From positions 1 to 55,390 of the IMG/VR virus record IMGVR_UViG_3300030329_001437: DNA of 55,390 bases; one strand, 5' to 3'. The notes under the pieces were generated by a model. The model had not been told where the DNA came from. It made no database searches and saw nothing but the letters and a program-made list of their open reading frames with translations. The translations under genes and the position numbers were made by a program. Shown one piece after another: positions 1 to 55,390 of the stretch (position 1 is the stretch's first letter; each line of letters opens with the position of its first letter). This DNA is from a virus.

Positions 1-2223
1 GCGAACACCACATCAAATTACAACACGGCAATCGGCAGGGACGCTTTAAAAGAAAACACTACAGGAGCTTCAAACACAGCGGTTGGAGCTTTGACGCTAG
101 ATGCTAATACAACTGGAACTCAAGGAACGGCGATTGGATATGGTGTGTTAAGTGCTAATACAACTGGAAATTATAATACAGGTTTGGGGTATCTTGCTCT
201 CGTAGCTAACACCACAGCTTCAAATAACACTTCGGTTGGATTTGCCAGCATGCAATCCAACACCACAGGCGCAAACAATGTTGCCGTTGGTTATGCCGCA
301 CTTGATGCGAACACCACCGCAGACGGTAATGTTGCCGTAGGGTATGAGTCTTTAGGGGCCAACACTACAGGTGCAAAAAATGTTGCAGTCGGGTATCAGG
401 CTGGGCTGGCTATTACCACTGGCTCCGAACATACCCATATTGGATATCAAGCTGGCAAATCAATAACCACAGCAGATTCATCTACTATAATTGGTTATGC
501 GGCTGGGTCTAGCTTAACTACTGGAGCCGATAATACTTTTATTGGAGAAGAGGCAGGGTTTTATGTCACTACAGGGGACGACAACACTTACGTCGGTGCT
601 AACGCAGGGCCAAACGGTTCTACCTCTACAGGAGGCAATAATACTGGTGTGGGGGCTGGTGCTTTAGGGGCTAACACCACTGGTTCATACAACGCAGCCG
701 TTGGAGATGCGGCTTTAGACGCTAACACCACGGGGCAATACAACACTGCGCTTGGTCATGGCGCTTTAACCGCAGCCACTACAGTAAATAGCAATACCGC
801 TGTGGGAACGTCTGCTTTGGGAGCTAATAGTACAGGGACATCGAATACGGCGGTTGGTGCTTTTGCAGGAGACGCTAACACTACCGGAAGCTACAACACT
901 GCGCTGGGACAGGCAGCTATGGGCGCTAACACCACAGGTGGATACAACACCGCAGTTGGAGCTAGCGCATTAGACGCAAATACCACCTCATCAAACAACG
1001 TGGCGTTGGGATATGATGCTTTAGGGGCCAACACCACAGGTGATGGAAATACAGCGGTGGGAACGGTGGCTTTGACTTCTAACACTACAGGCGCTAACAA
1101 CACCGTTGTAGGTTATGGGGCTGCTGACGCACTAACCACTGGAGATGAAAATGTAGCGTTAGGTTATCTTGCTTTAACAGATGCTACAACTTCAGATCAG
1201 AACACAGCGATTGGAGGGGGTGCGCTCGCAAACGTAACAACAGGAAGTTATAACACTGCGGTTGGTCGAAGAGCTTTATTTACGATAACTACAGCGGGTT
1301 CACTAACTGCGGTTGGCGTAAAGGCATTGTATTTAAACACCACTGGTGGGGACAATAACGCTCTTGGGCTTGAAGCATTACAAGCTAATACCACTGGAAA
1401 CGATAATAATGCGTTCGGTAGTTTAGCATTGACATCCAACACTACTGGATCTGGCAATACTGCCATGGGCCATGTTGCTCTTGATGCTAACACGACCGCA
1501 GATAATAACTCTGCTTTCGGAAGAAATGCATTAACAAACTGTACAACTGGGCATTCTAACACCGCTGTAGGAATGAATGCTGCGAAGGATTTAACAACAG
1601 GGATTTATAACACTGCTCTGGGGGGATCTGCGGCTAATGCCATTACTACTGGGACTAGAAACACTGTTCTAGGTTCTGCTTCGGCGGCTGTTTTAACAAC
1701 TGGAAATTACAACACAATTGTTGGGTTTGCTAATGAAGTTAGCGCATCTGGGGCTGAGCATCAAAAGGTTTTGGGCTATGGGGTTACGGGTTCTGACAAT
1801 ACAACAAGGTTCGGTAACGGGAGCACGGACAGCCAAATTGCAGATGGCGGTACTTCGGTTACAGCGCCTTCAGATGTTCGATTAAAAGAAGATATTCAGA
1901 ATGAAGAAATAGGTCTTAATTTCATCAATGAGCTTAGGCCTGTTACTTATCTTTGGAGAAAAGCAAAAGATGTGCCTTCAGAAATGAAAGCGCACGACCC
2001 TGATTCTGAAGAACGAGTAATGAACGGTAAGCATAACCACGGTTTTATTGCTCAAGAAGTCAAAGAGGTTATGGATAAATACGATTTTAAAGAAGGTTTT
2101 GAGCTTTGGTCAGAAGATGATACCGATGGTCGCCAGCGTATTGGCGAAAGTGCGTTAATACCAATGCTTGTAAAAGCAATTCAAGAACTTTCGGCTGAAG
2201 TCGAAAAACTTAAAGGAGACTAG
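1..2223 (+). CDS. Tail fibre/spike, 5'-truncated by the window, 17-residue repeats plus C-terminal S74 chaperone
   Basis: The frame is open from base 1, so the gene starts upstream of the window. Residues encoded by about 1-1740 are roughly 34 copies of a 17-residue (51-bp) repeat of the type ANTTGxxNTAVGxxAL, as in trimeric beta-structured fibres and adhesin head domains. The last ~120 residues match the intramolecular chaperone (peptidase S74, endosialidase family) that trimerises the fibre and cuts itself off; the expected Ser of SDVRLKEDI is the codon at 1870-1872. It ends in a short coiled coil (ELSAEVEKLK). The fibre presumably recognises the host surface. The exact host ligand is unknown. 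Family assignment is strong; fibre versus tailspike is inference. Confidence 0.88.
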   Translation, partial: ANTTSNYNTAIGRDALKENTTGASNTAVGALTLDANTTGTQGTAIGYGVLSANTTGNYNTGLGYLALVANTTASNNTSVGFASMQSNTTGANNVAVGYAALDANTTADGNVAVGYESLGANTTGAKNVAVGYQAGLAITTGSEHTHIGYQAGKSITTADSSTIIGYAAGSSLTTGADNTFIGEEAGFYVTTGDDNTYVGANAGPNGSTSTGGNNTGVGAGALGANTTGSYNAAVGDAALDANTTGQYNTALGHGALTAATTVNSNTAVGTSALGANSTGTSNTAVGAFAGDANTTGSYNTALGQAAMGANTTGGYNTAVGASALDANTTSSNNVALGYDALGANTTGDGNTAVGTVALTSNTTGANNTVVGYGAADALTTGDENVALGYLALTDATTSDQNTAIGGGALANVTTGSYNTAVGRRALFTITTAGSLTAVGVKALYLNTTGGDNNALGLEALQANTTGNDNNAFGSLALTSNTTGSGNTAMGHVALDANTTADNNSAFGRNALTNCTTGHSNTAVGMNAAKDLTTGIYNTALGGSAANAITTGTRNTVLGSASAAVLTTGNYNTIVGFANEVSASGAEHQKVLGYGVTGSDNTTRFGNGSTDSQIADGGTSVTAPSDVRLKEDIQNEEIGLNFINELRPVTYLWRKAKDVPSEMKAHDPDSEERVMNGKHNHGFIAQEVKEVMDKYDFKEGFELWSEDDTDGRQRIGESALIPMLVKAIQELSAEVEKLKGD

Positions 2224-2225
2224 AA

Positions 2226-2567
2226 ATGGCTATTAAGAAAACATTAATAGAGGCTAAACCATACAATGATGGCGGCAAGGTTGTTCGTTGGGATCTTGTA
2301 ATGAAATACGAGCAAGGCACTGAAGGTAAAGATGATTACTATACTAATGACAAACAAATTACCATCGAAGCGTCAGAAAAAGATTCGGAAGGAAAAGATG
2401 TTAGTAATTTTACTTCAAAAGCTGAAGGTGAGTGGACTAAGAAAGAGCTTGAAGATCTTTGCCCAACCGCTAAGTGGGATGAAATATTTGCAAGTCAGTA
2501 TGACTCGGTAATTACGAATCCATCGACTGATCCTGTGCCTAACAACGAGTTTTCAATACCTAGCTAA
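2226..2567 (+). CDS. Hypothetical protein, 113 aa
   Basis: Starts three bases after the tail-fibre stop with a good ribosome site (AAAGGAGAC) and overlaps the oxygenase start by one base, so it is translated with both. The protein is acidic, rich in Lys, Glu and Asp, has no membrane segment and no recognised domain. Sequence features such as KYEQGTEGKDDYYTND suggest a small soluble beta-rich protein. Its place between fibre and oxygenase suggests a tail accessory or fibre-assembly role, but that is inferred only from position. Confidence 0.7.
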   Translation: MAIKKTLIEAKPYNDGGKVVRWDLVMKYEQGTEGKDDYYTNDKQITIEASEKDSEGKDVSNFTSKAEGEWTKKELEDLCPTAKWDEIFASQYDSVITNPSTDPVPNNEFSIPS

Positions 2568-3271
2568 TGGAGCCGCAACACTTTACATTTCATACGCTGC
2601 CAGCGGTGTTTATGCTGGAGGCACAGCTATCTGAAAATATGGTAGATGCGCTTAACGACTACCTAGATAAGTTGATGGTTGATGAGAAACGTAAAAGTCA
2701 TGCGGGTACGTTGGTAGGGCAGATAGCTCATGGTCAGCAATTAACTATGGATCATCATTGTGAAGAACTAAAAGACTTTAACTGGACGATTCAGGGTTTA
2801 GCAATGGATTACGTTAAGCAGTTCTGCGCTCAGTCTGGCAACCCATTAAAAGGCAAAAGAGAAGTATTAACCGATGAGTTGTGGTCGGTGCATAGTTATC
2901 AGGGAGATTATAACCCGATCCACGATCATGGGACTAAGACCATTATGGGAGTTTCCTGTACGACATGGACAAAAGTACCTCAACAAATCCTAGATCAGCC
3001 CACAGCGGGAAGCTCTGAGTACAGCTTATATAACTCCTCTGGTAATGCAGATGGTTGCCTAGCGTTTAGCTATGGCCGTAATAGTTTATTAGATACAGAG
3101 CGTCTAGCTCCTCCACAAAGTTTTGTCATAAAGCCAGAAGTCGGAAAGTTCTTGATGTTTCCTAGTTGGCTGACACATATGGTTTACCCTTTTGAGGGTG
3201 AAGGAGAACGGCGCACAGTCGCTGCAAATTTAAATGTTTGGAAGGTTGAAGAAGATGGAACAAGGCACTGA
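2567..3271 (+). CDS. 2OG-Fe(II) oxygenase family protein
   Basis: A 234-residue protein resembling phage 2-oxoglutarate/Fe(II)-dependent oxygenases of the double-stranded beta-helix (cupin-like) fold. Candidate metal ligands are in NPIHDHGTK (His119, Asp120, His121) with a distal His204 in SWLTHMV, followed by an Arg pair (215-216) placed to bind 2-oxoglutarate. These enzymes hydroxylate protein or small-molecule substrates using O2 and 2-oxoglutarate. The start ATG overlaps the previous stop (TAATG). Being next to the tail fibre, it might modify a virion or host surface protein; that is inference. The family call is fairly secure, the substrate unknown. Confidence 0.8.
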   Translation: MEPQHFTFHTLPAVFMLEAQLSENMVDALNDYLDKLMVDEKRKSHAGTLVGQIAHGQQLTMDHHCEELKDFNWTIQGLAMDYVKQFCAQSGNPLKGKREVLTDELWSVHSYQGDYNPIHDHGTKTIMGVSCTTWTKVPQQILDQPTAGSSEYSLYNSSGNADGCLAFSYGRNSLLDTERLAPPQSFVIKPEVGKFLMFPSWLTHMVYPFEGEGERRTVAANLNVWKVEEDGTRH

Positions 3272-3473
3272 AGCAGAAGTTATAGAGGAAACTGAGGTTG
3301 TTGAGCTTCCTCCTAATCCTGAGATGCTAACTACTAGAATGGACGAGCTAAGAGAACAGATTGCTCAAATAACTCAGGTTATTAACTCTAATCAAAAGCA
3401 ACTCGATACACACATGGCAGCGTTTAACTGGTATGCGCAACAACTAGAAGCGGTTACTCCGGAGCAAGAATAA
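3255..3473 (+). CDS. Small coiled-coil protein, 72 aa
   Basis: The start ATG at 3255 is preceded by a weak purine-rich site and lies inside the end of the oxygenase gene in another frame. Acidic N-terminus (EAEVIEETEVVELPP) followed by a heptad-like helix (RMDELREQIAQITQVINSN). No membrane segment. It ends exactly where the next small membrane gene begins (TAATG), so it belongs to the lysis or tail-accessory run. Function not recognised. Confidence 0.7.
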   Translation: MEQGTEAEVIEETEVVELPPNPEMLTTRMDELREQIAQITQVINSNQKQLDTHMAAFNWYAQQLEAVTPEQE

Positions 3474-3676
3474 TGGATTTTGTTCTTAATATAATATCTG
3501 TAGTAACGGGTATTGTGTGTGCGGCATCGATTATATGCAGCCTTACTCCCACACCTAAAGATGATGCGTTGATTGGACGTCTATATAAGATCGTTGAGAT
3601 CGCAGCGTTAAACATTGGTAAGGCAAAGGAAGGAGCCACAGCCAACCCAATCAAATTTGTAAAGAGGTCAGACTAA
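3473..3676 (+). CDS. Small membrane protein, 67 aa (holin-like or phage accessory)
   Basis: N-terminal hydrophobic helix (about residues 2-24, FVLNIISVVTGIVCAASII), then a short amphipathic C-terminal part with LTPTPKDDALIGRLYK. This architecture, a single N-terminal membrane segment followed by the TPTPKDD motif, is common in small phage proteins next to lysis genes. It overlaps both neighbours by one base (TAATG). It may contribute to holin or antiholin action; no catalytic function is visible. Confidence 0.7.
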   Translation: MDFVLNIISVVTGIVCAASIICSLTPTPKDDALIGRLYKIVEIAALNIGKAKEGATANPIKFVKRSD

Positions 3677-3882
3677 TGGCTGCTAGAAAAGCCCAATCTA
3701 AAGTTTCAGATTCTCAGACGTTGAACGAGCTAAAAACGCATCAAAAAGAATGCACTTTAAGATACGAAAGGATAGAAGAAAGACTGAATGAAGGTTCTGA
3801 AAAGTTTAAAAAACTAGAAATGATGATTTGGGGAATGTATCCATTTATAGTCGCTACCATAGTTGTAGCTAAACTTCTATGA
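3676..3882 (+). CDS. Small protein with coiled coil and C-terminal membrane segment, 68 aa (XhlA-like)
   Basis: Basic N-terminus, a charged helical middle (residues ~15-48) and a C-terminal hydrophobic stretch (MIWGMYPFIVATIVVAKLL). The layout is that of hemolysin XhlA-type phage membrane proteins, which act with holins and endolysins. It sits in the run leading to spanins and endolysin. Similarity is at the level of architecture only, so the role in lysis is inferred. Confidence 0.65.
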   Translation: MAARKAQSKVSDSQTLNELKTHQKECTLRYERIEERLNEGSEKFKKLEMMIWGMYPFIVATIVVAKLL

Positions 3883-3885
3883 CAA

Positions 3886-4113
3886 ATGAAAGGCACCATA
3901 CTAGCCTTTATGCTAATTACGGTTATTGAAGGAAACGTAACTCAAGGCTCAGAGCAAATGTTGTTTAGAGATATACATCGCTGTCAACAGTTCGCTTATT
4001 GGATAGAACATAATTGCAGAGATGTTCGTTGTAGAGGCGGTATTAAACAACACAACATAACGGCTTACTGCAAACCTGTAATGGCTGGAGCAAACCAAAA
4101 ATTTTGGGACTAG
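3886..4113 (+). CDS. Small exported protein with four cysteines, 75 aa
   Basis: The N-terminus (MKGTILAFMLITVIEG) looks like a signal peptide or anchor; the remainder carries four cysteines (C33, C44, C49, C62) suited to two disulphides in the periplasm. No known domain. It lies between small membrane proteins of the lysis region, three bases after the preceding gene, and could be a periplasmic lysis accessory. The ribosome site is weak (no clear AGGAG), so coupling to the upstream gene is likely. Confidence 0.6.
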   Translation: MKGTILAFMLITVIEGNVTQGSEQMLFRDIHRCQQFAYWIEHNCRDVRCRGGIKQHNITAYCKPVMAGANQKFWD

Positions 4114-4115
4114 AT

Positions 4116-4436
4116 ATGGACCAGAAAAAACTACAAAAAAACTCTGTCTGGGAAAAATATGACATAGATAACGATGGGACTGTTACTGACGAAGAGCTAG
4201 AGCGTGCTACGCAAATGCTTGAGCTAGATCTAAGAGAAGAGAAACAAGATTCTCAAAGAAGAATAGCATGGGTAGCGATGTCTTCTATGGTGTTATATTC
4301 TCTATTACCTTTAATGCCTTTTGTCCCAGAAGATAGACTATCTACTCTTTCAGCTTTATCTGATATGTTATTTCTTTCTCAAGCTTCAATAATAGGTTTG
4401 TATTTCGGAGCTACCGCTTACATGGCGAAGAAATAA
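4116..4436 (+). CDS. EF-hand protein with two membrane segments, holin candidate
   Basis: 106 residues from ATG 4116. Residues 16-27 form a canonical EF-hand loop (D16-x-D18-x-D20-G-T-V-T-D-E-E27), so the N-terminus probably binds Ca2+ on the cytoplasmic side. Two hydrophobic segments follow (about 50-69 and 82-102). Proteins with this layout recur in marine phage genomes next to lysis genes. Two-helix topology and position just before the spanins make it the best holin candidate here. The calcium link to lysis timing is speculative. Confidence 0.68.
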   Translation: MDQKKLQKNSVWEKYDIDNDGTVTDEELERATQMLELDLREEKQDSQRRIAWVAMSSMVLYSLLPLMPFVPEDRLSTLSALSDMLFLSQASIIGLYFGATAYMAKK

Positions 4437-4437
4437 A

Positions 4438-4842
4438 ATGGGATTTAAACTTAGCATAGGATTAGGACTCGCTTTAGTGATTTTGTCAGGCGCATTTAAA
4501 CTGTACTACGATAAATCGCAAGCGGAACTTGAATCTTTTCACATACAGCTAGAACGTGCTTTGCAAAACGAAAAGATCCTGGAAGGAACAATACAACAAC
4601 AAAATGAAAACTTAAAACAGACAGTTGAAAGACACGAGCTAATGCTTGCAAGAGTAGATACGTTAACTGAAGAAAATCAAAAAGCACAGGAAGAGGTTAA
4701 CAGTATTAGAGAGAAATTTGCTAAACATGACCTCACTGTTCTGTCGCTTAAAAAACCTAAGTTGATTGAAAAAATCATCAATAAAGGAACTAAGGATGTG
4801 TTAAATGAGTTGGAAAGTATTACTACTGTGTCTAATTCTTAA
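4438..4842 (+). CDS. Inner-membrane spanin (Rz-like), 134 aa
   Basis: N-terminal membrane anchor (residues ~4-22) followed by a long charged coiled coil (residues ~30-110) with few helix breakers, the standard form of an i-spanin. The downstream lipoprotein gene overlaps its 3' end out of frame (4805-4842), as expected of Rz/Rz1-like overlapping pairs. I- and o-spanin together bridge the periplasm and fuse the two membranes in the last step of lysis, which implies a Gram-negative host. No sequence identity to lambda Rz is claimed. Confidence 0.75.
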   Translation: MGFKLSIGLGLALVILSGAFKLYYDKSQAELESFHIQLERALQNEKILEGTIQQQNENLKQTVERHELMLARVDTLTEENQKAQEEVNSIREKFAKHDLTVLSLKKPKLIEKIINKGTKDVLNELESITTVSNS

Positions 4843-5191
4843 CGGTTGTTCAGTACTTGACCGTAAACCGTCTTTACCCGAAACTAAACAAGTAGAGGTG
4901 GTTACGGTTGTAGAGCCTGCACCACAGTATCACCCCCCGCTTCCGAATAAAGTTAATACGCTTCCTGTTGAATGGACTGTTTTAACACCTGCAACAATGG
5001 AAGAGTATTTAATTGATTTACACGAAGGGAATGCTCCTACTAACGCATTTTACGGGCTTTCTACAAAAGGATATGAAAACCTTTCGCACAACATGGCTGA
5101 AATTAAGAGATACATTAGACAGGTTTTATCTATAATTGACTATTACAAAGAATCCGATAACAAGGAGGAAGTCAGTGAACGAATTGATTGA
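4805..5191 (+). CDS. Outer-membrane lipoprotein, o-spanin (Rz1-like), 128 aa
   Basis: Starts inside the i-spanin gene. MSWKVLLLCLILNGC is a lipoprotein signal with lipobox L-N-G-C and lipidated Cys15. The following segment is Pro-rich (PAPQYHPPLPNKV), typical of o-spanins. It is longer than lambda Rz1, with an extra C-terminal helical part. Its 3' end overlaps the endolysin start. Together with the upstream gene it completes a two-component spanin. Confidence 0.78.
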   Translation: MSWKVLLLCLILNGCSVLDRKPSLPETKQVEVVTVVEPAPQYHPPLPNKVNTLPVEWTVLTPATMEEYLIDLHEGNAPTNAFYGLSTKGYENLSHNMAEIKRYIRQVLSIIDYYKESDNKEEVSERID

Positions 5192-5594
5192 AATGCTAAG
5201 AAGACACGAAGGCGTCCGAGATAAAGTTTATTTGTGTAGCGCAGGTTACGAAACGATAGGTGTAGGCCGTAATATAAGTGAAGATGGGCTAGGACTTTCT
5301 AAGGATGAAATTGACTTTCTTCTAAATAACGATATTAAAAGAGTTCGAGAAGAGCTTACAGAAGAATACTACTGGTTTGCAGGATTAAATGAAGCTAGAC
5401 AAGACGCTATGATAGACCTTAGTTTCAATCTTGGCCAAACAAGATTAAGAGGTTTTGTAAAGGCTTTAGAAGCAATGTCTCGTGAAGAATTCGAAAACGC
5501 TGCTGATGAGTTTATGGACAGCAGATGGAGCGAACAGGTTGGAGATCGTGCTGTAGAAGTTACAGAAATTATACGAACAGGAGAGTACCAGTAA
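5175..5594 (+). CDS. Endolysin, T4-type lysozyme (GH24), E-C-T catalytic set
   Basis: 139 residues from GTG 5175, chosen because AAGGAGG lies at 5162-5168. Muramidase cutting the MurNAc-GlcNAc bond of peptidoglycan. The N-terminus aligns with T4 lysozyme: Glu12 in RRHEGVRDKVYL, then Cys21 where T4 has Asp20, then Thr27 in GYETIGVG (T4 Thr26). Spacing E-x8-C-x5-T is preserved. Later DLSFNLG and the C-terminal lobe are also family features. No signal peptide, so a holin must release it. The Cys variant is known in this family and can be active. Confidence 0.9.
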   Translation: MNELIEMLRRHEGVRDKVYLCSAGYETIGVGRNISEDGLGLSKDEIDFLLNNDIKRVREELTEEYYWFAGLNEARQDAMIDLSFNLGQTRLRGFVKALEAMSREEFENAADEFMDSRWSEQVGDRAVEVTEIIRTGEYQ

Positions 5595-7477
5595 TGCCTC
5601 TTCAGAAGTTTATTTTTAATCCTGGAATAAATAAAGAAGGAACAGCCTACACTGCTGAAAACGGATGGTTTGACGGTAACTTAGTTCGGTTTAGAAAAGG
5701 ATTTCCAGAAAAGATAGGGGGCTGGGCTAAAAACTCTCTTAATACCTATCAAGGAACTGGGCGTAAACTTCACGCTTGGGTTAATCTTCAAGGCACAAGA
5801 TTCTTAGGTATTGGAACTCGTCTAAAACTGTATATCCAAGAGGGAGATGCTTTTTACGACGTGACTCCTTTGCGTTTAACTACGAGCGCAGGAGATGTTA
5901 CTTTTTCAGCCAGTAATGGTTCTTCTACTATTACAGCAACAGATACGAACCATGGAGCAGTAGCAGGGGATTTTGTTACGTTTAGCGGAGCTGCTACGTT
6001 AGGCGGTTTAGTTACAGCGGCTGTTCTTAATCAAGAGTATGAGATAGCTACTGTAACCAGTGCTAACGCATATACGTTTACTGCGAAAGATACTTCAGGA
6101 ACCACGGTTACTGCTAATGCTAGTGATAGTGGTAACGGAGGTAGTAGCGTAGTTGGAGCTTATCAAATTAATATTGGACTAGATACTTTCGTATCTGGTT
6201 CTGGATACGGTTCTGGTACTTGGGGTAGTGGTACGTTCGGCTCTGTTAGCGCACTAAGTGCTTCTAGTCAGCTAAGGTTGTGGTCGATTGATAATTTTGG
6301 TGAAGATATGGTTTCTTGCGTAAGAGCAGGAGGTATTTTTCTCTGGGATAATTCAGACACCGTTTCAGTTAGAGCAAAAGCCTTAGAAGATGTAGCAAAC
6401 GCTAACCTTCCTCCTACACTAGGTCTTCAGATTTTAGTTTCTGCGGTAGACCGTCATGTGTTAGTACTTGGCTCTGACCCAATCTCAGGCCCAACTCGTT
6501 CCAATGTTCTTGATCCGTTGTTAATCAGCTGGTGTGATCAAGAAAATATTTTAGAGTGGGAGCCGAAAAGTACGAATACTGCAGGAAACTTACGGCTTTC
6601 TTCAGGGTCACAAATTATAGGCGGGTTACGAGCTAGGCAGGAAACTCTGATATGGACAGATACCGCGCTATATAGTTTACAGTTTATAGGTGCACCGCTC
6701 ACTTTTGGCGTTAATCTAGTTAACGAAGGTGTGGGGTTAATTGGCCCGAATGCAGCAGTCAACTCACCTTCAGGTGTTTTCTGGATGGATCGTAAAGGGT
6801 TCTACGTTTATAACGGATCTGTTCAACCTGTAGAGTGTAGTGTACATAGTTATGTGTTTGACGATATTAATGAATCTCAGAACTTCCAGTTTTTTGGGCT
6901 TCTTAATCGTCAATTTAATGAAGTAGGCTGGTTTTATAATTCTAGCGATTCTGACTTACCTGATAGATATGTGACGTACAACTACGTTGATAAAGTGTGG
7001 GCTATTGGTAAATTAGCTCGTACCGCGTGGCTTGATGAAGGAGTGGAGAATAATCCTAGAGCAGCAGGAGAAGCAAGCAGCAGTTATTATATTTATGATC
7101 ATGAATCTGGGAACGATGCAGATGGTTCTCCTATGACTGACGTTTATATAGAGTCTGCTGATTTCGACATTGGAGAAGGCGAAAACTTCCAGTTTGTTCG
7201 TCGCATGATTCCAGATGTAAGTTTTACGGGAACAGGGGGTTCTGGACAACAAATTAACACTGTGTTGAAAACTCGTAATTATCCTGGAGACTCCTTAGCT
7301 ACGGATAGTACAACAGCGTTTACAGCAACTACTACTAAAATAGATATGCGAGCACGTGCAAGACAAGCCGTAGTCCGTTTTGAATCAGATGACGATGCGG
7401 CTGAAGGCATACAACTAGGGGTGGGTTTTAGAGTTGGCGGCACTCGTTTAGATATTCGTCCTAACGGAAGAAGATGA
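5594..7477 (+). CDS. P22 gp10-like packaged-DNA stabilisation / head-closure protein, 627 aa
   Basis: ATG 5594 overlaps the endolysin stop (TAATG). The N-terminus MPLQKFIFNPGINKEGTAYT with WFDGNLVRFRKGFPEKIGGW is the signature of the phage P22 gp10-like family, whose member closes the portal channel and stabilises packaged DNA. The middle (residues ~95-180) is Ser/Thr/Gly-rich and looks like an inserted Ig-like or decoration domain; the rest is beta-rich. It is longer than P22 gp10 (472 aa). In many marine phages this family sits near tail genes. Role by homology, moderately sure. Confidence 0.75.
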   Translation: MPLQKFIFNPGINKEGTAYTAENGWFDGNLVRFRKGFPEKIGGWAKNSLNTYQGTGRKLHAWVNLQGTRFLGIGTRLKLYIQEGDAFYDVTPLRLTTSAGDVTFSASNGSSTITATDTNHGAVAGDFVTFSGAATLGGLVTAAVLNQEYEIATVTSANAYTFTAKDTSGTTVTANASDSGNGGSSVVGAYQINIGLDTFVSGSGYGSGTWGSGTFGSVSALSASSQLRLWSIDNFGEDMVSCVRAGGIFLWDNSDTVSVRAKALEDVANANLPPTLGLQILVSAVDRHVLVLGSDPISGPTRSNVLDPLLISWCDQENILEWEPKSTNTAGNLRLSSGSQIIGGLRARQETLIWTDTALYSLQFIGAPLTFGVNLVNEGVGLIGPNAAVNSPSGVFWMDRKGFYVYNGSVQPVECSVHSYVFDDINESQNFQFFGLLNRQFNEVGWFYNSSDSDLPDRYVTYNYVDKVWAIGKLARTAWLDEGVENNPRAAGEASSSYYIYDHESGNDADGSPMTDVYIESADFDIGEGENFQFVRRMIPDVSFTGTGGSGQQINTVLKTRNYPGDSLATDSTTAFTATTTKIDMRARARQAVVRFESDDDAAEGIQLGVGFRVGGTRLDIRPNGRR

Positions 7478-7803
7478 CTAAACTTTTACAGGGAAGATTA
7501 CCTATTGAGCTAGAGCCTACGGTTCGTAATGAGACGTTTAATAGAGCTGTTAGAGTTTTAGAATTAAGCCTAGAGAGGGTTGACCCAGATAAAACCCCTG
7601 TTTTTACAAGTGACGAAAGAGATGAGCTAAAATTCGAATCTGGGAGTATTATTTGGAATACAACTGAAAGTGTTCTTCAGGTATATTTAGGAGATTCGTG
7701 GCAGAATATTTCCACGCCCACCACCTCTGGACTTAGTGGTACAGCTAGTCTAGGGGAAATACAGGTGATTGCAAGCGGATCAATAGTTGTAGAGGTTGGG
7801 TAA
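7474..7803 (+). CDS. Hypothetical virion-region protein, 109 aa
   Basis: Overlaps the gp10-like gene by four bases (ATGA). Contains an acidic helical first half and the segment SGSIIWNTTESVLQVYLG, a hairpin-like motif seen in phage fibre and tail accessory proteins where a value is attached to a beta-strand repeat. C-terminus Gly/Ser-rich. Probably a small structural protein acting with the upstream gp10-like protein; unassigned. Confidence 0.65.
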   Translation: MTKLLQGRLPIELEPTVRNETFNRAVRVLELSLERVDPDKTPVFTSDERDELKFESGSIIWNTTESVLQVYLGDSWQNISTPTTSGLSGTASLGEIQVIASGSIVVEVG

Positions 7804-7806
7804 TTT

Positions 7807-8775
7807 ATGACGAGTATATTTAGCGACGAACAACGAGCATCTTTAATGGATTCAATGACTAACCCTGAGTCTAACGCTCGTAAGATGATTGAGCAAAACG
7901 CTGATATCGGTATGTCTCCCGATTTAACTACTGAAATTCTTAATAAGTACGCTACCTACGGAGCTAATACAGGTATTGGAAATATTGGTGGTGGTCCTCT
8001 TGTTGATGCTTTAAACGAACAGTATCGCACTGTTGTTGATAAGCCATTAAGAGCTTCAGTTGGATTGGCAGTACCACAACTTCCAACCATAGCTGAAACA
8101 TTAGATTTAGATAGATTAACAAGTTTAGAAGCTATACAAGAACTGTCAGGATTAGATGCAGCAGATCAATTACAGGTATTGGAAACTCTTGGAGTAGATT
8201 CAGTATCAGAATTAAGCGAGCAACCTGCAGCAGCTTCAGCTGACGCCCCTGAAGATTTCAACACTCCCCCTGTAACAGAAGGGAGAATAGGAATAGATGA
8301 GATGGGAACGGCTCAAGAAGACCAAGATATCGCTTCTCCTACTGATCTTTCAGAACTTGAAGTTGATTCCCGAATGGAAACATTTAAAAAGTTCCTAGAC
8401 GAAAACCCTCTTGTTGCTAAACAATTAGCAGAGTCAGCAGGAGCAGGAATAGGTATTGCAGTAAAAGAGATTGTAGGTCGAGATAAAACTCCCCCAGCAA
8501 TTAGAGCACCGCGACCAAGATTTCAAACTTCAAGAGTCAATGTCCCAACAATAGGAAAAAGTGATGGCGGTACAATCCTTAACCGTAAAATGTTTCTAGG
8601 GGGTGGTGAAATTGATGGTCCTGGAGGCGAGAAAGAAGACTTAGTTCCTATTTGGGCTAGTCCTAACGAATACGTTGTCTCAGCTGACGCTGTGAGACGA
8701 ATGGGAGGTGGCGATCTTCAACAGGGAATCGCGACTCTTGATAAAATAAATTTTGGTGACGAACAGTATGGCTGA
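7807..8775 (+). CDS. Putative virion protein, 322 aa, with SDGG...RKMF motif
   Basis: Acidic protein with helical N-terminal half and a conserved C-terminus: KSDGGTILNRKMFLGGG, then GPGGEKEDLVPIWASPNEYV and a Gly-rich tail. The segment 'G-P-G-x-x-x-D-x-V-P-x-x-x-S-x-x-E-Y-V' recurs at the C-termini of marine phage structural or ejection proteins. No enzyme motif. It is followed by a gene overlapping by eight bases. Likely an internal or tail-associated virion protein. Confidence 0.7.
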   Translation: MTSIFSDEQRASLMDSMTNPESNARKMIEQNADIGMSPDLTTEILNKYATYGANTGIGNIGGGPLVDALNEQYRTVVDKPLRASVGLAVPQLPTIAETLDLDRLTSLEAIQELSGLDAADQLQVLETLGVDSVSELSEQPAAASADAPEDFNTPPVTEGRIGIDEMGTAQEDQDIASPTDLSELEVDSRMETFKKFLDENPLVAKQLAESAGAGIGIAVKEIVGRDKTPPAIRAPRPRFQTSRVNVPTIGKSDGGTILNRKMFLGGGEIDGPGGEKEDLVPIWASPNEYVVSADAVRRMGGGDLQQGIATLDKINFGDEQYG

Positions 8776-10390
8776 AGATCAAACCGCATATAGTTATCAG
8801 GCTCCTGACCAATATATTTACAACCTCTTAACAGGGGGCGGTAATCGTTTTGGTCTACTTCCAGGAGTAGAACAGTATTACGCAAGTCAGTTCCAAAACC
8901 TAGGAGCTGCCGACAGTAGTCCATTTACTTATACAGGTGAGCGTATTGCAGATTTCTCTCCTAGAGAAAAACTTGCAATGGGAATGGCTGACACAGGTAT
9001 TGGTGCATTCCAACCTTATTTTAATCGTGCTGCAGGTTTAAGTGAAGAAGCCCTTGCTACGTTAGCAGGAGGAACTTCTGAAGCAAAAGCACAACTTTTA
9101 CGTTCTCTACAACAAGGAGAAGATTACACTCGTACAGGATTAGATAGAGCCGTAGGTGCAGAAGGCGAGTTTCGTGGCCAGTTGTCTGAGGCTGAACGCC
9201 TAGCTAGAGAAGGACAAGCACTTTCGGATCCGTATCTAAAAGAAGCGATAGGCGAAGCAAGAAGAAGTGTTTCAGATCAACAAGGTTATTTACAAGATGC
9301 ACAGGAGTACACTCGTGCTAGTACGGCAGGGTTTGATCCTTCTTCAATAAGTCAGTATATGGATCCGTATGAGGATCAAGTAGTTCAGCAAGCGATGAAA
9401 GATATTCGTGAATCGCAAGCTAAAAGCGATATTGGACGACGAGCTGGAGAAGTAGGACAAGGAGCTTTCGGAGGCGCAAGATCACGACTTACACAAGAAG
9501 AATCCGATCGTGTAACGGGTCGTGGCTTGATGGATGCTGTCTCTGGAATTCGTAGCCAAGGATTTCAAAGCTCACGAGATGCGGCTATGGGTGAGTTTGG
9601 AAGACAGCGCGGAGCAGAAGCTGCTGCCGCTGGAACTACAGCTGCATTAGGATCTCAAGCAGGAGGCGCAAGATCAGGATTGGCAGGACTTCTTTCCTCT
9701 ATAGGAGGTCAAAGAGGGGCTGGGATGGAAAGATTAGCTTCGAATGTTGCTGGTTTTGGGCAACAAGGGTACGGAGCAGGAATGGGCACTTCGGGGGCAC
9801 TTACGTCAGGAGGGCAACAGCTCTACGGCATGGGGACTGGGGCTTCTTCTGCGTTAAGTGGACTTGCAGGACAACTTGCTGGGGGACAACAGACTGGAGC
9901 AGGAGCAATGCAGGGTTATGCAGCGCAGCTTCCTGGATTAATGCAAGGCGATGTGTCTAATATGATGAATATAGGCGCAATGAACCGAGCCAGAAATCAA
10001 GCTCAGATGGATCTTAATTATCAGAATTTTGTAGGTCAGTACAACTTACCACAACAGCTTATGTCTGGTTACGCAAATTTCTTAACTGGTGCAGGGCCAC
10101 TGGCTGGTGGAACAGGATACTCAGGAACTACGCCACAAAATCCATATGGTACGACTGCAGGCACAGCAGGAGCATTTAACCCTTATGCGACCATGGGAGG
10201 ATATTTCGGTGGTGGAGGTTCAGTAGAGAAAGGCGGTAAGCCGATTCCTGAAGGAAATAAAGGATTAGCTTCCCTCGCTAATAAAGCACCAGACGTAGTG
10301 AGAAAAATGGGATTTAACCCCGCCAGAGCAATGCATGGAGGAATCGCGTCTCGTTTTCCAATGACTTCTCGTAAAATGAGGACTGGCTAG
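8768..10390 (+). CDS. Gly/Ala/Gln-rich putative internal virion protein, 540 aa
   Basis: ATG 8768 (MAEDQTAYSYQ). First 270 residues are helical and charged; residues ~280-430 are low-complexity and very rich in Gly, Ala, Ser and Gln with short hydrophobic turns, as seen in phage ejection proteins that enter the host envelope. The C-terminus has GGYFGGGGSVEKGGKPIPEG and a basic tail. No enzyme motif found. Overlaps neighbours on both sides, consistent with one late operon. Confidence 0.72.
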   Translation: MAEDQTAYSYQAPDQYIYNLLTGGGNRFGLLPGVEQYYASQFQNLGAADSSPFTYTGERIADFSPREKLAMGMADTGIGAFQPYFNRAAGLSEEALATLAGGTSEAKAQLLRSLQQGEDYTRTGLDRAVGAEGEFRGQLSEAERLAREGQALSDPYLKEAIGEARRSVSDQQGYLQDAQEYTRASTAGFDPSSISQYMDPYEDQVVQQAMKDIRESQAKSDIGRRAGEVGQGAFGGARSRLTQEESDRVTGRGLMDAVSGIRSQGFQSSRDAAMGEFGRQRGAEAAAAGTTAALGSQAGGARSGLAGLLSSIGGQRGAGMERLASNVAGFGQQGYGAGMGTSGALTSGGQQLYGMGTGASSALSGLAGQLAGGQQTGAGAMQGYAAQLPGLMQGDVSNMMNIGAMNRARNQAQMDLNYQNFVGQYNLPQQLMSGYANFLTGAGPLAGGTGYSGTTPQNPYGTTAGTAGAFNPYATMGGYFGGGGSVEKGGKPIPEGNKGLASLANKAPDVVRKMGFNPARAMHGGIASRFPMTSRKMRTG

Positions 10391-12729
10391 TGGCCGATAA
10401 TTTCGGATTTAATATAAACGCTGGTCTTGGAGAACTTTTTAAAGCTCCGAACGTAAACCCCGTAGCGAGTCGTCAGTTCGCCCCTGTACAACCTCTTAGG
10501 AGAAAAGAAAAAGACTCTAAGGACGCTATAACGGGGGCTATACTAGGAGCTATTGCCCCTGCTCTAGCTGAAGGCGGTGTCGATCTTTTAGGAAAACTTC
10601 CTGGATTAGAAAAAGTATTATTTCAGAAAGACCCTAAAGCCGCTGAAGAACTTGGAATCACTAGACCTGATGTTGGAGAAGATGCTGATGTGTTAAAAAA
10701 CGTTCGTAAACGATCCTTAGAGGGTCTTTTTAATGAAGGACGACCTCTAACTGACGATCAATATGAAGTGTTTGAAGATAGTGGACTTCTTAGAGATTTA
10801 AGAATTGGCACAGAGGTTGGTATAGATCCTGTTGCAGCAGAAAATTATAAAAGAAAACAACTTGTTGATAAACTTCTTCCTGAAGGCAAACTCCCTAGAC
10901 AAAAAACTTTTCTTGGAAAAGCTCTAACAGAAGGATTAACTTATTTACCTGCTTTAGCCGCTGACGAAGGAGTAAGTGAGTTTATTACTACCGCATCAGG
11001 TACTAAAAAAGTACAAGGAGCGTTAGAAGATACTAAACTTAAAAATTACTTAACAAATATACGAGAGCGTGGTAAAGCTCTAATTGATATAAAAGACTTT
11101 GAACGAAAAACTAGTCATAGTGCAGTGCTTCAAGAAGACGGGACATTCCAACCTATTCAAAGAGAAGTTTTAATATCCCCTGATAAAAATACTCGTTATG
11201 TCATAAGTCAGGGGAATCCTAAAGTAGATTTCGTTTTAGATGAGTTAGGTAAACGTCATACAGTACCCGCAGGTAAAAAGTTTATTCGTGAAGATTTATC
11301 TTTATCTGATACAGAACCTGGAAAACCCAACGATGTAAAATTACTGGCTACAGCAGGGCCAAATAAAGGACTTATTGGGTTCGGTTACGTTCAATACTCT
11401 ACAGGCCCAGAGGGACGTAAAAGTCGTATTGTGTTTAGAGACCCGCTTAACCGTGACGGAGATGACGAAGAAAAAACTAAAGCGTACTTAGATAAAAAAT
11501 ACGGTGATAACTGGGTTCCTTACGACCAAGAATTAGCTGATCTTATGAACGCGGTTAGTGAAACTAAAACAGATCCTCGATTGACATCAATGTACGAAGG
11601 CCGTAGAGATAAAGAAATAGCTTTATTAACAGTAGCTAATGTGGCTTCTGAATTATTACCTATTACGATAGCTGGCGAAAAAGATGCATCTTTACTAACA
11701 GGTGTAGGAAAAGGAGCCAGTATGCTGACTAAATTAAACGAAGAAGTAAAAGGTTTATACAGTATTTTCGAAAGAACTGGTAGATCGGTAGGAGATATTG
11801 TATATCAGCAAGCAGCTAATCCTCAAACAGCGATTAGTATGAACAATCTTCTTTTAGCTAGTAACGCTTACAGTGCAGCAATGTCTCAAGGAACTCCGCA
11901 ACAAAAATCAGATGCAACCGACAATCTTATTAATGCGTTACAACTAGTCCAGAAAAATGCAAAAGCCGAAGGACAAATAGACGATTTCACTGCGATGGAT
12001 CTTAGAGCTGATAAATTTAGAGAAATTTTATTGGCTCAAGGAAAGTTACAAGCTGGACAATTACGATTAGCTTATGCCGCTGCTGCTGCTGATGGTCAAA
12101 CTGGAACTTCTCTTTCTGATGCAGATATTACAAATTATTTAGCTCAACTTGGGTTTGGTTTAAACGATGCACAATCTATAGGATTGAAAATAGCTGGTTT
12201 CGTAAAAAACAGTTTTCAAACTTTTGACGGAGGAGAGTTTAGACTATACGCTAATACTTCAAGAACTCATGATCCGTTAATTGATATTGCAGTACAAGAT
12301 GACTTGATTGCAGGGGCTTTTTTGAATGAAAGTACCGATGATCTTAAAGCGTTAAGAGACCCAGAAAAAACGCAAGCGGAAAAAGAAGAAGCAGCAAGTA
12401 GGATTAGAAAAAGAATTGCTTCAAAAGCTCCTAATGCTGTAGGTGATTTCTTTTACGATAGAGAAAATCAACGTTTTCGTTATATAACGATATTAGAGCG
12501 ACTAGGTAAACTAGCAGAGTCTGACCATATTGGTTATAAACTGCTCTATGACAGGTATTTCGGAAAACCAAACGCGAAAGGTGTTCGGACAGGAGGCTTA
12601 TTCCAGCACTATGGAATTACTGAAGACGAAATAAACCTTGTATCAGACCCTGAATCGGTGGGTGTTGACGGTCGTATAATAGATCAACCACCCAGTGGAT
12701 TCAAATTAAGAATTCGACAACCACTATAA
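10390..12729 (+). CDS. Large virion/ejection protein, 779 aa
   Basis: GTG start at 10390 shares its G with the preceding TAG. N-terminus includes a hydrophobic Gly/Ala helix (AITGAILGAIAPALAEG, residues ~46-62). The remainder is long, charged and mostly helical without Cys, with segments such as FVLDELGKRHTVPAGKKF that hint at a beta domain around residues 275-330. Size and place, between a Gly-rich protein and a 1193-residue protein, fit an internal virion protein. No known enzyme domain recognised. Confidence 0.72.
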   Translation: MADNFGFNINAGLGELFKAPNVNPVASRQFAPVQPLRRKEKDSKDAITGAILGAIAPALAEGGVDLLGKLPGLEKVLFQKDPKAAEELGITRPDVGEDADVLKNVRKRSLEGLFNEGRPLTDDQYEVFEDSGLLRDLRIGTEVGIDPVAAENYKRKQLVDKLLPEGKLPRQKTFLGKALTEGLTYLPALAADEGVSEFITTASGTKKVQGALEDTKLKNYLTNIRERGKALIDIKDFERKTSHSAVLQEDGTFQPIQREVLISPDKNTRYVISQGNPKVDFVLDELGKRHTVPAGKKFIREDLSLSDTEPGKPNDVKLLATAGPNKGLIGFGYVQYSTGPEGRKSRIVFRDPLNRDGDDEEKTKAYLDKKYGDNWVPYDQELADLMNAVSETKTDPRLTSMYEGRRDKEIALLTVANVASELLPITIAGEKDASLLTGVGKGASMLTKLNEEVKGLYSIFERTGRSVGDIVYQQAANPQTAISMNNLLLASNAYSAAMSQGTPQQKSDATDNLINALQLVQKNAKAEGQIDDFTAMDLRADKFREILLAQGKLQAGQLRLAYAAAAADGQTGTSLSDADITNYLAQLGFGLNDAQSIGLKIAGFVKNSFQTFDGGEFRLYANTSRTHDPLIDIAVQDDLIAGAFLNESTDDLKALRDPEKTQAEKEEAASRIRKRIASKAPNAVGDFFYDRENQRFRYITILERLGKLAESDHIGYKLLYDRYFGKPNAKGVRTGGLFQHYGITEDEINLVSDPESVGVDGRIIDQPPSGFKLRIRQPL

Positions 12730-15700
12730 TGACACAAGTAACTCAATTACCTTCTATTTTTCAAACGCAAGATTTTGTTAATTGGAGTAATTCGTTAAAA
12801 AAAGAACCTCCAATAAGAACAGATGAAGCGGGTAACGAACTAGCAAGGTCTAACTACACCATTGGAGAAATATTAGCTGACGACCCTGTTCGGCTTGAAT
12901 CGTTTCTACAGTCTGAATATATATTGCAACAAGCAGAACAAGGTAATGAAGAAGCTCTTTCTTTACGAGATAATCTTGATATAGATACAGCAAACGCAAT
13001 GCAAGACTACTTAGGACGTTATGTCTACGATATACAAGAACTTACTCCTATGGAGCCTCTTAAAACACAGCCTACACAGCGTCAGATTCCTATTCCTGGA
13101 AGAACAGCTGCGACAGTGATTCCTGTAGTTTCTGATGAAACTGATTATTCAGGACTTACTGAATCTTTAATGAGTGAGGAAGATAGAAAAGAGCTGGCAG
13201 ACTTCGGACTTAATCCCAACCGTATCTTTGATAAAGATAACGAAGATAAATGGTCTAGATATCTGCTTTCAATTCCTGAAATACTTAGTACAGAACAAAT
13301 TGAAACAGGGGAAACTGTATCTTTCCCAGACGCGGTAAAGGCGTTGTTGCCTAATAAAGATGATCCTTGGAGAGCTAAAGCAGCTTTCTTTCCTATAGAA
13401 ATGACTCCTTTCGAAGCTGAAAGGCTTCTACAAAATGACTTTCCCAATATAAAAGCTAGATATATAAACCCACATGATCCTGGAATGGGGATTGCAGTAT
13501 CTGTTCCTAAAGAAGGAGCAACTGCAACAGTAGGCCCAGATGGAAGAGTAGTTCCCGCTGAAAAAGAATGGGTTGCTTTACGGCCTCAGTTCGGATATGA
13601 GATGTTAAGTGAAGAAGTCCTTACCGCAATCGCCCAAGAAATGACAGGAATCATGATGGAAGGCGGTATGTATAAAGGACTGCAAAAAATATTTAAACGA
13701 GGTCTAAGAGAAAGCGGGGAATATCTTGCTAGACAAGGTTCTATTCCAGGAAAACTAGGTCGAGGAATGCTGTCTGCGGGGGCTATAGGAATCTCAGCAG
13801 GTATGGGAAGATTTTTACAACTAGCATACGGTAAAGGTGCTGGTATCAATAATATTGATGCGAAAAGAGCTTTTGAGGATGCAGGGTTAGCCACCGCTTT
13901 AGCAGGATCTAGTGCCGCAGTAATTGGCTCTACTATGGGTCTTTTATCTTCAGGTTGGGGTGCGCTCACTGGCTCTAATATACCAAAAGAACTTTTAGCT
14001 GAAATACAATCTACGATTGGTAGAGTAAAAACCGCTAAAAAACAACCTGAATTTTCTAATGAGGAATTAGTAGAAAGAACTAAAACTGCAGCACAAGCAG
14101 TTGGTGAAGGTTTAAGTGACGTTGATCGAGCTACTCCTCAAACATCTTTACGATATCAACCTACTCTAGGAGAAGAAACTCAAAGTGATTTCCTCAAAGC
14201 ATTAGAAATAGAGCTTTTTAGTGCTGTTTATCCTACAGATAAAGGCCGACAACTATATGATGCTATTTATGAAAACAATGCAGAAGTAACAGAACTTTTT
14301 TGGAAAGAACTTCAAAAAGACGCAGACTTAATACCTGAAGGAGTGACTTTTGCAGACTTCCAGGATTTTTTCAAAGCACAGCGGGAAGCCTATGTTAGCC
14401 GAGCGAGAGAGGCTGCTGAACTAAGAAAAATTGAACTTGAAAAAGGAGTTAAATTAGAAGACCTTCTTACAGACGAAGATCCCTTAGAAATGCTTACAGT
14501 AGACGAGCTAGGCTCAACTTTCAGACGAGGCGTTGAGGGTGGGGGAATTGTTTATAAACGAACTAGTCCTGAGTTTCTTAAAATATATGACGACCAGTAT
14601 GTCGCAGCTAGGGACGAAGTAGGTCGACAAGTAGATAAATTAGCTAATATAAAATATGATGAGGCAGGTCAGTCTAGTGAGCTGATTCAGCCTACATTCC
14701 AGAGTATATTCGGTGTAGGAGACGCTTCTGATCAAATTATTAGAGATTTGGGAGATGTTGAAGCTTCCGCTGAAATAAAGAAACTGATGCCTATGCGTGA
14801 CGGTATTAGTGCTGTTAGGCAACTAATAGGTTCTTTGAAAGATAAAGAAGGAAATGAAATTCCTTTAACCGATTATAATTACGGACAGTTGACAGGAATG
14901 TATAATTCTTTAAACACTTTGTTCATTTCTAATCCTAGTCGTGCCGTAAGAACCTCAGTAGATAAACTAAGAACCGCTGTTGAAACCCAGATGGACGATC
15001 TTCTTACAGTAGAGGCGAGAAGAAGATTACAAGCAAAAGAAATTTTTAGTCCGACTCCTGAGCAACTTCAAAAAGAATTAACGACTCTAGTAGGGCCGCT
15101 TAGAGAAGCGCAACAAAAACTTATGGCTTTTTCTGAGGGAATTGAACGTAAATGGTTGAAAGAATTTGTTGCGAAAGATCCTATAGAGATGGCTAACACT
15201 ATTTTATCTTCATCACCTAAACAAGTAACAGATCTATTAGATCAAATCTATAAATCCCCTGATTCGATTGTTCGACTAGGCAACCTTAGACAAATGGTTA
15301 TTGAGAATATTCGCACAACGATGGGCAACATGCCTTTGAAAGAACAAAATATAGCGTGGAAAGAATTCCTAGAAGAAAACGAAGGACAATTAAAAGCCTT
15401 ATTTCCTGAGTCTGATTTTTTAAAACTTACAGATTTCAGTAAAGTACAAGATGAAGCTCTGCAAGAGATTAACAGAGTTACTGAAAGTATGAAAGAATTA
15501 CAAGAAGAATTAGGTCAATCCCCTGTTAATTTTATTAAAGACTTCTTATTAGCTGGAAAGTCTGGAAGAGCTACTGGTGAAGTAGATATGAAATTAAATG
15601 ATTTGCGTAAGTTTATTGACCAGAACCCAGAAGTGCAGCCTTATGTGAATGCTTTAGTTAAAAATTTCATGCGAGATAATTTTGAGATGATGAGGCTTGA

Positions 15701-16310
15701 GGAAGGCAATATTTTTGAAACAGGGGCGTTTAAACAAAACGAGTTCATTAGTTTTATAGATGAACAAATGAAACCTGGAGCTGAAGGCACTCAAAAACTA
15801 GGTCTTCTTTTCGGAAAATTAATGGGTAGAGAAGAAGGAATGCAATATGCTAAAGATCTAAGGATGCTGGGTAAAATCTTAGATCGTGGTGTTAACCGTA
15901 GTCCTAGGGGTCGATTGGCTCAAGGATTAGTAGGCAAACAATCAATCGAAGATTATTTAGAAGAATCAACATACGCTATAAAGTTTTTTATTCCTCCTCT
16001 AACTCAAACAGGCCGAAGAATCACAGCTTTTATGTTAGGGTTTCGTCAGAAAGCAAGAAGCGATATTCTTGAAATATTAGCTGACCCTTCAAAAATAAAA
16101 CCTTTGATGGATAATCTTGACAAACAGATTTCGCGTCGAGAGTTTTTTAAAATTATCGGTGGTTTAGCTGCAGGTAGACAAGTGAATATTGGAAGTGAAA
16201 CTGAAGAAGATAAGTATGATAGAGCTGTTAAATCAGTGCGAGGGGAAGCTAAAGGAATTCTTGATGTGCTTGAAGAAGCGTTTAGCCAGCCTGTGGATGT
16301 AACATTATGA
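12729..16310 (+). CDS. Very large internal virion/ejection protein, 1193 aa
   Basis: The largest gene of the window; ATG 12729 overlaps the previous stop (TAATG). N-terminal ~290 residues mixed; residues ~340-420 carry two hydrophobic Gly/Ala segments (SAGAIGISAGMGRF and ALAGSSAAVIGSTMG) that could cross a membrane; the rest is a long run of charged helices. This plan (huge, helical, with a membrane-insertion region) resembles internal core/ejection proteins of podoviruses. I saw no convincing lytic transglycosylase or peptidase motif. Function inferred from size, composition and context. Confidence 0.75.
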   Translation: MTQVTQLPSIFQTQDFVNWSNSLKKEPPIRTDEAGNELARSNYTIGEILADDPVRLESFLQSEYILQQAEQGNEEALSLRDNLDIDTANAMQDYLGRYVYDIQELTPMEPLKTQPTQRQIPIPGRTAATVIPVVSDETDYSGLTESLMSEEDRKELADFGLNPNRIFDKDNEDKWSRYLLSIPEILSTEQIETGETVSFPDAVKALLPNKDDPWRAKAAFFPIEMTPFEAERLLQNDFPNIKARYINPHDPGMGIAVSVPKEGATATVGPDGRVVPAEKEWVALRPQFGYEMLSEEVLTAIAQEMTGIMMEGGMYKGLQKIFKRGLRESGEYLARQGSIPGKLGRGMLSAGAIGISAGMGRFLQLAYGKGAGINNIDAKRAFEDAGLATALAGSSAAVIGSTMGLLSSGWGALTGSNIPKELLAEIQSTIGRVKTAKKQPEFSNEELVERTKTAAQAVGEGLSDVDRATPQTSLRYQPTLGEETQSDFLKALEIELFSAVYPTDKGRQLYDAIYENNAEVTELFWKELQKDADLIPEGVTFADFQDFFKAQREAYVSRAREAAELRKIELEKGVKLEDLLTDEDPLEMLTVDELGSTFRRGVEGGGIVYKRTSPEFLKIYDDQYVAARDEVGRQVDKLANIKYDEAGQSSELIQPTFQSIFGVGDASDQIIRDLGDVEASAEIKKLMPMRDGISAVRQLIGSLKDKEGNEIPLTDYNYGQLTGMYNSLNTLFISNPSRAVRTSVDKLRTAVETQMDDLLTVEARRRLQAKEIFSPTPEQLQKELTTLVGPLREAQQKLMAFSEGIERKWLKEFVAKDPIEMANTILSSSPKQVTDLLDQIYKSPDSIVRLGNLRQMVIENIRTTMGNMPLKEQNIAWKEFLEENEGQLKALFPESDFLKLTDFSKVQDEALQEINRVTESMKELQEELGQSPVNFIKDFLLAGKSGRATGEVDMKLNDLRKFIDQNPEVQPYVNALVKNFMRDNFEMMRLEEGNIFETGAFKQNEFISFIDEQMKPGAEGTQKLGLLFGKLMGREEGMQYAKDLRMLGKILDRGVNRSPRGRLAQGLVGKQSIEDYLEESTYAIKFFIPPLTQTGRRITAFMLGFRQKARSDILEILADPSKIKPLMDNLDKQISRREFFKIIGGLAAGRQVNIGSETEEDKYDRAVKSVRGEAKGILDVLEEAFSQPVDVTL

Positions 16311-17764
16311 AAATACAAGTATACGAAGCACCTATGCCTACTATTGAGTCTCCCGTAGAAATGTCTGACGGTGGCAATGTTAAATCTCGCAAGATGTTTA
16401 GAGGAGGCATAGGGGGTTACGAACTTCCTGAAAATCTGCAAGAACTTATTGGTTATGCCCCAGATAAAAAAATCACTACGGAACAAAACTTAAACCCTGT
16501 AACAATAGATGAAACAGGGTTAACTCTTTCACCTGCTCAAACTGCACAGGAAGTCAGAGCAACAATACCGCCTAAACCTAAAAGAAGCGATCCTAAATAT
16601 CAGTTTGGACCATGGTCAGGTAAAAAAGGCATGGACGCCTATAAACGTGATTTATATCATTGGACAGAAAACTATGCTGGTCCAGGAACCATCGAGATTC
16701 CTGAATTTCCTGGGTCTGGACAAAACGTACCTGTAGACACTTCTGATCAAACTGAAACTACGGAAACAGTCCCAGCAGAAGAAGTAGTACAGCAAACTGT
16801 TGAAGAATTAATTGCAGAAGGAACACTTACCCCTGAACAAATACAAGGGTTGATAGATGAGGGAGGTTTAACAAAAGAAAATGTTCTTTCTATATTAGAA
16901 GGAGGTTTTCAGTTTTCTGAAGAACAATACGCTCAACTTTTTGAACAAGGACTGTTAACACGGGATGAGATTGCAACTCTTGTAGACGAGGCTATTGCAG
17001 CTTCGCAAGAAACAGGAGAGACGGAACTTAGCGAAGAAGAAATTGCAGAAATTGCAGCTAGTTCTGGCATGACTGAAGATCAAATAAACGAGCTTATCTC
17101 TCAACAGATTGGCGGTCAGGACATGAGCCAATTTGTAACGCAGCCTCAGTTACAAGAACAAATTTCAGGACTAGAAGGACTGTTTCAGAACTATCTAACA
17201 CCTGAACAGCTACAAGGCTATTTAGACGAGCAAGGAGCTGGTTACGATCAAACGATTCAAGAACTTCAAGGTAAACTAGGCACGTTGGAACAACAGTATC
17301 AAGACGTAACTTCTCAGTACGAAGCAGATGCGGTACAAAACCAAATCGATCAAACTAAAGATGATCTCAATACTTATTTTGCTAGTGCTGCTCCTACTGG
17401 TCCACGAACAGGATCTACGTCACAGTTTAAATCTGGGGCTTCATTCCTTCCTGGAGGTAGCCCGATGGCTAACTTAATAGGGATGCAGAGAGAAGGACAA
17501 GGACAAGACCCGTTTAGCACTTACTTAAAAACATTTACCCCTAGTTATTCGGATTATGATGCACCGTTTACTGCAGAAGAGTATGGTAGTCGAAACCAAC
17601 CACTTCTAGGAACACAGTATTCTAACCCGTTTACTGGTGGAGCTTCCTACACCGGAGCGAACGGTGGACAAGTTTCATCCAACGGAATTATGGATCTCAC
17701 GAACTTTGATACGAATGTTCAACCTTTTCAAAATGCTTTTAGACCGAATAAACCAAGGACGTAA
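16307..17764 (+). CDS. Putative virion protein, 485 aa, acidic helical repeats
   Basis: Begins four bases inside the previous gene (ATGA). N-terminus has MSDGGNVKSRKMFRGG, nearly the same motif as in the 322-residue protein encoded at 7807. Residues ~160-260 are acidic imperfect repeats of the type LTPEQIQGLIDEG / LTRDEIATLVDEA, then a coiled coil (residues ~280-365) and a Ser/Gly-rich C-terminus containing GANGGQVSSNGI. Probably structural, perhaps a linker or core protein. Not recognised by family name. Confidence 0.7.
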   Translation: MKIQVYEAPMPTIESPVEMSDGGNVKSRKMFRGGIGGYELPENLQELIGYAPDKKITTEQNLNPVTIDETGLTLSPAQTAQEVRATIPPKPKRSDPKYQFGPWSGKKGMDAYKRDLYHWTENYAGPGTIEIPEFPGSGQNVPVDTSDQTETTETVPAEEVVQQTVEELIAEGTLTPEQIQGLIDEGGLTKENVLSILEGGFQFSEEQYAQLFEQGLLTRDEIATLVDEAIAASQETGETELSEEEIAEIAASSGMTEDQINELISQQIGGQDMSQFVTQPQLQEQISGLEGLFQNYLTPEQLQGYLDEQGAGYDQTIQELQGKLGTLEQQYQDVTSQYEADAVQNQIDQTKDDLNTYFASAAPTGPRTGSTSQFKSGASFLPGGSPMANLIGMQREGQGQDPFSTYLKTFTPSYSDYDAPFTAEEYGSRNQPLLGTQYSNPFTGGASYTGANGGQVSSNGIMDLTNFDTNVQPFQNAFRPNKPRT

Positions 17765-17769
17765 TTATT

Positions 17770-18195
17770 ATGATGCCTATTAACCCACCAGAGAATAGAT
17801 TAGATCAAATGAGAGCCGCTATGCCTCAGAACACGGCCCCTATGCCTATGGGAGGCAACCAAACTCCCTTGAATACTCCCCCCGTAGGCTCTATGCCTCC
17901 TCCCCCACCTGCAGGGGGAGGCGGTCCTCAAATGGTTTCAGCCGCGCCTATGGGAACTGACGCTATGCCAGCAGAGGACAACACCCGTTTAGATGATCTT
18001 TTAGGTTCTGTTGCAAGCGAAGAAATGATGACTCCTGAAGAGATAGCGATGGAAGGAGAAGCTGGTTTAGATATAGCAGGAGGCCTCGCAGAAGCCGCTT
18101 TGAATTTTTCTGGGTCTATTTCTGGTGCTAAAGCAGAATTAGAATCAGCGTTAGCTCAACTAGATGCAATGGAGATGGCAGAAGGACTAGCGTAA
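17770..18195 (+). CDS. Pro/Met/Gly-rich small virion-region protein, 141 aa
   Basis: First 60 residues are low complexity (MPMGGNQTPLNTPPVGSM and a Pro run PPPPPAGGGGP); the C-terminal half is an Ala/Glu-rich acidic helix. Last gene of the rightward virion block; its stop overlaps the stop end of the convergent helicase gene by nine bases. No known domain. A second ATG lies one codon downstream. Confidence 0.65.
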   Translation: MMPINPPENRLDQMRAAMPQNTAPMPMGGNQTPLNTPPVGSMPPPPPAGGGGPQMVSAAPMGTDAMPAEDNTRLDDLLGSVASEEMMTPEEIAMEGEAGLDIAGGLAEAALNFSGSISGAKAELESALAQLDAMEMAEGLA

Positions 18196-19629
18196 CCAGT
18201 CTTGCCACTTATCATCTCCTAGAACTTCCTGAGCAAGATCTAGTTTATTTCTGAGAGCGTCGACAATCTTCTCGTCTATCGTGTCTTTTGCTACAAGGTC
18301 AACGTAAGTTACTTTATTAGTCTGACCAATACGGTGCGCTCTATCTTCTGACTGTAAGCGTTTCTCTAAGTCAAAATTATTAGAGTAATAGATTACATTT
18401 TGTGCTTGAGTCAGTGTAATCCCGTAGCCTCCTGTCTGTGTGTTTCCTACGAAAAACCGTAACGGGGACTCAGGGTCTTGAAAATCTCTAATAACACGTT
18501 CACGTTCATCAGGATGAGTATCTCCGAAATAAGAAGATACAGCTTGAGTGCCAAATATTTCATGTAGACTCTGTACTATCTCTATGATGTTTTGTCGATA
18601 GTTTGCCCAGATTATTATCTTTCCTTGCATCTCTGAAATTACTTCGAACAATGAATCAATACGATTATTGTCTATAGGGATGTCCTTGTCGTCATCGCTC
18701 TTGACGTGGCCGCATACTATCTGATGAAGTCTTAATAACTGTGTAAGTATGTTCGTAACAGAAATCTGTTCCTGATCTTCTAAGATCGTGATTGCATGTT
18801 CTTTTAGTTCGTTATAGAGCTTCTTCTGTTCCGATGTCAGTTCTACATCTCTACGCTGATAGACTTTATCAGGTAAGTCTAGGCAGTCTTTCTTCAATAC
18901 CCTGAAGGAAAACTTATCTAGTTTCGTGGTTAGTTCATCTAGGTTTCTAAACCCTACAACCTGTTTCACTGTTCTCCCTCCGAAGTACCGATTAACAACC
19001 TCACCGTAATGATTCTGAAAAGAATAGAAAGAACTAAACCCTAGCAGATTTCTCTCTAGGGTCTCTGTCTGGCTATACAGGTCTAGTGGTGATTGAGTTA
19101 TTGGAAACCCTGTCAGTATTCTTCTAAACTTAGCGTCTTTACTAAGTTTTATGATTGCCTTAGTTCTGGCAGCTTTCGGGTTCTTAATTGTCGTTGATTC
19201 ATCAACCGCGAACATTGTTAAGTGACTGAAGATAAACTTCTCAGTGAACGTCACTCCTTTCTTTGAGCTAAACGCCTCTACATTTATGACCAGGATCTTT
19301 AACTTATCCATTACGTCAAACAATGCGGTTAGATCTTCTTTCTCTTTTTTACGAGGACTAGGCGACCAAACGGCTACATGACGATCTATGTAGTCAGGAA
19401 GGTGCGCAGGGATCTCCCTAGAAGCCCAGTTTTTATAGACTCCTTTAGGAGCAACAATAACCGCTCCGTTGATGGCTCCTTTACCGTAAAGTATGCCAAT
19501 CGTATCAATTAAGACTTTCGACTTCCCCGTACCCATCTCCATAAACAATGCATACTTCTCTTTTTTCCATGAGCGAAGCAACGCAGTGCGTTGATGTTCA
19601 AACGGTTCAGTCTTGAATTCGTATTTCAA
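18187..19629 (-). CDS. SF2 helicase, SNF2/DEAD-like, 480 aa
   Basis: Starts with TTG at 19629 behind AAAGGA. Walker A MGTGKS (residues 32-37), Walker B as DEST (VDES, 142-145), motif III LTGFP, and C-terminal motifs VI with QSEDRAHRIGQ and GYGITLTQAQNVI, the hallmarks of SNF2-type ATP-dependent DNA translocases. Phage relatives are annotated as DNA helicases or chromatin-remodelling-like proteins involved in replication or recombination. It is the only large leftward gene, divergent from the replication operon and convergent with the virion block. Confidence 0.92.
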   Translation of the reverse strand: MKYEFKTEPFEHQRTALLRSWKKEKYALFMEMGTGKSKVLIDTIGILYGKGAINGAVIVAPKGVYKNWASREIPAHLPDYIDRHVAVWSPSPRKKEKEDLTALFDVMDKLKILVINVEAFSSKKGVTFTEKFIFSHLTMFAVDESTTIKNPKAARTKAIIKLSKDAKFRRILTGFPITQSPLDLYSQTETLERNLLGFSSFYSFQNHYGEVVNRYFGGRTVKQVVGFRNLDELTTKLDKFSFRVLKKDCLDLPDKVYQRRDVELTSEQKKLYNELKEHAITILEDQEQISVTNILTQLLRLHQIVCGHVKSDDDKDIPIDNNRIDSLFEVISEMQGKIIIWANYRQNIIEIVQSLHEIFGTQAVSSYFGDTHPDERERVIRDFQDPESPLRFFVGNTQTGGYGITLTQAQNVIYYSNNFDLEKRLQSEDRAHRIGQTNKVTYVDLVAKDTIDEKIVDALRNKLDLAQEVLGDDKWQDWLR

Positions 19630-19932
19630 GACTCTATTCCTTTCTAAGTTCTAATAGAGAGTATAATTAATAATATATGAAAAAGAAACTTTATTTCCTG
19701 AGAAAAAGCCCCTTACTAATATTACTAATATATTCTATTACTTTCCTCTTCCTGTTTTTCCCTTACGTCTCAACAGCTTAGAGCTGAGTTATTACTTCTA
19801 TTATTCTATTAGTCTTCTTTTACGAAATTTTTTAAAATTTTTTTATTTTAAAATCAAGTAATACAATAAATTCCGCTTTACTTACCAGCCCGACCTCGTA
19901 TAAAGTTTTTACCTATAAAGGAGAAATTAGAA
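19630..19932. other. AT-rich divergent intergenic region with promoters and TAATAGA-type repeats
   Basis: 303 bp without a gene between the leftward helicase and the rightward replication operon. It contains several TTCTATTA/TAATAGA motifs, among them a 24-base stretch (19791-19814) that recurs inverted at 40511-40534 with one mismatch. Poly-A/T tracts occupy about 19820-19855. A leftward -10 TATACT precedes the helicase (about 19660-19666 region), and a rightward promoter lies at 19877-19904. Candidate regulator-binding or replication-origin region; which one cannot be decided by reading. Confidence 0.6.
19877..19904 (+). promoter_or_regulatory. Promoter of the replication operon (TTTACT-16-TATAAA)
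   Basis: TTTACT at 19877-19882 and TATAAA at 19899-19904, 16 bp apart, 28 bases before the start of the first rightward gene. The preceding GC keeps the GCTTTACTT core of the repeated promoter family, but the TAGT part is absent. A strong ribosome site (AAAGGAG) follows. Confidence 0.6.
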
Positions 19933-20268
19933 ATGACAGTTTATATAGTCCAAGAAGCCCCTGGAAAAAACTTAGTTCCAGCCCAAAAATACGGAGAGCT
20001 AGAATTGTTACTCCCAGCGAGAACAAACCTGATGCTTTCTACTGGTCCTGAAGTACAGAAATTGAAAAGGGCACTCTCGAATTTTAATGATGAAGACTAT
20101 TTATTATTAGTAGGAGACCCTGCGGCAATAGGATTGTGTTGCGCTATCGCGGCCTCGGTAAACGGTAGATTTTCAGTTTTGAAATGGGATAGGCAAGAGA
20201 TGACGTACTATCCCGTGTCCTTTGATATTAGAAGAAACACAACAGAACTAGGAGAAGTATATGTCTGA
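19933..20268 (+). CDS. Hypothetical protein, 111 aa, first gene of replication operon
   Basis: Preceded by AAAGGAG and the operon promoter. Central segment DYLLLVGDPAAIGLCCAIAA looks like a Rossmann-like beta-alpha unit. No catalytic motif recognised. It overlaps the next gene by eight bases. Being the promoter-proximal gene before SSB-like and primase genes suggests a role in early replication, but the function is unknown. Confidence 0.7.
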   Translation: MTVYIVQEAPGKNLVPAQKYGELELLLPARTNLMLSTGPEVQKLKRALSNFNDEDYLLLVGDPAAIGLCCAIAASVNGRFSVLKWDRQEMTYYPVSFDIRRNTTELGEVYV

Positions 20269-20842
20269 GGTAGAAAACACAGAACTAACTTTCGAAGAAC
20301 TAACAGGTAATGCAACAACAGAAGAGTGGAACGACACTACCACTGATAATGAATTTTCTAAAATCTCTGCAACAGCGCAGAGACTATTAGATCAAGACAA
20401 ATTAGTAGAAAGTTTAGAAGCTGATCTGAAGGCGGCTAAAGAATTAGCTAGAACTATACGGGAACAAGAGCTTCCTGAAGCAATGCAGTCTGCTAACTTG
20501 ATGGAAATTAAATTAACAGATGGCTCTAAGATATCTATAGACCAGTTTTATAAAGGTCATATTTCCGAGCTTCATAAAAAGAAAGCACATCAATGGTTAG
20601 TAGATAACGGTCACGGTGGAATTATCAAACATGAAATCACTGTCAAGTTCGGTAAAGACGAAGACGAAAAGGCTACAAACACATTAGAAAGATTAAAACA
20701 GCAGGGGTTATCTCCTGAAGTTAAGCAAGGAGTTCATGCGCAGACGCTAAATGCGTTTGTGAAGGAGCAGCTCACGGGCGGGAAGGATATTCCTGCTGAT
20801 TTATTCGGGATATACGTGGGATCCCGCGCCAAAATAAAGTAG
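20261..20842 (+). CDS. Hypothetical protein, 193 aa, coiled coil
   Basis: Acidic Thr/Glu-rich N-terminus, a helical coiled coil at residues ~45-75 (LVESLEADLKAAKELARTIRE split across it), then a basic globular region with HKKKAHQWLVDNGHGGII. It is followed within ten bases by the SSB-like gene, with AGAGGAAA as ribosome site. The pairing with an SSB-like gene suggests a DNA-binding or replication-accessory protein. No family name recognised. Confidence 0.7.
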   Translation: MSEVENTELTFEELTGNATTEEWNDTTTDNEFSKISATAQRLLDQDKLVESLEADLKAAKELARTIREQELPEAMQSANLMEIKLTDGSKISIDQFYKGHISELHKKKAHQWLVDNGHGGIIKHEITVKFGKDEDEKATNTLERLKQQGLSPEVKQGVHAQTLNAFVKEQLTGGKDIPADLFGIYVGSRAKIK

Positions 20843-20852
20843 AGGAAAAACT

Positions 20853-21644
20853 ATGGCTAGTAAGAAAGTAGCAGAGCAGCAAGCCTCTGACCTCATACCT
20901 TTCGATGACGATTTGTTATCTGCGGGTACAGGGCTAGAGGAAGCGGAGGCTGGAGATTATGCAATCCCGTTTCTACGGATTCTCCAATCAATGTCACCTC
21001 AATTAAAAAAGAGTGACGGTAAATATATCGCTGACGCAGAAGAAGGTAACTTCTTCAACACGGTTACTGAGGCGGTGTACGATGGGTCAGACGGAGTATT
21101 GATTATTCCATGCGCCTATAAAAAGAAGTATATAGAGTGGGTGACTCGGGAAAACGGTGGTGGTTTCGTAAGTGACCAGCATTCTGTACAGACATTAGTA
21201 ACTTGTAAAAAAGATGACAGTGGACGTTACATTATGCAAAATGGTAATCAACTTGCTGAAACGGCAGAGTATTACTGTATTTTTGCGCAAGATGAAAATG
21301 CCCCTGAGCAAGTTCTATTGAGCTTGACTTCTTCACAGCTAGGCTTTTCGAGACGTTGGAATACAATGTTGAACAATGCTCGAGTGGTAAATAAGGCAGG
21401 AGAAGCTGTACCAGCCCCTATGTTTGCACATACATATCGACTAACTACAATTCCGCAATCTAATGATCAATATAGTTGGATGGGACTTTCTGTTGAAAAA
21501 GAAGGGCCAACTTCGTTGCCATTAGCAACAGCGGCATTAGAGTTTATGAAGGCGGCTAGACAAGGCACTGTTCAAGTACAACAAGAACAAGAATCAGTGG
21601 TAACAAACACGGAGGAAGAGAACGAGGACGACGTTCCATTTTAG
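20853..21644 (+). CDS. Putative single-stranded DNA-binding protein, 263 aa
   Basis: The C-terminus is EEENEDDVPF, matching the acidic tail ending in DxPF by which bacterial SSBs and phage SSBs contact partner proteins. The core (residues ~35-225) is beta-rich with aromatic residues and lacks enzyme motifs. It lies just before primase and helicase genes, as an SSB would. It does not show the classic bacterial OB-fold sequence, so the call rests on tail and position; a recombination mediator is the alternative. Confidence 0.55.
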   Translation: MASKKVAEQQASDLIPFDDDLLSAGTGLEEAEAGDYAIPFLRILQSMSPQLKKSDGKYIADAEEGNFFNTVTEAVYDGSDGVLIIPCAYKKKYIEWVTRENGGGFVSDQHSVQTLVTCKKDDSGRYIMQNGNQLAETAEYYCIFAQDENAPEQVLLSLTSSQLGFSRRWNTMLNNARVVNKAGEAVPAPMFAHTYRLTTIPQSNDQYSWMGLSVEKEGPTSLPLATAALEFMKAARQGTVQVQQEQESVVTNTEEENEDDVPF

Positions 21645-21659
21645 TGTTAAGGGTGAGCA

Positions 21660-23183
21660 ATGTCATTACAAGAAGAGTTTGCCCACCGTTTCGCGGGGTT
21701 GAGACACGGTCATAGTGTCTTTACCCCGACGAAAGAAAAACGGGAAGATGGCAAAGCGAAAGGAAAATATGTAACAATATCAAAAACTCTAAGCCAAAAA
21801 GAACTAGAAGACGTTTGGCTACAGCACCTGAAAGGTGAAAAAGGTCTCGGTATAGTACCGATTGACGAAGATAACAACTGCATTTGGGGATCTATTGATA
21901 TCGATGAGTTTTCAGTAGATCTGAAGGGGTTAGCTAAGAAGCTAAAGAAATTCAAATTACCTTTGGTCGTGTGTCGATCAAAAAGTGGAGGAGCACATTT
22001 ATTTCTATTTGTGTTCGACCCAGTTCCTGCCTCTACGATGCAACGAAAACTTAGACAAGTAGCGTCTGCTATTGGGTTTGGTCAGTCTGAGATTTTTCCT
22101 AAACAAACTAAGCTCTTATTAGAGCGAGGGGATAGGGGAAGTTCTCTGAATATGCCTTATTTTGGCGGGGAGAACTCTACTGGTTACGGCTTCGGCCCGA
22201 CTGGTAAAGTTCTCAGCCCAAAAGAATTCCTAGAGTATGTAGAGACACTTGTTCTAACTGAAGAAGAGTTAGAAAAACTAGAAGTGACTCCTATATTAGA
22301 GGACGCTGAGTGGTTAGATCAAGCTCCCCCTTGTTTAGAGCATCTTATAGCTCAGGGGTTTCCGAAAGGAATGCGAAACTCAGGACTCTTTAACGTAGGA
22401 GTTTTTCTACGAAAGAAGTTTCCAGATGACTGGGAGAGTCGAGTAGAGCAGGCTAACCACAAACACTTCTCTCCTCCTTTGAGTGCGCAAGAAGTATTGA
22501 CGGTTACGAAACAGGTTCAGAAGAAAGATTATTTCTATAAATGTAACGATCAGCCGATAGCAGGGCATTGTAACAGCCCTCTATGTAGAACTCGTAAATT
22601 CGGTATAGGAGCTTCGGGCGGCACTCCTCTGTTCAGTAATCTAACTAAACAGAATAGTGACCCTCCTATCTGGTTCTTAGATGTAGAAGGTGGACGACTA
22701 GAGTTAGAAACTGAAGAACTGCTGAACCAGAATAGGTTTCAGAGAAAGTGTATGGATAGCCTCAATATTATTCCTCAGAAGGTAAGGGATAATGTCTGGC
22801 GTCAGATTATACAACAGCTCCTGGATACTTTGACTATCATCGAAGTTCCTAAAGACGCATCAACTGAGGGGCATTTCAACGAATTATTAGAGACGTTTTG
22901 TACTGAACGTCCTGCTAGAGAACGTGACGAGTTACTATTAGGAAAGCCGTGGTCAGACAAGGATAGAACATATTTTAGACTAGGCGATCTGATGGACTAC
23001 TTACATCGCAAGAACTTCAGAGACTACCCTAGAAATAAACTTACAGCTAAGTTGAGAAATATGGGAGGAGATTCTTATTTCTTTAATATAAAAGGGAAAG
23101 GTGCGAATGTGTGGCATATACCACAGTTTGAAGCTCAAACAGAGTCACACAACTTACCTGATTTCGACGACAGCGTACTGTAG
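21660..23183 (+). CDS. Archaeo-eukaryotic-type primase (AEP), 507 aa
   Basis: Residues 70-180 carry the AEP motifs: motif I WGSIDIDEF with Asp80 and Asp82 for metal binding, motif II SKSGGAHLFLF with His113, and motif III region around EIFPKQTKL. It resembles the AEP domain of TOTE-type systems and phage primases. It makes RNA or DNA primers for lagging-strand synthesis. A CX-rich segment (CNDQPIAGHCNSPLCRTRK, residues ~295-315) looks like a zinc module. The C-terminal part is a helical domain. The helicase gene follows without gap. Confidence 0.82.
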   Translation: MSLQEEFAHRFAGLRHGHSVFTPTKEKREDGKAKGKYVTISKTLSQKELEDVWLQHLKGEKGLGIVPIDEDNNCIWGSIDIDEFSVDLKGLAKKLKKFKLPLVVCRSKSGGAHLFLFVFDPVPASTMQRKLRQVASAIGFGQSEIFPKQTKLLLERGDRGSSLNMPYFGGENSTGYGFGPTGKVLSPKEFLEYVETLVLTEEELEKLEVTPILEDAEWLDQAPPCLEHLIAQGFPKGMRNSGLFNVGVFLRKKFPDDWESRVEQANHKHFSPPLSAQEVLTVTKQVQKKDYFYKCNDQPIAGHCNSPLCRTRKFGIGASGGTPLFSNLTKQNSDPPIWFLDVEGGRLELETEELLNQNRFQRKCMDSLNIIPQKVRDNVWRQIIQQLLDTLTIIEVPKDASTEGHFNELLETFCTERPARERDELLLGKPWSDKDRTYFRLGDLMDYLHRKNFRDYPRNKLTAKLRNMGGDSYFFNIKGKGANVWHIPQFEAQTESHNLPDFDDSVL

Positions 23184-24677
23184 ATGCTAACACAACGGGC
23201 ACAAATAATACTTGGCCCTCCTGGAACTGGTAAAACAAGCACTTTGTTAGGGTTACTCGAAGAGGAACTCGATAAAGGAACAGACCCTGAAGACATAGGG
23301 TTCTTCACGTTTACGAAACAAGCAGTGCAGGAAGGAAAGAGCAGAGCGATGTCGAAGTTCTCTGTGACTAATAACCAACTGCGGTATTTTAGAACCCTCC
23401 ACTCGTTATGTTTTTATCAGCTGAGTCTATCTAAGGGTAGTGTTATGTCTTCTTCGGATATATACGACTTAAATGAAAAGCTGAACCTTAGATTAAAAGG
23501 TGCAGTAAGCACTGAAGAAGGACACATCTCTGGTATTTCTAAAGATGATCGATTATTGTTTATAGAAAATCTTTCGAGAATGCGACAGGTTAGTTTAGAA
23601 ACACAATGGCACGAGGCTGAGGATGCTGTAGGCTGGTTCGAACTAGAGAGATTCGCTAATGGCTTGAAACTGTTCAAACAAGATCGACTATTGATCGACT
23701 ACACTGATATGTTGCAACTGTTTCTTGATCGAGGAAAGGCTCCGAAACTAGACGTAATGTTCGTAGACGAAGCACAAGATCTTTCACCGTTACAGTGGGC
23801 AGTGGTTAGGAAGTTATGTGAATCAGCTGATCGTATTTATATTGCAGGTGACGATGATCAGGCTATTTATCGCTGGGCGGGTGCAGATGTCGATTATCTA
23901 ATCCGTAACTCTAAGAACGCCATGGTTCTCAAACAGTCCTATAGAATCCCTAAATCTATCCATAGCCTTGCCGAGCGTTGTATCGGACAAGTCGGTTCAC
24001 GTGTACACAAAGTGTGGAATCCTAGAAAAGAAGAAGGACAAGTTTCGTGGGAGCCGTCTTATGAAACTATAGACATGGAACAAGGAGAGTGGTTAGTGCT
24101 GGCACGAACTAACTATCTCTTAAACAGCATAGAAGAACATTGTAGGTCTGAAGGCTGGTTTTATAAAAGCAAGAACAGGCCAAGTGTCTCCGAAAGAAAG
24201 GTCATGGCGGTAAGGTCTTGGGAAAGTTTTAGGAAAGGAGGCGAAATGCCTTTCGTAGATTTCACCAAAGTGCTTAATTATTTAAAAGTTCGTCTACCTA
24301 ACTCCCTCGAGAAATTCGACTTTGATACTAATATCACATACGAAACGGCTCTAAGACACATTCCTAACCTTCCTAACGAATATTGGTACGATGTATTCAC
24401 GGCAATCTCAGTAGATGAGCGCAGTTACATACGAGCCATGCTCAGGAGAGGTGAAAAAATCACAAAAGAACCACGGATACGTTTATCAACCATCCACGCA
24501 GCCAAAGGAGGTGAAGCAGATAATGTGATTTTACTAACCGATATATCAAGTCGCGTGTACAAATCTTTCCAGGATAATCCTGATGATGAATCTCGTGTCT
24601 TTTATGTAGGACTTACTAGAGCGAAAGAAAATCTTTATTTAATTGAGCCGCAGACGCAAAAGTATTTTCCTCTTTAG
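23184..24677 (+). CDS. SF1 helicase, UvrD/PcrA-like, 497 aa
   Basis: Starts right after the primase stop. Walker A LGPPGTGKTS (residues 10-19), motif II VDEAQDLSPLQW, motif III AGDDDQAIYRWAGAD, motif V STIHAAKGGEAD, motif VI VFYVGLTRAKENLYL. This is the complete UvrD-like set in a protein shorter than bacterial UvrD (about 720 aa). With the AEP primase it probably supplies unwinding at the fork, as no DnaB-type helicase is seen in the window. A promoter begins within the last codons. Confidence 0.92.
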   Translation: MLTQRAQIILGPPGTGKTSTLLGLLEEELDKGTDPEDIGFFTFTKQAVQEGKSRAMSKFSVTNNQLRYFRTLHSLCFYQLSLSKGSVMSSSDIYDLNEKLNLRLKGAVSTEEGHISGISKDDRLLFIENLSRMRQVSLETQWHEAEDAVGWFELERFANGLKLFKQDRLLIDYTDMLQLFLDRGKAPKLDVMFVDEAQDLSPLQWAVVRKLCESADRIYIAGDDDQAIYRWAGADVDYLIRNSKNAMVLKQSYRIPKSIHSLAERCIGQVGSRVHKVWNPRKEEGQVSWEPSYETIDMEQGEWLVLARTNYLLNSIEEHCRSEGWFYKSKNRPSVSERKVMAVRSWESFRKGGEMPFVDFTKVLNYLKVRLPNSLEKFDFDTNITYETALRHIPNLPNEYWYDVFTAISVDERSYIRAMLRRGEKITKEPRIRLSTIHAAKGGEADNVILLTDISSRVYKSFQDNPDDESRVFYVGLTRAKENLYLIEPQTQKYFPL

Positions 24678-24709
24678 TCCTTTACCTTCTAGGGGTCTTT
24701 AAGTAAACT
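24675..24709 (+). promoter_or_regulatory. Promoter of the DNA-modification operon (TAGTCC-TTTACC-17-TAAACT)
   Basis: TAGTCC at 24675-24680 is followed by TTTACC (24681-24686), a 17-bp spacer and TAAACT (24704-24709). The same arrangement occurs at other transcription units of the window. AGAAAGGAG and the start codon at 24733 follow. Confidence 0.75.
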
Positions 24710-24732
24710 AATAAATAAGAAAGGAGAAATAA

Positions 24733-25257
24733 ATGAATATATTTGTTACTGACCCAGATCCAGTAATAAGTGCACAGACGTTGTGTGATAAACACGTTGT
24801 CAAGATGGTACTTGAATCAGCGCAGATGTTATCCACAGCTTGGCGAGAACCTAACGATTTAAGGTCGAGTGAATTCTCGTCAAAGTACGCAGACGAACAT
24901 GAATTATACAAAACCGCACATCCTAATCACCCCTGTAGTATTTGGGTTAGACAAGCTCGAGAAAACTACAAGTGGTTATACAGACACTTCGTTGCTTTGT
25001 GCGATGAGTACACACACCGCTACGGGAAAAGTCATGCCTCTGCTAGACTCAAGGGGCCGTTGATGTGGCGTCCTTTTAGATCTAGTGCCCTACTAGATGC
25101 GATAGAAGAACCTTACGGGTTCGTACTAGCAATGCCAGATGAATATAAGTCAGACGATGTATTTGACTCTTATCGAAATTATTTAATGAACGAAAAACAA
25201 CATTTTGCTAAATGGGAGAAAGACCCTAGCCGCAAACCAACATGGTGGAGAACATAA
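24733..25257 (+). CDS. Conserved phage protein of the CDKHVVKM family, 174 aa, unknown function
   Basis: N-terminus DPDPVISAQTLCDKHVVKM then VLESAQMLSTA, a signature I know from many phage and some bacterial proteins of unknown function. Mostly helical with conserved Cys18, Asp19, His21, HPNHPCSIWVR and a C-terminal W-rich end (KWEKDPSRKPTWW). It is the first gene after a strong promoter and precedes a methyltransferase and the base-modification genes, so a role in nucleotide or DNA-base chemistry is plausible. No catalytic proof is visible. Confidence 0.8.
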   Translation: MNIFVTDPDPVISAQTLCDKHVVKMVLESAQMLSTAWREPNDLRSSEFSSKYADEHELYKTAHPNHPCSIWVRQARENYKWLYRHFVALCDEYTHRYGKSHASARLKGPLMWRPFRSSALLDAIEEPYGFVLAMPDEYKSDDVFDSYRNYLMNEKQHFAKWEKDPSRKPTWWRT

Positions 25258-26120
25258 TGGCTTCTATTAGAAAGAAACTCGAAGAAAACGTAAACAACAG
25301 CAAAAACACTCGCATGGATATTGCTAGTGGAAACATGCTAGGAAACTGGCGACCTGACGAGATCACCCACATGACTCGTTACGATAAGATCTCCTCGCTT
25401 TGTATTGAAGAAGCAAAGAAATTAGGCAGACCTATCAACACGCTAGAGGCAGGATGTGGAGAGATATGGGTTCTACGAAACCTGTACAAAGCCTACACCG
25501 TTAAGAAGTCTGACGTGATTTCTTCTTATTGCGGAGTCGATATAGACCCTGCGTGTCTCAACGAGAAGCAAGGGTACAGTAGCCCGACAGGACTAGTTGA
25601 AGACTCTACTTGGTTTAAAAACTTCAACGGCAGAATCGATATTCAAGATCTCACCGTTAATCCTGTGTTCGACTTACCCGATAACTCTATTGATTTCTTC
25701 TGGACTACAGAGGTTATCGAACACATGAACCGTGAGTTCATACAAGCATGGCTTGATGACGCTAATCGAGTATTACGACCAGGAGGATTAATTTATGTTT
25801 CTACTCCTAACCATGACGGGTCTAACGACAAGCTACCTGAAGACCACATATACGAGTGGGGGTTCGAAGAACTCAAGAAAGAATTAACTCGACATACTCG
25901 AGGATGGTTTTTACAGTCTGTAGTTGGCACGTTTGCTCAGATGCCTAAACTAAAAGCAGCTATGCATAAAGACGAAGAAGATACTGAGTGGCGGTTATGG
26001 CCTGATCAGTTTGAACTTTTACAAGAACGCTATGGTAAACAGTTTCTTAGAGTGGTTGCCGCGACGTTTTACCCAGAAGTTTCTAACAACTGCGCATGGA
26101 TATTAAGAAAGAGACCATGA
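25257..26120 (+). CDS. Class I SAM-dependent methyltransferase, 287 aa
   Basis: ATG 25257 overlaps the previous stop (TAATG). Motif I LEAGCGE (residues 63-69), motif II YCGVDIDP, the DLPDNSIDFFWTTEVIEHM acidic loop and VLRPGGLIYVSTPNHDG mark a Rossmann-fold methyltransferase of the Methyltransf_11/ubiE type. It lacks the DPPY or PC motifs of ordinary DNA N- or C5-methylases, so a small molecule or an already modified base is the likelier target. It overlaps the hypermodification gene by four bases. Confidence 0.85.
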   Translation: MASIRKKLEENVNNSKNTRMDIASGNMLGNWRPDEITHMTRYDKISSLCIEEAKKLGRPINTLEAGCGEIWVLRNLYKAYTVKKSDVISSYCGVDIDPACLNEKQGYSSPTGLVEDSTWFKNFNGRIDIQDLTVNPVFDLPDNSIDFFWTTEVIEHMNREFIQAWLDDANRVLRPGGLIYVSTPNHDGSNDKLPEDHIYEWGFEELKKELTRHTRGWFLQSVVGTFAQMPKLKAAMHKDEEDTEWRLWPDQFELLQERYGKQFLRVVAATFYPEVSNNCAWILRKRP

Positions 26121-27067
26121 GTAATACACCTTTTATCCCAGAAGAGATTGTTCTCTATCTTTATTGGATAGAGGAACGAGAGCGCATTAGGCAAAAGAAA
26201 GAAGAATTAGGAGAAGACCCTCCGTGGACTGAAGACGAGATTCTACAGAAGTTTAAATTTTGCCAAGTCTTTCGAGAAGACGATAGAACGACTCGCTGGT
26301 TTGCTGCTCATATACGCAGACCACTTTCTTCCGAACCAGAAGTATTGATGGCAACAATAATATTCAGATTCTTTAATCTAATTGAAACGGGTAGAACCCT
26401 ACTAGACCACAATCTCCATATCGAATGGGACAGAGAAAAAGCGATAGAAGAAGTCAGGAAACAACCGAAATGGGTGACTGGGGCTTACATCGTTAAAACG
26501 CCTAATCGAATGGACAAAGTCAACGGGGTAGCTGAGTGTGTCTCCCATATCTGGAGTGATCGTGAACGTATACTTTCTGCAATAGAGAAGATGACTACTC
26601 TCGAAGAGGCGTGGTCTTTTCTTATGCAATACCCTTATATCGGGCCTTTCGTTTCATATGAGATTATCACCGACCTACGACATACCTATCTGTTAGACGA
26701 AGCCACAGACATTTGTACTTGGGGTAATCCAGGACCAGGAGCTATGAGAGGGCTGAACAGACTAACAGGTAGACCACTAGACTTTACTCGTAAAACACAT
26801 GACTGGCACACAGAGATGCGAATCTTGTACGACATTTGTAAAGAAGAGTTAAAAGTTCCTGGAATGACTGTGGATAGTCCGTACTACCGAATGCCTTTTG
26901 AAATGAGAGAGGTAGAAGGAGGACTATGTGAATTCGATAAATACTCTCGAATCCACAATGGAGAAGGGCGTACACGGAGTATATATAACTACTCCAATAG
27001 AGAAACGCCATTAGTAGAAGATTTAGATAAAGGAGAAAGCAAATGGGTAAACTCAAACAACATGTGA
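26117..27067 (+). CDS. DNA base hypermodification protein (5-hmdU DNA kinase helical / aGPT-PPlase domain), 316 aa
   Basis: ATG 26117 (ATGA overlap). FKFCQVFREDDRTTRWF at residues 46-62 and ICTWGNPGPGAMRGLNRL at ~199-216 are signature segments of the alpha-glutamyl/putrescinyl thymine pyrophosphorylase and 5-hmdU DNA kinase helical-domain superfamily. Members activate or replace the 5-hydroxymethyl group of hmdU in phage DNA. No P-loop kinase domain is fused here, so it may be a stand-alone transferase/pyrophosphorylase-like member. The homologue of thymidylate synthase two genes downstream could supply hmdU. Confidence 0.82.
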   Translation: MSNTPFIPEEIVLYLYWIEERERIRQKKEELGEDPPWTEDEILQKFKFCQVFREDDRTTRWFAAHIRRPLSSEPEVLMATIIFRFFNLIETGRTLLDHNLHIEWDREKAIEEVRKQPKWVTGAYIVKTPNRMDKVNGVAECVSHIWSDRERILSAIEKMTTLEEAWSFLMQYPYIGPFVSYEIITDLRHTYLLDEATDICTWGNPGPGAMRGLNRLTGRPLDFTRKTHDWHTEMRILYDICKEELKVPGMTVDSPYYRMPFEMREVEGGLCEFDKYSRIHNGEGRTRSIYNYSNRETPLVEDLDKGESKWVNSNNM

Positions 27068-27279
27068 TGGAAGGAGAGGAAACCTATACTGAAAAAGTGC
27101 TGTTTTATTACGGCAACTTTTTAGTCGGGTGTATGAAAGACAGGACGATCCCTAATACGTGGCAAGACGCTATCAACGCGATACATTGGTCTATGTATCT
27201 CGAGGGAAAAGAGATCAGTCGATTGCAGATCGAATATATTCTTAAAGAGAACACGGAGAGTTTATATGAAGACGATTAG
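27043..27279 (+). CDS. Small hypothetical protein, 78 aa, in modification operon
   Basis: Begins inside the end of the hypermodification gene with an AAAGGAG site upstream and overlaps the thymidylate-synthase-like gene by 14 bases. Helical, acidic C-terminus, with Trp-rich middle (NTWQDAINAIHWSMYLEG). Tight overlap on both sides points to co-translation and a shared pathway. No domain recognised. Confidence 0.7.
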   Translation: MGKLKQHVMEGEETYTEKVLFYYGNFLVGCMKDRTIPNTWQDAINAIHWSMYLEGKEISRLQIEYILKENTESLYEDD

Positions 27280-28333
27280 AGCTAGGAACGTGGATGAAGC
27301 TCTTTATTTAGGAGTGGACTTTTTTCGAGGCCCAGAAGGGGTCAACTACAGAAAGCAAGAAAGTAGAAATGGAATGACAAGAGAGTCTATTGGCCCTGTT
27401 GTTACACACTACACGAGACCTTGGGAACGTGTTTCATTTCAGAAAGAACGCGATGCAAATCCTTTCTTTCATTTGTACGAAGCTATCTGGATGTTAGCAG
27501 GATCTAAAGAGCTAAAGAAGCTGACTTATTTCAACGCAGGCATGGCTAACTTTTCAGACGATGGCGTAAGGTTAAACGGAGCCTACGGGTACAGGTGGAC
27601 TAAGACGTTTATGTGGAATCAGATCGACATAATTATAAAAATGTTGAAAGAAGACCCAGACTCTAGACGTTGTGTACTACAGATGTGGGATGCCGTGCAC
27701 GACTTAAACAGCTCGAGTATCGACATACCTTGTAACACAAACATCTATTTCAAAATCCGAGATGGAAAATTACAGATGACAGTCTGTAATCGGTCGAACG
27801 ATATGATCTGGGGAGCTTACGGAGCCAACGCAGTCCATATGTCAATACTGATGGAATACGTTGCCGTTGCAGTAAACGCCCCGATGGGTTCGTACTACCA
27901 GATCAGTGATAGTTTTCATATCTATGAAAATGAACAATGGGACAAGATAAAAGATTTATCAGGTAGAGGATTCGGCTCTTGGTTCTCTTCCACCTACCCT
28001 TCACCTCACTATCCCTTGGTCTCAGATCCAGCCACATTTACCGATGAGTGCATGAAGTTTATACAAACCACTCCTCCTACTCGACGGTCTGGAAACCCAG
28101 AAGAAGTGGATGCGTTCTCACCGTCGTTTACTACGGAAACCTATAACAACACGTTCTTTCCTGACGTGATGATACCGATGGTTTCAGCATTTAGAAGCCA
28201 CAAAGAAAGAAACTACAAGGAGGCTTATGACTTTCTTAAAGAAATTAAAGCACTGGATTGGCAAGAAGCCGCATTCCATTGGATTAAACGAAGACAACTT
28301 AATTGGGAGAAAAAACATGGGACTGGATCCTAA
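27266..28333 (+). CDS. Thymidylate synthase family protein, possible dUMP hydroxymethylase, 355 aa
   Basis: ThyA-fold enzyme that acts on dUMP or dCMP with methylene-tetrahydrofolate. Visible family residues: Arg134-Arg135 (SRRCVLQMWD) for phosphate, nucleophile Cys156 in DIPCNTNIYF, CNRSNDMIWGAYGAN with Asn188 at the base-recognition position (Asn favours dUMP over dCMP), and SDSFHIYE for sugar contacts. Both thymidylate synthases and phage dUMP hydroxymethylases share these residues. Presence beside a hypermodification gene makes the hydroxymethylase reading attractive. Longer than bacterial ThyA (264 aa). Confidence 0.85.
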   Translation: MKTIRARNVDEALYLGVDFFRGPEGVNYRKQESRNGMTRESIGPVVTHYTRPWERVSFQKERDANPFFHLYEAIWMLAGSKELKKLTYFNAGMANFSDDGVRLNGAYGYRWTKTFMWNQIDIIIKMLKEDPDSRRCVLQMWDAVHDLNSSSIDIPCNTNIYFKIRDGKLQMTVCNRSNDMIWGAYGANAVHMSILMEYVAVAVNAPMGSYYQISDSFHIYENEQWDKIKDLSGRGFGSWFSSTYPSPHYPLVSDPATFTDECMKFIQTTPPTRRSGNPEEVDAFSPSFTTETYNNTFFPDVMIPMVSAFRSHKERNYKEAYDFLKEIKALDWQEAAFHWIKRRQLNWEKKHGTGS

Positions 28334-28661
28334 GTGGCAGGATGTTAAGTCTATTGCGCAGGAAGATATACACAGCCTGATTGAGTCTGAGAAGTCCTAC
28401 GGAGACTCTTGGAGAAGACGCGGCGGCACTGGGGCGTTTATGATGTTGGCTCGTAAATTCGACCGTATCGAACAACAGAGTAAAGACTGTAACTACGATA
28501 TTTTCGAAGCGGGGGATAAGTATAACGGCGAGGACGGTTTACTAGACGATATAGGGGATCTTAGACGATACCTCTTACTAGTAGAGCATCACATCAGATA
28601 CGGCTCTAACGAGCTTATAGAGGAGAGGAATGTCGAGACAGATACCGTTGATTCAGCCTGA
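28317..28661 (+). CDS. MazG/DUF1599-like all-helical protein, 114 aa
   Basis: ATG 28317 lies within the previous gene, after GGGAGAAA. The core YGDSWRRRGGTGAFMMLARK followed by DDIGDLRRYLLLVEHHI resembles phage DUF1599-type (nucleotide modification associated) proteins related in shape to MazG nucleotide pyrophosphohydrolases: Glu/Asp residues on paired helices could bind metal. It may cleanse a normal dNTP or handle a modified one. The family link is from memory and should be tested. It overlaps the polymerase gene by 32 bases. Confidence 0.65.
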   Translation: MGLDPKWQDVKSIAQEDIHSLIESEKSYGDSWRRRGGTGAFMMLARKFDRIEQQSKDCNYDIFEAGDKYNGEDGLLDDIGDLRRYLLLVEHHIRYGSNELIEERNVETDTVDSA

Positions 28662-30498
28662 AAGTGATTGGGCAGCTCCTGAGACGCTACCTTCGTTTAC
28701 ACCTACTGAGACGATTGCAATAGACCTTGAGACATACGACCCTGATTTATCGAAGACAGGACCAGGATGGGCCACAGGAAAAGGGCATACTGTAGGGATT
28801 GCGATAGCTACTAAAACGTGGTCAGGTTATCTGCCCATACGACACGAGGGCGGTGGTAATTTAGAAGAGGAACTTGTCTTACGTTGGCTCAAAAACACAC
28901 TCGAAAACCATAAAGGCACACTCGTTTTCCACAATGCACTTTACGATGTAGGCTGGCTCAAGCGAGAAGGGATCGACATAAAGTGTTCTATCAGAGACAC
29001 GATGTTCGCGGCCCCTTTGTTAGACGAAAATAGAAGATCATATTCGCTAAACAATTTAGGCAAGGATTTATTAGCGGAAGAAAAAGACGAAACGCTACTC
29101 GAGATGGCAGCAAAAGCGTGGGGAGTAAACGCGAAGAGTGGTATGTGGGCATTGCCTGCTAAATATGTTGGGCCATACGCTGAACAAGACGCAGTTCTAA
29201 CATTTAAACTGTGGGAGATATTTAAAAAGAAGATCGAAGCCGAAGGACTACAGAAGATTTTTGATCTTGAGTGTGATCTTATTCCTCTGCTAATCGAGAT
29301 GCGTTGGAGAGGAGTGAGGATCGATCTAGACCGAGCACATCAGGTATCAGAAGAACTCTCTAAAAAAGAGCAGCAGCTTCTGGTTGAGTTTAAGAGAAAG
29401 TTTGGCTCCACTGTTGAGATCTGGTCTAACGCTTCGATACAAAAAGCCTTTGATAACAATGACATATGGTATCCTCACACACAAAAAGGGATGCCTAGTT
29501 TCCAAGCTAACTGGCTCGAGAATCACGATCATGAACTACCGAAGATGCTGGTCGCTGCTCGAAAACTAAACAAAGCTCGGACTACGTTTATCGACGGAAT
29601 GATTTTAGAACACTGTTCAGACGGTAGGATTCATGCTGAAGCTCATCCACTGCGTAACGATGGAGGAGGAACGGTCACAGGTAGATTTAGTTACTCGAAT
29701 CCAAACTTACAGCAAGTTCCTGCTAGAGATCCTGAGATCGGTAAGATGATTCGATCCCTGTTCATTCCAGAGGAAGGCGCACATTGGGGGGTGTTCGATT
29801 ACTCTCAGCAAGAACCTAGAATCACAGTACATTACGCATCACTGCTCGGACTTACAGGGGCAAACGAAGCAGTAGAAGCCTACTCTAGCCAAGATGCAGA
29901 CTTTCATCAGATCGTAGCAGACATGGCTGACATTCCTCGGAAACAAGCTAAAAATATCAACCTCGGACTAACCTATGGCATGGGAAGAGAGAAATTAATT
30001 AAAGAGTTGGGGTTAGAACAAGACGAAGCGGAGGATTTGTTAGAAGTATACCACGCAAGAGTTCCTTTCATTAGAGGGATACAGGACAGATGCACTCGGA
30101 TAGCGCAAGAACGAGGGTATATAACGACTCTCGGAGGCAGGAAATGTCATTTCGACCTTTGGGAACCAGTCGGTTATCTATCTGACGAAAAACGAACACC
30201 TTTACCTAAAGAAGAAGCTATTGATCAATACGGAGACAATCTCAAACGATCGTTTACTTACAAAGCACTTAATAGATTGATCCAGGGATCAGCAGCAGAC
30301 ATGACGAAACTTGCAATGCGTGACTTGTGGAGAGAAGGACTTGTTCCACACCTACAGGTTCATGATGAACTCGACTACTCGATCGAGACAGAAGAGCAAG
30401 CTCAGCTCATTATCGACAAGATGGTGAACTGTGTTGAACTAAAAGTTCCACTAGTAGTGGATTACGAAAAAGGACAAACATGGGGCGAAGCAGAATGA
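28630..30498 (+). CDS. polA: Family A DNA polymerase with 3'-5' exonuclease, Leu762-type, 622 aa
   Basis: Replicative polymerase of Pol I/T7 type. Exonuclease motifs: IDLETYDP (Asp32, Glu34), FHNALYDVGWL (Asp106), YAEQDAVLTF (Asp187). Polymerase motif A VFDYSQQEPRI (Asp390), motif B RKQAKNINLGLTYG (Arg437, Lys441, Leu445, Tyr449), motif C QVHDELDYS. Leu445 occupies the position of E. coli Phe762. There is no 5'-3' exonuclease domain. The TS-like and MazG-like genes just upstream are translationally overlapped with it. Confidence 0.95.
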   Translation: MSRQIPLIQPESDWAAPETLPSFTPTETIAIDLETYDPDLSKTGPGWATGKGHTVGIAIATKTWSGYLPIRHEGGGNLEEELVLRWLKNTLENHKGTLVFHNALYDVGWLKREGIDIKCSIRDTMFAAPLLDENRRSYSLNNLGKDLLAEEKDETLLEMAAKAWGVNAKSGMWALPAKYVGPYAEQDAVLTFKLWEIFKKKIEAEGLQKIFDLECDLIPLLIEMRWRGVRIDLDRAHQVSEELSKKEQQLLVEFKRKFGSTVEIWSNASIQKAFDNNDIWYPHTQKGMPSFQANWLENHDHELPKMLVAARKLNKARTTFIDGMILEHCSDGRIHAEAHPLRNDGGGTVTGRFSYSNPNLQQVPARDPEIGKMIRSLFIPEEGAHWGVFDYSQQEPRITVHYASLLGLTGANEAVEAYSSQDADFHQIVADMADIPRKQAKNINLGLTYGMGREKLIKELGLEQDEAEDLLEVYHARVPFIRGIQDRCTRIAQERGYITTLGGRKCHFDLWEPVGYLSDEKRTPLPKEEAIDQYGDNLKRSFTYKALNRLIQGSAADMTKLAMRDLWREGLVPHLQVHDELDYSIETEEQAQLIIDKMVNCVELKVPLVVDYEKGQTWGEAE

Positions 30499-30701
30499 AG
30501 ATACAGAGTCTTACTCAGGAAAAAATATCTAAATTTGAAAAAAGGAATCTAGAAATTTTTCGATTATACTCAGAAGAGGGAATGACTCTGGAAGAGATCG
30601 GGAAGGATTATGGCCTGACTAAACAACGAGTGTGGCAGATTGTACAGCGTTGTTCAGAAGGTCAGGGGGACTATTATGCACAGCATCGACAGGAGAACTA
30701 A
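30495..30701 (+). CDS. Sigma region 4-like HTH protein, 68 aa
   Basis: ATG 30495 overlaps the polymerase stop (ATGA); ATG 30480 in the same frame is an alternative. Residues 31-50 read TLEEIGKDYGLTKQRVWQIV, a close match to the helix-turn-helix of sigma-70 region 4, which binds the -35 element. Nothing else of a sigma factor is present. It could be a phage transcription regulator acting at the repeated TTTACY promoters. Partner and target are inferred. Confidence 0.8.
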   Translation: MKIQSLTQEKISKFEKRNLEIFRLYSEEGMTLEEIGKDYGLTKQRVWQIVQRCSEGQGDYYAQHRQEN

Positions 30702-31090
30702 TGCCACAAGAAGCATCGCTCTGGAAGTTACTGAAAGCTAATCTTCCTAAAGAAGCCCATGTTCAAAGGATCGAGACTGGGGGGACTGCTCGAGGAGTAC
30801 CTGATGTCAACATTTGTCATGCAGGCAAAGAAGTCTGGATCGAACTGAAATCAATCAAAGGAAATAAACTAACTCTGACTGAGTTTCAGATTGTCTGGAT
30901 GCATAACAGAAGCATAAGCGGAGGCAACTGTTTTATCTTAGCAAAGAAAGATAAAGAGCTACGAGCATTTGATATTTCCGACTATGAACTAGAAGAGTTT
31001 TTAGAGGGAAAAGTGAATTGGAACAGTGATTTACGTGTGAGTCTTACTCCTCCTTACGAGTGGGAAAAACTCTTTAAATTCATTTTTTAA
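30701..31090 (+). CDS. VRR-NUC-like PD-(D/E)XK nuclease, 129 aa
   Basis: ATG 30701 follows AGGAGAACTA. GGTARGVPDVNI (Asp35) and VWIELKSIKG (Glu48, Lys50) are the catalytic core of VRR-NUC nucleases, a family of small phage and eukaryotic structure-specific endonucleases (Holliday junction or flap type). LTEFQIVWMHNR continues the fold with a helix. It likely processes replication or recombination intermediates, fitting its place after the polymerase. Confidence 0.82.
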   Translation: MPQEASLWKLLKANLPKEAHVQRIETGGTARGVPDVNICHAGKEVWIELKSIKGNKLTLTEFQIVWMHNRSISGGNCFILAKKDKELRAFDISDYELEEFLEGKVNWNSDLRVSLTPPYEWEKLFKFIF

Positions 31091-31151
31091 TGCTTTACTT
31101 TCTTTTAATCGCGGTTTACGCTAATAAAAGGTAGCGCGGCATACGGCTACC
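31091..31151 (+). promoter_or_regulatory. Promoter TTTACT-17-TACGCT plus leader hairpin before the DUF932 gene
   Basis: TAATGC precedes TTTACT (31094-31099), spacer 17 bp, TACGCT at 31117-31122. A hairpin follows: GGTAGC (31130-31135) pairs with GCTACC (31146-31151). Then AAGGAGG (31173-31179) and ATG 31186. The region lies between two genes, so it can act as a true promoter. Confidence 0.78.
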
Positions 31152-31185
31152 AAAGAAAGTAGAACTGAAACAAAGGAGGCCTATT

Positions 31186-32235
31186 ATGGCAGCAGCAGTA
31201 GAAACCATGGCGTACTCAGGTGAAGTACCGTGGCACCGCGAAGGTGTTGCAGTACAACCTGACCTAACGCCATATGAAATGATGGAAGCCGCAGGGCTTG
31301 ACTGGACTGTTACTAAACGTAACACTTGGACTTCGGCGATCCCTATGGATCAATACAAACCTGACGAAGACGGCAACATCGCGTTGCAACTTTTACCTAA
31401 CCCAGACCGCTTTGACATAGTACGCGATTCCGATAACGCCATACTTGGTAACAGCGGTAGCGACTACCAACCCATACAAAACGAGCGTATTTTTGACTTC
31501 TTCCAGAAGTTTTCTAAACACGCCGACATCACTATGGAAACGGCAGGTAGCTTAAAGAACGGCCAGAGCATATGGGGTCTTGCGCGTATTAATGACGCGT
31601 ACGAGCTTACTGGCGGCGACGAAATGAACAGCTTTGTACTGTTTCATCAACCGCACCAACCAGGATATTCTATGAATATTCGTGGCACGGAAGTTCGTGT
31701 TGTGTGCAACAACACATTGCAGATGGCAATGCGTAGCCAAGCACAAAACGAGTTTCGTATGTCACACCGTTCTGTATTTGACGAAGTACGAGAGGCCGAA
31801 GCTCTTAAAACTATGGGCGTTATACAAGAGATGCGTACCGAGTTTAAAGATGCTGTGAAGTTTCTTTCTACCAAGAAAGCTACGGAAGGTCAGGTACTTG
31901 AGTTTGTCACTAGGGTACAGCAGCCTACATTGTACAAAGAGTACGCTGAGCAACAACGGCTCAGAGAAGAAGGCAAGAAGATTGGCGAGCCTATCCTCTT
32001 ACGCGAACAGTTTAGTAAATACGCTGAACTAACGCGACGTTCACTTGAAGAATCTCCTGGAGCGCAACTGAAATCTGCCAAGGGTACTTGGTGGGGAGCA
32101 GTTAACGCGGTTACATTTATTGAAGATCACCAACGCGGTGGTGACAATAGAGTGTTTAACGCGATGTTTGGAGAAAATTCTACTCGTAAAACTAGAGCGT
32201 TGAACTTAGCTCTCGAATACGCGAGGGCAGCGTAG
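31186..32235 (+). CDS. DUF932 phage/plasmid-like protein, 349 aa
   Basis: GEVPWHREGVAVQPDLTPYE at the N-terminus and CNNTLQMAMR / RMSHRS in the middle identify the DUF932 (TIGR03299, phage/plasmid-like) family, found in phages and plasmids and of unknown molecular function. Its own promoter and strong ribosome site suggest high expression early in infection. Codon use appears more GC-rich (for example ggcaac, cgcgaa) than that of neighbours, hinting at separate history. Confidence 0.85.
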   Translation: MAAAVETMAYSGEVPWHREGVAVQPDLTPYEMMEAAGLDWTVTKRNTWTSAIPMDQYKPDEDGNIALQLLPNPDRFDIVRDSDNAILGNSGSDYQPIQNERIFDFFQKFSKHADITMETAGSLKNGQSIWGLARINDAYELTGGDEMNSFVLFHQPHQPGYSMNIRGTEVRVVCNNTLQMAMRSQAQNEFRMSHRSVFDEVREAEALKTMGVIQEMRTEFKDAVKFLSTKKATEGQVLEFVTRVQQPTLYKEYAEQQRLREEGKKIGEPILLREQFSKYAELTRRSLEESPGAQLKSAKGTWWGAVNAVTFIEDHQRGGDNRVFNAMFGENSTRKTRALNLALEYARAA

Positions 32236-32510
32236 TGGGAAGAGTTCAGAAGTTAAACAACGCAATAGTTGTGGACGAAGACACCATCAGTGAAATCTGG
32301 TGGTGTCTTAACAGGCTTTCAGACCACGAGGTTCTAGCCCTTCCACTTGAGGATTTCGAGGAGATACAGACACTTTGTCGAGCTCTCTCTCGCAACGTAG
32401 CCTTAAAAATGCGACTACAAGAATGTCAGTTATCACAAGACGTGATTTCAGCAGATCGATATTCTTTAGAAGATTTCAACAATCAGGCACTAGGAGACAA
32501 ACATGAGTGA
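32235..32510 (+). CDS. Hypothetical protein, 91 aa
   Basis: GTG start sharing its G with the preceding TAG. Helical, with EDTISEIWWCLNRLSDHEVL and Leu-rich segments; no metal or catalytic motif. It overlaps the next gene by eight bases. Probably an early accessory protein in the DUF932 operon; function unknown. Confidence 0.65.
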   Translation: MGRVQKLNNAIVVDEDTISEIWWCLNRLSDHEVLALPLEDFEEIQTLCRALSRNVALKMRLQECQLSQDVISADRYSLEDFNNQALGDKHE

Positions 32511-32865
32511 TTCAGATTTTGATTTTGATTTCGCTCTTCCCACCGATACTAGGAAGAAGAATCAGATACCGTGGGAGGAGTTTCCTCCCCCTAGATTTGA
32601 TAAAGAAACGAAGAGGCACATCTATGCTTCTAAGAGACTACTACCTGACGACACTGTTGACGAGGAAGGTAAGCCGATAGATACTGTTGGCAAACTAAAA
32701 AATCGAGTTGACCAATCGTTTAGAAACTACACAAAGAAGTTTAAGGACGATAAGGGAGACCCGCTTCTTGATGAGAATGGGAACGAAGTACTGATTCCCA
32801 AGTTTATCGCTCGAATTGTTCTTGAAGACGAAGTGAGTGTAGTTAGAGTATGGAGGGAAGAATGA
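32503..32865 (+). CDS. Hypothetical protein, 120 aa, with DF-repeat N-terminus
   Basis: Starts MSDSDFDFDFALPTD, an acidic/aromatic alternation that could bind a basic surface; then a Pro-rich linker (WEEFPPPRF) and a globular Lys/Asp-rich domain ending in RIVLEDEVSVVRVWREE. No family recognised. The acidic aromatic start is reminiscent of small phage inhibitors, but that is speculation. Confidence 0.65.
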   Translation: MSDSDFDFDFALPTDTRKKNQIPWEEFPPPRFDKETKRHIYASKRLLPDDTVDEEGKPIDTVGKLKNRVDQSFRNYTKKFKDDKGDPLLDENGNEVLIPKFIARIVLEDEVSVVRVWREE

Positions 32866-33101
32866 AAGAAGAACGTGACATACTTGGTGAGCTTATGTCG
32901 ATGGCTGTAGAGCTTGGTACTACAGCAGAGCGACTAGACCAATACTGTGAGCAGTTAAAGGAGCTTGAAAAACGAACGTCAGATCTTTTGGCACTTATAG
33001 CAGAGAATAAACTTGAACCTGAGACAGGAAAGTTTTTCGACACTGGTAAGCCAACGAGTTCTTACGTTAATCAAGATCCCGACCTGAAGAGTAAGCATTA
33101 G
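32862..33101 (+). CDS. Small coiled-coil protein, 79 aa
   Basis: ATG 32862 is chosen over the in-frame ATG 32850 because GGAGG (32852-32856) is well spaced and it overlaps the previous stop by the usual ATGA. A single helix with heptad spacing (TTAERLDQYCEQLKELEKRT) spans residues ~5-55, with a polar tail. No domain recognised. Confidence 0.65.
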   Translation: MKEERDILGELMSMAVELGTTAERLDQYCEQLKELEKRTSDLLALIAENKLEPETGKFFDTGKPTSSYVNQDPDLKSKH

Positions 33102-33107
33102 TGTTCT

Positions 33108-33162
33108 TAGTGCTTTACTTTCGTAACGTCCTACGTTACGCTAGTTGTTCCTACTTAGTAGG
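33108..33162 (+). promoter_or_regulatory. Promoter TTAGTGC-TTTACT-17-TACGCT plus leader hairpin
   Basis: TTAGTGC then TTTACT (33114-33119), 17-bp spacer, TACGCT (33137-33142). The spacer holds an inverted repeat GTAACG...CGTTAC (33123-33128, 33134-33139) that overlaps the -10 and could be an operator. A small hairpin CCTAC-TTA-GTAGG follows at 33150-33162. Confidence 0.78.
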
Positions 33163-33198
33163 CAGAAAGAAGAATGGCTGATAGAAAGGAGAAACCAT

Positions 33199-33591
33199 AT
33201 GGCCTTAGCAAAGAAGGTAGCGAAAGCTACACCGAAAAAACCCGTTGTCAATAAGACAACACCGAAAGCTCCTGCTGGAGTTGTAAGTGTACCTCTACCA
33301 GAGGCACCCACTAAAGGCAGAGCTCAAAAACTGTATCGAAAGACAAACAAGTCTATCACAGAAGTCTCTAAAAAGACTCCACAGTTTCGAGCATTAGGAG
33401 TTGGTTTAGAAGATATCGAAAGTAAAGACTTCGATAGAAAATCATTTCCAATATCGCAACTTGTTAATCTCTCAGTTGAGGAGGGCCATTTAGAAATGGC
33501 CCGCACCAAAAACCCCGAGAAACAAAAGAAGCGTATTGCTAACGAATACACAAAAGATTTGATAGCAGAAGGTTTGATTGAGCTCGTGTAG
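33199..33591 (+). CDS. Basic hypothetical protein, 130 aa
   Basis: ATG 33199 has AAAGGAG nine bases upstream; the frame is open further upstream but through the promoter leader, so the longer form is rejected. N-terminal 50 residues are Lys/Pro/Thr-rich (AKKVAKATPKKPVVNKTTP), histone-like and probably disordered and nucleic-acid binding; the rest is a helical domain. Possibly DNA or RNA binding; no family recognised. A terminator-like hairpin follows. Confidence 0.68.
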   Translation: MALAKKVAKATPKKPVVNKTTPKAPAGVVSVPLPEAPTKGRAQKLYRKTNKSITEVSKKTPQFRALGVGLEDIESKDFDRKSFPISQLVNLSVEEGHLEMARTKNPEKQKKRIANEYTKDLIAEGLIELV

Positions 33592-33598
33592 ACTAAAC

Positions 33599-33620
33599 GG
33601 GAGGCTTCGGCCTCCCAAGT
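33599..33620 (+). terminator. UUCG-tetraloop hairpin (terminator or attenuator)
   Basis: GGGAGGC (33599-33605), TTCG, GCCTCCC (33610-33616): a perfect 7-bp stem with a stable UUCG loop, followed by AAGTTTTCGG. The T-run is short, so it may attenuate rather than stop transcription; an RNA-stabilising role is also possible. It lies between two genes. Confidence 0.6.
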
Positions 33621-33634
33621 TTTCGGAGAATATT

Positions 33635-33799
33635 ATGAGAAAAAGCACAAGTTGTCGGATTGACGCGGTTATAGAAGCAGGGGAGAGAACGAAAAACGCC
33701 AAGATGAAAAAATACTGGGCAGACGTAGAGTCCTACCTAAGAACAGGATATTGGAGACGCGACGAAGTAGTAGGGACTCGAAGAGCAGGTCGACTATGA
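33635..33799 (+). CDS. Small basic protein, 54 aa
   Basis: ATG 33635 with CGGAGAA upstream. Lys/Arg-rich (MRKSTSCRID start, YWRRDEVVGTRRAGRL end), likely nucleic-acid or protein binding. Follows the UUCG hairpin and overlaps the next gene's start (ATGA). The longer upstream frame would begin inside the hairpin and is less likely. Confidence 0.55.
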   Translation: MRKSTSCRIDAVIEAGERTKNAKMKKYWADVESYLRTGYWRRDEVVGTRRAGRL

Positions 33800-34170
33800 A
33801 AGCAAGAATAGTTGATGACGGTTCACCCGATACCATAGTCGAGTACAACGGAACAAAAAGAAGATACAGCACAGAATATAGAAACTCCTTCGATTCAGAG
33901 AAAGAGTTTCTAGACAGTGTCTTTAACGATTTTTACGACGCAGAAGGTGAGCAGTTAGACATACTCTACGAAAAGATGGAAGGCGATGCAACAATATGCC
34001 CTGAGCAGAAATGCGGAGAGTGGTTTAGTTTTGATAGACCTGACGAAAAGAAGTACAACGCGGTAGAGTGTGACAAGTGTGGATGGTTTATGTTATTAAC
34101 CAGGAAACTTCCTGAGATCCCACCGAACTTACACCGACGAATAGTAGTAGACGCGGAGACAATGTTTTAG
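33796..34170 (+). CDS. Zinc-ribbon protein, 124 aa
   Basis: ATG 33796 (ATGA overlap with the previous gene). Cys68-x4-Cys73 and Cys92-x2-Cys95 form a probable zinc ribbon (CPEQKC and CDKC). The N-terminal part is acidic and may be a separate domain. Zinc ribbons of this size occur in phage transcription or host-takeover proteins. Function not established. Confidence 0.65.
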   Translation: MKARIVDDGSPDTIVEYNGTKRRYSTEYRNSFDSEKEFLDSVFNDFYDAEGEQLDILYEKMEGDATICPEQKCGEWFSFDRPDEKKYNAVECDKCGWFMLLTRKLPEIPPNLHRRIVVDAETMF

Positions 34171-34203
34171 ACCGAAGCTTCCTTAGAGCTTTGTAAGCAC
34201 GTA

Positions 34204-34227
34204 CCCGTCCGTGTGGTCGAAGACGGG
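34204..34227 (+). promoter_or_regulatory. Leader hairpin of uncertain role
   Basis: CCCGTC (34204-34209) pairs with GACGGG (34222-34227) in the 83-base gap before the 102-residue protein gene. No T-run follows, and no TTTACY promoter is seen here, so it could stabilise the message or slow transcription. Low confidence. Confidence 0.35.
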
Positions 34228-34253
34228 CCTATTAATTCCAATGCAGGGGAAAT

Positions 34254-34562
34254 ATGGATATAGAAATTAGAAAGAATGTACCGCTTCCAGACTCACGTGA
34301 GGGAGGATCGCTTCCTCCAGGACGCAAAAAGTCTAAATTACGAGTCGCTGTTGAACAATTAGAGGTTGGTGACTCGTTTGAAATGGGACCGTATACCAGC
34401 CGTAAAGTTGCGGAAAAAATGAGAGCAAAACTTATTCGATGTATGGTGCACCACAAGCGTCGCCCTAATTCGAAAGACGTCAGACACAAAAAATTAGCCA
34501 CTCGGCTAAGACAAGATGAAGATAATGGCCAGTTTTATCTAGGGGCATGGAGAACTCGATGA
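34254..34562 (+). CDS. Small basic conserved phage protein, 102 aa
   Basis: Start ATG 34254 with AGGGGAAAT upstream. N-terminus IRKNVPLPDSREGG then a Lys/Arg-rich region ending in YLGAWRTR. The VPLP start followed by a short VGDSF-type beta strand resembles a small protein family common in phage early regions (DUF7303-like); the name is uncertain. Probably binds nucleic acid. Confidence 0.6.
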   Translation: MDIEIRKNVPLPDSREGGSLPPGRKKSKLRVAVEQLEVGDSFEMGPYTSRKVAEKMRAKLIRCMVHHKRRPNSKDVRHKKLATRLRQDEDNGQFYLGAWRTR

Positions 34563-34783
34563 AGAGAACAGAACAGGCGATTCGTGACTATATAGATCAG
34601 CATCAAGAGGAACTCAAACAACGAGTGATTAACATATTTATCGCAGAAATAGCAAACTCTGTGTTCTTTGCCGACCTACAAAACGTGACGATGCCCACAT
34701 GGTCGCACAAAGTACGCGACGATATAGAAGATTTAGTAAAAGAAGTTTTAGACTTTGACGAGGACCCCACGGTCTCGGCTTAG
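34559..34783 (+). CDS. Small helical protein, 74 aa
   Basis: ATG 34559 overlaps the previous stop (ATGA); an in-frame ATG at 34547 is an alternative. Helical, acidic C-terminus (LVKEVLDFDEDP). No domain known. Ends just before the next promoter. Confidence 0.55.
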   Translation: MKRTEQAIRDYIDQHQEELKQRVINIFIAEIANSVFFADLQNVTMPTWSHKVRDDIEDLVKEVLDFDEDPTVSA

Positions 34784-34840
34784 TGCTTTACTCTCGGGTA
34801 GTCCCTAAGTAAAGTATAAACTGGCGCGGCCTACGGGCCG
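34781..34840 (+). promoter_or_regulatory. Promoter TAGTGC-TTTACT-17-TAAAGT plus UACG-tetraloop hairpin
   Basis: TAGTGC (34781-34786), TTTACT (34787-34792), 17-bp spacer, TAAAGT (34810-34815). The leader hairpin CGGCC-TACG-GGCCG (34827-34840) has a stable UNCG-type tetraloop. AGAAAGGAG and ATG 34867 follow. Confidence 0.8.
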
Positions 34841-34866
34841 TAGATTGAAACAGAAAGGAGAAAGTA

Positions 34867-35358
34867 ATGGAACGATTCCACGGAAGCGACTTCGAACACA
34901 GTGTTCTTCGACGTTATTACGAAGAAAAATGTGAGTTCTCGTCGATACACACAGGCTACATGATTAACTATCAGATAAGCTCTTACGAAACAGTGAGCAG
35001 TTACATTCGTAACGACTTCCGAGAAGAAGCGCAGCATATCATGGTAGGTATGCATCTCGAAGCTATGTTTCATAGCATTGTCGGACAGTACGACCCGTTA
35101 GAAAGATGTAAGTATTTATTAGATGACGAGAACTACGTCATTTCATTACTTGCTCGAATACGACATTTTGTTGACTGGCTTCACGAAAAGTGTTCAGAAG
35201 ACCACATTTACCTAGAGAAGTATAAAACGCATGAGCAGGAAGTACTTGAAAAGCTCAAGCAGTTGTACATTTTTGATTTGATTTTCGAAGACCAGGATAA
35301 GAGTGTCTCTGACTATCGTGAAAATAACTACAGAGCAGGACCAGAATATGCCCAGTAG
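34867..35358 (+). CDS. Hypothetical early protein, 163 aa
   Basis: First gene after a strong promoter. Helical, acidic, rich in Tyr, His and Glu (residues ~1-20 contain HGSDFEHSVLRRYYEEK). No known domain, signal peptide or membrane segment. Strong expression signals with no recognisable enzyme make it a candidate host-interaction protein. Confidence 0.65.
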   Translation: MERFHGSDFEHSVLRRYYEEKCEFSSIHTGYMINYQISSYETVSSYIRNDFREEAQHIMVGMHLEAMFHSIVGQYDPLERCKYLLDDENYVISLLARIRHFVDWLHEKCSEDHIYLEKYKTHEQEVLEKLKQLYIFDLIFEDQDKSVSDYRENNYRAGPEYAQ

Positions 35359-35590
35359 ATACAAGATGCTACCGAACAGAAAAAAGCCTGAACCACCGTT
35401 CAGGCCACTGCAACGCAGTACACAACCTGATTGGCAGTTACGAGCCGACTACCCTTCGCGTGAGCCTACGACTCACGCTACAGGGAAAGTCGAATCACGA
35501 CCGATTGCGAATGCGACGATTGCACCTGCGTACAACAAAGGTGCATATCAGGTTATTCCTGAGTCAGATGTCAAACATATAGGACGATAA
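35348..35590 (+). CDS. Pro/Arg-rich small protein, 80 aa
   Basis: ATG 35348 (MPSRYKMLPNRKKPEPP); Pro-, Arg- and Gln-rich, low complexity, probably disordered. Overlaps the end of the previous gene by 11 bases, indicating translational coupling. No function recognised. Confidence 0.6.
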   Translation: MPSRYKMLPNRKKPEPPFRPLQRSTQPDWQLRADYPSREPTTHATGKVESRPIANATIAPAYNKGAYQVIPESDVKHIGR

Positions 35591-35591
35591 T

Positions 35592-35813
35592 ATGGATATA
35601 AAAGAAGCATTACGGATTGTGATAGAACACGTAAGAGTTAACGGTGACGAGGATGTCGAAAAAGCAATCACCACGGTAGAGGATGCACTGAAACTTCTAC
35701 CAGTAATTAGCCACGGTGAGGGACAGCCGTTCCACTACGTTGACGAATATGACGACGAATTACACCCCGAGTGGGTTCGACGTAAAACTCTACACTCTAA
35801 CCAACAACAATAG
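35592..35813 (+). CDS. Small acidic protein, 73 aa
   Basis: ATG 35592, one base after the preceding stop. Helical N-terminal half (IKEALRIVIEHVRVNGDEDV) and an acidic, His-rich C-terminus. No family known; part of the early small-gene run. Confidence 0.6.
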   Translation: MDIKEALRIVIEHVRVNGDEDVEKAITTVEDALKLLPVISHGEGQPFHYVDEYDDELHPEWVRRKTLHSNQQQ

Positions 35814-35826
35814 AAGGAAAATGAAA

Positions 35827-36096
35827 ATGGAAGAAGATCCTAACGGAAGATTTTTAGAACCAGTAGAACTGGAAAAATGCGTAATTTGTAAAGGTGGAAT
35901 CGAGCCTCACCGCAACAAAGAGGGCAAGATTATTTGGACTCACGGGCACCATGCCTTTCCAGTAGCGGAAGGACAGTGTTGTGACGACTGTCATAACACT
36001 TATGTTCTACCGAAAAGGTACGGTGATTCCAAAGCTCGATTTAAAGAGATACTAGTGTCACCTGATGCTCTTGTTATAGACTCAGACACATTGTAA
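35827..36096 (+). CDS. Putative zinc-binding (HNH-like or zinc finger) protein, 89 aa
   Basis: ATG 35827 is favoured over ATG 35821 because AAGGA is better spaced. Cys18-x2-Cys21 and Cys51-Cys52-x2-Cys55 with WTHGHHAFPVAEGQCC resemble a compact zinc finger; the His-rich middle is compatible with an HNH-type fold but catalytic spacing is not convincing. A nucleic acid-binding role is likely. Confidence 0.6.
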   Translation: MEEDPNGRFLEPVELEKCVICKGGIEPHRNKEGKIIWTHGHHAFPVAEGQCCDDCHNTYVLPKRYGDSKARFKEILVSPDALVIDSDTL

Positions 36097-36341
36097 AGAA
36101 GGATCGATGCATCATTGAAGCTGGCGAGTAGTAGCGTCTGTTGGGGATTCCTGCGGTTTATTCATAGCCGTTCTCACCACCTGACCACCGCAGTATGTTG
36201 GTCAAGGAGAAAAAGGAGCGATGAGGTGCGTCTGCATCGGGGAGTAGTTTTTGCGTTGCGTTTACTACTCTTGAATTTGACGTGAATCGCTCCGACTACT
36301 ACACTAGAAACCAGTTCTACTCGATAACTAAAGAGGTGAAG
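36097..36341 (+). ncRNA. Structured intergenic RNA candidate with pseudoknot and three-helix element
   Basis: 245 bp without a good coding frame. Element A: CTGCGGT (36151-36157) pairs with ACCGCAG (36187-36193), and TGACCA (36182-36187), lying inside its loop, pairs with TGGTCA (36199-36204), an H-type pseudoknot topology (the helices share one base). Element B: GGAGCGAT (36215-36222) pairs with ATCGCTCC (36286-36293), enclosing a second hairpin GAGTAGT (36242-36248)/ACTACTC (36264-36270). Two long perfect stems in one gap are unlikely to be accidental. No known RNA family recognised. Confidence 0.5.
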
Positions 36342-36524
36342 ATGAGTAGCGAAGAGATAAATAAACAGATCGAAGAGTTCCTCAAGAAGGGGGGATCGAT
36401 CGAAACAGTTCCCGCAGGAGCCAGTGCAGACAGGCCGCTGAGCGAGAAGAAAAAGTTATTTGGATTGTCTAGCAGACGACCAGGATTCGACAAGGAACGA
36501 CTGATATTAACACCGAAAGAATAA
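36342..36524 (+). CDS. Small protein, 60 aa
   Basis: ATG 36342 with AGAGGTGA upstream is preferred over a GTG start at 36282 that lies in the structured RNA element. Helical first part (SSEEINKQIEEFLKKGG) and a basic Ser/Arg tail. No known family. The tail-fibre-like fragment begins in its last codons. Confidence 0.55.
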   Translation: MSSEEINKQIEEFLKKGGSIETVPAGASADRPLSEKKKLFGLSSRRPGFDKERLILTPKE

Positions 36525-36577
36525 TAACTACAGGTACTCATAATACAGCTGTTGGGATTGCTACTAGAGCGTTGTGA
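36524..36577 (+). repeat. Displaced single unit of the tail-fibre 51-bp repeat
   Basis: In the frame starting at 36524 the DNA reads ITTGTHNTAVGIATRAL then TGA, the same consensus as the ~34 units of the tail-fibre gene at 1-1740. It sits after the stop of the 60-residue gene, in a different frame, and has no start codon of its own. It looks like a recombinational relic or misplaced copy; it is not a gene. Confidence 0.75.
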
Positions 36578-36624
36578 CCGACCGCCATATTATCGCGAAG
36601 GGTCGTTATGTCGCCGCGTGCTTT

Positions 36625-36687
36625 TAGTGCTTTACCCTCGGGTGGTCGCGGGTTACGCTAAACGTAGCCCCGCGCCTACGGGTGCGG
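36625..36687 (+). promoter_or_regulatory. Promoter TAGTGC-TTTACC-17-TACGCT plus UACG-tetraloop hairpin
   Basis: TAGTGC (36625-36630), TTTACC (36631-36636), 17-bp spacer, TACGCT (36654-36659). Leader hairpin CCGCGCC-TACG-GGTGCGG (36670-36687) has one G-U pair. An AGAAAGGAAG ribosome site leads to ATG 36717. Confidence 0.8.
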
Positions 36688-36716
36688 ATTGTTAGAAAGA
36701 TAGAAAGGAAGAATGA

Positions 36717-37088
36717 ATGAAAGAAAAGATACATTTAGTAGGAAAAGAGTTTGTTGACCATATAGTGGACGACAAATTCTGGATTTTAGAAGACCCCGAG
36801 TCTTGGCCTTGTTTAGAAACACCGAGGTTGTCAGAGGTAGCGAGACTTAATAGCGCAGAACTAGGACAGGAACCAGAAGAGTTCGTAATAGACCTAGCCA
36901 ACCATCCACAGATAACAGAAGTAGACCACTACAATTTCGGATGTATTGAGGTAGTCACTTTTAGATGGAACGACCCGCGAGATGGAGAGCTGTATTTTCC
37001 TGGAAAATACTATAAGTTCGATATCTGGAGGGGGCCAGCGACTAACTACGAAGCGAAACGCTGGACTGACCAAGACTACTCAGGATAG
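36717..37088 (+). CDS. Hypothetical early protein, 123 aa
   Basis: First gene of the operon behind the 36.6-kb promoter. Acidic, mixed alpha/beta, with a Tyr/Trp-rich second half (YNFGCIEVVTFRWND and LYFPGKYYKFDIWRG). No enzyme motif or membrane segment. Host-interaction candidate by context; function unknown. Confidence 0.65.
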   Translation: MKEKIHLVGKEFVDHIVDDKFWILEDPESWPCLETPRLSEVARLNSAELGQEPEEFVIDLANHPQITEVDHYNFGCIEVVTFRWNDPRDGELYFPGKYYKFDIWRGPATNYEAKRWTDQDYSG

Positions 37089-37099
37089 AGAGGAAAAAT

Positions 37100-37354
37100 A
37101 TGACAAAAATGAACGAAAAGGCCGAGTGGGTAACACTCGGCCAATTAGTCAACCACTACGATGGGCTTAGTGAAAGTCTTGTTGACAAGATACAAGACAT
37201 TTTTTACGCCCAGCTGCCCACGAAAGAGGAGCGTAACCAAATGTTTGTAAGTAACTTTTGGGACAAGTTCAGCGAAGAACAACAATCGATGATCAACAAA
37301 GCTCTCGACAACCAGTGGGAACCACATTTCGGATACGAGAATCTTGAAAATTAA
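37100..37354 (+). CDS. Hypothetical protein, 84 aa
   Basis: ATG 37100 follows AGAGGAAAA. Helical, with NFWDKFSEEQQSMINKALDN. Moderately acidic. No known domain. Separated by 17 bases and a strong ribosome site from the next gene. Confidence 0.6.
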   Translation: MTKMNEKAEWVTLGQLVNHYDGLSESLVDKIQDIFYAQLPTKEERNQMFVSNFWDKFSEEQQSMINKALDNQWEPHFGYENLEN

Positions 37355-37371
37355 ACAGAAAGGAGAAAGCA

Positions 37372-37689
37372 ATGGATGAAGAACTAAGAGATATAGTGGA
37401 TTACAACCACTTGTTCAAACTAGCCGAAGAACGGTTTTACAACAAGATCAAAGACCCCGAGGAGATGTTCGAGTCTTGGGCCCAGTACAACACTAAGATT
37501 GACCACCTTGGAGGAGCCTTGTTGATTCATATGGATCGCGGGTTTTTAGGGTTGACGGAGCACACCTACTGGGTACTGTTGGAAAACGGAGAAAGCCACT
37601 CAGTCGATAAAGACTGTTACGAGCACCTAAACGATATGCTGAGAGGGTGTTATTCAGAATCACCCTTCAGGGAGAAAGAACATGCCTAG
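37372..37689 (+). CDS. Hypothetical protein, 105 aa
   Basis: ATG 37372 with AGAAAGGAG upstream. Acidic helical N-terminus and a beta-rich centre (MDRGFLGLTEHTYWVLLENG). Overlaps the next gene by eight bases. Unknown function. Confidence 0.62.
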   Translation: MDEELRDIVDYNHLFKLAEERFYNKIKDPEEMFESWAQYNTKIDHLGGALLIHMDRGFLGLTEHTYWVLLENGESHSVDKDCYEHLNDMLRGCYSESPFREKEHA

Positions 37690-37993
37690 ACAGGTTATAG
37701 ATGCGCAGGAAATATATTGGGAGTGGGAAGAAGCGTTCGATAAGTTCGGATTCGATGACGGTAATGGTTGGAACGGAACCGATATCGTTGCCGACTTTAT
37801 TCAGATCTTCGGATACGAAACTAAACGACAGCAGTGGGGACTTCATAATTATTTCATCACAGATCTGATGGTACGCTGTGGACCGATACAGATATCAATC
37901 ATTCCAGAAAAAGTCGAGGTCGGGTACGACAACCCACGAGACTGGCTTCCACGAAGATTGATCGAAGATTTGGAGATGAAGTTCAATGGATAA
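37682..37993 (+). CDS. Hypothetical protein, 103 aa
   Basis: ATG 37682 after GGGAGAAAG. Trp- and Asp-rich, alpha/beta, with GDDGNG-like turns (FGFDDGNGWNGTDIVADF). No membrane segment or known motif. Overlaps the next gene by eight bases. Confidence 0.62.
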   Translation: MPRQVIDAQEIYWEWEEAFDKFGFDDGNGWNGTDIVADFIQIFGYETKRQQWGLHNYFITDLMVRCGPIQISIIPEKVEVGYDNPRDWLPRRLIEDLEMKFNG

Positions 37994-38192
37994 AAGACAA
38001 GGATCGCCTTACGATCGAGGAGCCGCCGATGCGTATTACCATCGACCCCCCGATCCTCACTATTACAAACTAGGCCGCGCCTCGCAACGAGTCGACAAGG
38101 AAGATATGAGCGACGAACAGAGAGCTGAGTATCTTCTAGGACATTACGAAGAGCACGACCGCAAAGACTTTGGAGAATTTAACAATGAATAA
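37986..38192 (+). CDS. Hypothetical protein, 68 aa
   Basis: ATG 37986, within the previous gene. His/Tyr-rich N-terminal half (YDRGAADAYYHRPPDPHYYK), then an acidic C-terminal helix. The start RGAADAYYHRPPDPHYY resembles short motifs in other phage early proteins, but I cannot name a family. Confidence 0.6.
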   Translation: MDKRQGSPYDRGAADAYYHRPPDPHYYKLGRASQRVDKEDMSDEQRAEYLLGHYEEHDRKDFGEFNNE

Positions 38193-38718
38193 TTTACAAA
38201 AATACGTCTGGTATGTACAGCCAGTAATACAAGCGATACGTGAACACCACAATGAATTTTGCAACCTTCAATACCTACATATCGATCCTGAAGATTTGTT
38301 TGCCGAAGGAGGTTTAATAGAGTTTCGGGATCATCCGACCAAATACCTTCCTGGACATTTCGACGGTGAGTTACCTGTCATTCATGCCAGCTGGGGTGAA
38401 GAATCTGGTTCGAGTTTATTATTAGAAATATCCCCTGAACATCGTGAAAGACTAAGTCCAGAGGTAGTTGATGTACTCGAGTGGCCAAGGACGAAATTGG
38501 GAAAGTGGGCAAAGACTGCGAAGAAAACAATATATGTGCCACTAGACCATGAATATTATTTAAGTGGTTCTGGATTTGTCCCCCCGACTATCCCCTCGAC
38601 CGAGGTTGAAGATTGGGAGGGTATTGGTCACGGCTTAGATTTTCTGTCTCACCGTTTAGGTTTGAATTACCTAACAGTTCACGCAGGGATTTGCGACTTA
38701 GAAGCAATATTAGATTAA
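38185..38718 (+). CDS. Hypothetical protein, 177 aa
   Basis: ATG 38185 with GGAG upstream; an in-frame TTG at 38170 is rejected. Mixed alpha/beta protein with acidic middle. No known domain. It is the longest gene in this small-gene run and precedes only one further gene before the strand switch. Confidence 0.62.
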   Translation: MNNLQKYVWYVQPVIQAIREHHNEFCNLQYLHIDPEDLFAEGGLIEFRDHPTKYLPGHFDGELPVIHASWGEESGSSLLLEISPEHRERLSPEVVDVLEWPRTKLGKWAKTAKKTIYVPLDHEYYLSGSGFVPPTIPSTEVEDWEGIGHGLDFLSHRLGLNYLTVHAGICDLEAILD

Positions 38719-38733
38719 CAGGGAGATAAACAG

Positions 38734-38937
38734 ATGTACTACATAAGTCAAAAAGACTCAAAAAACGGATATTATTTAGGAGTGAAAAGACTCCGAGATT
38801 ATGTGGCCAAGGACGGAGTTGAGTATTACGTTCGGAAAAATAAGAAGCCTTTAGATTTCGCGGATGTTGTTCCTATCTACATTGGCAAAGACGGGAAACT
38901 TAAAAAGACCGACAGTCTTGCAACGATGTGGTTTTAA
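38734..38937 (+). CDS. Small hypothetical protein, 67 aa
   Basis: ATG 38734 after GGGAGATAA. Lys/Tyr-rich, beta-rich (KKPLDFADVVPIYIGKDG). Last rightward gene before the convergent terminator. Function unknown. Confidence 0.6.
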   Translation: MYYISQKDSKNGYYLGVKRLRDYVAKDGVEYYVRKNKKPLDFADVVPIYIGKDGKLKKTDSLATMWF

Positions 38938-38944
38938 AATCGCA

Positions 38945-38970
38945 CAAAAAAGCCCGCTCAGTGGCGGGCT
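38945..38970 (-). terminator. Bidirectional intrinsic terminator between convergent operons
   Basis: AGCCCGC (38951-38957), TCAGTG loop, GCGGGCT (38964-38970). On the reverse strand the stem is followed by a T-run (A-run 38946-38951 on the forward strand), so it ends the leftward genes; forward, TAATCT is a weaker tail. Confidence 0.8.
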
Positions 38971-38989
38971 AATCTCGATTAGTGGCTGG

Positions 38990-39220
38990 CTACCAGTCTT
39001 CCATTGAGTCTCCGCTCCACTCTCGGAGTGGAGTCTCGAAGTACCTTTTCCATCCAGGCGATCGTGCTTTCAGCTTTTCTATTCGCTCCTCGCACTCATC
39101 ACACTCTAGTCGCTGACCTTCTGGACCAGTTCCACCGCATCGAACGCTCACGTTAATCACTTCGTCCGGATTACTCAAGCGTCTCACTGGGTAGTTGATT
39201 TCGTTGTTGCACTCATACAT
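38990..39220 (-). CDS. Small Cys-containing protein, 76 aa
   Basis: Leftward, ATG at 39220 nine bases after AAGGAGG; the in-frame TTG at 39226 would be too close. Cys4, Cys28, Cys40 and Cys43 (ECDEC) could bind zinc. Helical, acidic C-terminus. Overlaps the end of the next upstream leftward gene. No known family. Confidence 0.62.
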   Translation of the reverse strand: MYECNNEINYPVRRLSNPDEVINVSVRCGGTGPEGQRLECDECEERIEKLKARSPGWKRYFETPLREWSGDSMEDW

Positions 39221-39347
39221 TTGCAAGTGCCTCCTTCTCAGCTTCTAGTGCAGCACGTCTCTTGGCTGCGCGTCGCTTTCTTAGAAGTTCCATGCCAACC
39301 GTTTTTCGGAAAGCATTCTCGTTTCGCTTCTGTCTTTTCTTACTCAT
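39213..39347 (-). CDS. Small very basic peptide, 44 aa
   Basis: Leftward, ATG at 39347 preceded by AGAAAGGAAG. Sequence MSKKRQKRNENAFRKTVG followed by an Arg/Lys/Ala-rich helix. Too basic and short for an enzyme; likely binds nucleic acid or a host complex. Stop overlaps the next gene by eight bases, supporting translation. Confidence 0.6.
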   Translation of the reverse strand: MSKKRQKRNENAFRKTVGMELLRKRRAAKRRAALEAEKEALANV

Positions 39348-39359
39348 CTTTCTTCCTTT

Positions 39360-39863
39360 CTATTGTTTAAGAATCTGGTCTCTGATTTCTATTACTTTTT
39401 CCACTTCTGCGGGGTCTGACCAGTTTGGACCCCCTGTGTGTTTCCGACACCATTTGATATACTGTTTGTCTGTCATCTCCTCCTTTCTACTGTTTAGTAG
39501 CTTTGTTTTGTTTTCGACATATTGTCGCCCTTCTCTAAATCTAACTTGTGCAAACCCTCCTGTCTCTGAGAGTTCTGCTAAATCTCTAATTAACCCCTCT
39601 TCTCCTACTTTCCGATAACGTATGTCGTAATGTGCTGTTTGATATGGAGGAACAATTCCGTTGTAATCAGGGCCGAGTTCCTTGCTAAATTTTCCATATT
39701 TTCGGTTAATAAGTGCTTGCCTGAGCCACATTCTCTCTGACCCCCACTCTCCTTCCCCGTAATGAGGTCCTGGTTTAAATGGACCTATCTCATAAACCTC
39801 TCCCAATTTCAAAGCGTCTATTGCTTTCATATGTTCGAGTTTTCTTTCTTGTGATCTTTTCAT
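39360..39863 (-). CDS. Hypothetical protein, 167 aa
   Basis: Leftward, start at 39863 (MKRSQERKLEHMK). A repeated pattern of short charged helices and YxIGPFxPGP-like turns; Trp- and Arg-containing. No domain recognised. AAAGGATT lies upstream. Preceded by a UACG-tetraloop hairpin (39880-39895). Confidence 0.65.
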   Translation of the reverse strand: MKRSQERKLEHMKAIDALKLGEVYEIGPFKPGPHYGEGEWGSERMWLRQALINRKYGKFSKELGPDYNGIVPPYQTAHYDIRYRKVGEEGLIRDLAELSETGGFAQVRFREGRQYVENKTKLLNSRKEEMTDKQYIKWCRKHTGGPNWSDPAEVEKVIEIRDQILKQ

Positions 39864-39879
39864 TTCAAATCCTTTAAGT

Positions 39880-39895
39880 GCCCCCCGTAGGGGGC
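39880..39895 (-). promoter_or_regulatory. UACG-tetraloop hairpin in leftward leader
   Basis: On the reverse strand GCCCCC-TACG-GGGGGC, a perfect 6-bp stem with the same cUACGg loop as in the 34.8 and 36.7 kb leaders. It lies between two leftward genes, 16 bases before the downstream start. Confidence 0.6.
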
Positions 39896-39903
39896 GGGGT
39901 AAG

Positions 39904-40344
39904 TTAAATAATCTTAACTAGGTATGCGTGACAGTGGCTGTCGTAGATTATTCCCGTCATTCGGGTACTACCCGTATCAGGGTCACTCCACATAACAATC
40001 TGCCACTCTCCTGGCTCACCGTCTTCGGATTCAAACCACTGGGTGACTGTTACCGTTTCAGTGGGAGGTATCATTTCATATAGTGGCTTAAAGCCCCTTT
40101 CAGCCAGTTCAATGGCGTGGCCCCAATGATCTATTCTAGTGCTCCCAGTAATCTCATCAGTAGGCACGTCAGTGGGATAGTCTAATTCTATCAACTTTAA
40201 CGACATAGTCTCTGGGCGAAGTGGGCTCATTCCGTCAATCGTATTTTCGGGGTTAGCCAAAATATCAATCAATTCCCTACTAAACGTAGCAGTCGTAGTA
40301 GGTCTTTCGGAAAATACTTCCATGGTTATATCTTTCAAATCCAT
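39904..40344 (-). CDS. Hypothetical protein, 146 aa
   Basis: Leftward, start at 40344 with AAAGGTAGAAAG upstream; first gene after the promoter at 40403-40438. Acidic, Thr-rich, mixed alpha/beta, with DYPTDVPTDEIT and a beta-rich C-terminal half (WQIVMWSDPDTGSTRMTG). Not recognised. Confidence 0.65.
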   Translation of the reverse strand: MDLKDITMEVFSERPTTTATFSRELIDILANPENTIDGMSPLRPETMSLKLIELDYPTDVPTDEITGSTRIDHWGHAIELAERGFKPLYEMIPPTETVTVTQWFESEDGEPGEWQIVMWSDPDTGSTRMTGIIYDSHCHAYLVKII

Positions 40345-40721
40345 CTTTCTACCTTTCTATCTTTCTAAGAATCCCGCCCGTAAAAAAGGCGGGGCCGGTT
40401 ATAGTATAAGTTACCATAATAACCATAGTAAAGGACTAAAAAGGTATTAGAAAGGAGCGGTTATTAGTCTATTTGAAAATAAAACTTTTTTTATTTTTTT
40501 CAGCAGAATTGACTAATAGAGTAATAGAAGTAATAGAATCGAGCTTAAAGTCTCGAGAACAGTGGATCTTGGTGAGTGACTAAAGTAATAGAAAAACTAT
40601 TAGTTATTACAAATGAAACAGAGAATAAGTAAGAGAGGGCGTGAGCGAAACATTTCGTTTTTTATATTTTATTTTCATTCTAATATATAGTTCACACATC
40701 GAAACACCTCGGAATTGCTGA
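40345..40721. other. AT-rich divergent intergenic region with TAATAGA repeats
   Basis: 377 bp between leftward genes and the small terminase. It holds the leftward promoter, poly-A/T tracts, and repeated AGTAATAGAA/TAATAGA motifs, including 40511-40534, the inverted counterpart of 19791-19814. A small hairpin CGAAA...TTTCG before a T-run lies near 40647-40665. I see no TTTACY promoter for the terminase gene here, so the late promoter may be of another kind. Confidence 0.6.
40403..40438 (-). promoter_or_regulatory. Leftward promoter TAGTCC-TTTACT-18-TATACT
   Basis: On the reverse strand TAGTCC (40438-40433), TTTACT (40432-40427), 18-bp spacer, TATACT (40408-40403). It drives the four leftward genes. 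Its leader contains a GC-rich hairpin (CCCGCC ... GGCGGG near 40376-40395), like the rightward leaders. Confidence 0.78.
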
Positions 40722-41282
40722 ATGAAACACCTACAGTACACTCCCATGACACCTGCTGATGACGGCAATGGGTTCATCGACCCTGACGGTAAGAAGTGGC
40801 AACCGTTAAATCCAAAGCAGAAGAAGTTTGCTCGAGAGTATTTAAAAGGACAGAACGCCACAGAAGCAGCGGTGAAAGCGGGTTACACGAAGAATCGGAA
40901 CGCAGCAAAGAGGCAAGGCAGCGTATTACTGAATCACAACCCCTTACTCAGAAATTACCTGATAGACCAGGAAATAAAGGAGGCAGAGAGAGATAGAGTT
41001 TCTATGGAGGGACACCTCTCCGCACTCCATGATTTGAGGGAGGAGGCGAGGGGGCAGGGCCAAATCAACGCGGCAATCACAGCCGAGATCCACCGAGGGA
41101 AGGTCGGGGGGCTTTACATCGATCGACGCGAGGTCTTGACCGCACAGATCGACGCACTGAGCAAGGACCAGATCCTGGATCGACTGACGCAACTTATCAC
41201 CAAACGAGTTCCTCAAACGATCGAGGGAGAGATCACTAATCGACTCGGCTCGATCGAGACAGAAAGACAGACGGAGCGATAG
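40722..41282 (+). CDS. terS: Small terminase subunit (TerS), 186 aa
   Basis: PLNPKQKKFAREYLKGQNAT with EAAVKAGYT is the helix-turn-helix of Terminase_2-type TerS, which binds the packaging site and recruits the large subunit. The central part is helical (oligomerisation), the C-terminus DQILDRLTQLITKRV is also typical. ATG 40722 is the first start; ATG 40746 is possible. The repeat array starts at its 3' end, consistent with pac sites lying in or next to terS. Large terminase lies about 5 kb away, unusually far. Confidence 0.85.
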   Translation: MKHLQYTPMTPADDGNGFIDPDGKKWQPLNPKQKKFAREYLKGQNATEAAVKAGYTKNRNAAKRQGSVLLNHNPLLRNYLIDQEIKEAERDRVSMEGHLSALHDLREEARGQGQINAAITAEIHRGKVGGLYIDRREVLTAQIDALSKDQILDRLTQLITKRVPQTIEGEITNRLGSIETERQTER

Positions 41283-41560
41283 CCGCGCCACCCTCCCACC
41301 CACCCTTTTACTCGAAAGATCGATCGACTCGACTCGACTAACAGAGGCACGCACGCTGCGGGCGACCCACCCACCCACCACATTTCTAGAGACACGGACT
41401 GACCGACCGAGAGACGGACTGACCGACCGAGAGACGGACTGACCGATCGATCGATCGACTGAGCGAGCGACCGAGCGACTGAGCGAGCGACCGAGCGACA
41501 GGACTGACGGATAGACGGACGGGACCGACTAGCGGCGGGCGGCGGCGGGCCGGTAGGTTT
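41283..41560. repeat. GC-rich 20-bp tandem repeats, candidate packaging (pac) site
   Basis: Directly after terS. Unit A, ACGGACTGACCGACCGAGAG, occurs three times from 41394 (third copy changed to GACCGATCGA). Unit B, GAGCGAGCGACCGAGCGACT, occurs twice (41461-41500). The 20-base period is constant, near two DNA helical turns. GATCGATCGATCGA and CCCACCCACC runs flank it. The region is much more GC-rich than the rest of the window. Likely a protein-binding array, terminase being the best candidate; a replication origin is the alternative. Confidence 0.6.
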
Positions 41561-41572
41561 TTTAATAGGCAT

Positions 41573-41600
41573 AAAAAAAGGCCGGCTAGTTAGCCGGCCT
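41573..41600 (-). terminator. Intrinsic terminator of the leftward gene
   Basis: GGCCGGCTA (41580-41588), GT, TAGCCGGCC (41591-41599): a perfect 9-bp inverted repeat. On the reverse strand seven T follow (A-run 41573-41579), a textbook terminator. Confidence 0.9.
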
Positions 41601-41618
41601 AGTTAGCTAGTTAGTTAG

Positions 41619-42170
41619 CTATTTAGTTACCTTGAAGAAAGCAATCTTTTGCTCTTTTATAGGTAGGTTGTTAGCGGCTAACCATTTTTTAGTTTGCTTT
41701 GTTAGATCCCAAGGCACTAGCCCTAGTAACTGACCGCCCCAATTATGAATCATCCTATCATTATCTCTAGATACATCCGATTCAGTTTTAGTAGGGTAGT
41801 TGATTAGATGAGTATCACAAACATCGTTAGTATCAAAGTTTTCAACTTCACCTTGATTCTTAAACTCAAAAGGCTTGCCGTCATTTAGGCCTGACATGAT
41901 AGCCTTAGTCAATGCGTCAATCATAGAAATATGAAAACGCTTAGAAACTACAGTTGATTTAAATGAGTTAATCAAAGCAATATTTTCTATTACTACTTCT
42001 ACCTTACCTATCCAAGGGGCGGCGGTCATAGTCTCACTAACCGCTGGCTTAGTGTCTAGCATACCTTGTAATAAAGCACCTAGCTCTGCCGCTTTTTTGT
42101 CAGTGTCCGCTTGGTTAGCGGCTTGCTGATCCGCTGCTGTTAGTTGTTGTTTTAGATCCGGTTTAGTCAT
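41619..42170 (-). CDS. Hypothetical moron-like protein, 183 aa
   Basis: Leftward gene alone in a rightward block, with its own promoter (42225-42254) and terminator, a typical moron layout. ATG 42170, AAGGAG upstream. Gln/Ala-rich N-terminus (LKQQLTAADQQAANQADTD), then a globular part with HNWGGQLLGLVPWDLTKQTK. No known family. Rich in CTAG and TAGTTAG at DNA level, unlike its neighbours, suggesting acquisition. Confidence 0.7.
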   Translation of the reverse strand: MTKPDLKQQLTAADQQAANQADTDKKAAELGALLQGMLDTKPAVSETMTAAPWIGKVEVVIENIALINSFKSTVVSKRFHISMIDALTKAIMSGLNDGKPFEFKNQGEVENFDTNDVCDTHLINYPTKTESDVSRDNDRMIHNWGGQLLGLVPWDLTKQTKKWLAANNLPIKEQKIAFFKVTK

Positions 42171-42224
42171 AAATGACTCCTTAGTTGTTTAGTAAAGTAA
42201 GCTAGTTAACTAGCCTACCTAACT

Positions 42225-42254
42225 AGTATAACTAATTAGCTAGTAAAAAGTAAA
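42225..42254 (-). promoter_or_regulatory. Leftward promoter TTTACT-18-TATACT
   Basis: On the reverse strand GC-TTTACT (42254-42249), 18-bp spacer, TATACT (42230-42225). Agrees with the GCTTTACTT core of the other promoters and has the best -10 of the set. Confidence 0.75.
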
Positions 42255-42487
42255 GCGATAACCTAACTAATTTAACTAAAGGGGGGTATACCCCAAGCGG
42301 CCCTGCGGCCCTACCCACCCACCACGACCCCCTTGTTCCTGTCTCTTTTTTCGCTGTACTTTCGCTACAGGTTCCCTACTCAAAAATTTTTCGCAATGTG
42401 TATTGGGACTCCGGCCTTGAAAATTTTCGCCAAATTTTTTTTAGGCTGTTGCGTGGTATGCTATCTGGGAGTTACGATTGGCCCACT
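42255..42487. other. Intergenic region with palindrome and GC-rich repeats
   Basis: 233 bp between the leftward gene's promoter and the next rightward gene. Contains the perfect palindrome GGGGTATACCCC (42283-42294), the duplicate GCGGCCCT element (near 42297-42312), and a 13-base ACCCACCCACCAC (42313-42325) that also occurs at 41369-41381. No gene or promoter matching the repeated family on the forward strand. Confidence 0.5.
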
Positions 42488-42952
42488 ATGATAATCGAAT
42501 CAGTCGCCGCTGCTGGCGCAATTCTATCCACGATCTCCACCGCCATTAATAAACTAAACGAAGTTGGCGACGGAGCTTCAAAAGCCGTTGAGTTAATGCA
42601 AGGGTTCTCTGACGCCTTGGATTCGTTTGAGCGCGAGAAGAAAGATTCGGTTATCAACAACCTCAGCTCACAGGAGCTTTTAAAATTGGAATCGATAAAA
42701 CACAGACGTGATCAGTGGGAGAAGTCACTGCATGATATGTTAGTGATTCACGATCCGGCATTGCTACAACGCTGGGACGAAGCTAAAGCAAGACAGAAAG
42801 CGAATCACAAACGACAGATGGAAGCTATCAAGGCAAGAGCCGCTGCCCGAAAGAAAATGATTCGTCAGATTTGGATAATTATGGGAGTAACAGCAATAGG
42901 GTTACTTTGTGCATTTATATTAATTGGAGGGGTCATACTGATCTTTAAATAA
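42488..42952 (+). CDS. Helical protein with N-terminal hydrophobic and C-terminal membrane segment, 154 aa
   Basis: ATG 42488 (MIIESVAAAGAILST) is preferred; ATGs at 42458 and 42398 extend the frame but encode an atypical start. Hydrophobic N-terminal helix, charged coiled-coil middle (residues ~35-125), and a C-terminal membrane helix (IMGVTAIGLLCAFILIGG). The plan resembles head-tail accessory or superinfection proteins near phage packaging genes. Start and role are uncertain. Confidence 0.62.
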   Translation: MIIESVAAAGAILSTISTAINKLNEVGDGASKAVELMQGFSDALDSFEREKKDSVINNLSSQELLKLESIKHRRDQWEKSLHDMLVIHDPALLQRWDEAKARQKANHKRQMEAIKARAAARKKMIRQIWIIMGVTAIGLLCAFILIGGVILIFK

Positions 42953-43158
42953 TGGACGTAGGAGCAATTACACCAGCTAACCAAATAGCGTGGCGGCAGG
43001 TAGCCGAAGAGCGGTATCAGAAGTTGATGGAAAACACCCAGCGCGAGGAAAGGCGACAAGCGGTGCAAAATCTGCAGTCAAAGTTGTATATCGCCAAGAA
43101 CGGTAAAGTAGAAGTACAGATTGCCAATACCAGACAGAATATTGACCTACTAGCGTAG
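42952..43158 (+). CDS. Small helical protein, 68 aa
   Basis: ATG 42952 overlaps the previous stop (TAATG). Helical, Gln/Arg-rich (NTQREERRQAVQNLQSKL), ending in a short beta-turn part. No known domain; probably virion or assembly related by position. Confidence 0.65.
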   Translation: MDVGAITPANQIAWRQVAEERYQKLMENTQREERRQAVQNLQSKLYIAKNGKVEVQIANTRQNIDLLA

Positions 43159-43185
43159 TTAAATTTTTCCAGTTACGATTCGCAC

Positions 43186-43482
43186 ATGGCTGAGAAGAAG
43201 AAAAAAGATTCACGGCTTGAAAGAGCTGGAGTCAGCGGTTACAACAAACCGAAGCGCACACCTAACCATCCTAAAAAATCGCATATTGTTGTAGCGAAAG
43301 AGGGTGATAAAATTAAAACCATTCGTTTTGGGCAGCAGGGTGTAAAAACTGCGGGTAAGCCTAAGAAAGGTGAGTCAGCAAAACAGAAGGCGCGGCGTAA
43401 GAGTTTCAAAGCTCGCCATGGAAAAAACATAAAGAAAGGAAAAATGTCAGCGGCTTATTGGGCTAACAAGGTGAAATGGTAA
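43186..43482 (+). CDS. Basic DUF6321-like protein, 98 aa
   Basis: Very Lys-rich; LERAGVSGYNKPKRTPNHP, FGQQGVKTAGKPKKGES and ending with KMSAAYWANKVKW match a small protein I associate with DUF6321, frequent in marine phages. Probably binds nucleic acid and may be packaged with the DNA or act during assembly. The ribosome site upstream is poor. Confidence 0.72.
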   Translation: MAEKKKKDSRLERAGVSGYNKPKRTPNHPKKSHIVVAKEGDKIKTIRFGQQGVKTAGKPKKGESAKQKARRKSFKARHGKNIKKGKMSAAYWANKVKW

Positions 43483-44654
43483 TGGCTAATAGTTATGATC
43501 AGATGAAAATGCAATCAGACTATGCTGATGAAGAAAGTATGGGGGCTGGTGGATTATATAGTCTTCTTCGCGCAGGTGGTGAATATTTGGTTGGGGGAGA
43601 AGCTATGGATTTGCTCCCTGAAATTTCAAGAGCATTCGATGAAAGTGCTGCAATGGAACGTGCTGTTCGTAGAGGGCCGTCCGAACAAGGTGACGCATTA
43701 ACTATGCGTATAGAAGAAATTAGAGCACAACCGTTAGACGAAGGAATGGCTTATAACATAAGTCAAGCTCAAGGATTAGAATCTTTGTTGAGTCCTGAAC
43801 TAGCCATGGTTGTTGGCGCAACTGGTCCTGGAAAGAAAGGCGAGGGTATTCAGTCGTTTATAGAACTTCTGAAAAGCATGAATATGAAACCTAATCAAAG
43901 TATCCTGGATGAAGCCAAAAAGTTAAAAGATCTTTCAGATGACTATTTGAGAGATTTAGGAAAGAAAAACACTGAGAGGGATATAGAACAAACGCGATAT
44001 CAACAGGGAACGGTTCCTGATGATACACGGTATCCTGAAGGACATCCGTTTAGAGATTGGAATAAATCTAAAACCCAGCTTGACAGGGAACGTAAAGCAC
44101 GACAAGAAAATACGGGAGAGGGTTTTTTTAGTGATTTAGAAGATCAGCAAAAAGATATGCCACCGATACTAGGAGGTAGCAAAAAGACTGATCCGACTAT
44201 GCGGTATGCGTCACGTCAAGAAAGACGCGCTGCGTTAGGTGAAGAAGGAATGGGGAGGATACGAGCCTTACTAGATCAGCGTCGAAGTAAGATGGCGCAG
44301 TTATTTGGACCTGAGAGAGATAAAGGATTAGGTTTTAAAAAAGAACAGCAGATCTTAGATGAGATTAGAGAGTTAGAAAGAAAACTTGATCCGTTTTATT
44401 CTTCATCCGAGTTAAAAGATATGGATTACTTTGCTGAAGGCGGTGCTGTTCGTAGAGGTGACGGGGGAGGACTCTATGCAAATATACACGCGAAGCGTAA
44501 ACGTATAGCAGCAGGTTCTGGTGAGCGGATGCGAAAGAAAGGTGAGAAAGGTGCGCCGACCGCTGAGAATTTTAAGCAAGCCGCGAAGACTGCAAAACGC
44601 GGAACAGGTGGTCTTGCATATAAGAAAGGGTATTACGGTAAGAGCTATAAATGA
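43482..44654 (+). CDS. Putative virion protein, 390 aa, with GGGLYANIHAKRKRI motif
   Basis: ATG 43482 overlaps the previous stop (TAATG); ATG 43476 is an in-frame alternative. Acidic helical body with long charged linkers, then the C-terminal segment AEGGAVRRGDGGGLYANIH and KRKRIAAGSGERMRKKGEKG, which I recall as a recurring C-terminus in marine phage structural proteins. Last residues are basic and Gly/Tyr-rich (GLAYKKGYYGKSYK). Probably internal or scaffold-associated. No enzyme motif. Confidence 0.68.
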   Translation: MANSYDQMKMQSDYADEESMGAGGLYSLLRAGGEYLVGGEAMDLLPEISRAFDESAAMERAVRRGPSEQGDALTMRIEEIRAQPLDEGMAYNISQAQGLESLLSPELAMVVGATGPGKKGEGIQSFIELLKSMNMKPNQSILDEAKKLKDLSDDYLRDLGKKNTERDIEQTRYQQGTVPDDTRYPEGHPFRDWNKSKTQLDRERKARQENTGEGFFSDLEDQQKDMPPILGGSKKTDPTMRYASRQERRAALGEEGMGRIRALLDQRRSKMAQLFGPERDKGLGFKKEQQILDEIRELERKLDPFYSSSELKDMDYFAEGGAVRRGDGGGLYANIHAKRKRIAAGSGERMRKKGEKGAPTAENFKQAAKTAKRGTGGLAYKKGYYGKSYK

Positions 44655-45283
44655 GCGAGCTTACAATGGAAATGATAAATGAGCAGATTGAAAATGCTCC
44701 TCTTTCCAAGGAAGAAGCTAGAAAACAGTTTATAGAAAAAACTGCTTCGTTAGATTTAAAACACGCATTTACATTTGATGAAGCGTGGGATTTTTTAGAG
44801 TATAAAAAGAAACAAACTGAATTCAGAGAAAAAATTACAAGATTTGAAGAGGCAGTAAATCAACACCCAGAATCTAGTAAAGATGAAGATCATAAAATCA
44901 ACCCGTTAAAACACAGTTTCGCAGACGGACAGTATATTCGAGAAATTTTTAATCCCGCAGGGTTGTTTATCGTCACAAAGATTCATAATAAAACGCATCC
45001 TTTTTTCTTGATGGAAGGAGAGATGTCGATTATTACTGAAGAGGGAGTTAACTATATAAAAGCTCCGTATCACGGTATTACCGAAGTAGGAACTAAACGA
45101 ATAATTTTTACACACACCCCATGTAGATTTATAACGGTTCATGCAACAGAAAAGCTGGATATTTCTGAAATAGAAAATGAAATAATTGCTAAGTCGTTTG
45201 ATGAAATAATTCCTTCCCTTCCTAATACAACTCAGATTGATCGTTTAATAGATCAAATACAGGAGAAAACAAAATGTCGTTAG
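44651..45283 (+). CDS. Cupin-domain protein, 210 aa
   Basis: First 85 residues helical; then a single cupin barrel with KTHPFFLMEGEMSIITEEG, YIKAPYHGITEVGTKRIIF and CRFITVHATEKL. The HPFFLMEGEMS and HGI...TEVGTKR strands fit the cupin beta-barrel, though only part of the metal-binding His/Glu set is evident. Small phage cupins of this kind have no proven role and may be structural or bind a sugar. Overlaps the genes on both sides. Confidence 0.72.
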   Translation: MSELTMEMINEQIENAPLSKEEARKQFIEKTASLDLKHAFTFDEAWDFLEYKKKQTEFREKITRFEEAVNQHPESSKDEDHKINPLKHSFADGQYIREIFNPAGLFIVTKIHNKTHPFFLMEGEMSIITEEGVNYIKAPYHGITEVGTKRIIFTHTPCRFITVHATEKLDISEIENEIIAKSFDEIIPSLPNTTQIDRLIDQIQEKTKCR

Positions 45284-46272
45284 TAGGAGCTATAATCGCC
45301 TCCACTGTTATTACTGCAGCGGCGACCTCAGCATACGGAGCAAAACAAGGCCGTAAACGAGCAAAAGAACAAAGAGAAGCCCAAGGGCTTCGTGATTTAA
45401 TTGAAGGCGCAGCCCCTAATATTTCTCAAGTTGAAGAAATTATGGCAGAAGACATAGGTAGAGAGAACGAAGCTATTCTTGAAGACGCATTGAGTCAAAT
45501 GGATTATCAAACTCAGCAAGCGCAAGAGGGGGCTGATTTTGCAGCAGAAACCCAAATGGATGAAAGACTTCAACAACTAATTCAACAAGGACTTCCTCCT
45601 GAGTTTCTAGAACAACAAGGAGCCGCAGCTATGGCTCGTGGTGGTCCTATAGGAACTCCGAACGACACTTACTATTTTGACGTAGGCAACATCATGAACA
45701 TGATGACCGATGCTAATCCCCAGATTCAAGGAGTGGGAATGCAATTAGCTGAACAGATGACAGCTAATCCTGGAATGTCTATGGTTCCTGCAACGCGAGA
45801 CCAGATTCAAGGTATGGCTTACGGAGGTCAAGTAGAACCAAGAAAGCTCGCCTATGGAGATGTAGTAGAAAGTGACGGTAACGGGCTTGGACTTGAGGAG
45901 ATATTAAGACAGATACTTCCAGCTGACAAAGATCGCATGGTTGTAGATAAATATAGTCCTGAAGGAGAGTTACTTGGGAAGTCAATTACTTATTCTAGTT
46001 CCGAAAAAGGAGATCCGTTAGTTAGCGATGCAAGAAAATCAGCTGATTTTTATCAGGAAATAATGAACCTTCCTCGAGAACAAAAAGCGCAACCCCTCAC
46101 TGGTGTAGGTAAGATGGGAACACTGTCTTCAGCAGGACGTAGACTAGAAGCGATAAAAGACAGTTATCGAAAACAAGCTGAAATTAAAGCGAGAGAAGAA
46201 GGCTCAGCTCCCATGGGCAAAGAACTTAGTGATGCTGATTTAAGACGCTTTCTACCTACTCGTTCTCAGTGA
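45274..46272 (+). CDS. Putative internal virion protein, 332 aa
   Basis: ATG 45274 overlaps the cupin gene. N-terminal hydrophobic helix (LVGAIIASTVITAAATSAYG), charged coiled coil (residues ~25-105), MARGGPIGTPNDTYYFDVGN, GGQVEPRKLAYGD and an acidic C-terminal part. Motifs with doubled Gly between hydrophobic residues recur in other virion proteins of this genome. Likely an ejection or minor head protein. Confidence 0.68.
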   Translation: MSLVGAIIASTVITAAATSAYGAKQGRKRAKEQREAQGLRDLIEGAAPNISQVEEIMAEDIGRENEAILEDALSQMDYQTQQAQEGADFAAETQMDERLQQLIQQGLPPEFLEQQGAAAMARGGPIGTPNDTYYFDVGNIMNMMTDANPQIQGVGMQLAEQMTANPGMSMVPATRDQIQGMAYGGQVEPRKLAYGDVVESDGNGLGLEEILRQILPADKDRMVVDKYSPEGELLGKSITYSSSEKGDPLVSDARKSADFYQEIMNLPREQKAQPLTGVGKMGTLSSAGRRLEAIKDSYRKQAEIKAREEGSAPMGKELSDADLRRFLPTRSQ

Positions 46273-47786
46273 GTGATCCATTAGACCAGTTGCGAAATGT
46301 TGATCTTTCGCATCTGTCAAAACAAGAAGCTAAAGAGTTTACCCTTCTTCTTGAAGAACTAGATTTACGCGATAAACGAGATTCTTCCGCAGCGACCTTC
46401 TATGATTTTGTATTAAATATCTGGCCTGAGTTTATTGCGGGGTCTCACCATAAGAAAATGGCCGAGGCTTTCGACAAGATTGCAAACGGTGAATCAAAAA
46501 GACTAATTATTAATATGCCGCCCAGACATACTAAGTCTGAGTTTGCGTCATATCTGTTTCCTGCCTACTTGTTAGGCAAACGTCCTAAGTTAAAAATCAT
46601 TGAAGCAACACACACCGCTGACCTTGCAATAAATTTCGGTAGACGTGTGCGTGATTTAATTGAAAGCGATGATTATGGAGAAATTTTTCCCAGTACACAG
46701 CTAAAGGCTGACTCACGAAGTGCTGGTAAATGGCTGACTTCTCAGGGGGGAGAGTACTATGCCTCTGGTATTGGAGGTGCTCTCGCAGGGAGAGGTGCGG
46801 ATTTGTTTATTATTGACGATCCGCACTCTGAACAAGACGCGTTTTCCGACAAAGCGTTAGACGAAGCGTACGAATGGTATCAAACTGGGCCGCGTCAGCG
46901 TCTACAACCAGGAGGTGCCATCGTTATAGTGATGACTCGTTGGTCTAAAAAAGACTTAACGGGTAAGTTAATCAAACGAATGACGCAGGAAAAAGGGGGC
47001 GATGAGTGGGAGTTAATAGAATTTCCTGCAATTTTACCGTCAGGCACACCGTTATGGCCAGAATTTTGGAAACTAGAGGAACTTCAAGCAACGAAATCTT
47101 CGATACCTCCGTCTAAATGGGCAGCTCAGTACATGCAGCGGCCAACTGGTGAGGGTATTTCCATCATTCCGAAAGAATGGATTAAACATTGGCCTGAAGA
47201 CAACCCTCCATCTTGCGAATATTTAATACAAAGTTACGATACAGCGTTTCTAAAGTCCGAACGTGCTGACTATACTGCAATAACAACGTGGGGAGTTTTT
47301 CATCCAGAAGGAAAAATTGGGGATGAGCTGTATAATGGAGCTGATGCACACCTGATTCTGCTAGATTGTGTTAAAGAACGACTAGACTTTCCCGAACTCA
47401 AGCGTGAAGCGATGCGTTTATACGAACATTGGGACCCTGATTCTGTAATAATTGAGACTAAAGCGTCAGGTATCCCGCTAACGCAGGAATTACGGCGACA
47501 AGGAATACCCATTAACACGTTTTCCCCTAGCAAAGGACAAGATAAGATTGCAAGACTCAACACGGTAAGTGCAATTTTCCAAGAAGGACGTGTTTGGTTG
47601 CCTGAAACGTCTTGGGCACAAGAGTTAATGGACGAAATTGTTGATTTTCCTAACGGAGAGAACGACGATTGCGTAGATGCGACAACTTTAGCGTTAATGC
47701 GCTTTAGAAATGGTGGATTTTTGCGTTTAGAAACCGATTATCAAGACGAAGAAGATTATTACCCAAAAGTCCGTGCATATTATTGA
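46269..47786 (+). CDS. terL: Large terminase subunit (TerL), 505 aa
   Basis: GTG start at 46269, overlapping the previous stop. ATPase: Walker A variant NMPPRHTKSE (residues 82-91), Walker B FIIDDPHSE (Asp183, Asp184). Nuclease: SYDTAF (around Asp324), VIIETKASG (Glu ~394), NDDCVDATTLALM (Asp ~466). Terminase_6-type enzyme that packages DNA into the procapsid and cuts concatemers. PPRHTKS Walker A is typical of this family. A promoter-like signal follows at 47787. Confidence 0.94.
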   Translation: MSDPLDQLRNVDLSHLSKQEAKEFTLLLEELDLRDKRDSSAATFYDFVLNIWPEFIAGSHHKKMAEAFDKIANGESKRLIINMPPRHTKSEFASYLFPAYLLGKRPKLKIIEATHTADLAINFGRRVRDLIESDDYGEIFPSTQLKADSRSAGKWLTSQGGEYYASGIGGALAGRGADLFIIDDPHSEQDAFSDKALDEAYEWYQTGPRQRLQPGGAIVIVMTRWSKKDLTGKLIKRMTQEKGGDEWELIEFPAILPSGTPLWPEFWKLEELQATKSSIPPSKWAAQYMQRPTGEGISIIPKEWIKHWPEDNPPSCEYLIQSYDTAFLKSERADYTAITTWGVFHPEGKIGDELYNGADAHLILLDCVKERLDFPELKREAMRLYEHWDPDSVIIETKASGIPLTQELRRQGIPINTFSPSKGQDKIARLNTVSAIFQEGRVWLPETSWAQELMDEIVDFPNGENDDCVDATTLALMRFRNGGFLRLETDYQDEEDYYPKVRAYY

Positions 47787-47815
47787 TTTACTGAGTTAAA
47801 AAAGAAGAGTATGGT
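47787..47815 (+). promoter_or_regulatory. Possible promoter before the portal gene (TTTACT-17-TATGGT)
   Basis: TTTACT at 47787-47792, 17-bp spacer and TATGGT at 47810-47815 in the gap between terL and portal. It lacks the TAGTSC element. It could be the same promoter class or a chance match. Confidence 0.4.
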
Positions 47816-47823
47816 GGCGAATT

Positions 47824-50196
47824 ATGGCAGAAATACAAGTTCCACAAGATCTTGAAGGGGAGGAAGAGCTAGAAATCCTTTTTGACGAGGATGACAATGT
47901 TCTTTACCCTGAAGCACTGCAAGCTGAGGGTGAAATGCCTTTCGGTGAGAATATGGCTGAGTATCTTGAAGATAGTACTCTAGGACAAATCTCTTCACAA
48001 CTTACTACTTCTTATGAAGACGACCTGTCTTCACGACAAGATTGGTACGAAACCTTTAAAAACGGTCTTGACCTGTTAGGGATTGATAGCGAGGCTCGTA
48101 GTGAGCCGTTTGAAGGTGCAAGCGGGGTGTATCACCCGTTATTGGCTGAAGCGACCACGCATTTCCAAGCACAGGCATACAAAGAACTTTTACCAGCTAA
48201 TGGACCTGTAGATACAAAAGTTATGGGAGCGACTAGCGATCCTAAACTGATGCAGGCTAACCGTGTAAAAGATTTCATGAATTATCAGCTAATGTATAAG
48301 ATGGAAGAATACGATCCAGAAATGGATCAAATGTTATTTTTCCTTCCGTTAGCAGGATCTGCATTTAAAAAATGTTATTACGATCCTTCGATGGGACGAG
48401 TCGTTTCCCGTTTTGTAAAAGCCGAAGATTTAGTTGTTCCTTACACAACCACAGATTTACACACCACTCCTCGAATTACGCACGTTATTAAAATGACTGA
48501 AAACGATATGCGTAAGCTACAGCTTAGTGGTTTTTATCGTGACGTAGGTATGACTCCTCCTGGATACGTTACAGATGAAAATGTTATACAGGAGAAGATT
48601 GACGAATTAGATGGAATTTCTAAAACAGGTTCTTCTGAAGAATATACGTTATTAGAATGTCATGTAGAACTAGACATAGAAGGTTTTGAACATACAGACG
48701 CAGACGGTGAGACTACTGGGTTAGCGTTACCGTATATTGTAACAATTTGCCAAGACAACAGTGAAATTTTGTCTATTAGACAGAACTACGACGAAGTCGA
48801 CCCTATGCGTAAAAAGATTGAATACTTTACGCATTATAAATTCCTTCCTGGATTAGGATTTTATGGCTTTGGGTTAATTCATATGATTGGTGGTGTAACT
48901 AAATCTGCTACAGCAATATTAAGACAGCTGATTGATGCAGGCACACTTGCTAATCTACCAGCTGGTTTCAAATCACGCGGATTGAACATACAGCGTTCAG
49001 ATGACCCATTACAACCAGGAGAGTGGCGTGACGTTGACGCTCCTGGAGGCACTATTCGCGATTCTTTCTTACCGTTGCCGTATAAAGAACCTAGTGCAAC
49101 TTTGGCCCAGCTGCTGGGGTTATTAGTTGAATCTGGACAACGGTTTGCGGCAGTAATGGATCAGCAGACTGGAGACGGCAATAGTCAAGCTCCTGTAGGC
49201 ACTACTGTCGCCCTTTTAGAAAAAGGCCAGAAGGTCATTTCTTCGATACATAAACGGCTACATTATGCACAAAAGAATGAATTTAAAATTCTAAAGCGAT
49301 TATTCGGAGAGTATCTACCCCCCGAATATCCGTACCAAGTACAAGGGGCACAACAGACTGTTTTTGCTCAGGACTTCAATAACAGTGTAGATATTGTTCC
49401 TGTTTGCGACCCTAACATTTTTAGTACTACGCAACGAATTATCCTAGCGCAGACGCAACTACAGATGGCGCAAAGCGCACCACAGATTCACAATATGAAA
49501 GAAGCCTTCCGCAAGATGTATCTTGCGTTAAATATTAAAGATATTGACGATGTGCTTCTTCCTGAGTTTGACCCAACGCCTAAAGATCCTGTTCAGGAAA
49601 ACATGGACGCATTAATGAATGTTCCATTGAAAGCGTTTCCTCAACAAAATCATGATGCACACATTCAAGCGCACATGGCGTTTATGCAAAGTCCACAGAT
49701 ACAACAGAACCCGCAAGCAATGTCAGCGTTACAAGCACATATCCAAGAGCACATCGCATTGAAGTACAGAGTGCAAATGGAACAGATTCTGGCACAGCAA
49801 GGTATTCAGTTACCACAACCAGGACCAGATGGTCAAATGCCACAGCTTCCACCTGAAATGGAAAGTCAGATTGCGGTAGCGGCTGCTCAAGCTACACAAC
49901 AAATAACAGGTCAAGAACAAGCACTAGCGCAAGCGATGGCTGCACAACAACAAGATCCGCAAAGACAAATGTTCGAAGAACAAATGGAACTTGAGTTTGA
50001 GAAAATTAATCAGCGTGATAGAGATTCTGAACGTAAGGTTCAGCTTGAAAGGGAGAAACTCGAATCACAAGAACAGCAGACAGACATAAAAGTAGCGGCT
50101 ACGTTACAAGAAGCTGAAATGCAAAACGAGCGAGATATGGACTCTAACTTAACTGAGATTGCGAAGGTTGTTCGTGAATCCAGAGAACAGGAATAG
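47824..50196 (+). CDS. Portal protein, 790 aa
   Basis: Starts 37 bases after terL. WYETFKNGLDLLGID and EPFEGASGVYHPLLAEATTH in the N-terminal third, a long helical-beta core, and a Gln-rich coiled-coil C-terminus (residues ~600-770) as in podovirus-type portals. The dodecameric portal is the channel for DNA and head-tail connection. Larger than P22 portal (725 aa). Family recognised from pattern and its place immediately after terL. Confidence 0.85.
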   Translation: MAEIQVPQDLEGEEELEILFDEDDNVLYPEALQAEGEMPFGENMAEYLEDSTLGQISSQLTTSYEDDLSSRQDWYETFKNGLDLLGIDSEARSEPFEGASGVYHPLLAEATTHFQAQAYKELLPANGPVDTKVMGATSDPKLMQANRVKDFMNYQLMYKMEEYDPEMDQMLFFLPLAGSAFKKCYYDPSMGRVVSRFVKAEDLVVPYTTTDLHTTPRITHVIKMTENDMRKLQLSGFYRDVGMTPPGYVTDENVIQEKIDELDGISKTGSSEEYTLLECHVELDIEGFEHTDADGETTGLALPYIVTICQDNSEILSIRQNYDEVDPMRKKIEYFTHYKFLPGLGFYGFGLIHMIGGVTKSATAILRQLIDAGTLANLPAGFKSRGLNIQRSDDPLQPGEWRDVDAPGGTIRDSFLPLPYKEPSATLAQLLGLLVESGQRFAAVMDQQTGDGNSQAPVGTTVALLEKGQKVISSIHKRLHYAQKNEFKILKRLFGEYLPPEYPYQVQGAQQTVFAQDFNNSVDIVPVCDPNIFSTTQRIILAQTQLQMAQSAPQIHNMKEAFRKMYLALNIKDIDDVLLPEFDPTPKDPVQENMDALMNVPLKAFPQQNHDAHIQAHMAFMQSPQIQQNPQAMSALQAHIQEHIALKYRVQMEQILAQQGIQLPQPGPDGQMPQLPPEMESQIAVAAAQATQQITGQEQALAQAMAAQQQDPQRQMFEEQMELEFEKINQRDRDSERKVQLEREKLESQEQQTDIKVAATLQEAEMQNERDMDSNLTEIAKVVRESREQE

Positions 50197-50886
50197 GTGG
50201 CTTATTTATTAAGCAACATACCTCATTTTAACGCATGGATCCGAAAAGAATTTACATACAATCACATAGACTATCACGGGGAGTATTTACACGCGGTTGT
50301 TTTTGCGGTAAACACCATTCCAGACAGGTGTCTATCTTTTCAAGTAGTCTTTACGGGGTTTGAGCTTGACGCAGAAGAAGATGCAGAAAATATACACGGT
50401 GGCGCGATGTGGGCTAGGATGCCTATAACTGCGCTTGTTGCAGATTCCGTTTTAACGGAGATGCCTGAAGCTATGCCTACGCATTTAGCTCAGCCGTGGG
50501 ATTGTAGTTCTCATGAACACGCAGTAATCAAAATGGATCGTGTTTCCTCTAGTCCTTGGCTCTGTAAGATAGATAATGAATTCCACACTGGACGTTATTT
50601 ATTTACCGTTGACTACACTGGAAATGATATAGCAGATGATCCAGCACAACATAAACAAAGTCATGTGTTAGAACTAACGGATGCTGGTAAATGGACAGGT
50701 AATATTGTTGCACTTCCTAACAACCGTGTAAGAGCGACTAACCCAGCACTCTGGGAGACAGGATCAGGCGCACCTGATTTTTATCCTAGTCAGCACTTAC
50801 ACAGTGCAGAAATTCATGACAGCTATATGGATCCAAAAGTAACTTTCAATAATTTGTACTCAGAAGGAGACAAGAATGAAGGGTAG
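50197..50886 (+). CDS. Hypothetical virion-region protein, 229 aa
   Basis: GTG start directly after the portal stop, with AGGAAT upstream. Beta-rich with Trp and His residues (WIRKEFTYNHIDYHGEYLH, GGAMWARMPITALVAD), no membrane segment. By location between portal and scaffold it may be a minor head protein. Not recognised. An internal start leads to the next small gene. Confidence 0.65.
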   Translation: MAYLLSNIPHFNAWIRKEFTYNHIDYHGEYLHAVVFAVNTIPDRCLSFQVVFTGFELDAEEDAENIHGGAMWARMPITALVADSVLTEMPEAMPTHLAQPWDCSSHEHAVIKMDRVSSSPWLCKIDNEFHTGRYLFTVDYTGNDIADDPAQHKQSHVLELTDAGKWTGNIVALPNNRVRATNPALWETGSGAPDFYPSQHLHSAEIHDSYMDPKVTFNNLYSEGDKNEG

Positions 50887-50983
50887 AAAGAAAATGCCTA
50901 AGATGATGAAAAAAGCTGGTGCTCGCAAAATGAAGCGAGGAGGCGCGGCTAAGAAAATGAAACGAGGAGGTAAAGCTAAATGA
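50876..50983 (+). CDS. Tiny highly basic peptide with KMKRGG repeats, 35 aa
   Basis: ATG 50876 overlaps the end of the previous gene. MKGRKKMPKMMKKAGARK is followed by KMKRGGAAKKMKRGG, two copies of K-M-K-R-G-G. GAAGGAGACAAG lies just upstream as ribosome site, and its stop overlaps the next start (ATGA). Similar KRGG-type peptides occur in other phage head operons. Net charge suggests DNA binding or internal scaffold role. Confidence 0.62.
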   Translation: MKGRKKMPKMMKKAGARKMKRGGAAKKMKRGGKAK

Positions 50984-51183
50984 AGCGATATAACCGAGAG
51001 TATCCTTCGCCTAGTTCACAACCTGCTGGTGTAAAAATAGAGCCAATGACTGCTTCTTCAGAAGGATTTGCAACTCCGACTGAGCTCAAGCAAAAAACTA
51101 TCGACATTCCTGGGAAAAGTGTAAAAACTAAAGGAACAGGAGCGGCGACTAAAGGTTTAGATTTCATTAGTTATGTTAACTAA
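50980..51183 (+). CDS. Small protein, 67 aa
   Basis: ATG 50980 overlapping the previous stop (ATGA). Pro/Ser/Thr-rich (YPSPSSQPAGVKIEPMT), probably disordered in its first half; C-terminal GLDFISYVN. No known domain. Head-operon accessory by position. Confidence 0.6.
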   Translation: MKRYNREYPSPSSQPAGVKIEPMTASSEGFATPTELKQKTIDIPGKSVKTKGTGAATKGLDFISYVN

Positions 51184-51383
51184 TGGATTTTATAAAGACT
51201 TCGGAGCATTTGCTCCGCAAATTACGAGAGCGTCAACACGACCTTTCGCAATCACTCGCTTCGGGGAGTGCAAACGACTATGTTCAGTACCAACGAATAG
51301 TTGGGGAAATTTCAGGGTTAAATTTCGCTGAACAAGAAATAACTACCCTGCTTGGAAATATGGAAGATATAGATGACGACTAA
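51183..51383 (+). CDS. Small helical protein, 66 aa
   Basis: ATG 51183 overlaps the previous stop (TAATG). A helical hairpin (KTSEHLLRKLRERQHDLS, then YQRIVGEISGLNFAEQEI) with an acidic end. Resembles small head-assembly proteins that lie before scaffold genes; no family name. Confidence 0.62.
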   Translation: MDFIKTSEHLLRKLRERQHDLSQSLASGSANDYVQYQRIVGEISGLNFAEQEITTLLGNMEDIDDD

Positions 51384-51804
51384 CAAAAAAGTAGAGGATA
51401 GAGTTTTAAATTTTGGGTCTGATACGTCTGAAGAACCGAAACCTACTCTAACGCATGAGAACGTAGATTCTCATTCAGATAAATTACCTAACCCAACTGG
51501 GTATAGGATTCTTATCCTACCGTTTACTCCTCCAGAGAAAACAAAAGGCGGCATTATGTTAGCTAAACAAACTCTTGATAAAGAGCGGATAGCTACCATA
51601 GTTGGGCTTGTTGTACGACTAGGCCCAGATGCTTATTCCGACAAAGAAAAATTTCCAGAAGGCCCATGGTGTAAAGAGGGCGACTGGGTAATTTTCGGTC
51701 GCTATGCGGGAGCTAGATTTAACATCGAAGGTGGAGATATGCGTCTCCTTAACGATGATGAAATTTTAGCCACTGTTAACAACCCAGAAGATATTCTGCA
51801 ATAA
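51373..51804 (+). CDS. Phage co-chaperonin, Cpn10/GroES-like, 143 aa
   Basis: Residues ~40-135 follow the GroES fold: GYRILILPFTPPEKTKGGIM (mobile-loop region TKGGIML), VGLVVRLGPDAY, KEGDWVIFGRYAGARF, DDEILATV. GroES caps the GroEL ring so substrate can fold; in T4 gp31 the phage version is needed for its own capsid protein. Position before scaffold and major capsid genes fits such a role. Longer than host GroES (about 97 aa) because of an acidic N-terminus of about 40 residues. Confidence 0.85.
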   Translation: MTTNKKVEDRVLNFGSDTSEEPKPTLTHENVDSHSDKLPNPTGYRILILPFTPPEKTKGGIMLAKQTLDKERIATIVGLVVRLGPDAYSDKEKFPEGPWCKEGDWVIFGRYAGARFNIEGGDMRLLNDDEILATVNNPEDILQ

Positions 51805-51814
51805 GGACATTAAA

Positions 51815-52684
51815 ATGGCTGAATCACAAGAAATTGAATTAGAACTTCCTGAGGAAGAAGTAGATATACATGAAGCGGATGTAATTCAAGAACGCGCTCA
51901 AGATGTAGATTTTTCTAATGAAGAATCAGTGTCTAACGAAGACGAAGTTAATGAATACAGCGATGGTGTAAAAAAGCGTATTGATAAATTAACTTATCGT
52001 ATGCGCGAAGCTGAACGTCAACGTGATGAAGCAGCTCAATATGCTAAAAAAATAGCAGAACAAAATGCTCAGCTTCAAACTAAACTTCAGTCTTCTGATT
52101 CCACCTTAGTTAACGAATATGCTACTCGTGTAGAGAGTCAAAAAGAACAGGCACGAAAAGCGTTGAAAGAAGCTCAAGAGTTAGGTGATGCTGAAGCTAT
52201 TGCATTAGCTACAGAGGCAGTTGCTAAAACTTCTTTAGAAGAGCAAAATGCTCAACGACTGAAACAAAGACAACAGAGACCAGCAGCTCAACAACCTCAA
52301 CAGGAGGTTCAACAACCTCAACAGCAAAACTTACAAGCTGCTCCTGTTGACCCTAGAGCTGAACAATGGGCAGAAGAAAACCCTTGGTTTGGTGAAAATG
52401 AGGGAATGACCTACGCAGCAATGGGCATTCATCAAAAATTATTAAAGGAAGGAGTTCCTCCAAATACGAAACATTATTATGAAAGAGTTAATAATGAAAT
52501 TAGAGAACTTTTTCCGCAACAGTTCGCCGATGAGACGAAAAACGTGAAATCCCCTGTAGCAGGAGCCAGCCGTGGTGTTGGTTCTGCAAAGAAAGGCTCA
52601 CGCAGTGTGAAACTCACTCCATCACAAATGGCTATTGCCAAACGTATAGGAGTGCCTTATGAAGAATATGCAAAATATGTATAA
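51815..52684 (+). CDS. Scaffolding-like protein, 289 aa
   Basis: Acidic N-terminus, central coiled coil (KRIDKLTYRMREAERQRD and following, residues ~55-130), Gln/Pro linker (QQPQQEVQQPQQQ) and a C-terminal domain with WFGENEGMTYAAMGIH and a basic end. The acidic coiled-coil with a Gln-rich linker before the capsid genes matches scaffold proteins, which guide procapsid assembly and leave. Similarity is architectural. Confidence 0.72.
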   Translation: MAESQEIELELPEEEVDIHEADVIQERAQDVDFSNEESVSNEDEVNEYSDGVKKRIDKLTYRMREAERQRDEAAQYAKKIAEQNAQLQTKLQSSDSTLVNEYATRVESQKEQARKALKEAQELGDAEAIALATEAVAKTSLEEQNAQRLKQRQQRPAAQQPQQEVQQPQQQNLQAAPVDPRAEQWAEENPWFGENEGMTYAAMGIHQKLLKEGVPPNTKHYYERVNNEIRELFPQQFADETKNVKSPVAGASRGVGSAKKGSRSVKLTPSQMAIAKRIGVPYEEYAKYV

Positions 52685-52696
52685 AGGAGATGACAA

Positions 52697-53164
52697 ATGA
52701 CAGATCGAACCTCCAGATCTGCTGATACACGAGCAAAAAAAGCTCGCAAAAAGAAATGGCAACCACCTTCAATGTTGGACGCCCCAGAAGCACCTGAAGG
52801 ATTTAAACACAGGTGGATACGTGCAGAAGTCAGAGGACACGATGACAAAGCGAATATGTCTAAGCGTATTCGTGAAGGATTCGAACCAGTAAGAGCGGAA
52901 GATCATCCAGATTTTGATGCTCCTACAGTGGACGATGGAAAGCACGCGGGTATAATTGGAGTAGGTGGCTTAGTTCTTGCAAAAGTTCCAGAAGAAACCG
53001 TAGAAGAAAGAACCGATTACTTTGCACAAAGAAGTCGGGAACAACTTCAGGGAGTAGACAATGATCTTTTGCGGGATAGTGATCCTAGAATGCCTATAAG
53101 TAAAAGAGACATTCAAAGGAACTCTAAGGTTGAATTTGGCAGTCGGAACTCAGGTTCTGATTAA
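52697..53164 (+). CDS. Hypothetical protein, 155 aa, between scaffold and decoration genes
   Basis: Basic N-terminus (RSADTRAKKARKKKWQPPS) followed by an alpha/beta domain with RHRWIRAEV-like FKHRWIRAEVRGHDDKANM. ATG 52697 with AAAGGAGATG upstream. No known family. Likely internal head-associated or assembly protein. Confidence 0.65.
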   Translation: MTDRTSRSADTRAKKARKKKWQPPSMLDAPEAPEGFKHRWIRAEVRGHDDKANMSKRIREGFEPVRAEDHPDFDAPTVDDGKHAGIIGVGGLVLAKVPEETVEERTDYFAQRSREQLQGVDNDLLRDSDPRMPISKRDIQRNSKVEFGSRNSGSD

Positions 53165-53192
53165 TTTATCACTCTAATATGAGGGTTTAATA

Positions 53193-53732
53193 ATGGCTAA
53201 TACGGATGCACCTAATGGGTTCACTCCTGTAAAGTCCCTGTACGGGGGCACGGTTAGACCCAAGAAAATGCGTATTGCAAGTGCATACGGAACTGCTATT
53301 TATAGCGGTGATGTTGTCACACTTTCTTCGGGCTATGTTAATCAGGCGGGAGCAACTTCAACTCCTGTTGGCGTGTTTTACGGTGTGTATTACACGGCTA
53401 CAGATGGGACTCCTACGTTTTCTAAATCGTGGACTGCAAGCACAGCTACACTTGGCAGCGCAGATGCGGAAGCATATGTGTATGCTGATCCTGGCATTGT
53501 GTTTGAAGCACAGTTCACAGCAGGAACTCCTGCGGTAAGTTTTATCGGCAATAAGTACACTTTGAGTACTACTGCTGGTAGCTCTACTAACGGTCGTTCT
53601 AAAGAGGGTGTAACAGCCACTACTTCTAGTGGTGTTGCTTTATGTGTCGGTTTTGTAGATTCTCCTAGCAATAGCATCGGTGCTTATGCTCGGGCGTACT
53701 TTACATTCCCAACTAACACCTTCGCAGTTTAA
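53193..53732 (+). CDS. Head decoration-like protein, 179 aa
   Basis: MANTDAPNGFTPVKSLYGG then beta-rich sequence with Gly/Ser/Thr, typical of small head stabilisation/decoration proteins encoded just before the major capsid gene. No Cys pair or catalytic residues. Function inferred from fold type and position. Confidence 0.68.
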   Translation: MANTDAPNGFTPVKSLYGGTVRPKKMRIASAYGTAIYSGDVVTLSSGYVNQAGATSTPVGVFYGVYYTATDGTPTFSKSWTASTATLGSADAEAYVYADPGIVFEAQFTAGTPAVSFIGNKYTLSTTAGSSTNGRSKEGVTATTSSGVALCVGFVDSPSNSIGAYARAYFTFPTNTFAV

Positions 53733-53744
53733 GGAGAGTAATTA

Positions 53745-54653
53745 ATGGCTATTAATAGAGCACAACTCGTTAAAGAGCTTGTTCCTGGCCTTCATGCTCT
53801 CTTTGGACTAGAGTATGATCGTTATCCGAATGAGCACGAAGAGATTTTCGACACAGAAAACTCTGAAAGAGCTTACGAGGAAGAAGTCATGCTAACTGGC
53901 TTTGGAGAAGCACCGGTCAAGAGCGAAGGCTCTGCGGTGAACTACGACACTGCACAGGAAGCATGGACAGCACGTTATACACACGACACGGTCGCTTTGG
54001 CCTTCAGCTTGACTGAAGAAGCCATCGAGGACAACTTGTATGACACTCTGTCTTCTCGTTACACACGCGCACTAGCACGTTCCATGATGACCACTAAGCA
54101 GATTAAAGCAGCTAACGTATTGAACAATGCGTTTAGTTCTTCTTATACTGGTGGTGATGGAAAAGAGCTTTGTGCAACTGACCACCCAACCGTTGGAAAT
54201 GAAGATCAGAAAAATGAGCTGTCTACTGCAGCTGATTTGAATGAAACTTCATTGGAGCAAGCGTTGATTGATATTGCTGCGTTCGAAGACGAGCGCGGTC
54301 TTAAAATTAACGCTCAGGCAAGAAAGCTAATTATCCCACCTGCTTTGCAGTTTGTTGCGGATAGGCTTCTTGAATCTCCTGGAAGAGTTGGTACGGCAGA
54401 CAATGATATTAACGCGGTTCGCAATATGGGCATGGTTCCTGAAGGCTACACCGTAAATCATTATCTGACTGATACTGATGCGTTCTTCCTGAAGACTGAC
54501 GTTCCTAACGGACTTAAGCATTTTGTTCGTACGGCTGTATCAACAAACATGGAAGGTGACTTTGAAACCGGAAATGTTCGTTATAAGGCCAGAGAGCGTT
54601 ATAGCTTTGGCTGGTCTGATTGGAGAGGTATTTTCGGCTCTCCTGGAGCATAA
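53745..54653 (+). CDS. Major capsid protein, Mu gpT-like, 302 aa
   Basis: ATG 53745 with AAGGAGAG upstream. EIFDTENSERAYEEEVMLTG, GEAPVKSEG, DTVALAFSLTEEAIEDNLYD and FVADRLLESPGR match Mu gpT-family major capsid proteins of HK97 fold. A strong GC stem terminator follows, consistent with a highly transcribed gene. High codon regularity relative to neighbours also fits strong expression. Confidence 0.9.
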   Translation: MAINRAQLVKELVPGLHALFGLEYDRYPNEHEEIFDTENSERAYEEEVMLTGFGEAPVKSEGSAVNYDTAQEAWTARYTHDTVALAFSLTEEAIEDNLYDTLSSRYTRALARSMMTTKQIKAANVLNNAFSSSYTGGDGKELCATDHPTVGNEDQKNELSTAADLNETSLEQALIDIAAFEDERGLKINAQARKLIIPPALQFVADRLLESPGRVGTADNDINAVRNMGMVPEGYTVNHYLTDTDAFFLKTDVPNGLKHFVRTAVSTNMEGDFETGNVRYKARERYSFGWSDWRGIFGSPGA

Positions 54654-54660
54654 TACCACA

Positions 54661-54684
54661 GGGGGGCTATGCCCCCCTTTATTT
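54661..54684 (+). terminator. Strong terminator after the capsid gene
   Basis: GGGGGGC-TAT-GCCCCCC (54661-54677) and TTTATTT. A perfect 7-bp GC stem plus T-rich tail. It separates capsid expression from the following head gene. Confidence 0.9.
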
Positions 54685-54698
54685 CTGGGAATATAATA

Positions 54699-54769
54699 GC
54701 CCTAGCGACTGTCCCAGCAGACGCTTACGAAGACTCTAGGGCGAAACCTTTCGTAAGGAGGAAAAACCG
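54699..54769 (+). promoter_or_regulatory. Candidate pseudoknot at the ribosome site of the next gene
   Basis: GCCCTAG (54699-54705) pairs with CTAGGGC (54736-54742), and TTACGAA (54725-54731) pairs with TTCGTAA (54750-54756). The two 7-bp helices interleave, giving an H-type pseudoknot. The last helix runs into AAGGAGG (54755-54761), the ribosome site of the gene starting at 54770, so folding could control translation. No known riboswitch class was recognised. Confidence 0.5.
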
Positions 54770-55276
54770 ATGGCTCAGACGACTTTCGCTGGCCCCGTTA
54801 GATCACTCGCAGGTCTTATTAATGCTGGATACAATGGTGTTGTTAGTTTAACAGCTAATACAACAATTACTGTTGCTGATCATGCAGGACGACCACTTCT
54901 TTGTAACGATGCAGACGGTGTTTTTACACTACCTAGTATTGTTGTTACAGAACCTACTGATAAAGGTTCTCCAAGTCAAACAGCCAATTTAGGTGCACAG
55001 TTTACATTTATAGTTGTAACAGCTGCTACTGACATGGACATCGTAACGGACGGTACTGACAAATTTGTTGGTGGAGTTTACACAGGCGTAGATGACGCCA
55101 CAGGTAAGACTTTCATCTCAGGTGCTTCTAACGATGTGATTACTCTAAATGGCAGCACTAAAGGCGGTCTTGCAGGAAGCATCATAAGAGTAACCGCTAT
55201 AGCAAGTGCAAAATACGCAGTAGAGGGTATAACTCTTGGCTCAGGCACACTTGTTACTCCGTTTGCAGACGCTTAA
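54770..55276 (+). CDS. Head fibre/decoration-like protein, 168 aa
   Basis: ATG 54770 with AAGGAGG upstream. Beta-rich, Gly/Thr/Ala/Val-rich with repeated strands (VSLTANTTITVADHAGRPL, GGVYTGVDDATG). Similar small all-beta proteins follow capsid genes in many phages and decorate the head. Function inferred from composition and position. Confidence 0.65.
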   Translation: MAQTTFAGPVRSLAGLINAGYNGVVSLTANTTITVADHAGRPLLCNDADGVFTLPSIVVTEPTDKGSPSQTANLGAQFTFIVVTAATDMDIVTDGTDKFVGGVYTGVDDATGKTFISGASNDVITLNGSTKGGLAGSIIRVTAIASAKYAVEGITLGSGTLVTPFADA

Positions 55277-55293
55277 TACGGGAGTAAATTGAT

Positions 55294-55390
55294 ATGGCAG
55301 ATGCAGTTACCAGTACAACTATTATTGATGGTACGCATAGAGCAGTCATCCAGATAACTAACCTTAGCGACAGTACTGGTGAAAGTGCTG
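55294..55390 (+). CDS. Partial virion gene at the window edge
   Basis: ATG 55294 with GGGAG upstream; open to the end of the window (32 codons). Begins MADAVTSTTIIDGTHRAVIQ, a beta-rich start that resembles head or tail structural proteins of the same operon. The 3' part is missing, so no function can be given. Confidence 0.6.
   Translation, partial: MADAVTSTTIIDGTHRAVIQITNLSDSTGESA

Follow-up and report, generated by a model that had tools for sequence, protein, structure and literature searches.

A covarying, pseudoknotted RNA carried by many, mostly uncultured, phages

The phage genome fragment analyzed here (IMG/VR record IMGVR_UViG_3300030329_001437; its full stretch of 55,390 nucleotides is referred to as the window) encodes a structured RNA element of 199 nt on its plus strand, within the gap at 36097-36341. 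This element belongs to an RNA family that is carried by many, mostly uncultured, phages and that we rate as new and uncatalogued; the novelty lies in the family, and its mechanism may be of a known kind. We regard it as nearly certain that the conserved RNA structure is real. At the level of sequence, the comparison of homologs shows a predicted fold in which helix P1 closes a three-way junction with a variable arm (P2, joined by P3 in the window) and a conserved arm (P4), the latter running from P4a through a GAAGU internal loop to P4b. A pseudoknot (PK0) is predicted to link the strand just 5' of P1 with the P4 loop, and the junction is lined by near-invariant blocks that are predicted to be unpaired (Table 1).

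Table 1. Features of the RNA element and its two neighboring genes in the window.
Feature	Position	Strand	Description
91-aa gene	35821..36096	+	Cysteine-pair (zinc-ribbon-like) protein; directly upstream of the RNA
Whole RNA element	36105..36303	+	Pseudoknot strand, linker and P1-closed three-way junction; matched by model R1 by construction
PK0 5' strand	36105..36111	+	CGATGCA; complementary to 36233-36239
P1 5' strand	36128..36134	+	GTAGTAG; pairs with 36296-36302
Junction	36135..36138	+	CGTC; conserved, directly 3' of the P1 5' strand
P2 hairpin	36153..36171	+	GCGG...CCGT; lineage-variable arm
P3 hairpin	36182..36204	+	TGACCA (36182-36187), TGGTCA (36199-36204); window's sublineages only
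Junction	36207..36214	+	GAGAAAAA; conserved, family form GAGAAATA
P4a 5' strand	36215..36222	+	GGAGCGAT; pairs with 36286-36293
P4b 5' strand	36228..36232	+	GCGTC; pairs with 36279-36283
PK0 3' strand	36233..36239	+	TGCATCG; located in the P4 loop
P4c apical hairpin	36242..36270	+	GAGTAGT (36242-36248), ACTACTC (36264-36270); variable, missing in the smallest members
P4b 3' strand	36279..36283	+	GACGT; also in the RNAalifold structure of the close group
P4a 3' strand	36286..36293	+	ATCGCTCC; pairs with 36215-36222
P1 3' strand	36296..36302	+	CTACTAC; pairs with 36128-36134
60-aa gene	36342..36524	+	Encodes a SutA RNA-polymerase-binding domain; follows the RNA only in this lineage

The DNA polymerase of the window is closest to that of phage 023Pt_psg01 (54% identity), followed by those of DSL-LC04 and the Pelagibacter phages HTVC023P and HTVC027P (48-49%). 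Searches with the neighboring proteins yielded about a dozen close loci; when aligned, the gap and the 60-aa gene are conserved together even where the surrounding genes differ. RNAalifold of ten close sequences gives P1, P2, P3 and a long P4 arm. The covariance model of this close group (R1), run on loci fetched solely for encoding a polymerase homolog, matches 19 divergent members with E-values from 1e-6 to 1e-10, all sharing one position downstream of the polymerase. Conversely, two models made without the window type, of which R2 was derived from divergent members alone, match the window at 36124-36303 (E = 4e-10 for R2, 1.4e-11 to 5.7e-11 for R3), and R2 also adds two members with a third P1 sequence. 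The discovery is thus reciprocal, since the model of the window's lineage finds the others and the models of the others find the window.

Within the window's phage group the RNA occupies one syntenic place. It is present in all 29 polymerase contigs with more than 4.2 kb of sequence after the polymerase gene, 3.6-5.7 kb downstream of it, and nine of the 38 polymerase loci lack it because their contigs end too early. Pattern scans added further members, the later ones in other phages, so that at least three other phage types carry the RNA. In L133 and L144 its neighbor is a tyrosine integrase gene. The phages of L136 and L140/L142 encode a primase that, as tested for L140, shares about 28% identity with primases of the Pamexvirus type, and in L147 a DNA methylase is encoded nearby. 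One confident copy was found per genome searched. Reading of the sequences exposed other matches as chance (L021, L022, L025-L027, L032, L047-L052, L103, L106, L135, L137, L145 and L146). A blastn search of INPHARED with four members returned nothing or chance-level pieces only, an R3 scan of twelve whole cultured phage records gave no member, and none of 754 sampled genomes from two bacterial classes matched an exact pattern, which can miss divergent copies. Two loci deserve separate mention. In L009 (positions 1-283, IMGVR_UViG_3300030450_003761) the 3' end recurs as TTTGACGTGAATCGTTCCGACTATTACACTAG downstream of the complete element, an arrangement that resembles a scar left by recombination between two element versions. 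Phage 023Pt_psg01 (MW574966.1) has an unannotated gap of 408 bases about 3 kb downstream of its polymerase (L090:10194-10601); this gap gave no match to the RNA models and may hold another element.

The structure itself is carried by compensatory changes. Across 24 distinct cores and 27 pairs, 95.8% of the base-pair cells are intact and 21 of the 27 pairs show double changes, spread over several separate lineages. The covariation score of 0.644 compares to 0.208 ± 0.016 in shuffles and is reached by 0 of 500 of them, a significance that the shuffles overstate because kinship lies outside the statistics, identical cores having been collapsed. Controls with slid partners score at most 0.122 for the same set of pairs, in which the P4b pairs were set by fixed offsets and not picked for pairing. 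Compensatory changes beyond both controls, in several lineages, are what identifies a structured RNA family, and covariation in homologs was among the checks by which the earlier note proposed to judge this region. P1 is paired in all distinct sequences, with variants such as CTGGTAG/CTACCAG, GCAGGAG/CTCCTGC, GCGGTAG/CTACCGC, GTAGCAG/CTGCTAC and CCGGCAG/CTGCCGG elsewhere, and P4a is likewise paired in 100% of them, five of its pairs showing double changes. In L133/L144, L136, L140/L142 and L147, both helices are fully paired with different letters. P4b is paired for 89%, with double changes at all five pairs, while P3 covaries within the close group (95.8% paired, two double-change pairs). Wherever P1 or P4a departs from Watson-Crick pairing, the plus strand shows G-U and never A-C, which identifies this strand as the functional RNA.

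PK0 emerged when complementarity to the P4 loop was sought in the 60 upstream bases. All lineages preserve its complementarity at a constant position, whose end lies 11-13 nt upstream of the P1 domain (15 nt for L136 and L140), as illustrated by CGATGCA/TGCATCG in the window and by CGATGCG/TGCATCG, GGTGAGG/CCTCACC, GGTGGGG/CCCCACC, GGGGG/CCCCC, GGAGG/CCTCC and TCCGGAC/GTTCGGA in others; in L147, GTCCCT/AGGGAC was recognized by eye. In 27 of 30 sequences the best pairing found is at this place. Treated as a helix, PK0 is 91.7% paired, has double changes in 7 of 7 pairs and scores 0.827 against 0.239 ± 0.035 in shuffles, values that benefit somewhat from manual placement of the strands ahead of the count. 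The low slid controls (at most 0.247) and the fixed position nevertheless argue against this placement as the cause of the signal. PK0 supersedes another candidate pseudoknot, in which the P4 loop would pair with the G-run that follows GCGUCAG and which is only 70.5% paired, with a single double-change pair; the alternative CGATG/CATCG hairpin of the window has, by eye, no counterpart in other lineages.

Around this core the family varies considerably. Members measure 109-206 nt, the smallest natural ones spanning 109 nt (L147) and 118 nt (L068) from P1 to P1. GCGTC follows at the P1 exit in nearly all members, replaced by GCCTC in L058 and L077, and the second junction block is near-invariant in its family form across the other lineages. 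The P2 hairpin is invariant in the close group and substituted by other hairpins in relatives; the pairing of P4c is partly preserved through changes in the close group, and P4c is absent in L068. In L058:15575-15780 and L077:15481-15686 the P2 arm is AU-rich and greatly enlarged, and only 10 nt separate P1 from a start codon that has no evident ribosome site.

The earlier note, made on the window alone, had proposed a pseudoknotted, structured phage RNA in a gap without a plausible gene. Covariation confirms such an RNA, yet with a pseudoknot that differs from the proposed one. All pairings named in the note are present as written, but CTGCGGT/ACCGCAG (36151-36157/36187-36193) and TGACCA/TGGTCA cannot both form completely because A36187 is common to both. 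Of these helices, P3 and P4a are kept by compensatory changes, whereas CTGCGGT/ACCGCAG is not conserved: it shows zero double changes, scores no better than shuffles, is disrupted in L012-L014, three of the eight distinct sequences, and competes with the invariant P2 hairpin. The closing helix P1 and PK0 were absent from the proposal. The supposed excess of folding potential over other gaps is not supported by calculation, with an MFE z-score of -0.40 compared to -0.38 for the neighboring gap 36525-36716, and 73 of 200 shuffles folding at least as well. Since the folding energy is ordinary, the question needed settling by comparison; energy alone would have overlooked the element. Evolution as a coding frame, which would have spoken against an RNA, is not borne out: homologs differ in length by indels that would shift a reading frame, and several stops interrupt two of the window's three plus-strand frames.

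A scan of the whole window against Rfam 15 at gathering cut-offs gave no matches; permissive scans of the window, L015, L012, L060, L075 and the divergent L150, L153, L154 and L155 gave scattered sub-threshold matches, none describing it. Among the titles and abstracts listed in literature searches, none describes the RNA family.

Plus-strand genes extend from about 19.9 to 38.9 kb, and the RNA lies late in this series. Neither a separate promoter nor a terminator was found around it in the window, which counts against a discrete RNA. The protein encoded directly downstream matches the SutA RNA-polymerase-binding domain (PF20661, 42.4 bits versus a cut-off of 29.3), and this gene adjoins the RNA in 10 of 10 close sequences, a pairing that is constant within the window's lineage. 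In most lineages, a homolog of the gene at 33751 precedes the RNA and the zinc-ribbon gene follows it, alone or within a longer protein; the homolog of the gene upstream of the RNA in the window is thus found downstream elsewhere. In the window's lineage the SutA-like gene comes after the RNA, with the zinc-ribbon gene upstream or several genes downstream, elsewhere a different gene of 147-206 aa follows, and in other phages an 88-aa HTH gene or an integrase. As the next gene differs between lineages, a regulator dedicated to the 60-residue gene, one of the two roles initially envisaged, is not supported; a phage small RNA, the other one, remains the best fit. Small phage proteins with a SutA-type motif are encoded at 36342-36524 and at L016:4977-5162, L046:3001-3078 and L140:41-253 (minus strand; 14.9 bits, below the cut-off). 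Several other features of the region were recorded. An 11-bp hairpin, AGTGTTGTGACGACTGTCATAACACT, flagged as terminator-like, lies inside the upstream zinc-ribbon-like gene (35975-36000). A recurrent, hairpin-rich intergenic sequence at 36623-36717 ends in a GAAAGGA-type ribosome site; its short repeats recur at 34780-34803 and 33104-33130 and, in reverse, at 40344-40378, and it has a sub-threshold Rfam match to Ms_IGR-2 (22.6 bits versus a cut-off of 45). The protein encoded at 21660-23183 carries an AEP-TOTE primase-type domain (50.1 bits versus a cut-off of 27).

Regarding function, we propose with about an even chance of being right that the element is a discrete, putative noncoding RNA of the replication operon. 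The RNA would be co-transcribed with the replication or early operon, would be stable or excised from the operon transcript, and would act as a discrete molecule whose partner is a protein, of phage or host, or another RNA, instead of tuning one downstream gene. That gene order varies while the RNA stays favors an RNA with its own task. The principal competitor, which we consider possible though considerably less probable, is a cis-acting leader (riboswitch-like, or a translational or mRNA-stability element) controlling the next gene or genes of the operon. Its intergenic place, the short distance of 10-55 nt to the following start codon in nearly all members, the constant association with the SutA-like gene within the lineage of the window and the aptamer-like look of a junction with near-invariant unpaired blocks and a pseudoknot would all suit a leader; however, such spacing is normal in tightly packed phage genomes, and no conserved alternative pairing that hides a Shine-Dalgarno sequence or forms a terminator was seen by eye. 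The constant downstream linkage of a riboswitch or gene-specific element is lacking, with at least four unrelated gene types following the RNA (SutA-like, zinc-ribbon, MKEYNFF family, HTH, integrase).

The SutA domain in the next gene of the window's lineage, together with the weak SutA-like match slightly further downstream in L140, also evokes a cis-acting antitermination RNA that modifies the transcribing polymerase, possibly with the SutA-like protein. Such a role is modeled by the put RNAs of phage HK022, structured phage RNAs that mediate processive antitermination. Our element resembles these in being a structured phage RNA, which in one lineage adjoins a gene encoding an RNAP-binding domain, but it forms a three-way junction with a pseudoknot and shows no detectable sequence relation to them. 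Its place late in the gene run instead of at the start, the lack of an adjoining SutA-like gene in most members and the absence of an Rfam match make this role unlikely. Cutting of the polycistronic transcript, by a self-cleaving ribozyme or through a processing signal, would agree with the compact pseudoknotted junction, its near-invariant unpaired blocks, the intercistronic location and the AU-rich sequence after the element in many members, but no Rfam ribozyme matches and the layout is unlike those of HDV and hammerhead ribozymes; we consider it very unlikely. Highly improbable is a DNA-level site (origin, packaging, recombination) or a missed small gene: although replication genes are near and an integrase lies beside the RNA in L133/L144, the G-U departures bespeak RNA pairing, and the out-of-frame lengths oppose a gene.

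Packaging RNAs of the phi29 type have a core of about 120 nt with a three-way junction and loop pairing, features that our element shares. The window phage, however, has a Terminase_6-type large terminase and not a phi29-type motor, and Rfam gives no match. GOLLD and ROOL are orphan structured RNAs that emerged from comparative genomics of bacteria, phages and metagenomes (PMC2864571, PMC12286853). The present RNA is, like them, a covariation-supported orphan in phage genomes, but with about 110-206 nt it is far smaller, differs in architecture and is without an Rfam match. In Pseudomonas SutA, the beta protrusion serves as the anchor point of the RNAP-binding domain (PMC9300723); the 60-aa neighbor has this domain above the Pfam cut-off, but is only 60 aa long, and an acidic N-terminal region as in SutA is not visible in its sequence.

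Returning to the proposed discrete RNA, there is a rather small chance that it represents an undescribed functional class, present once per genome in distantly related phages and acting in trans on host machinery during infection. A possible target would be, for example, RNA polymerase, which the SutA-like neighbor would also contact, and on the basis of their neighborhood a shared role of the RNA and this protein is possible. Few phage RNA families combine strong covariation with so nearly universal a place within a phage group, and most of those described still await a functional assignment. The present family is small, with clear boundaries and a compact natural form: in L068, P1 to P1 spans 118 nt, to which the 5' pseudoknot strand is added. 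Its covarying helices are ready-made mutation tests, which make both structure and function directly testable.
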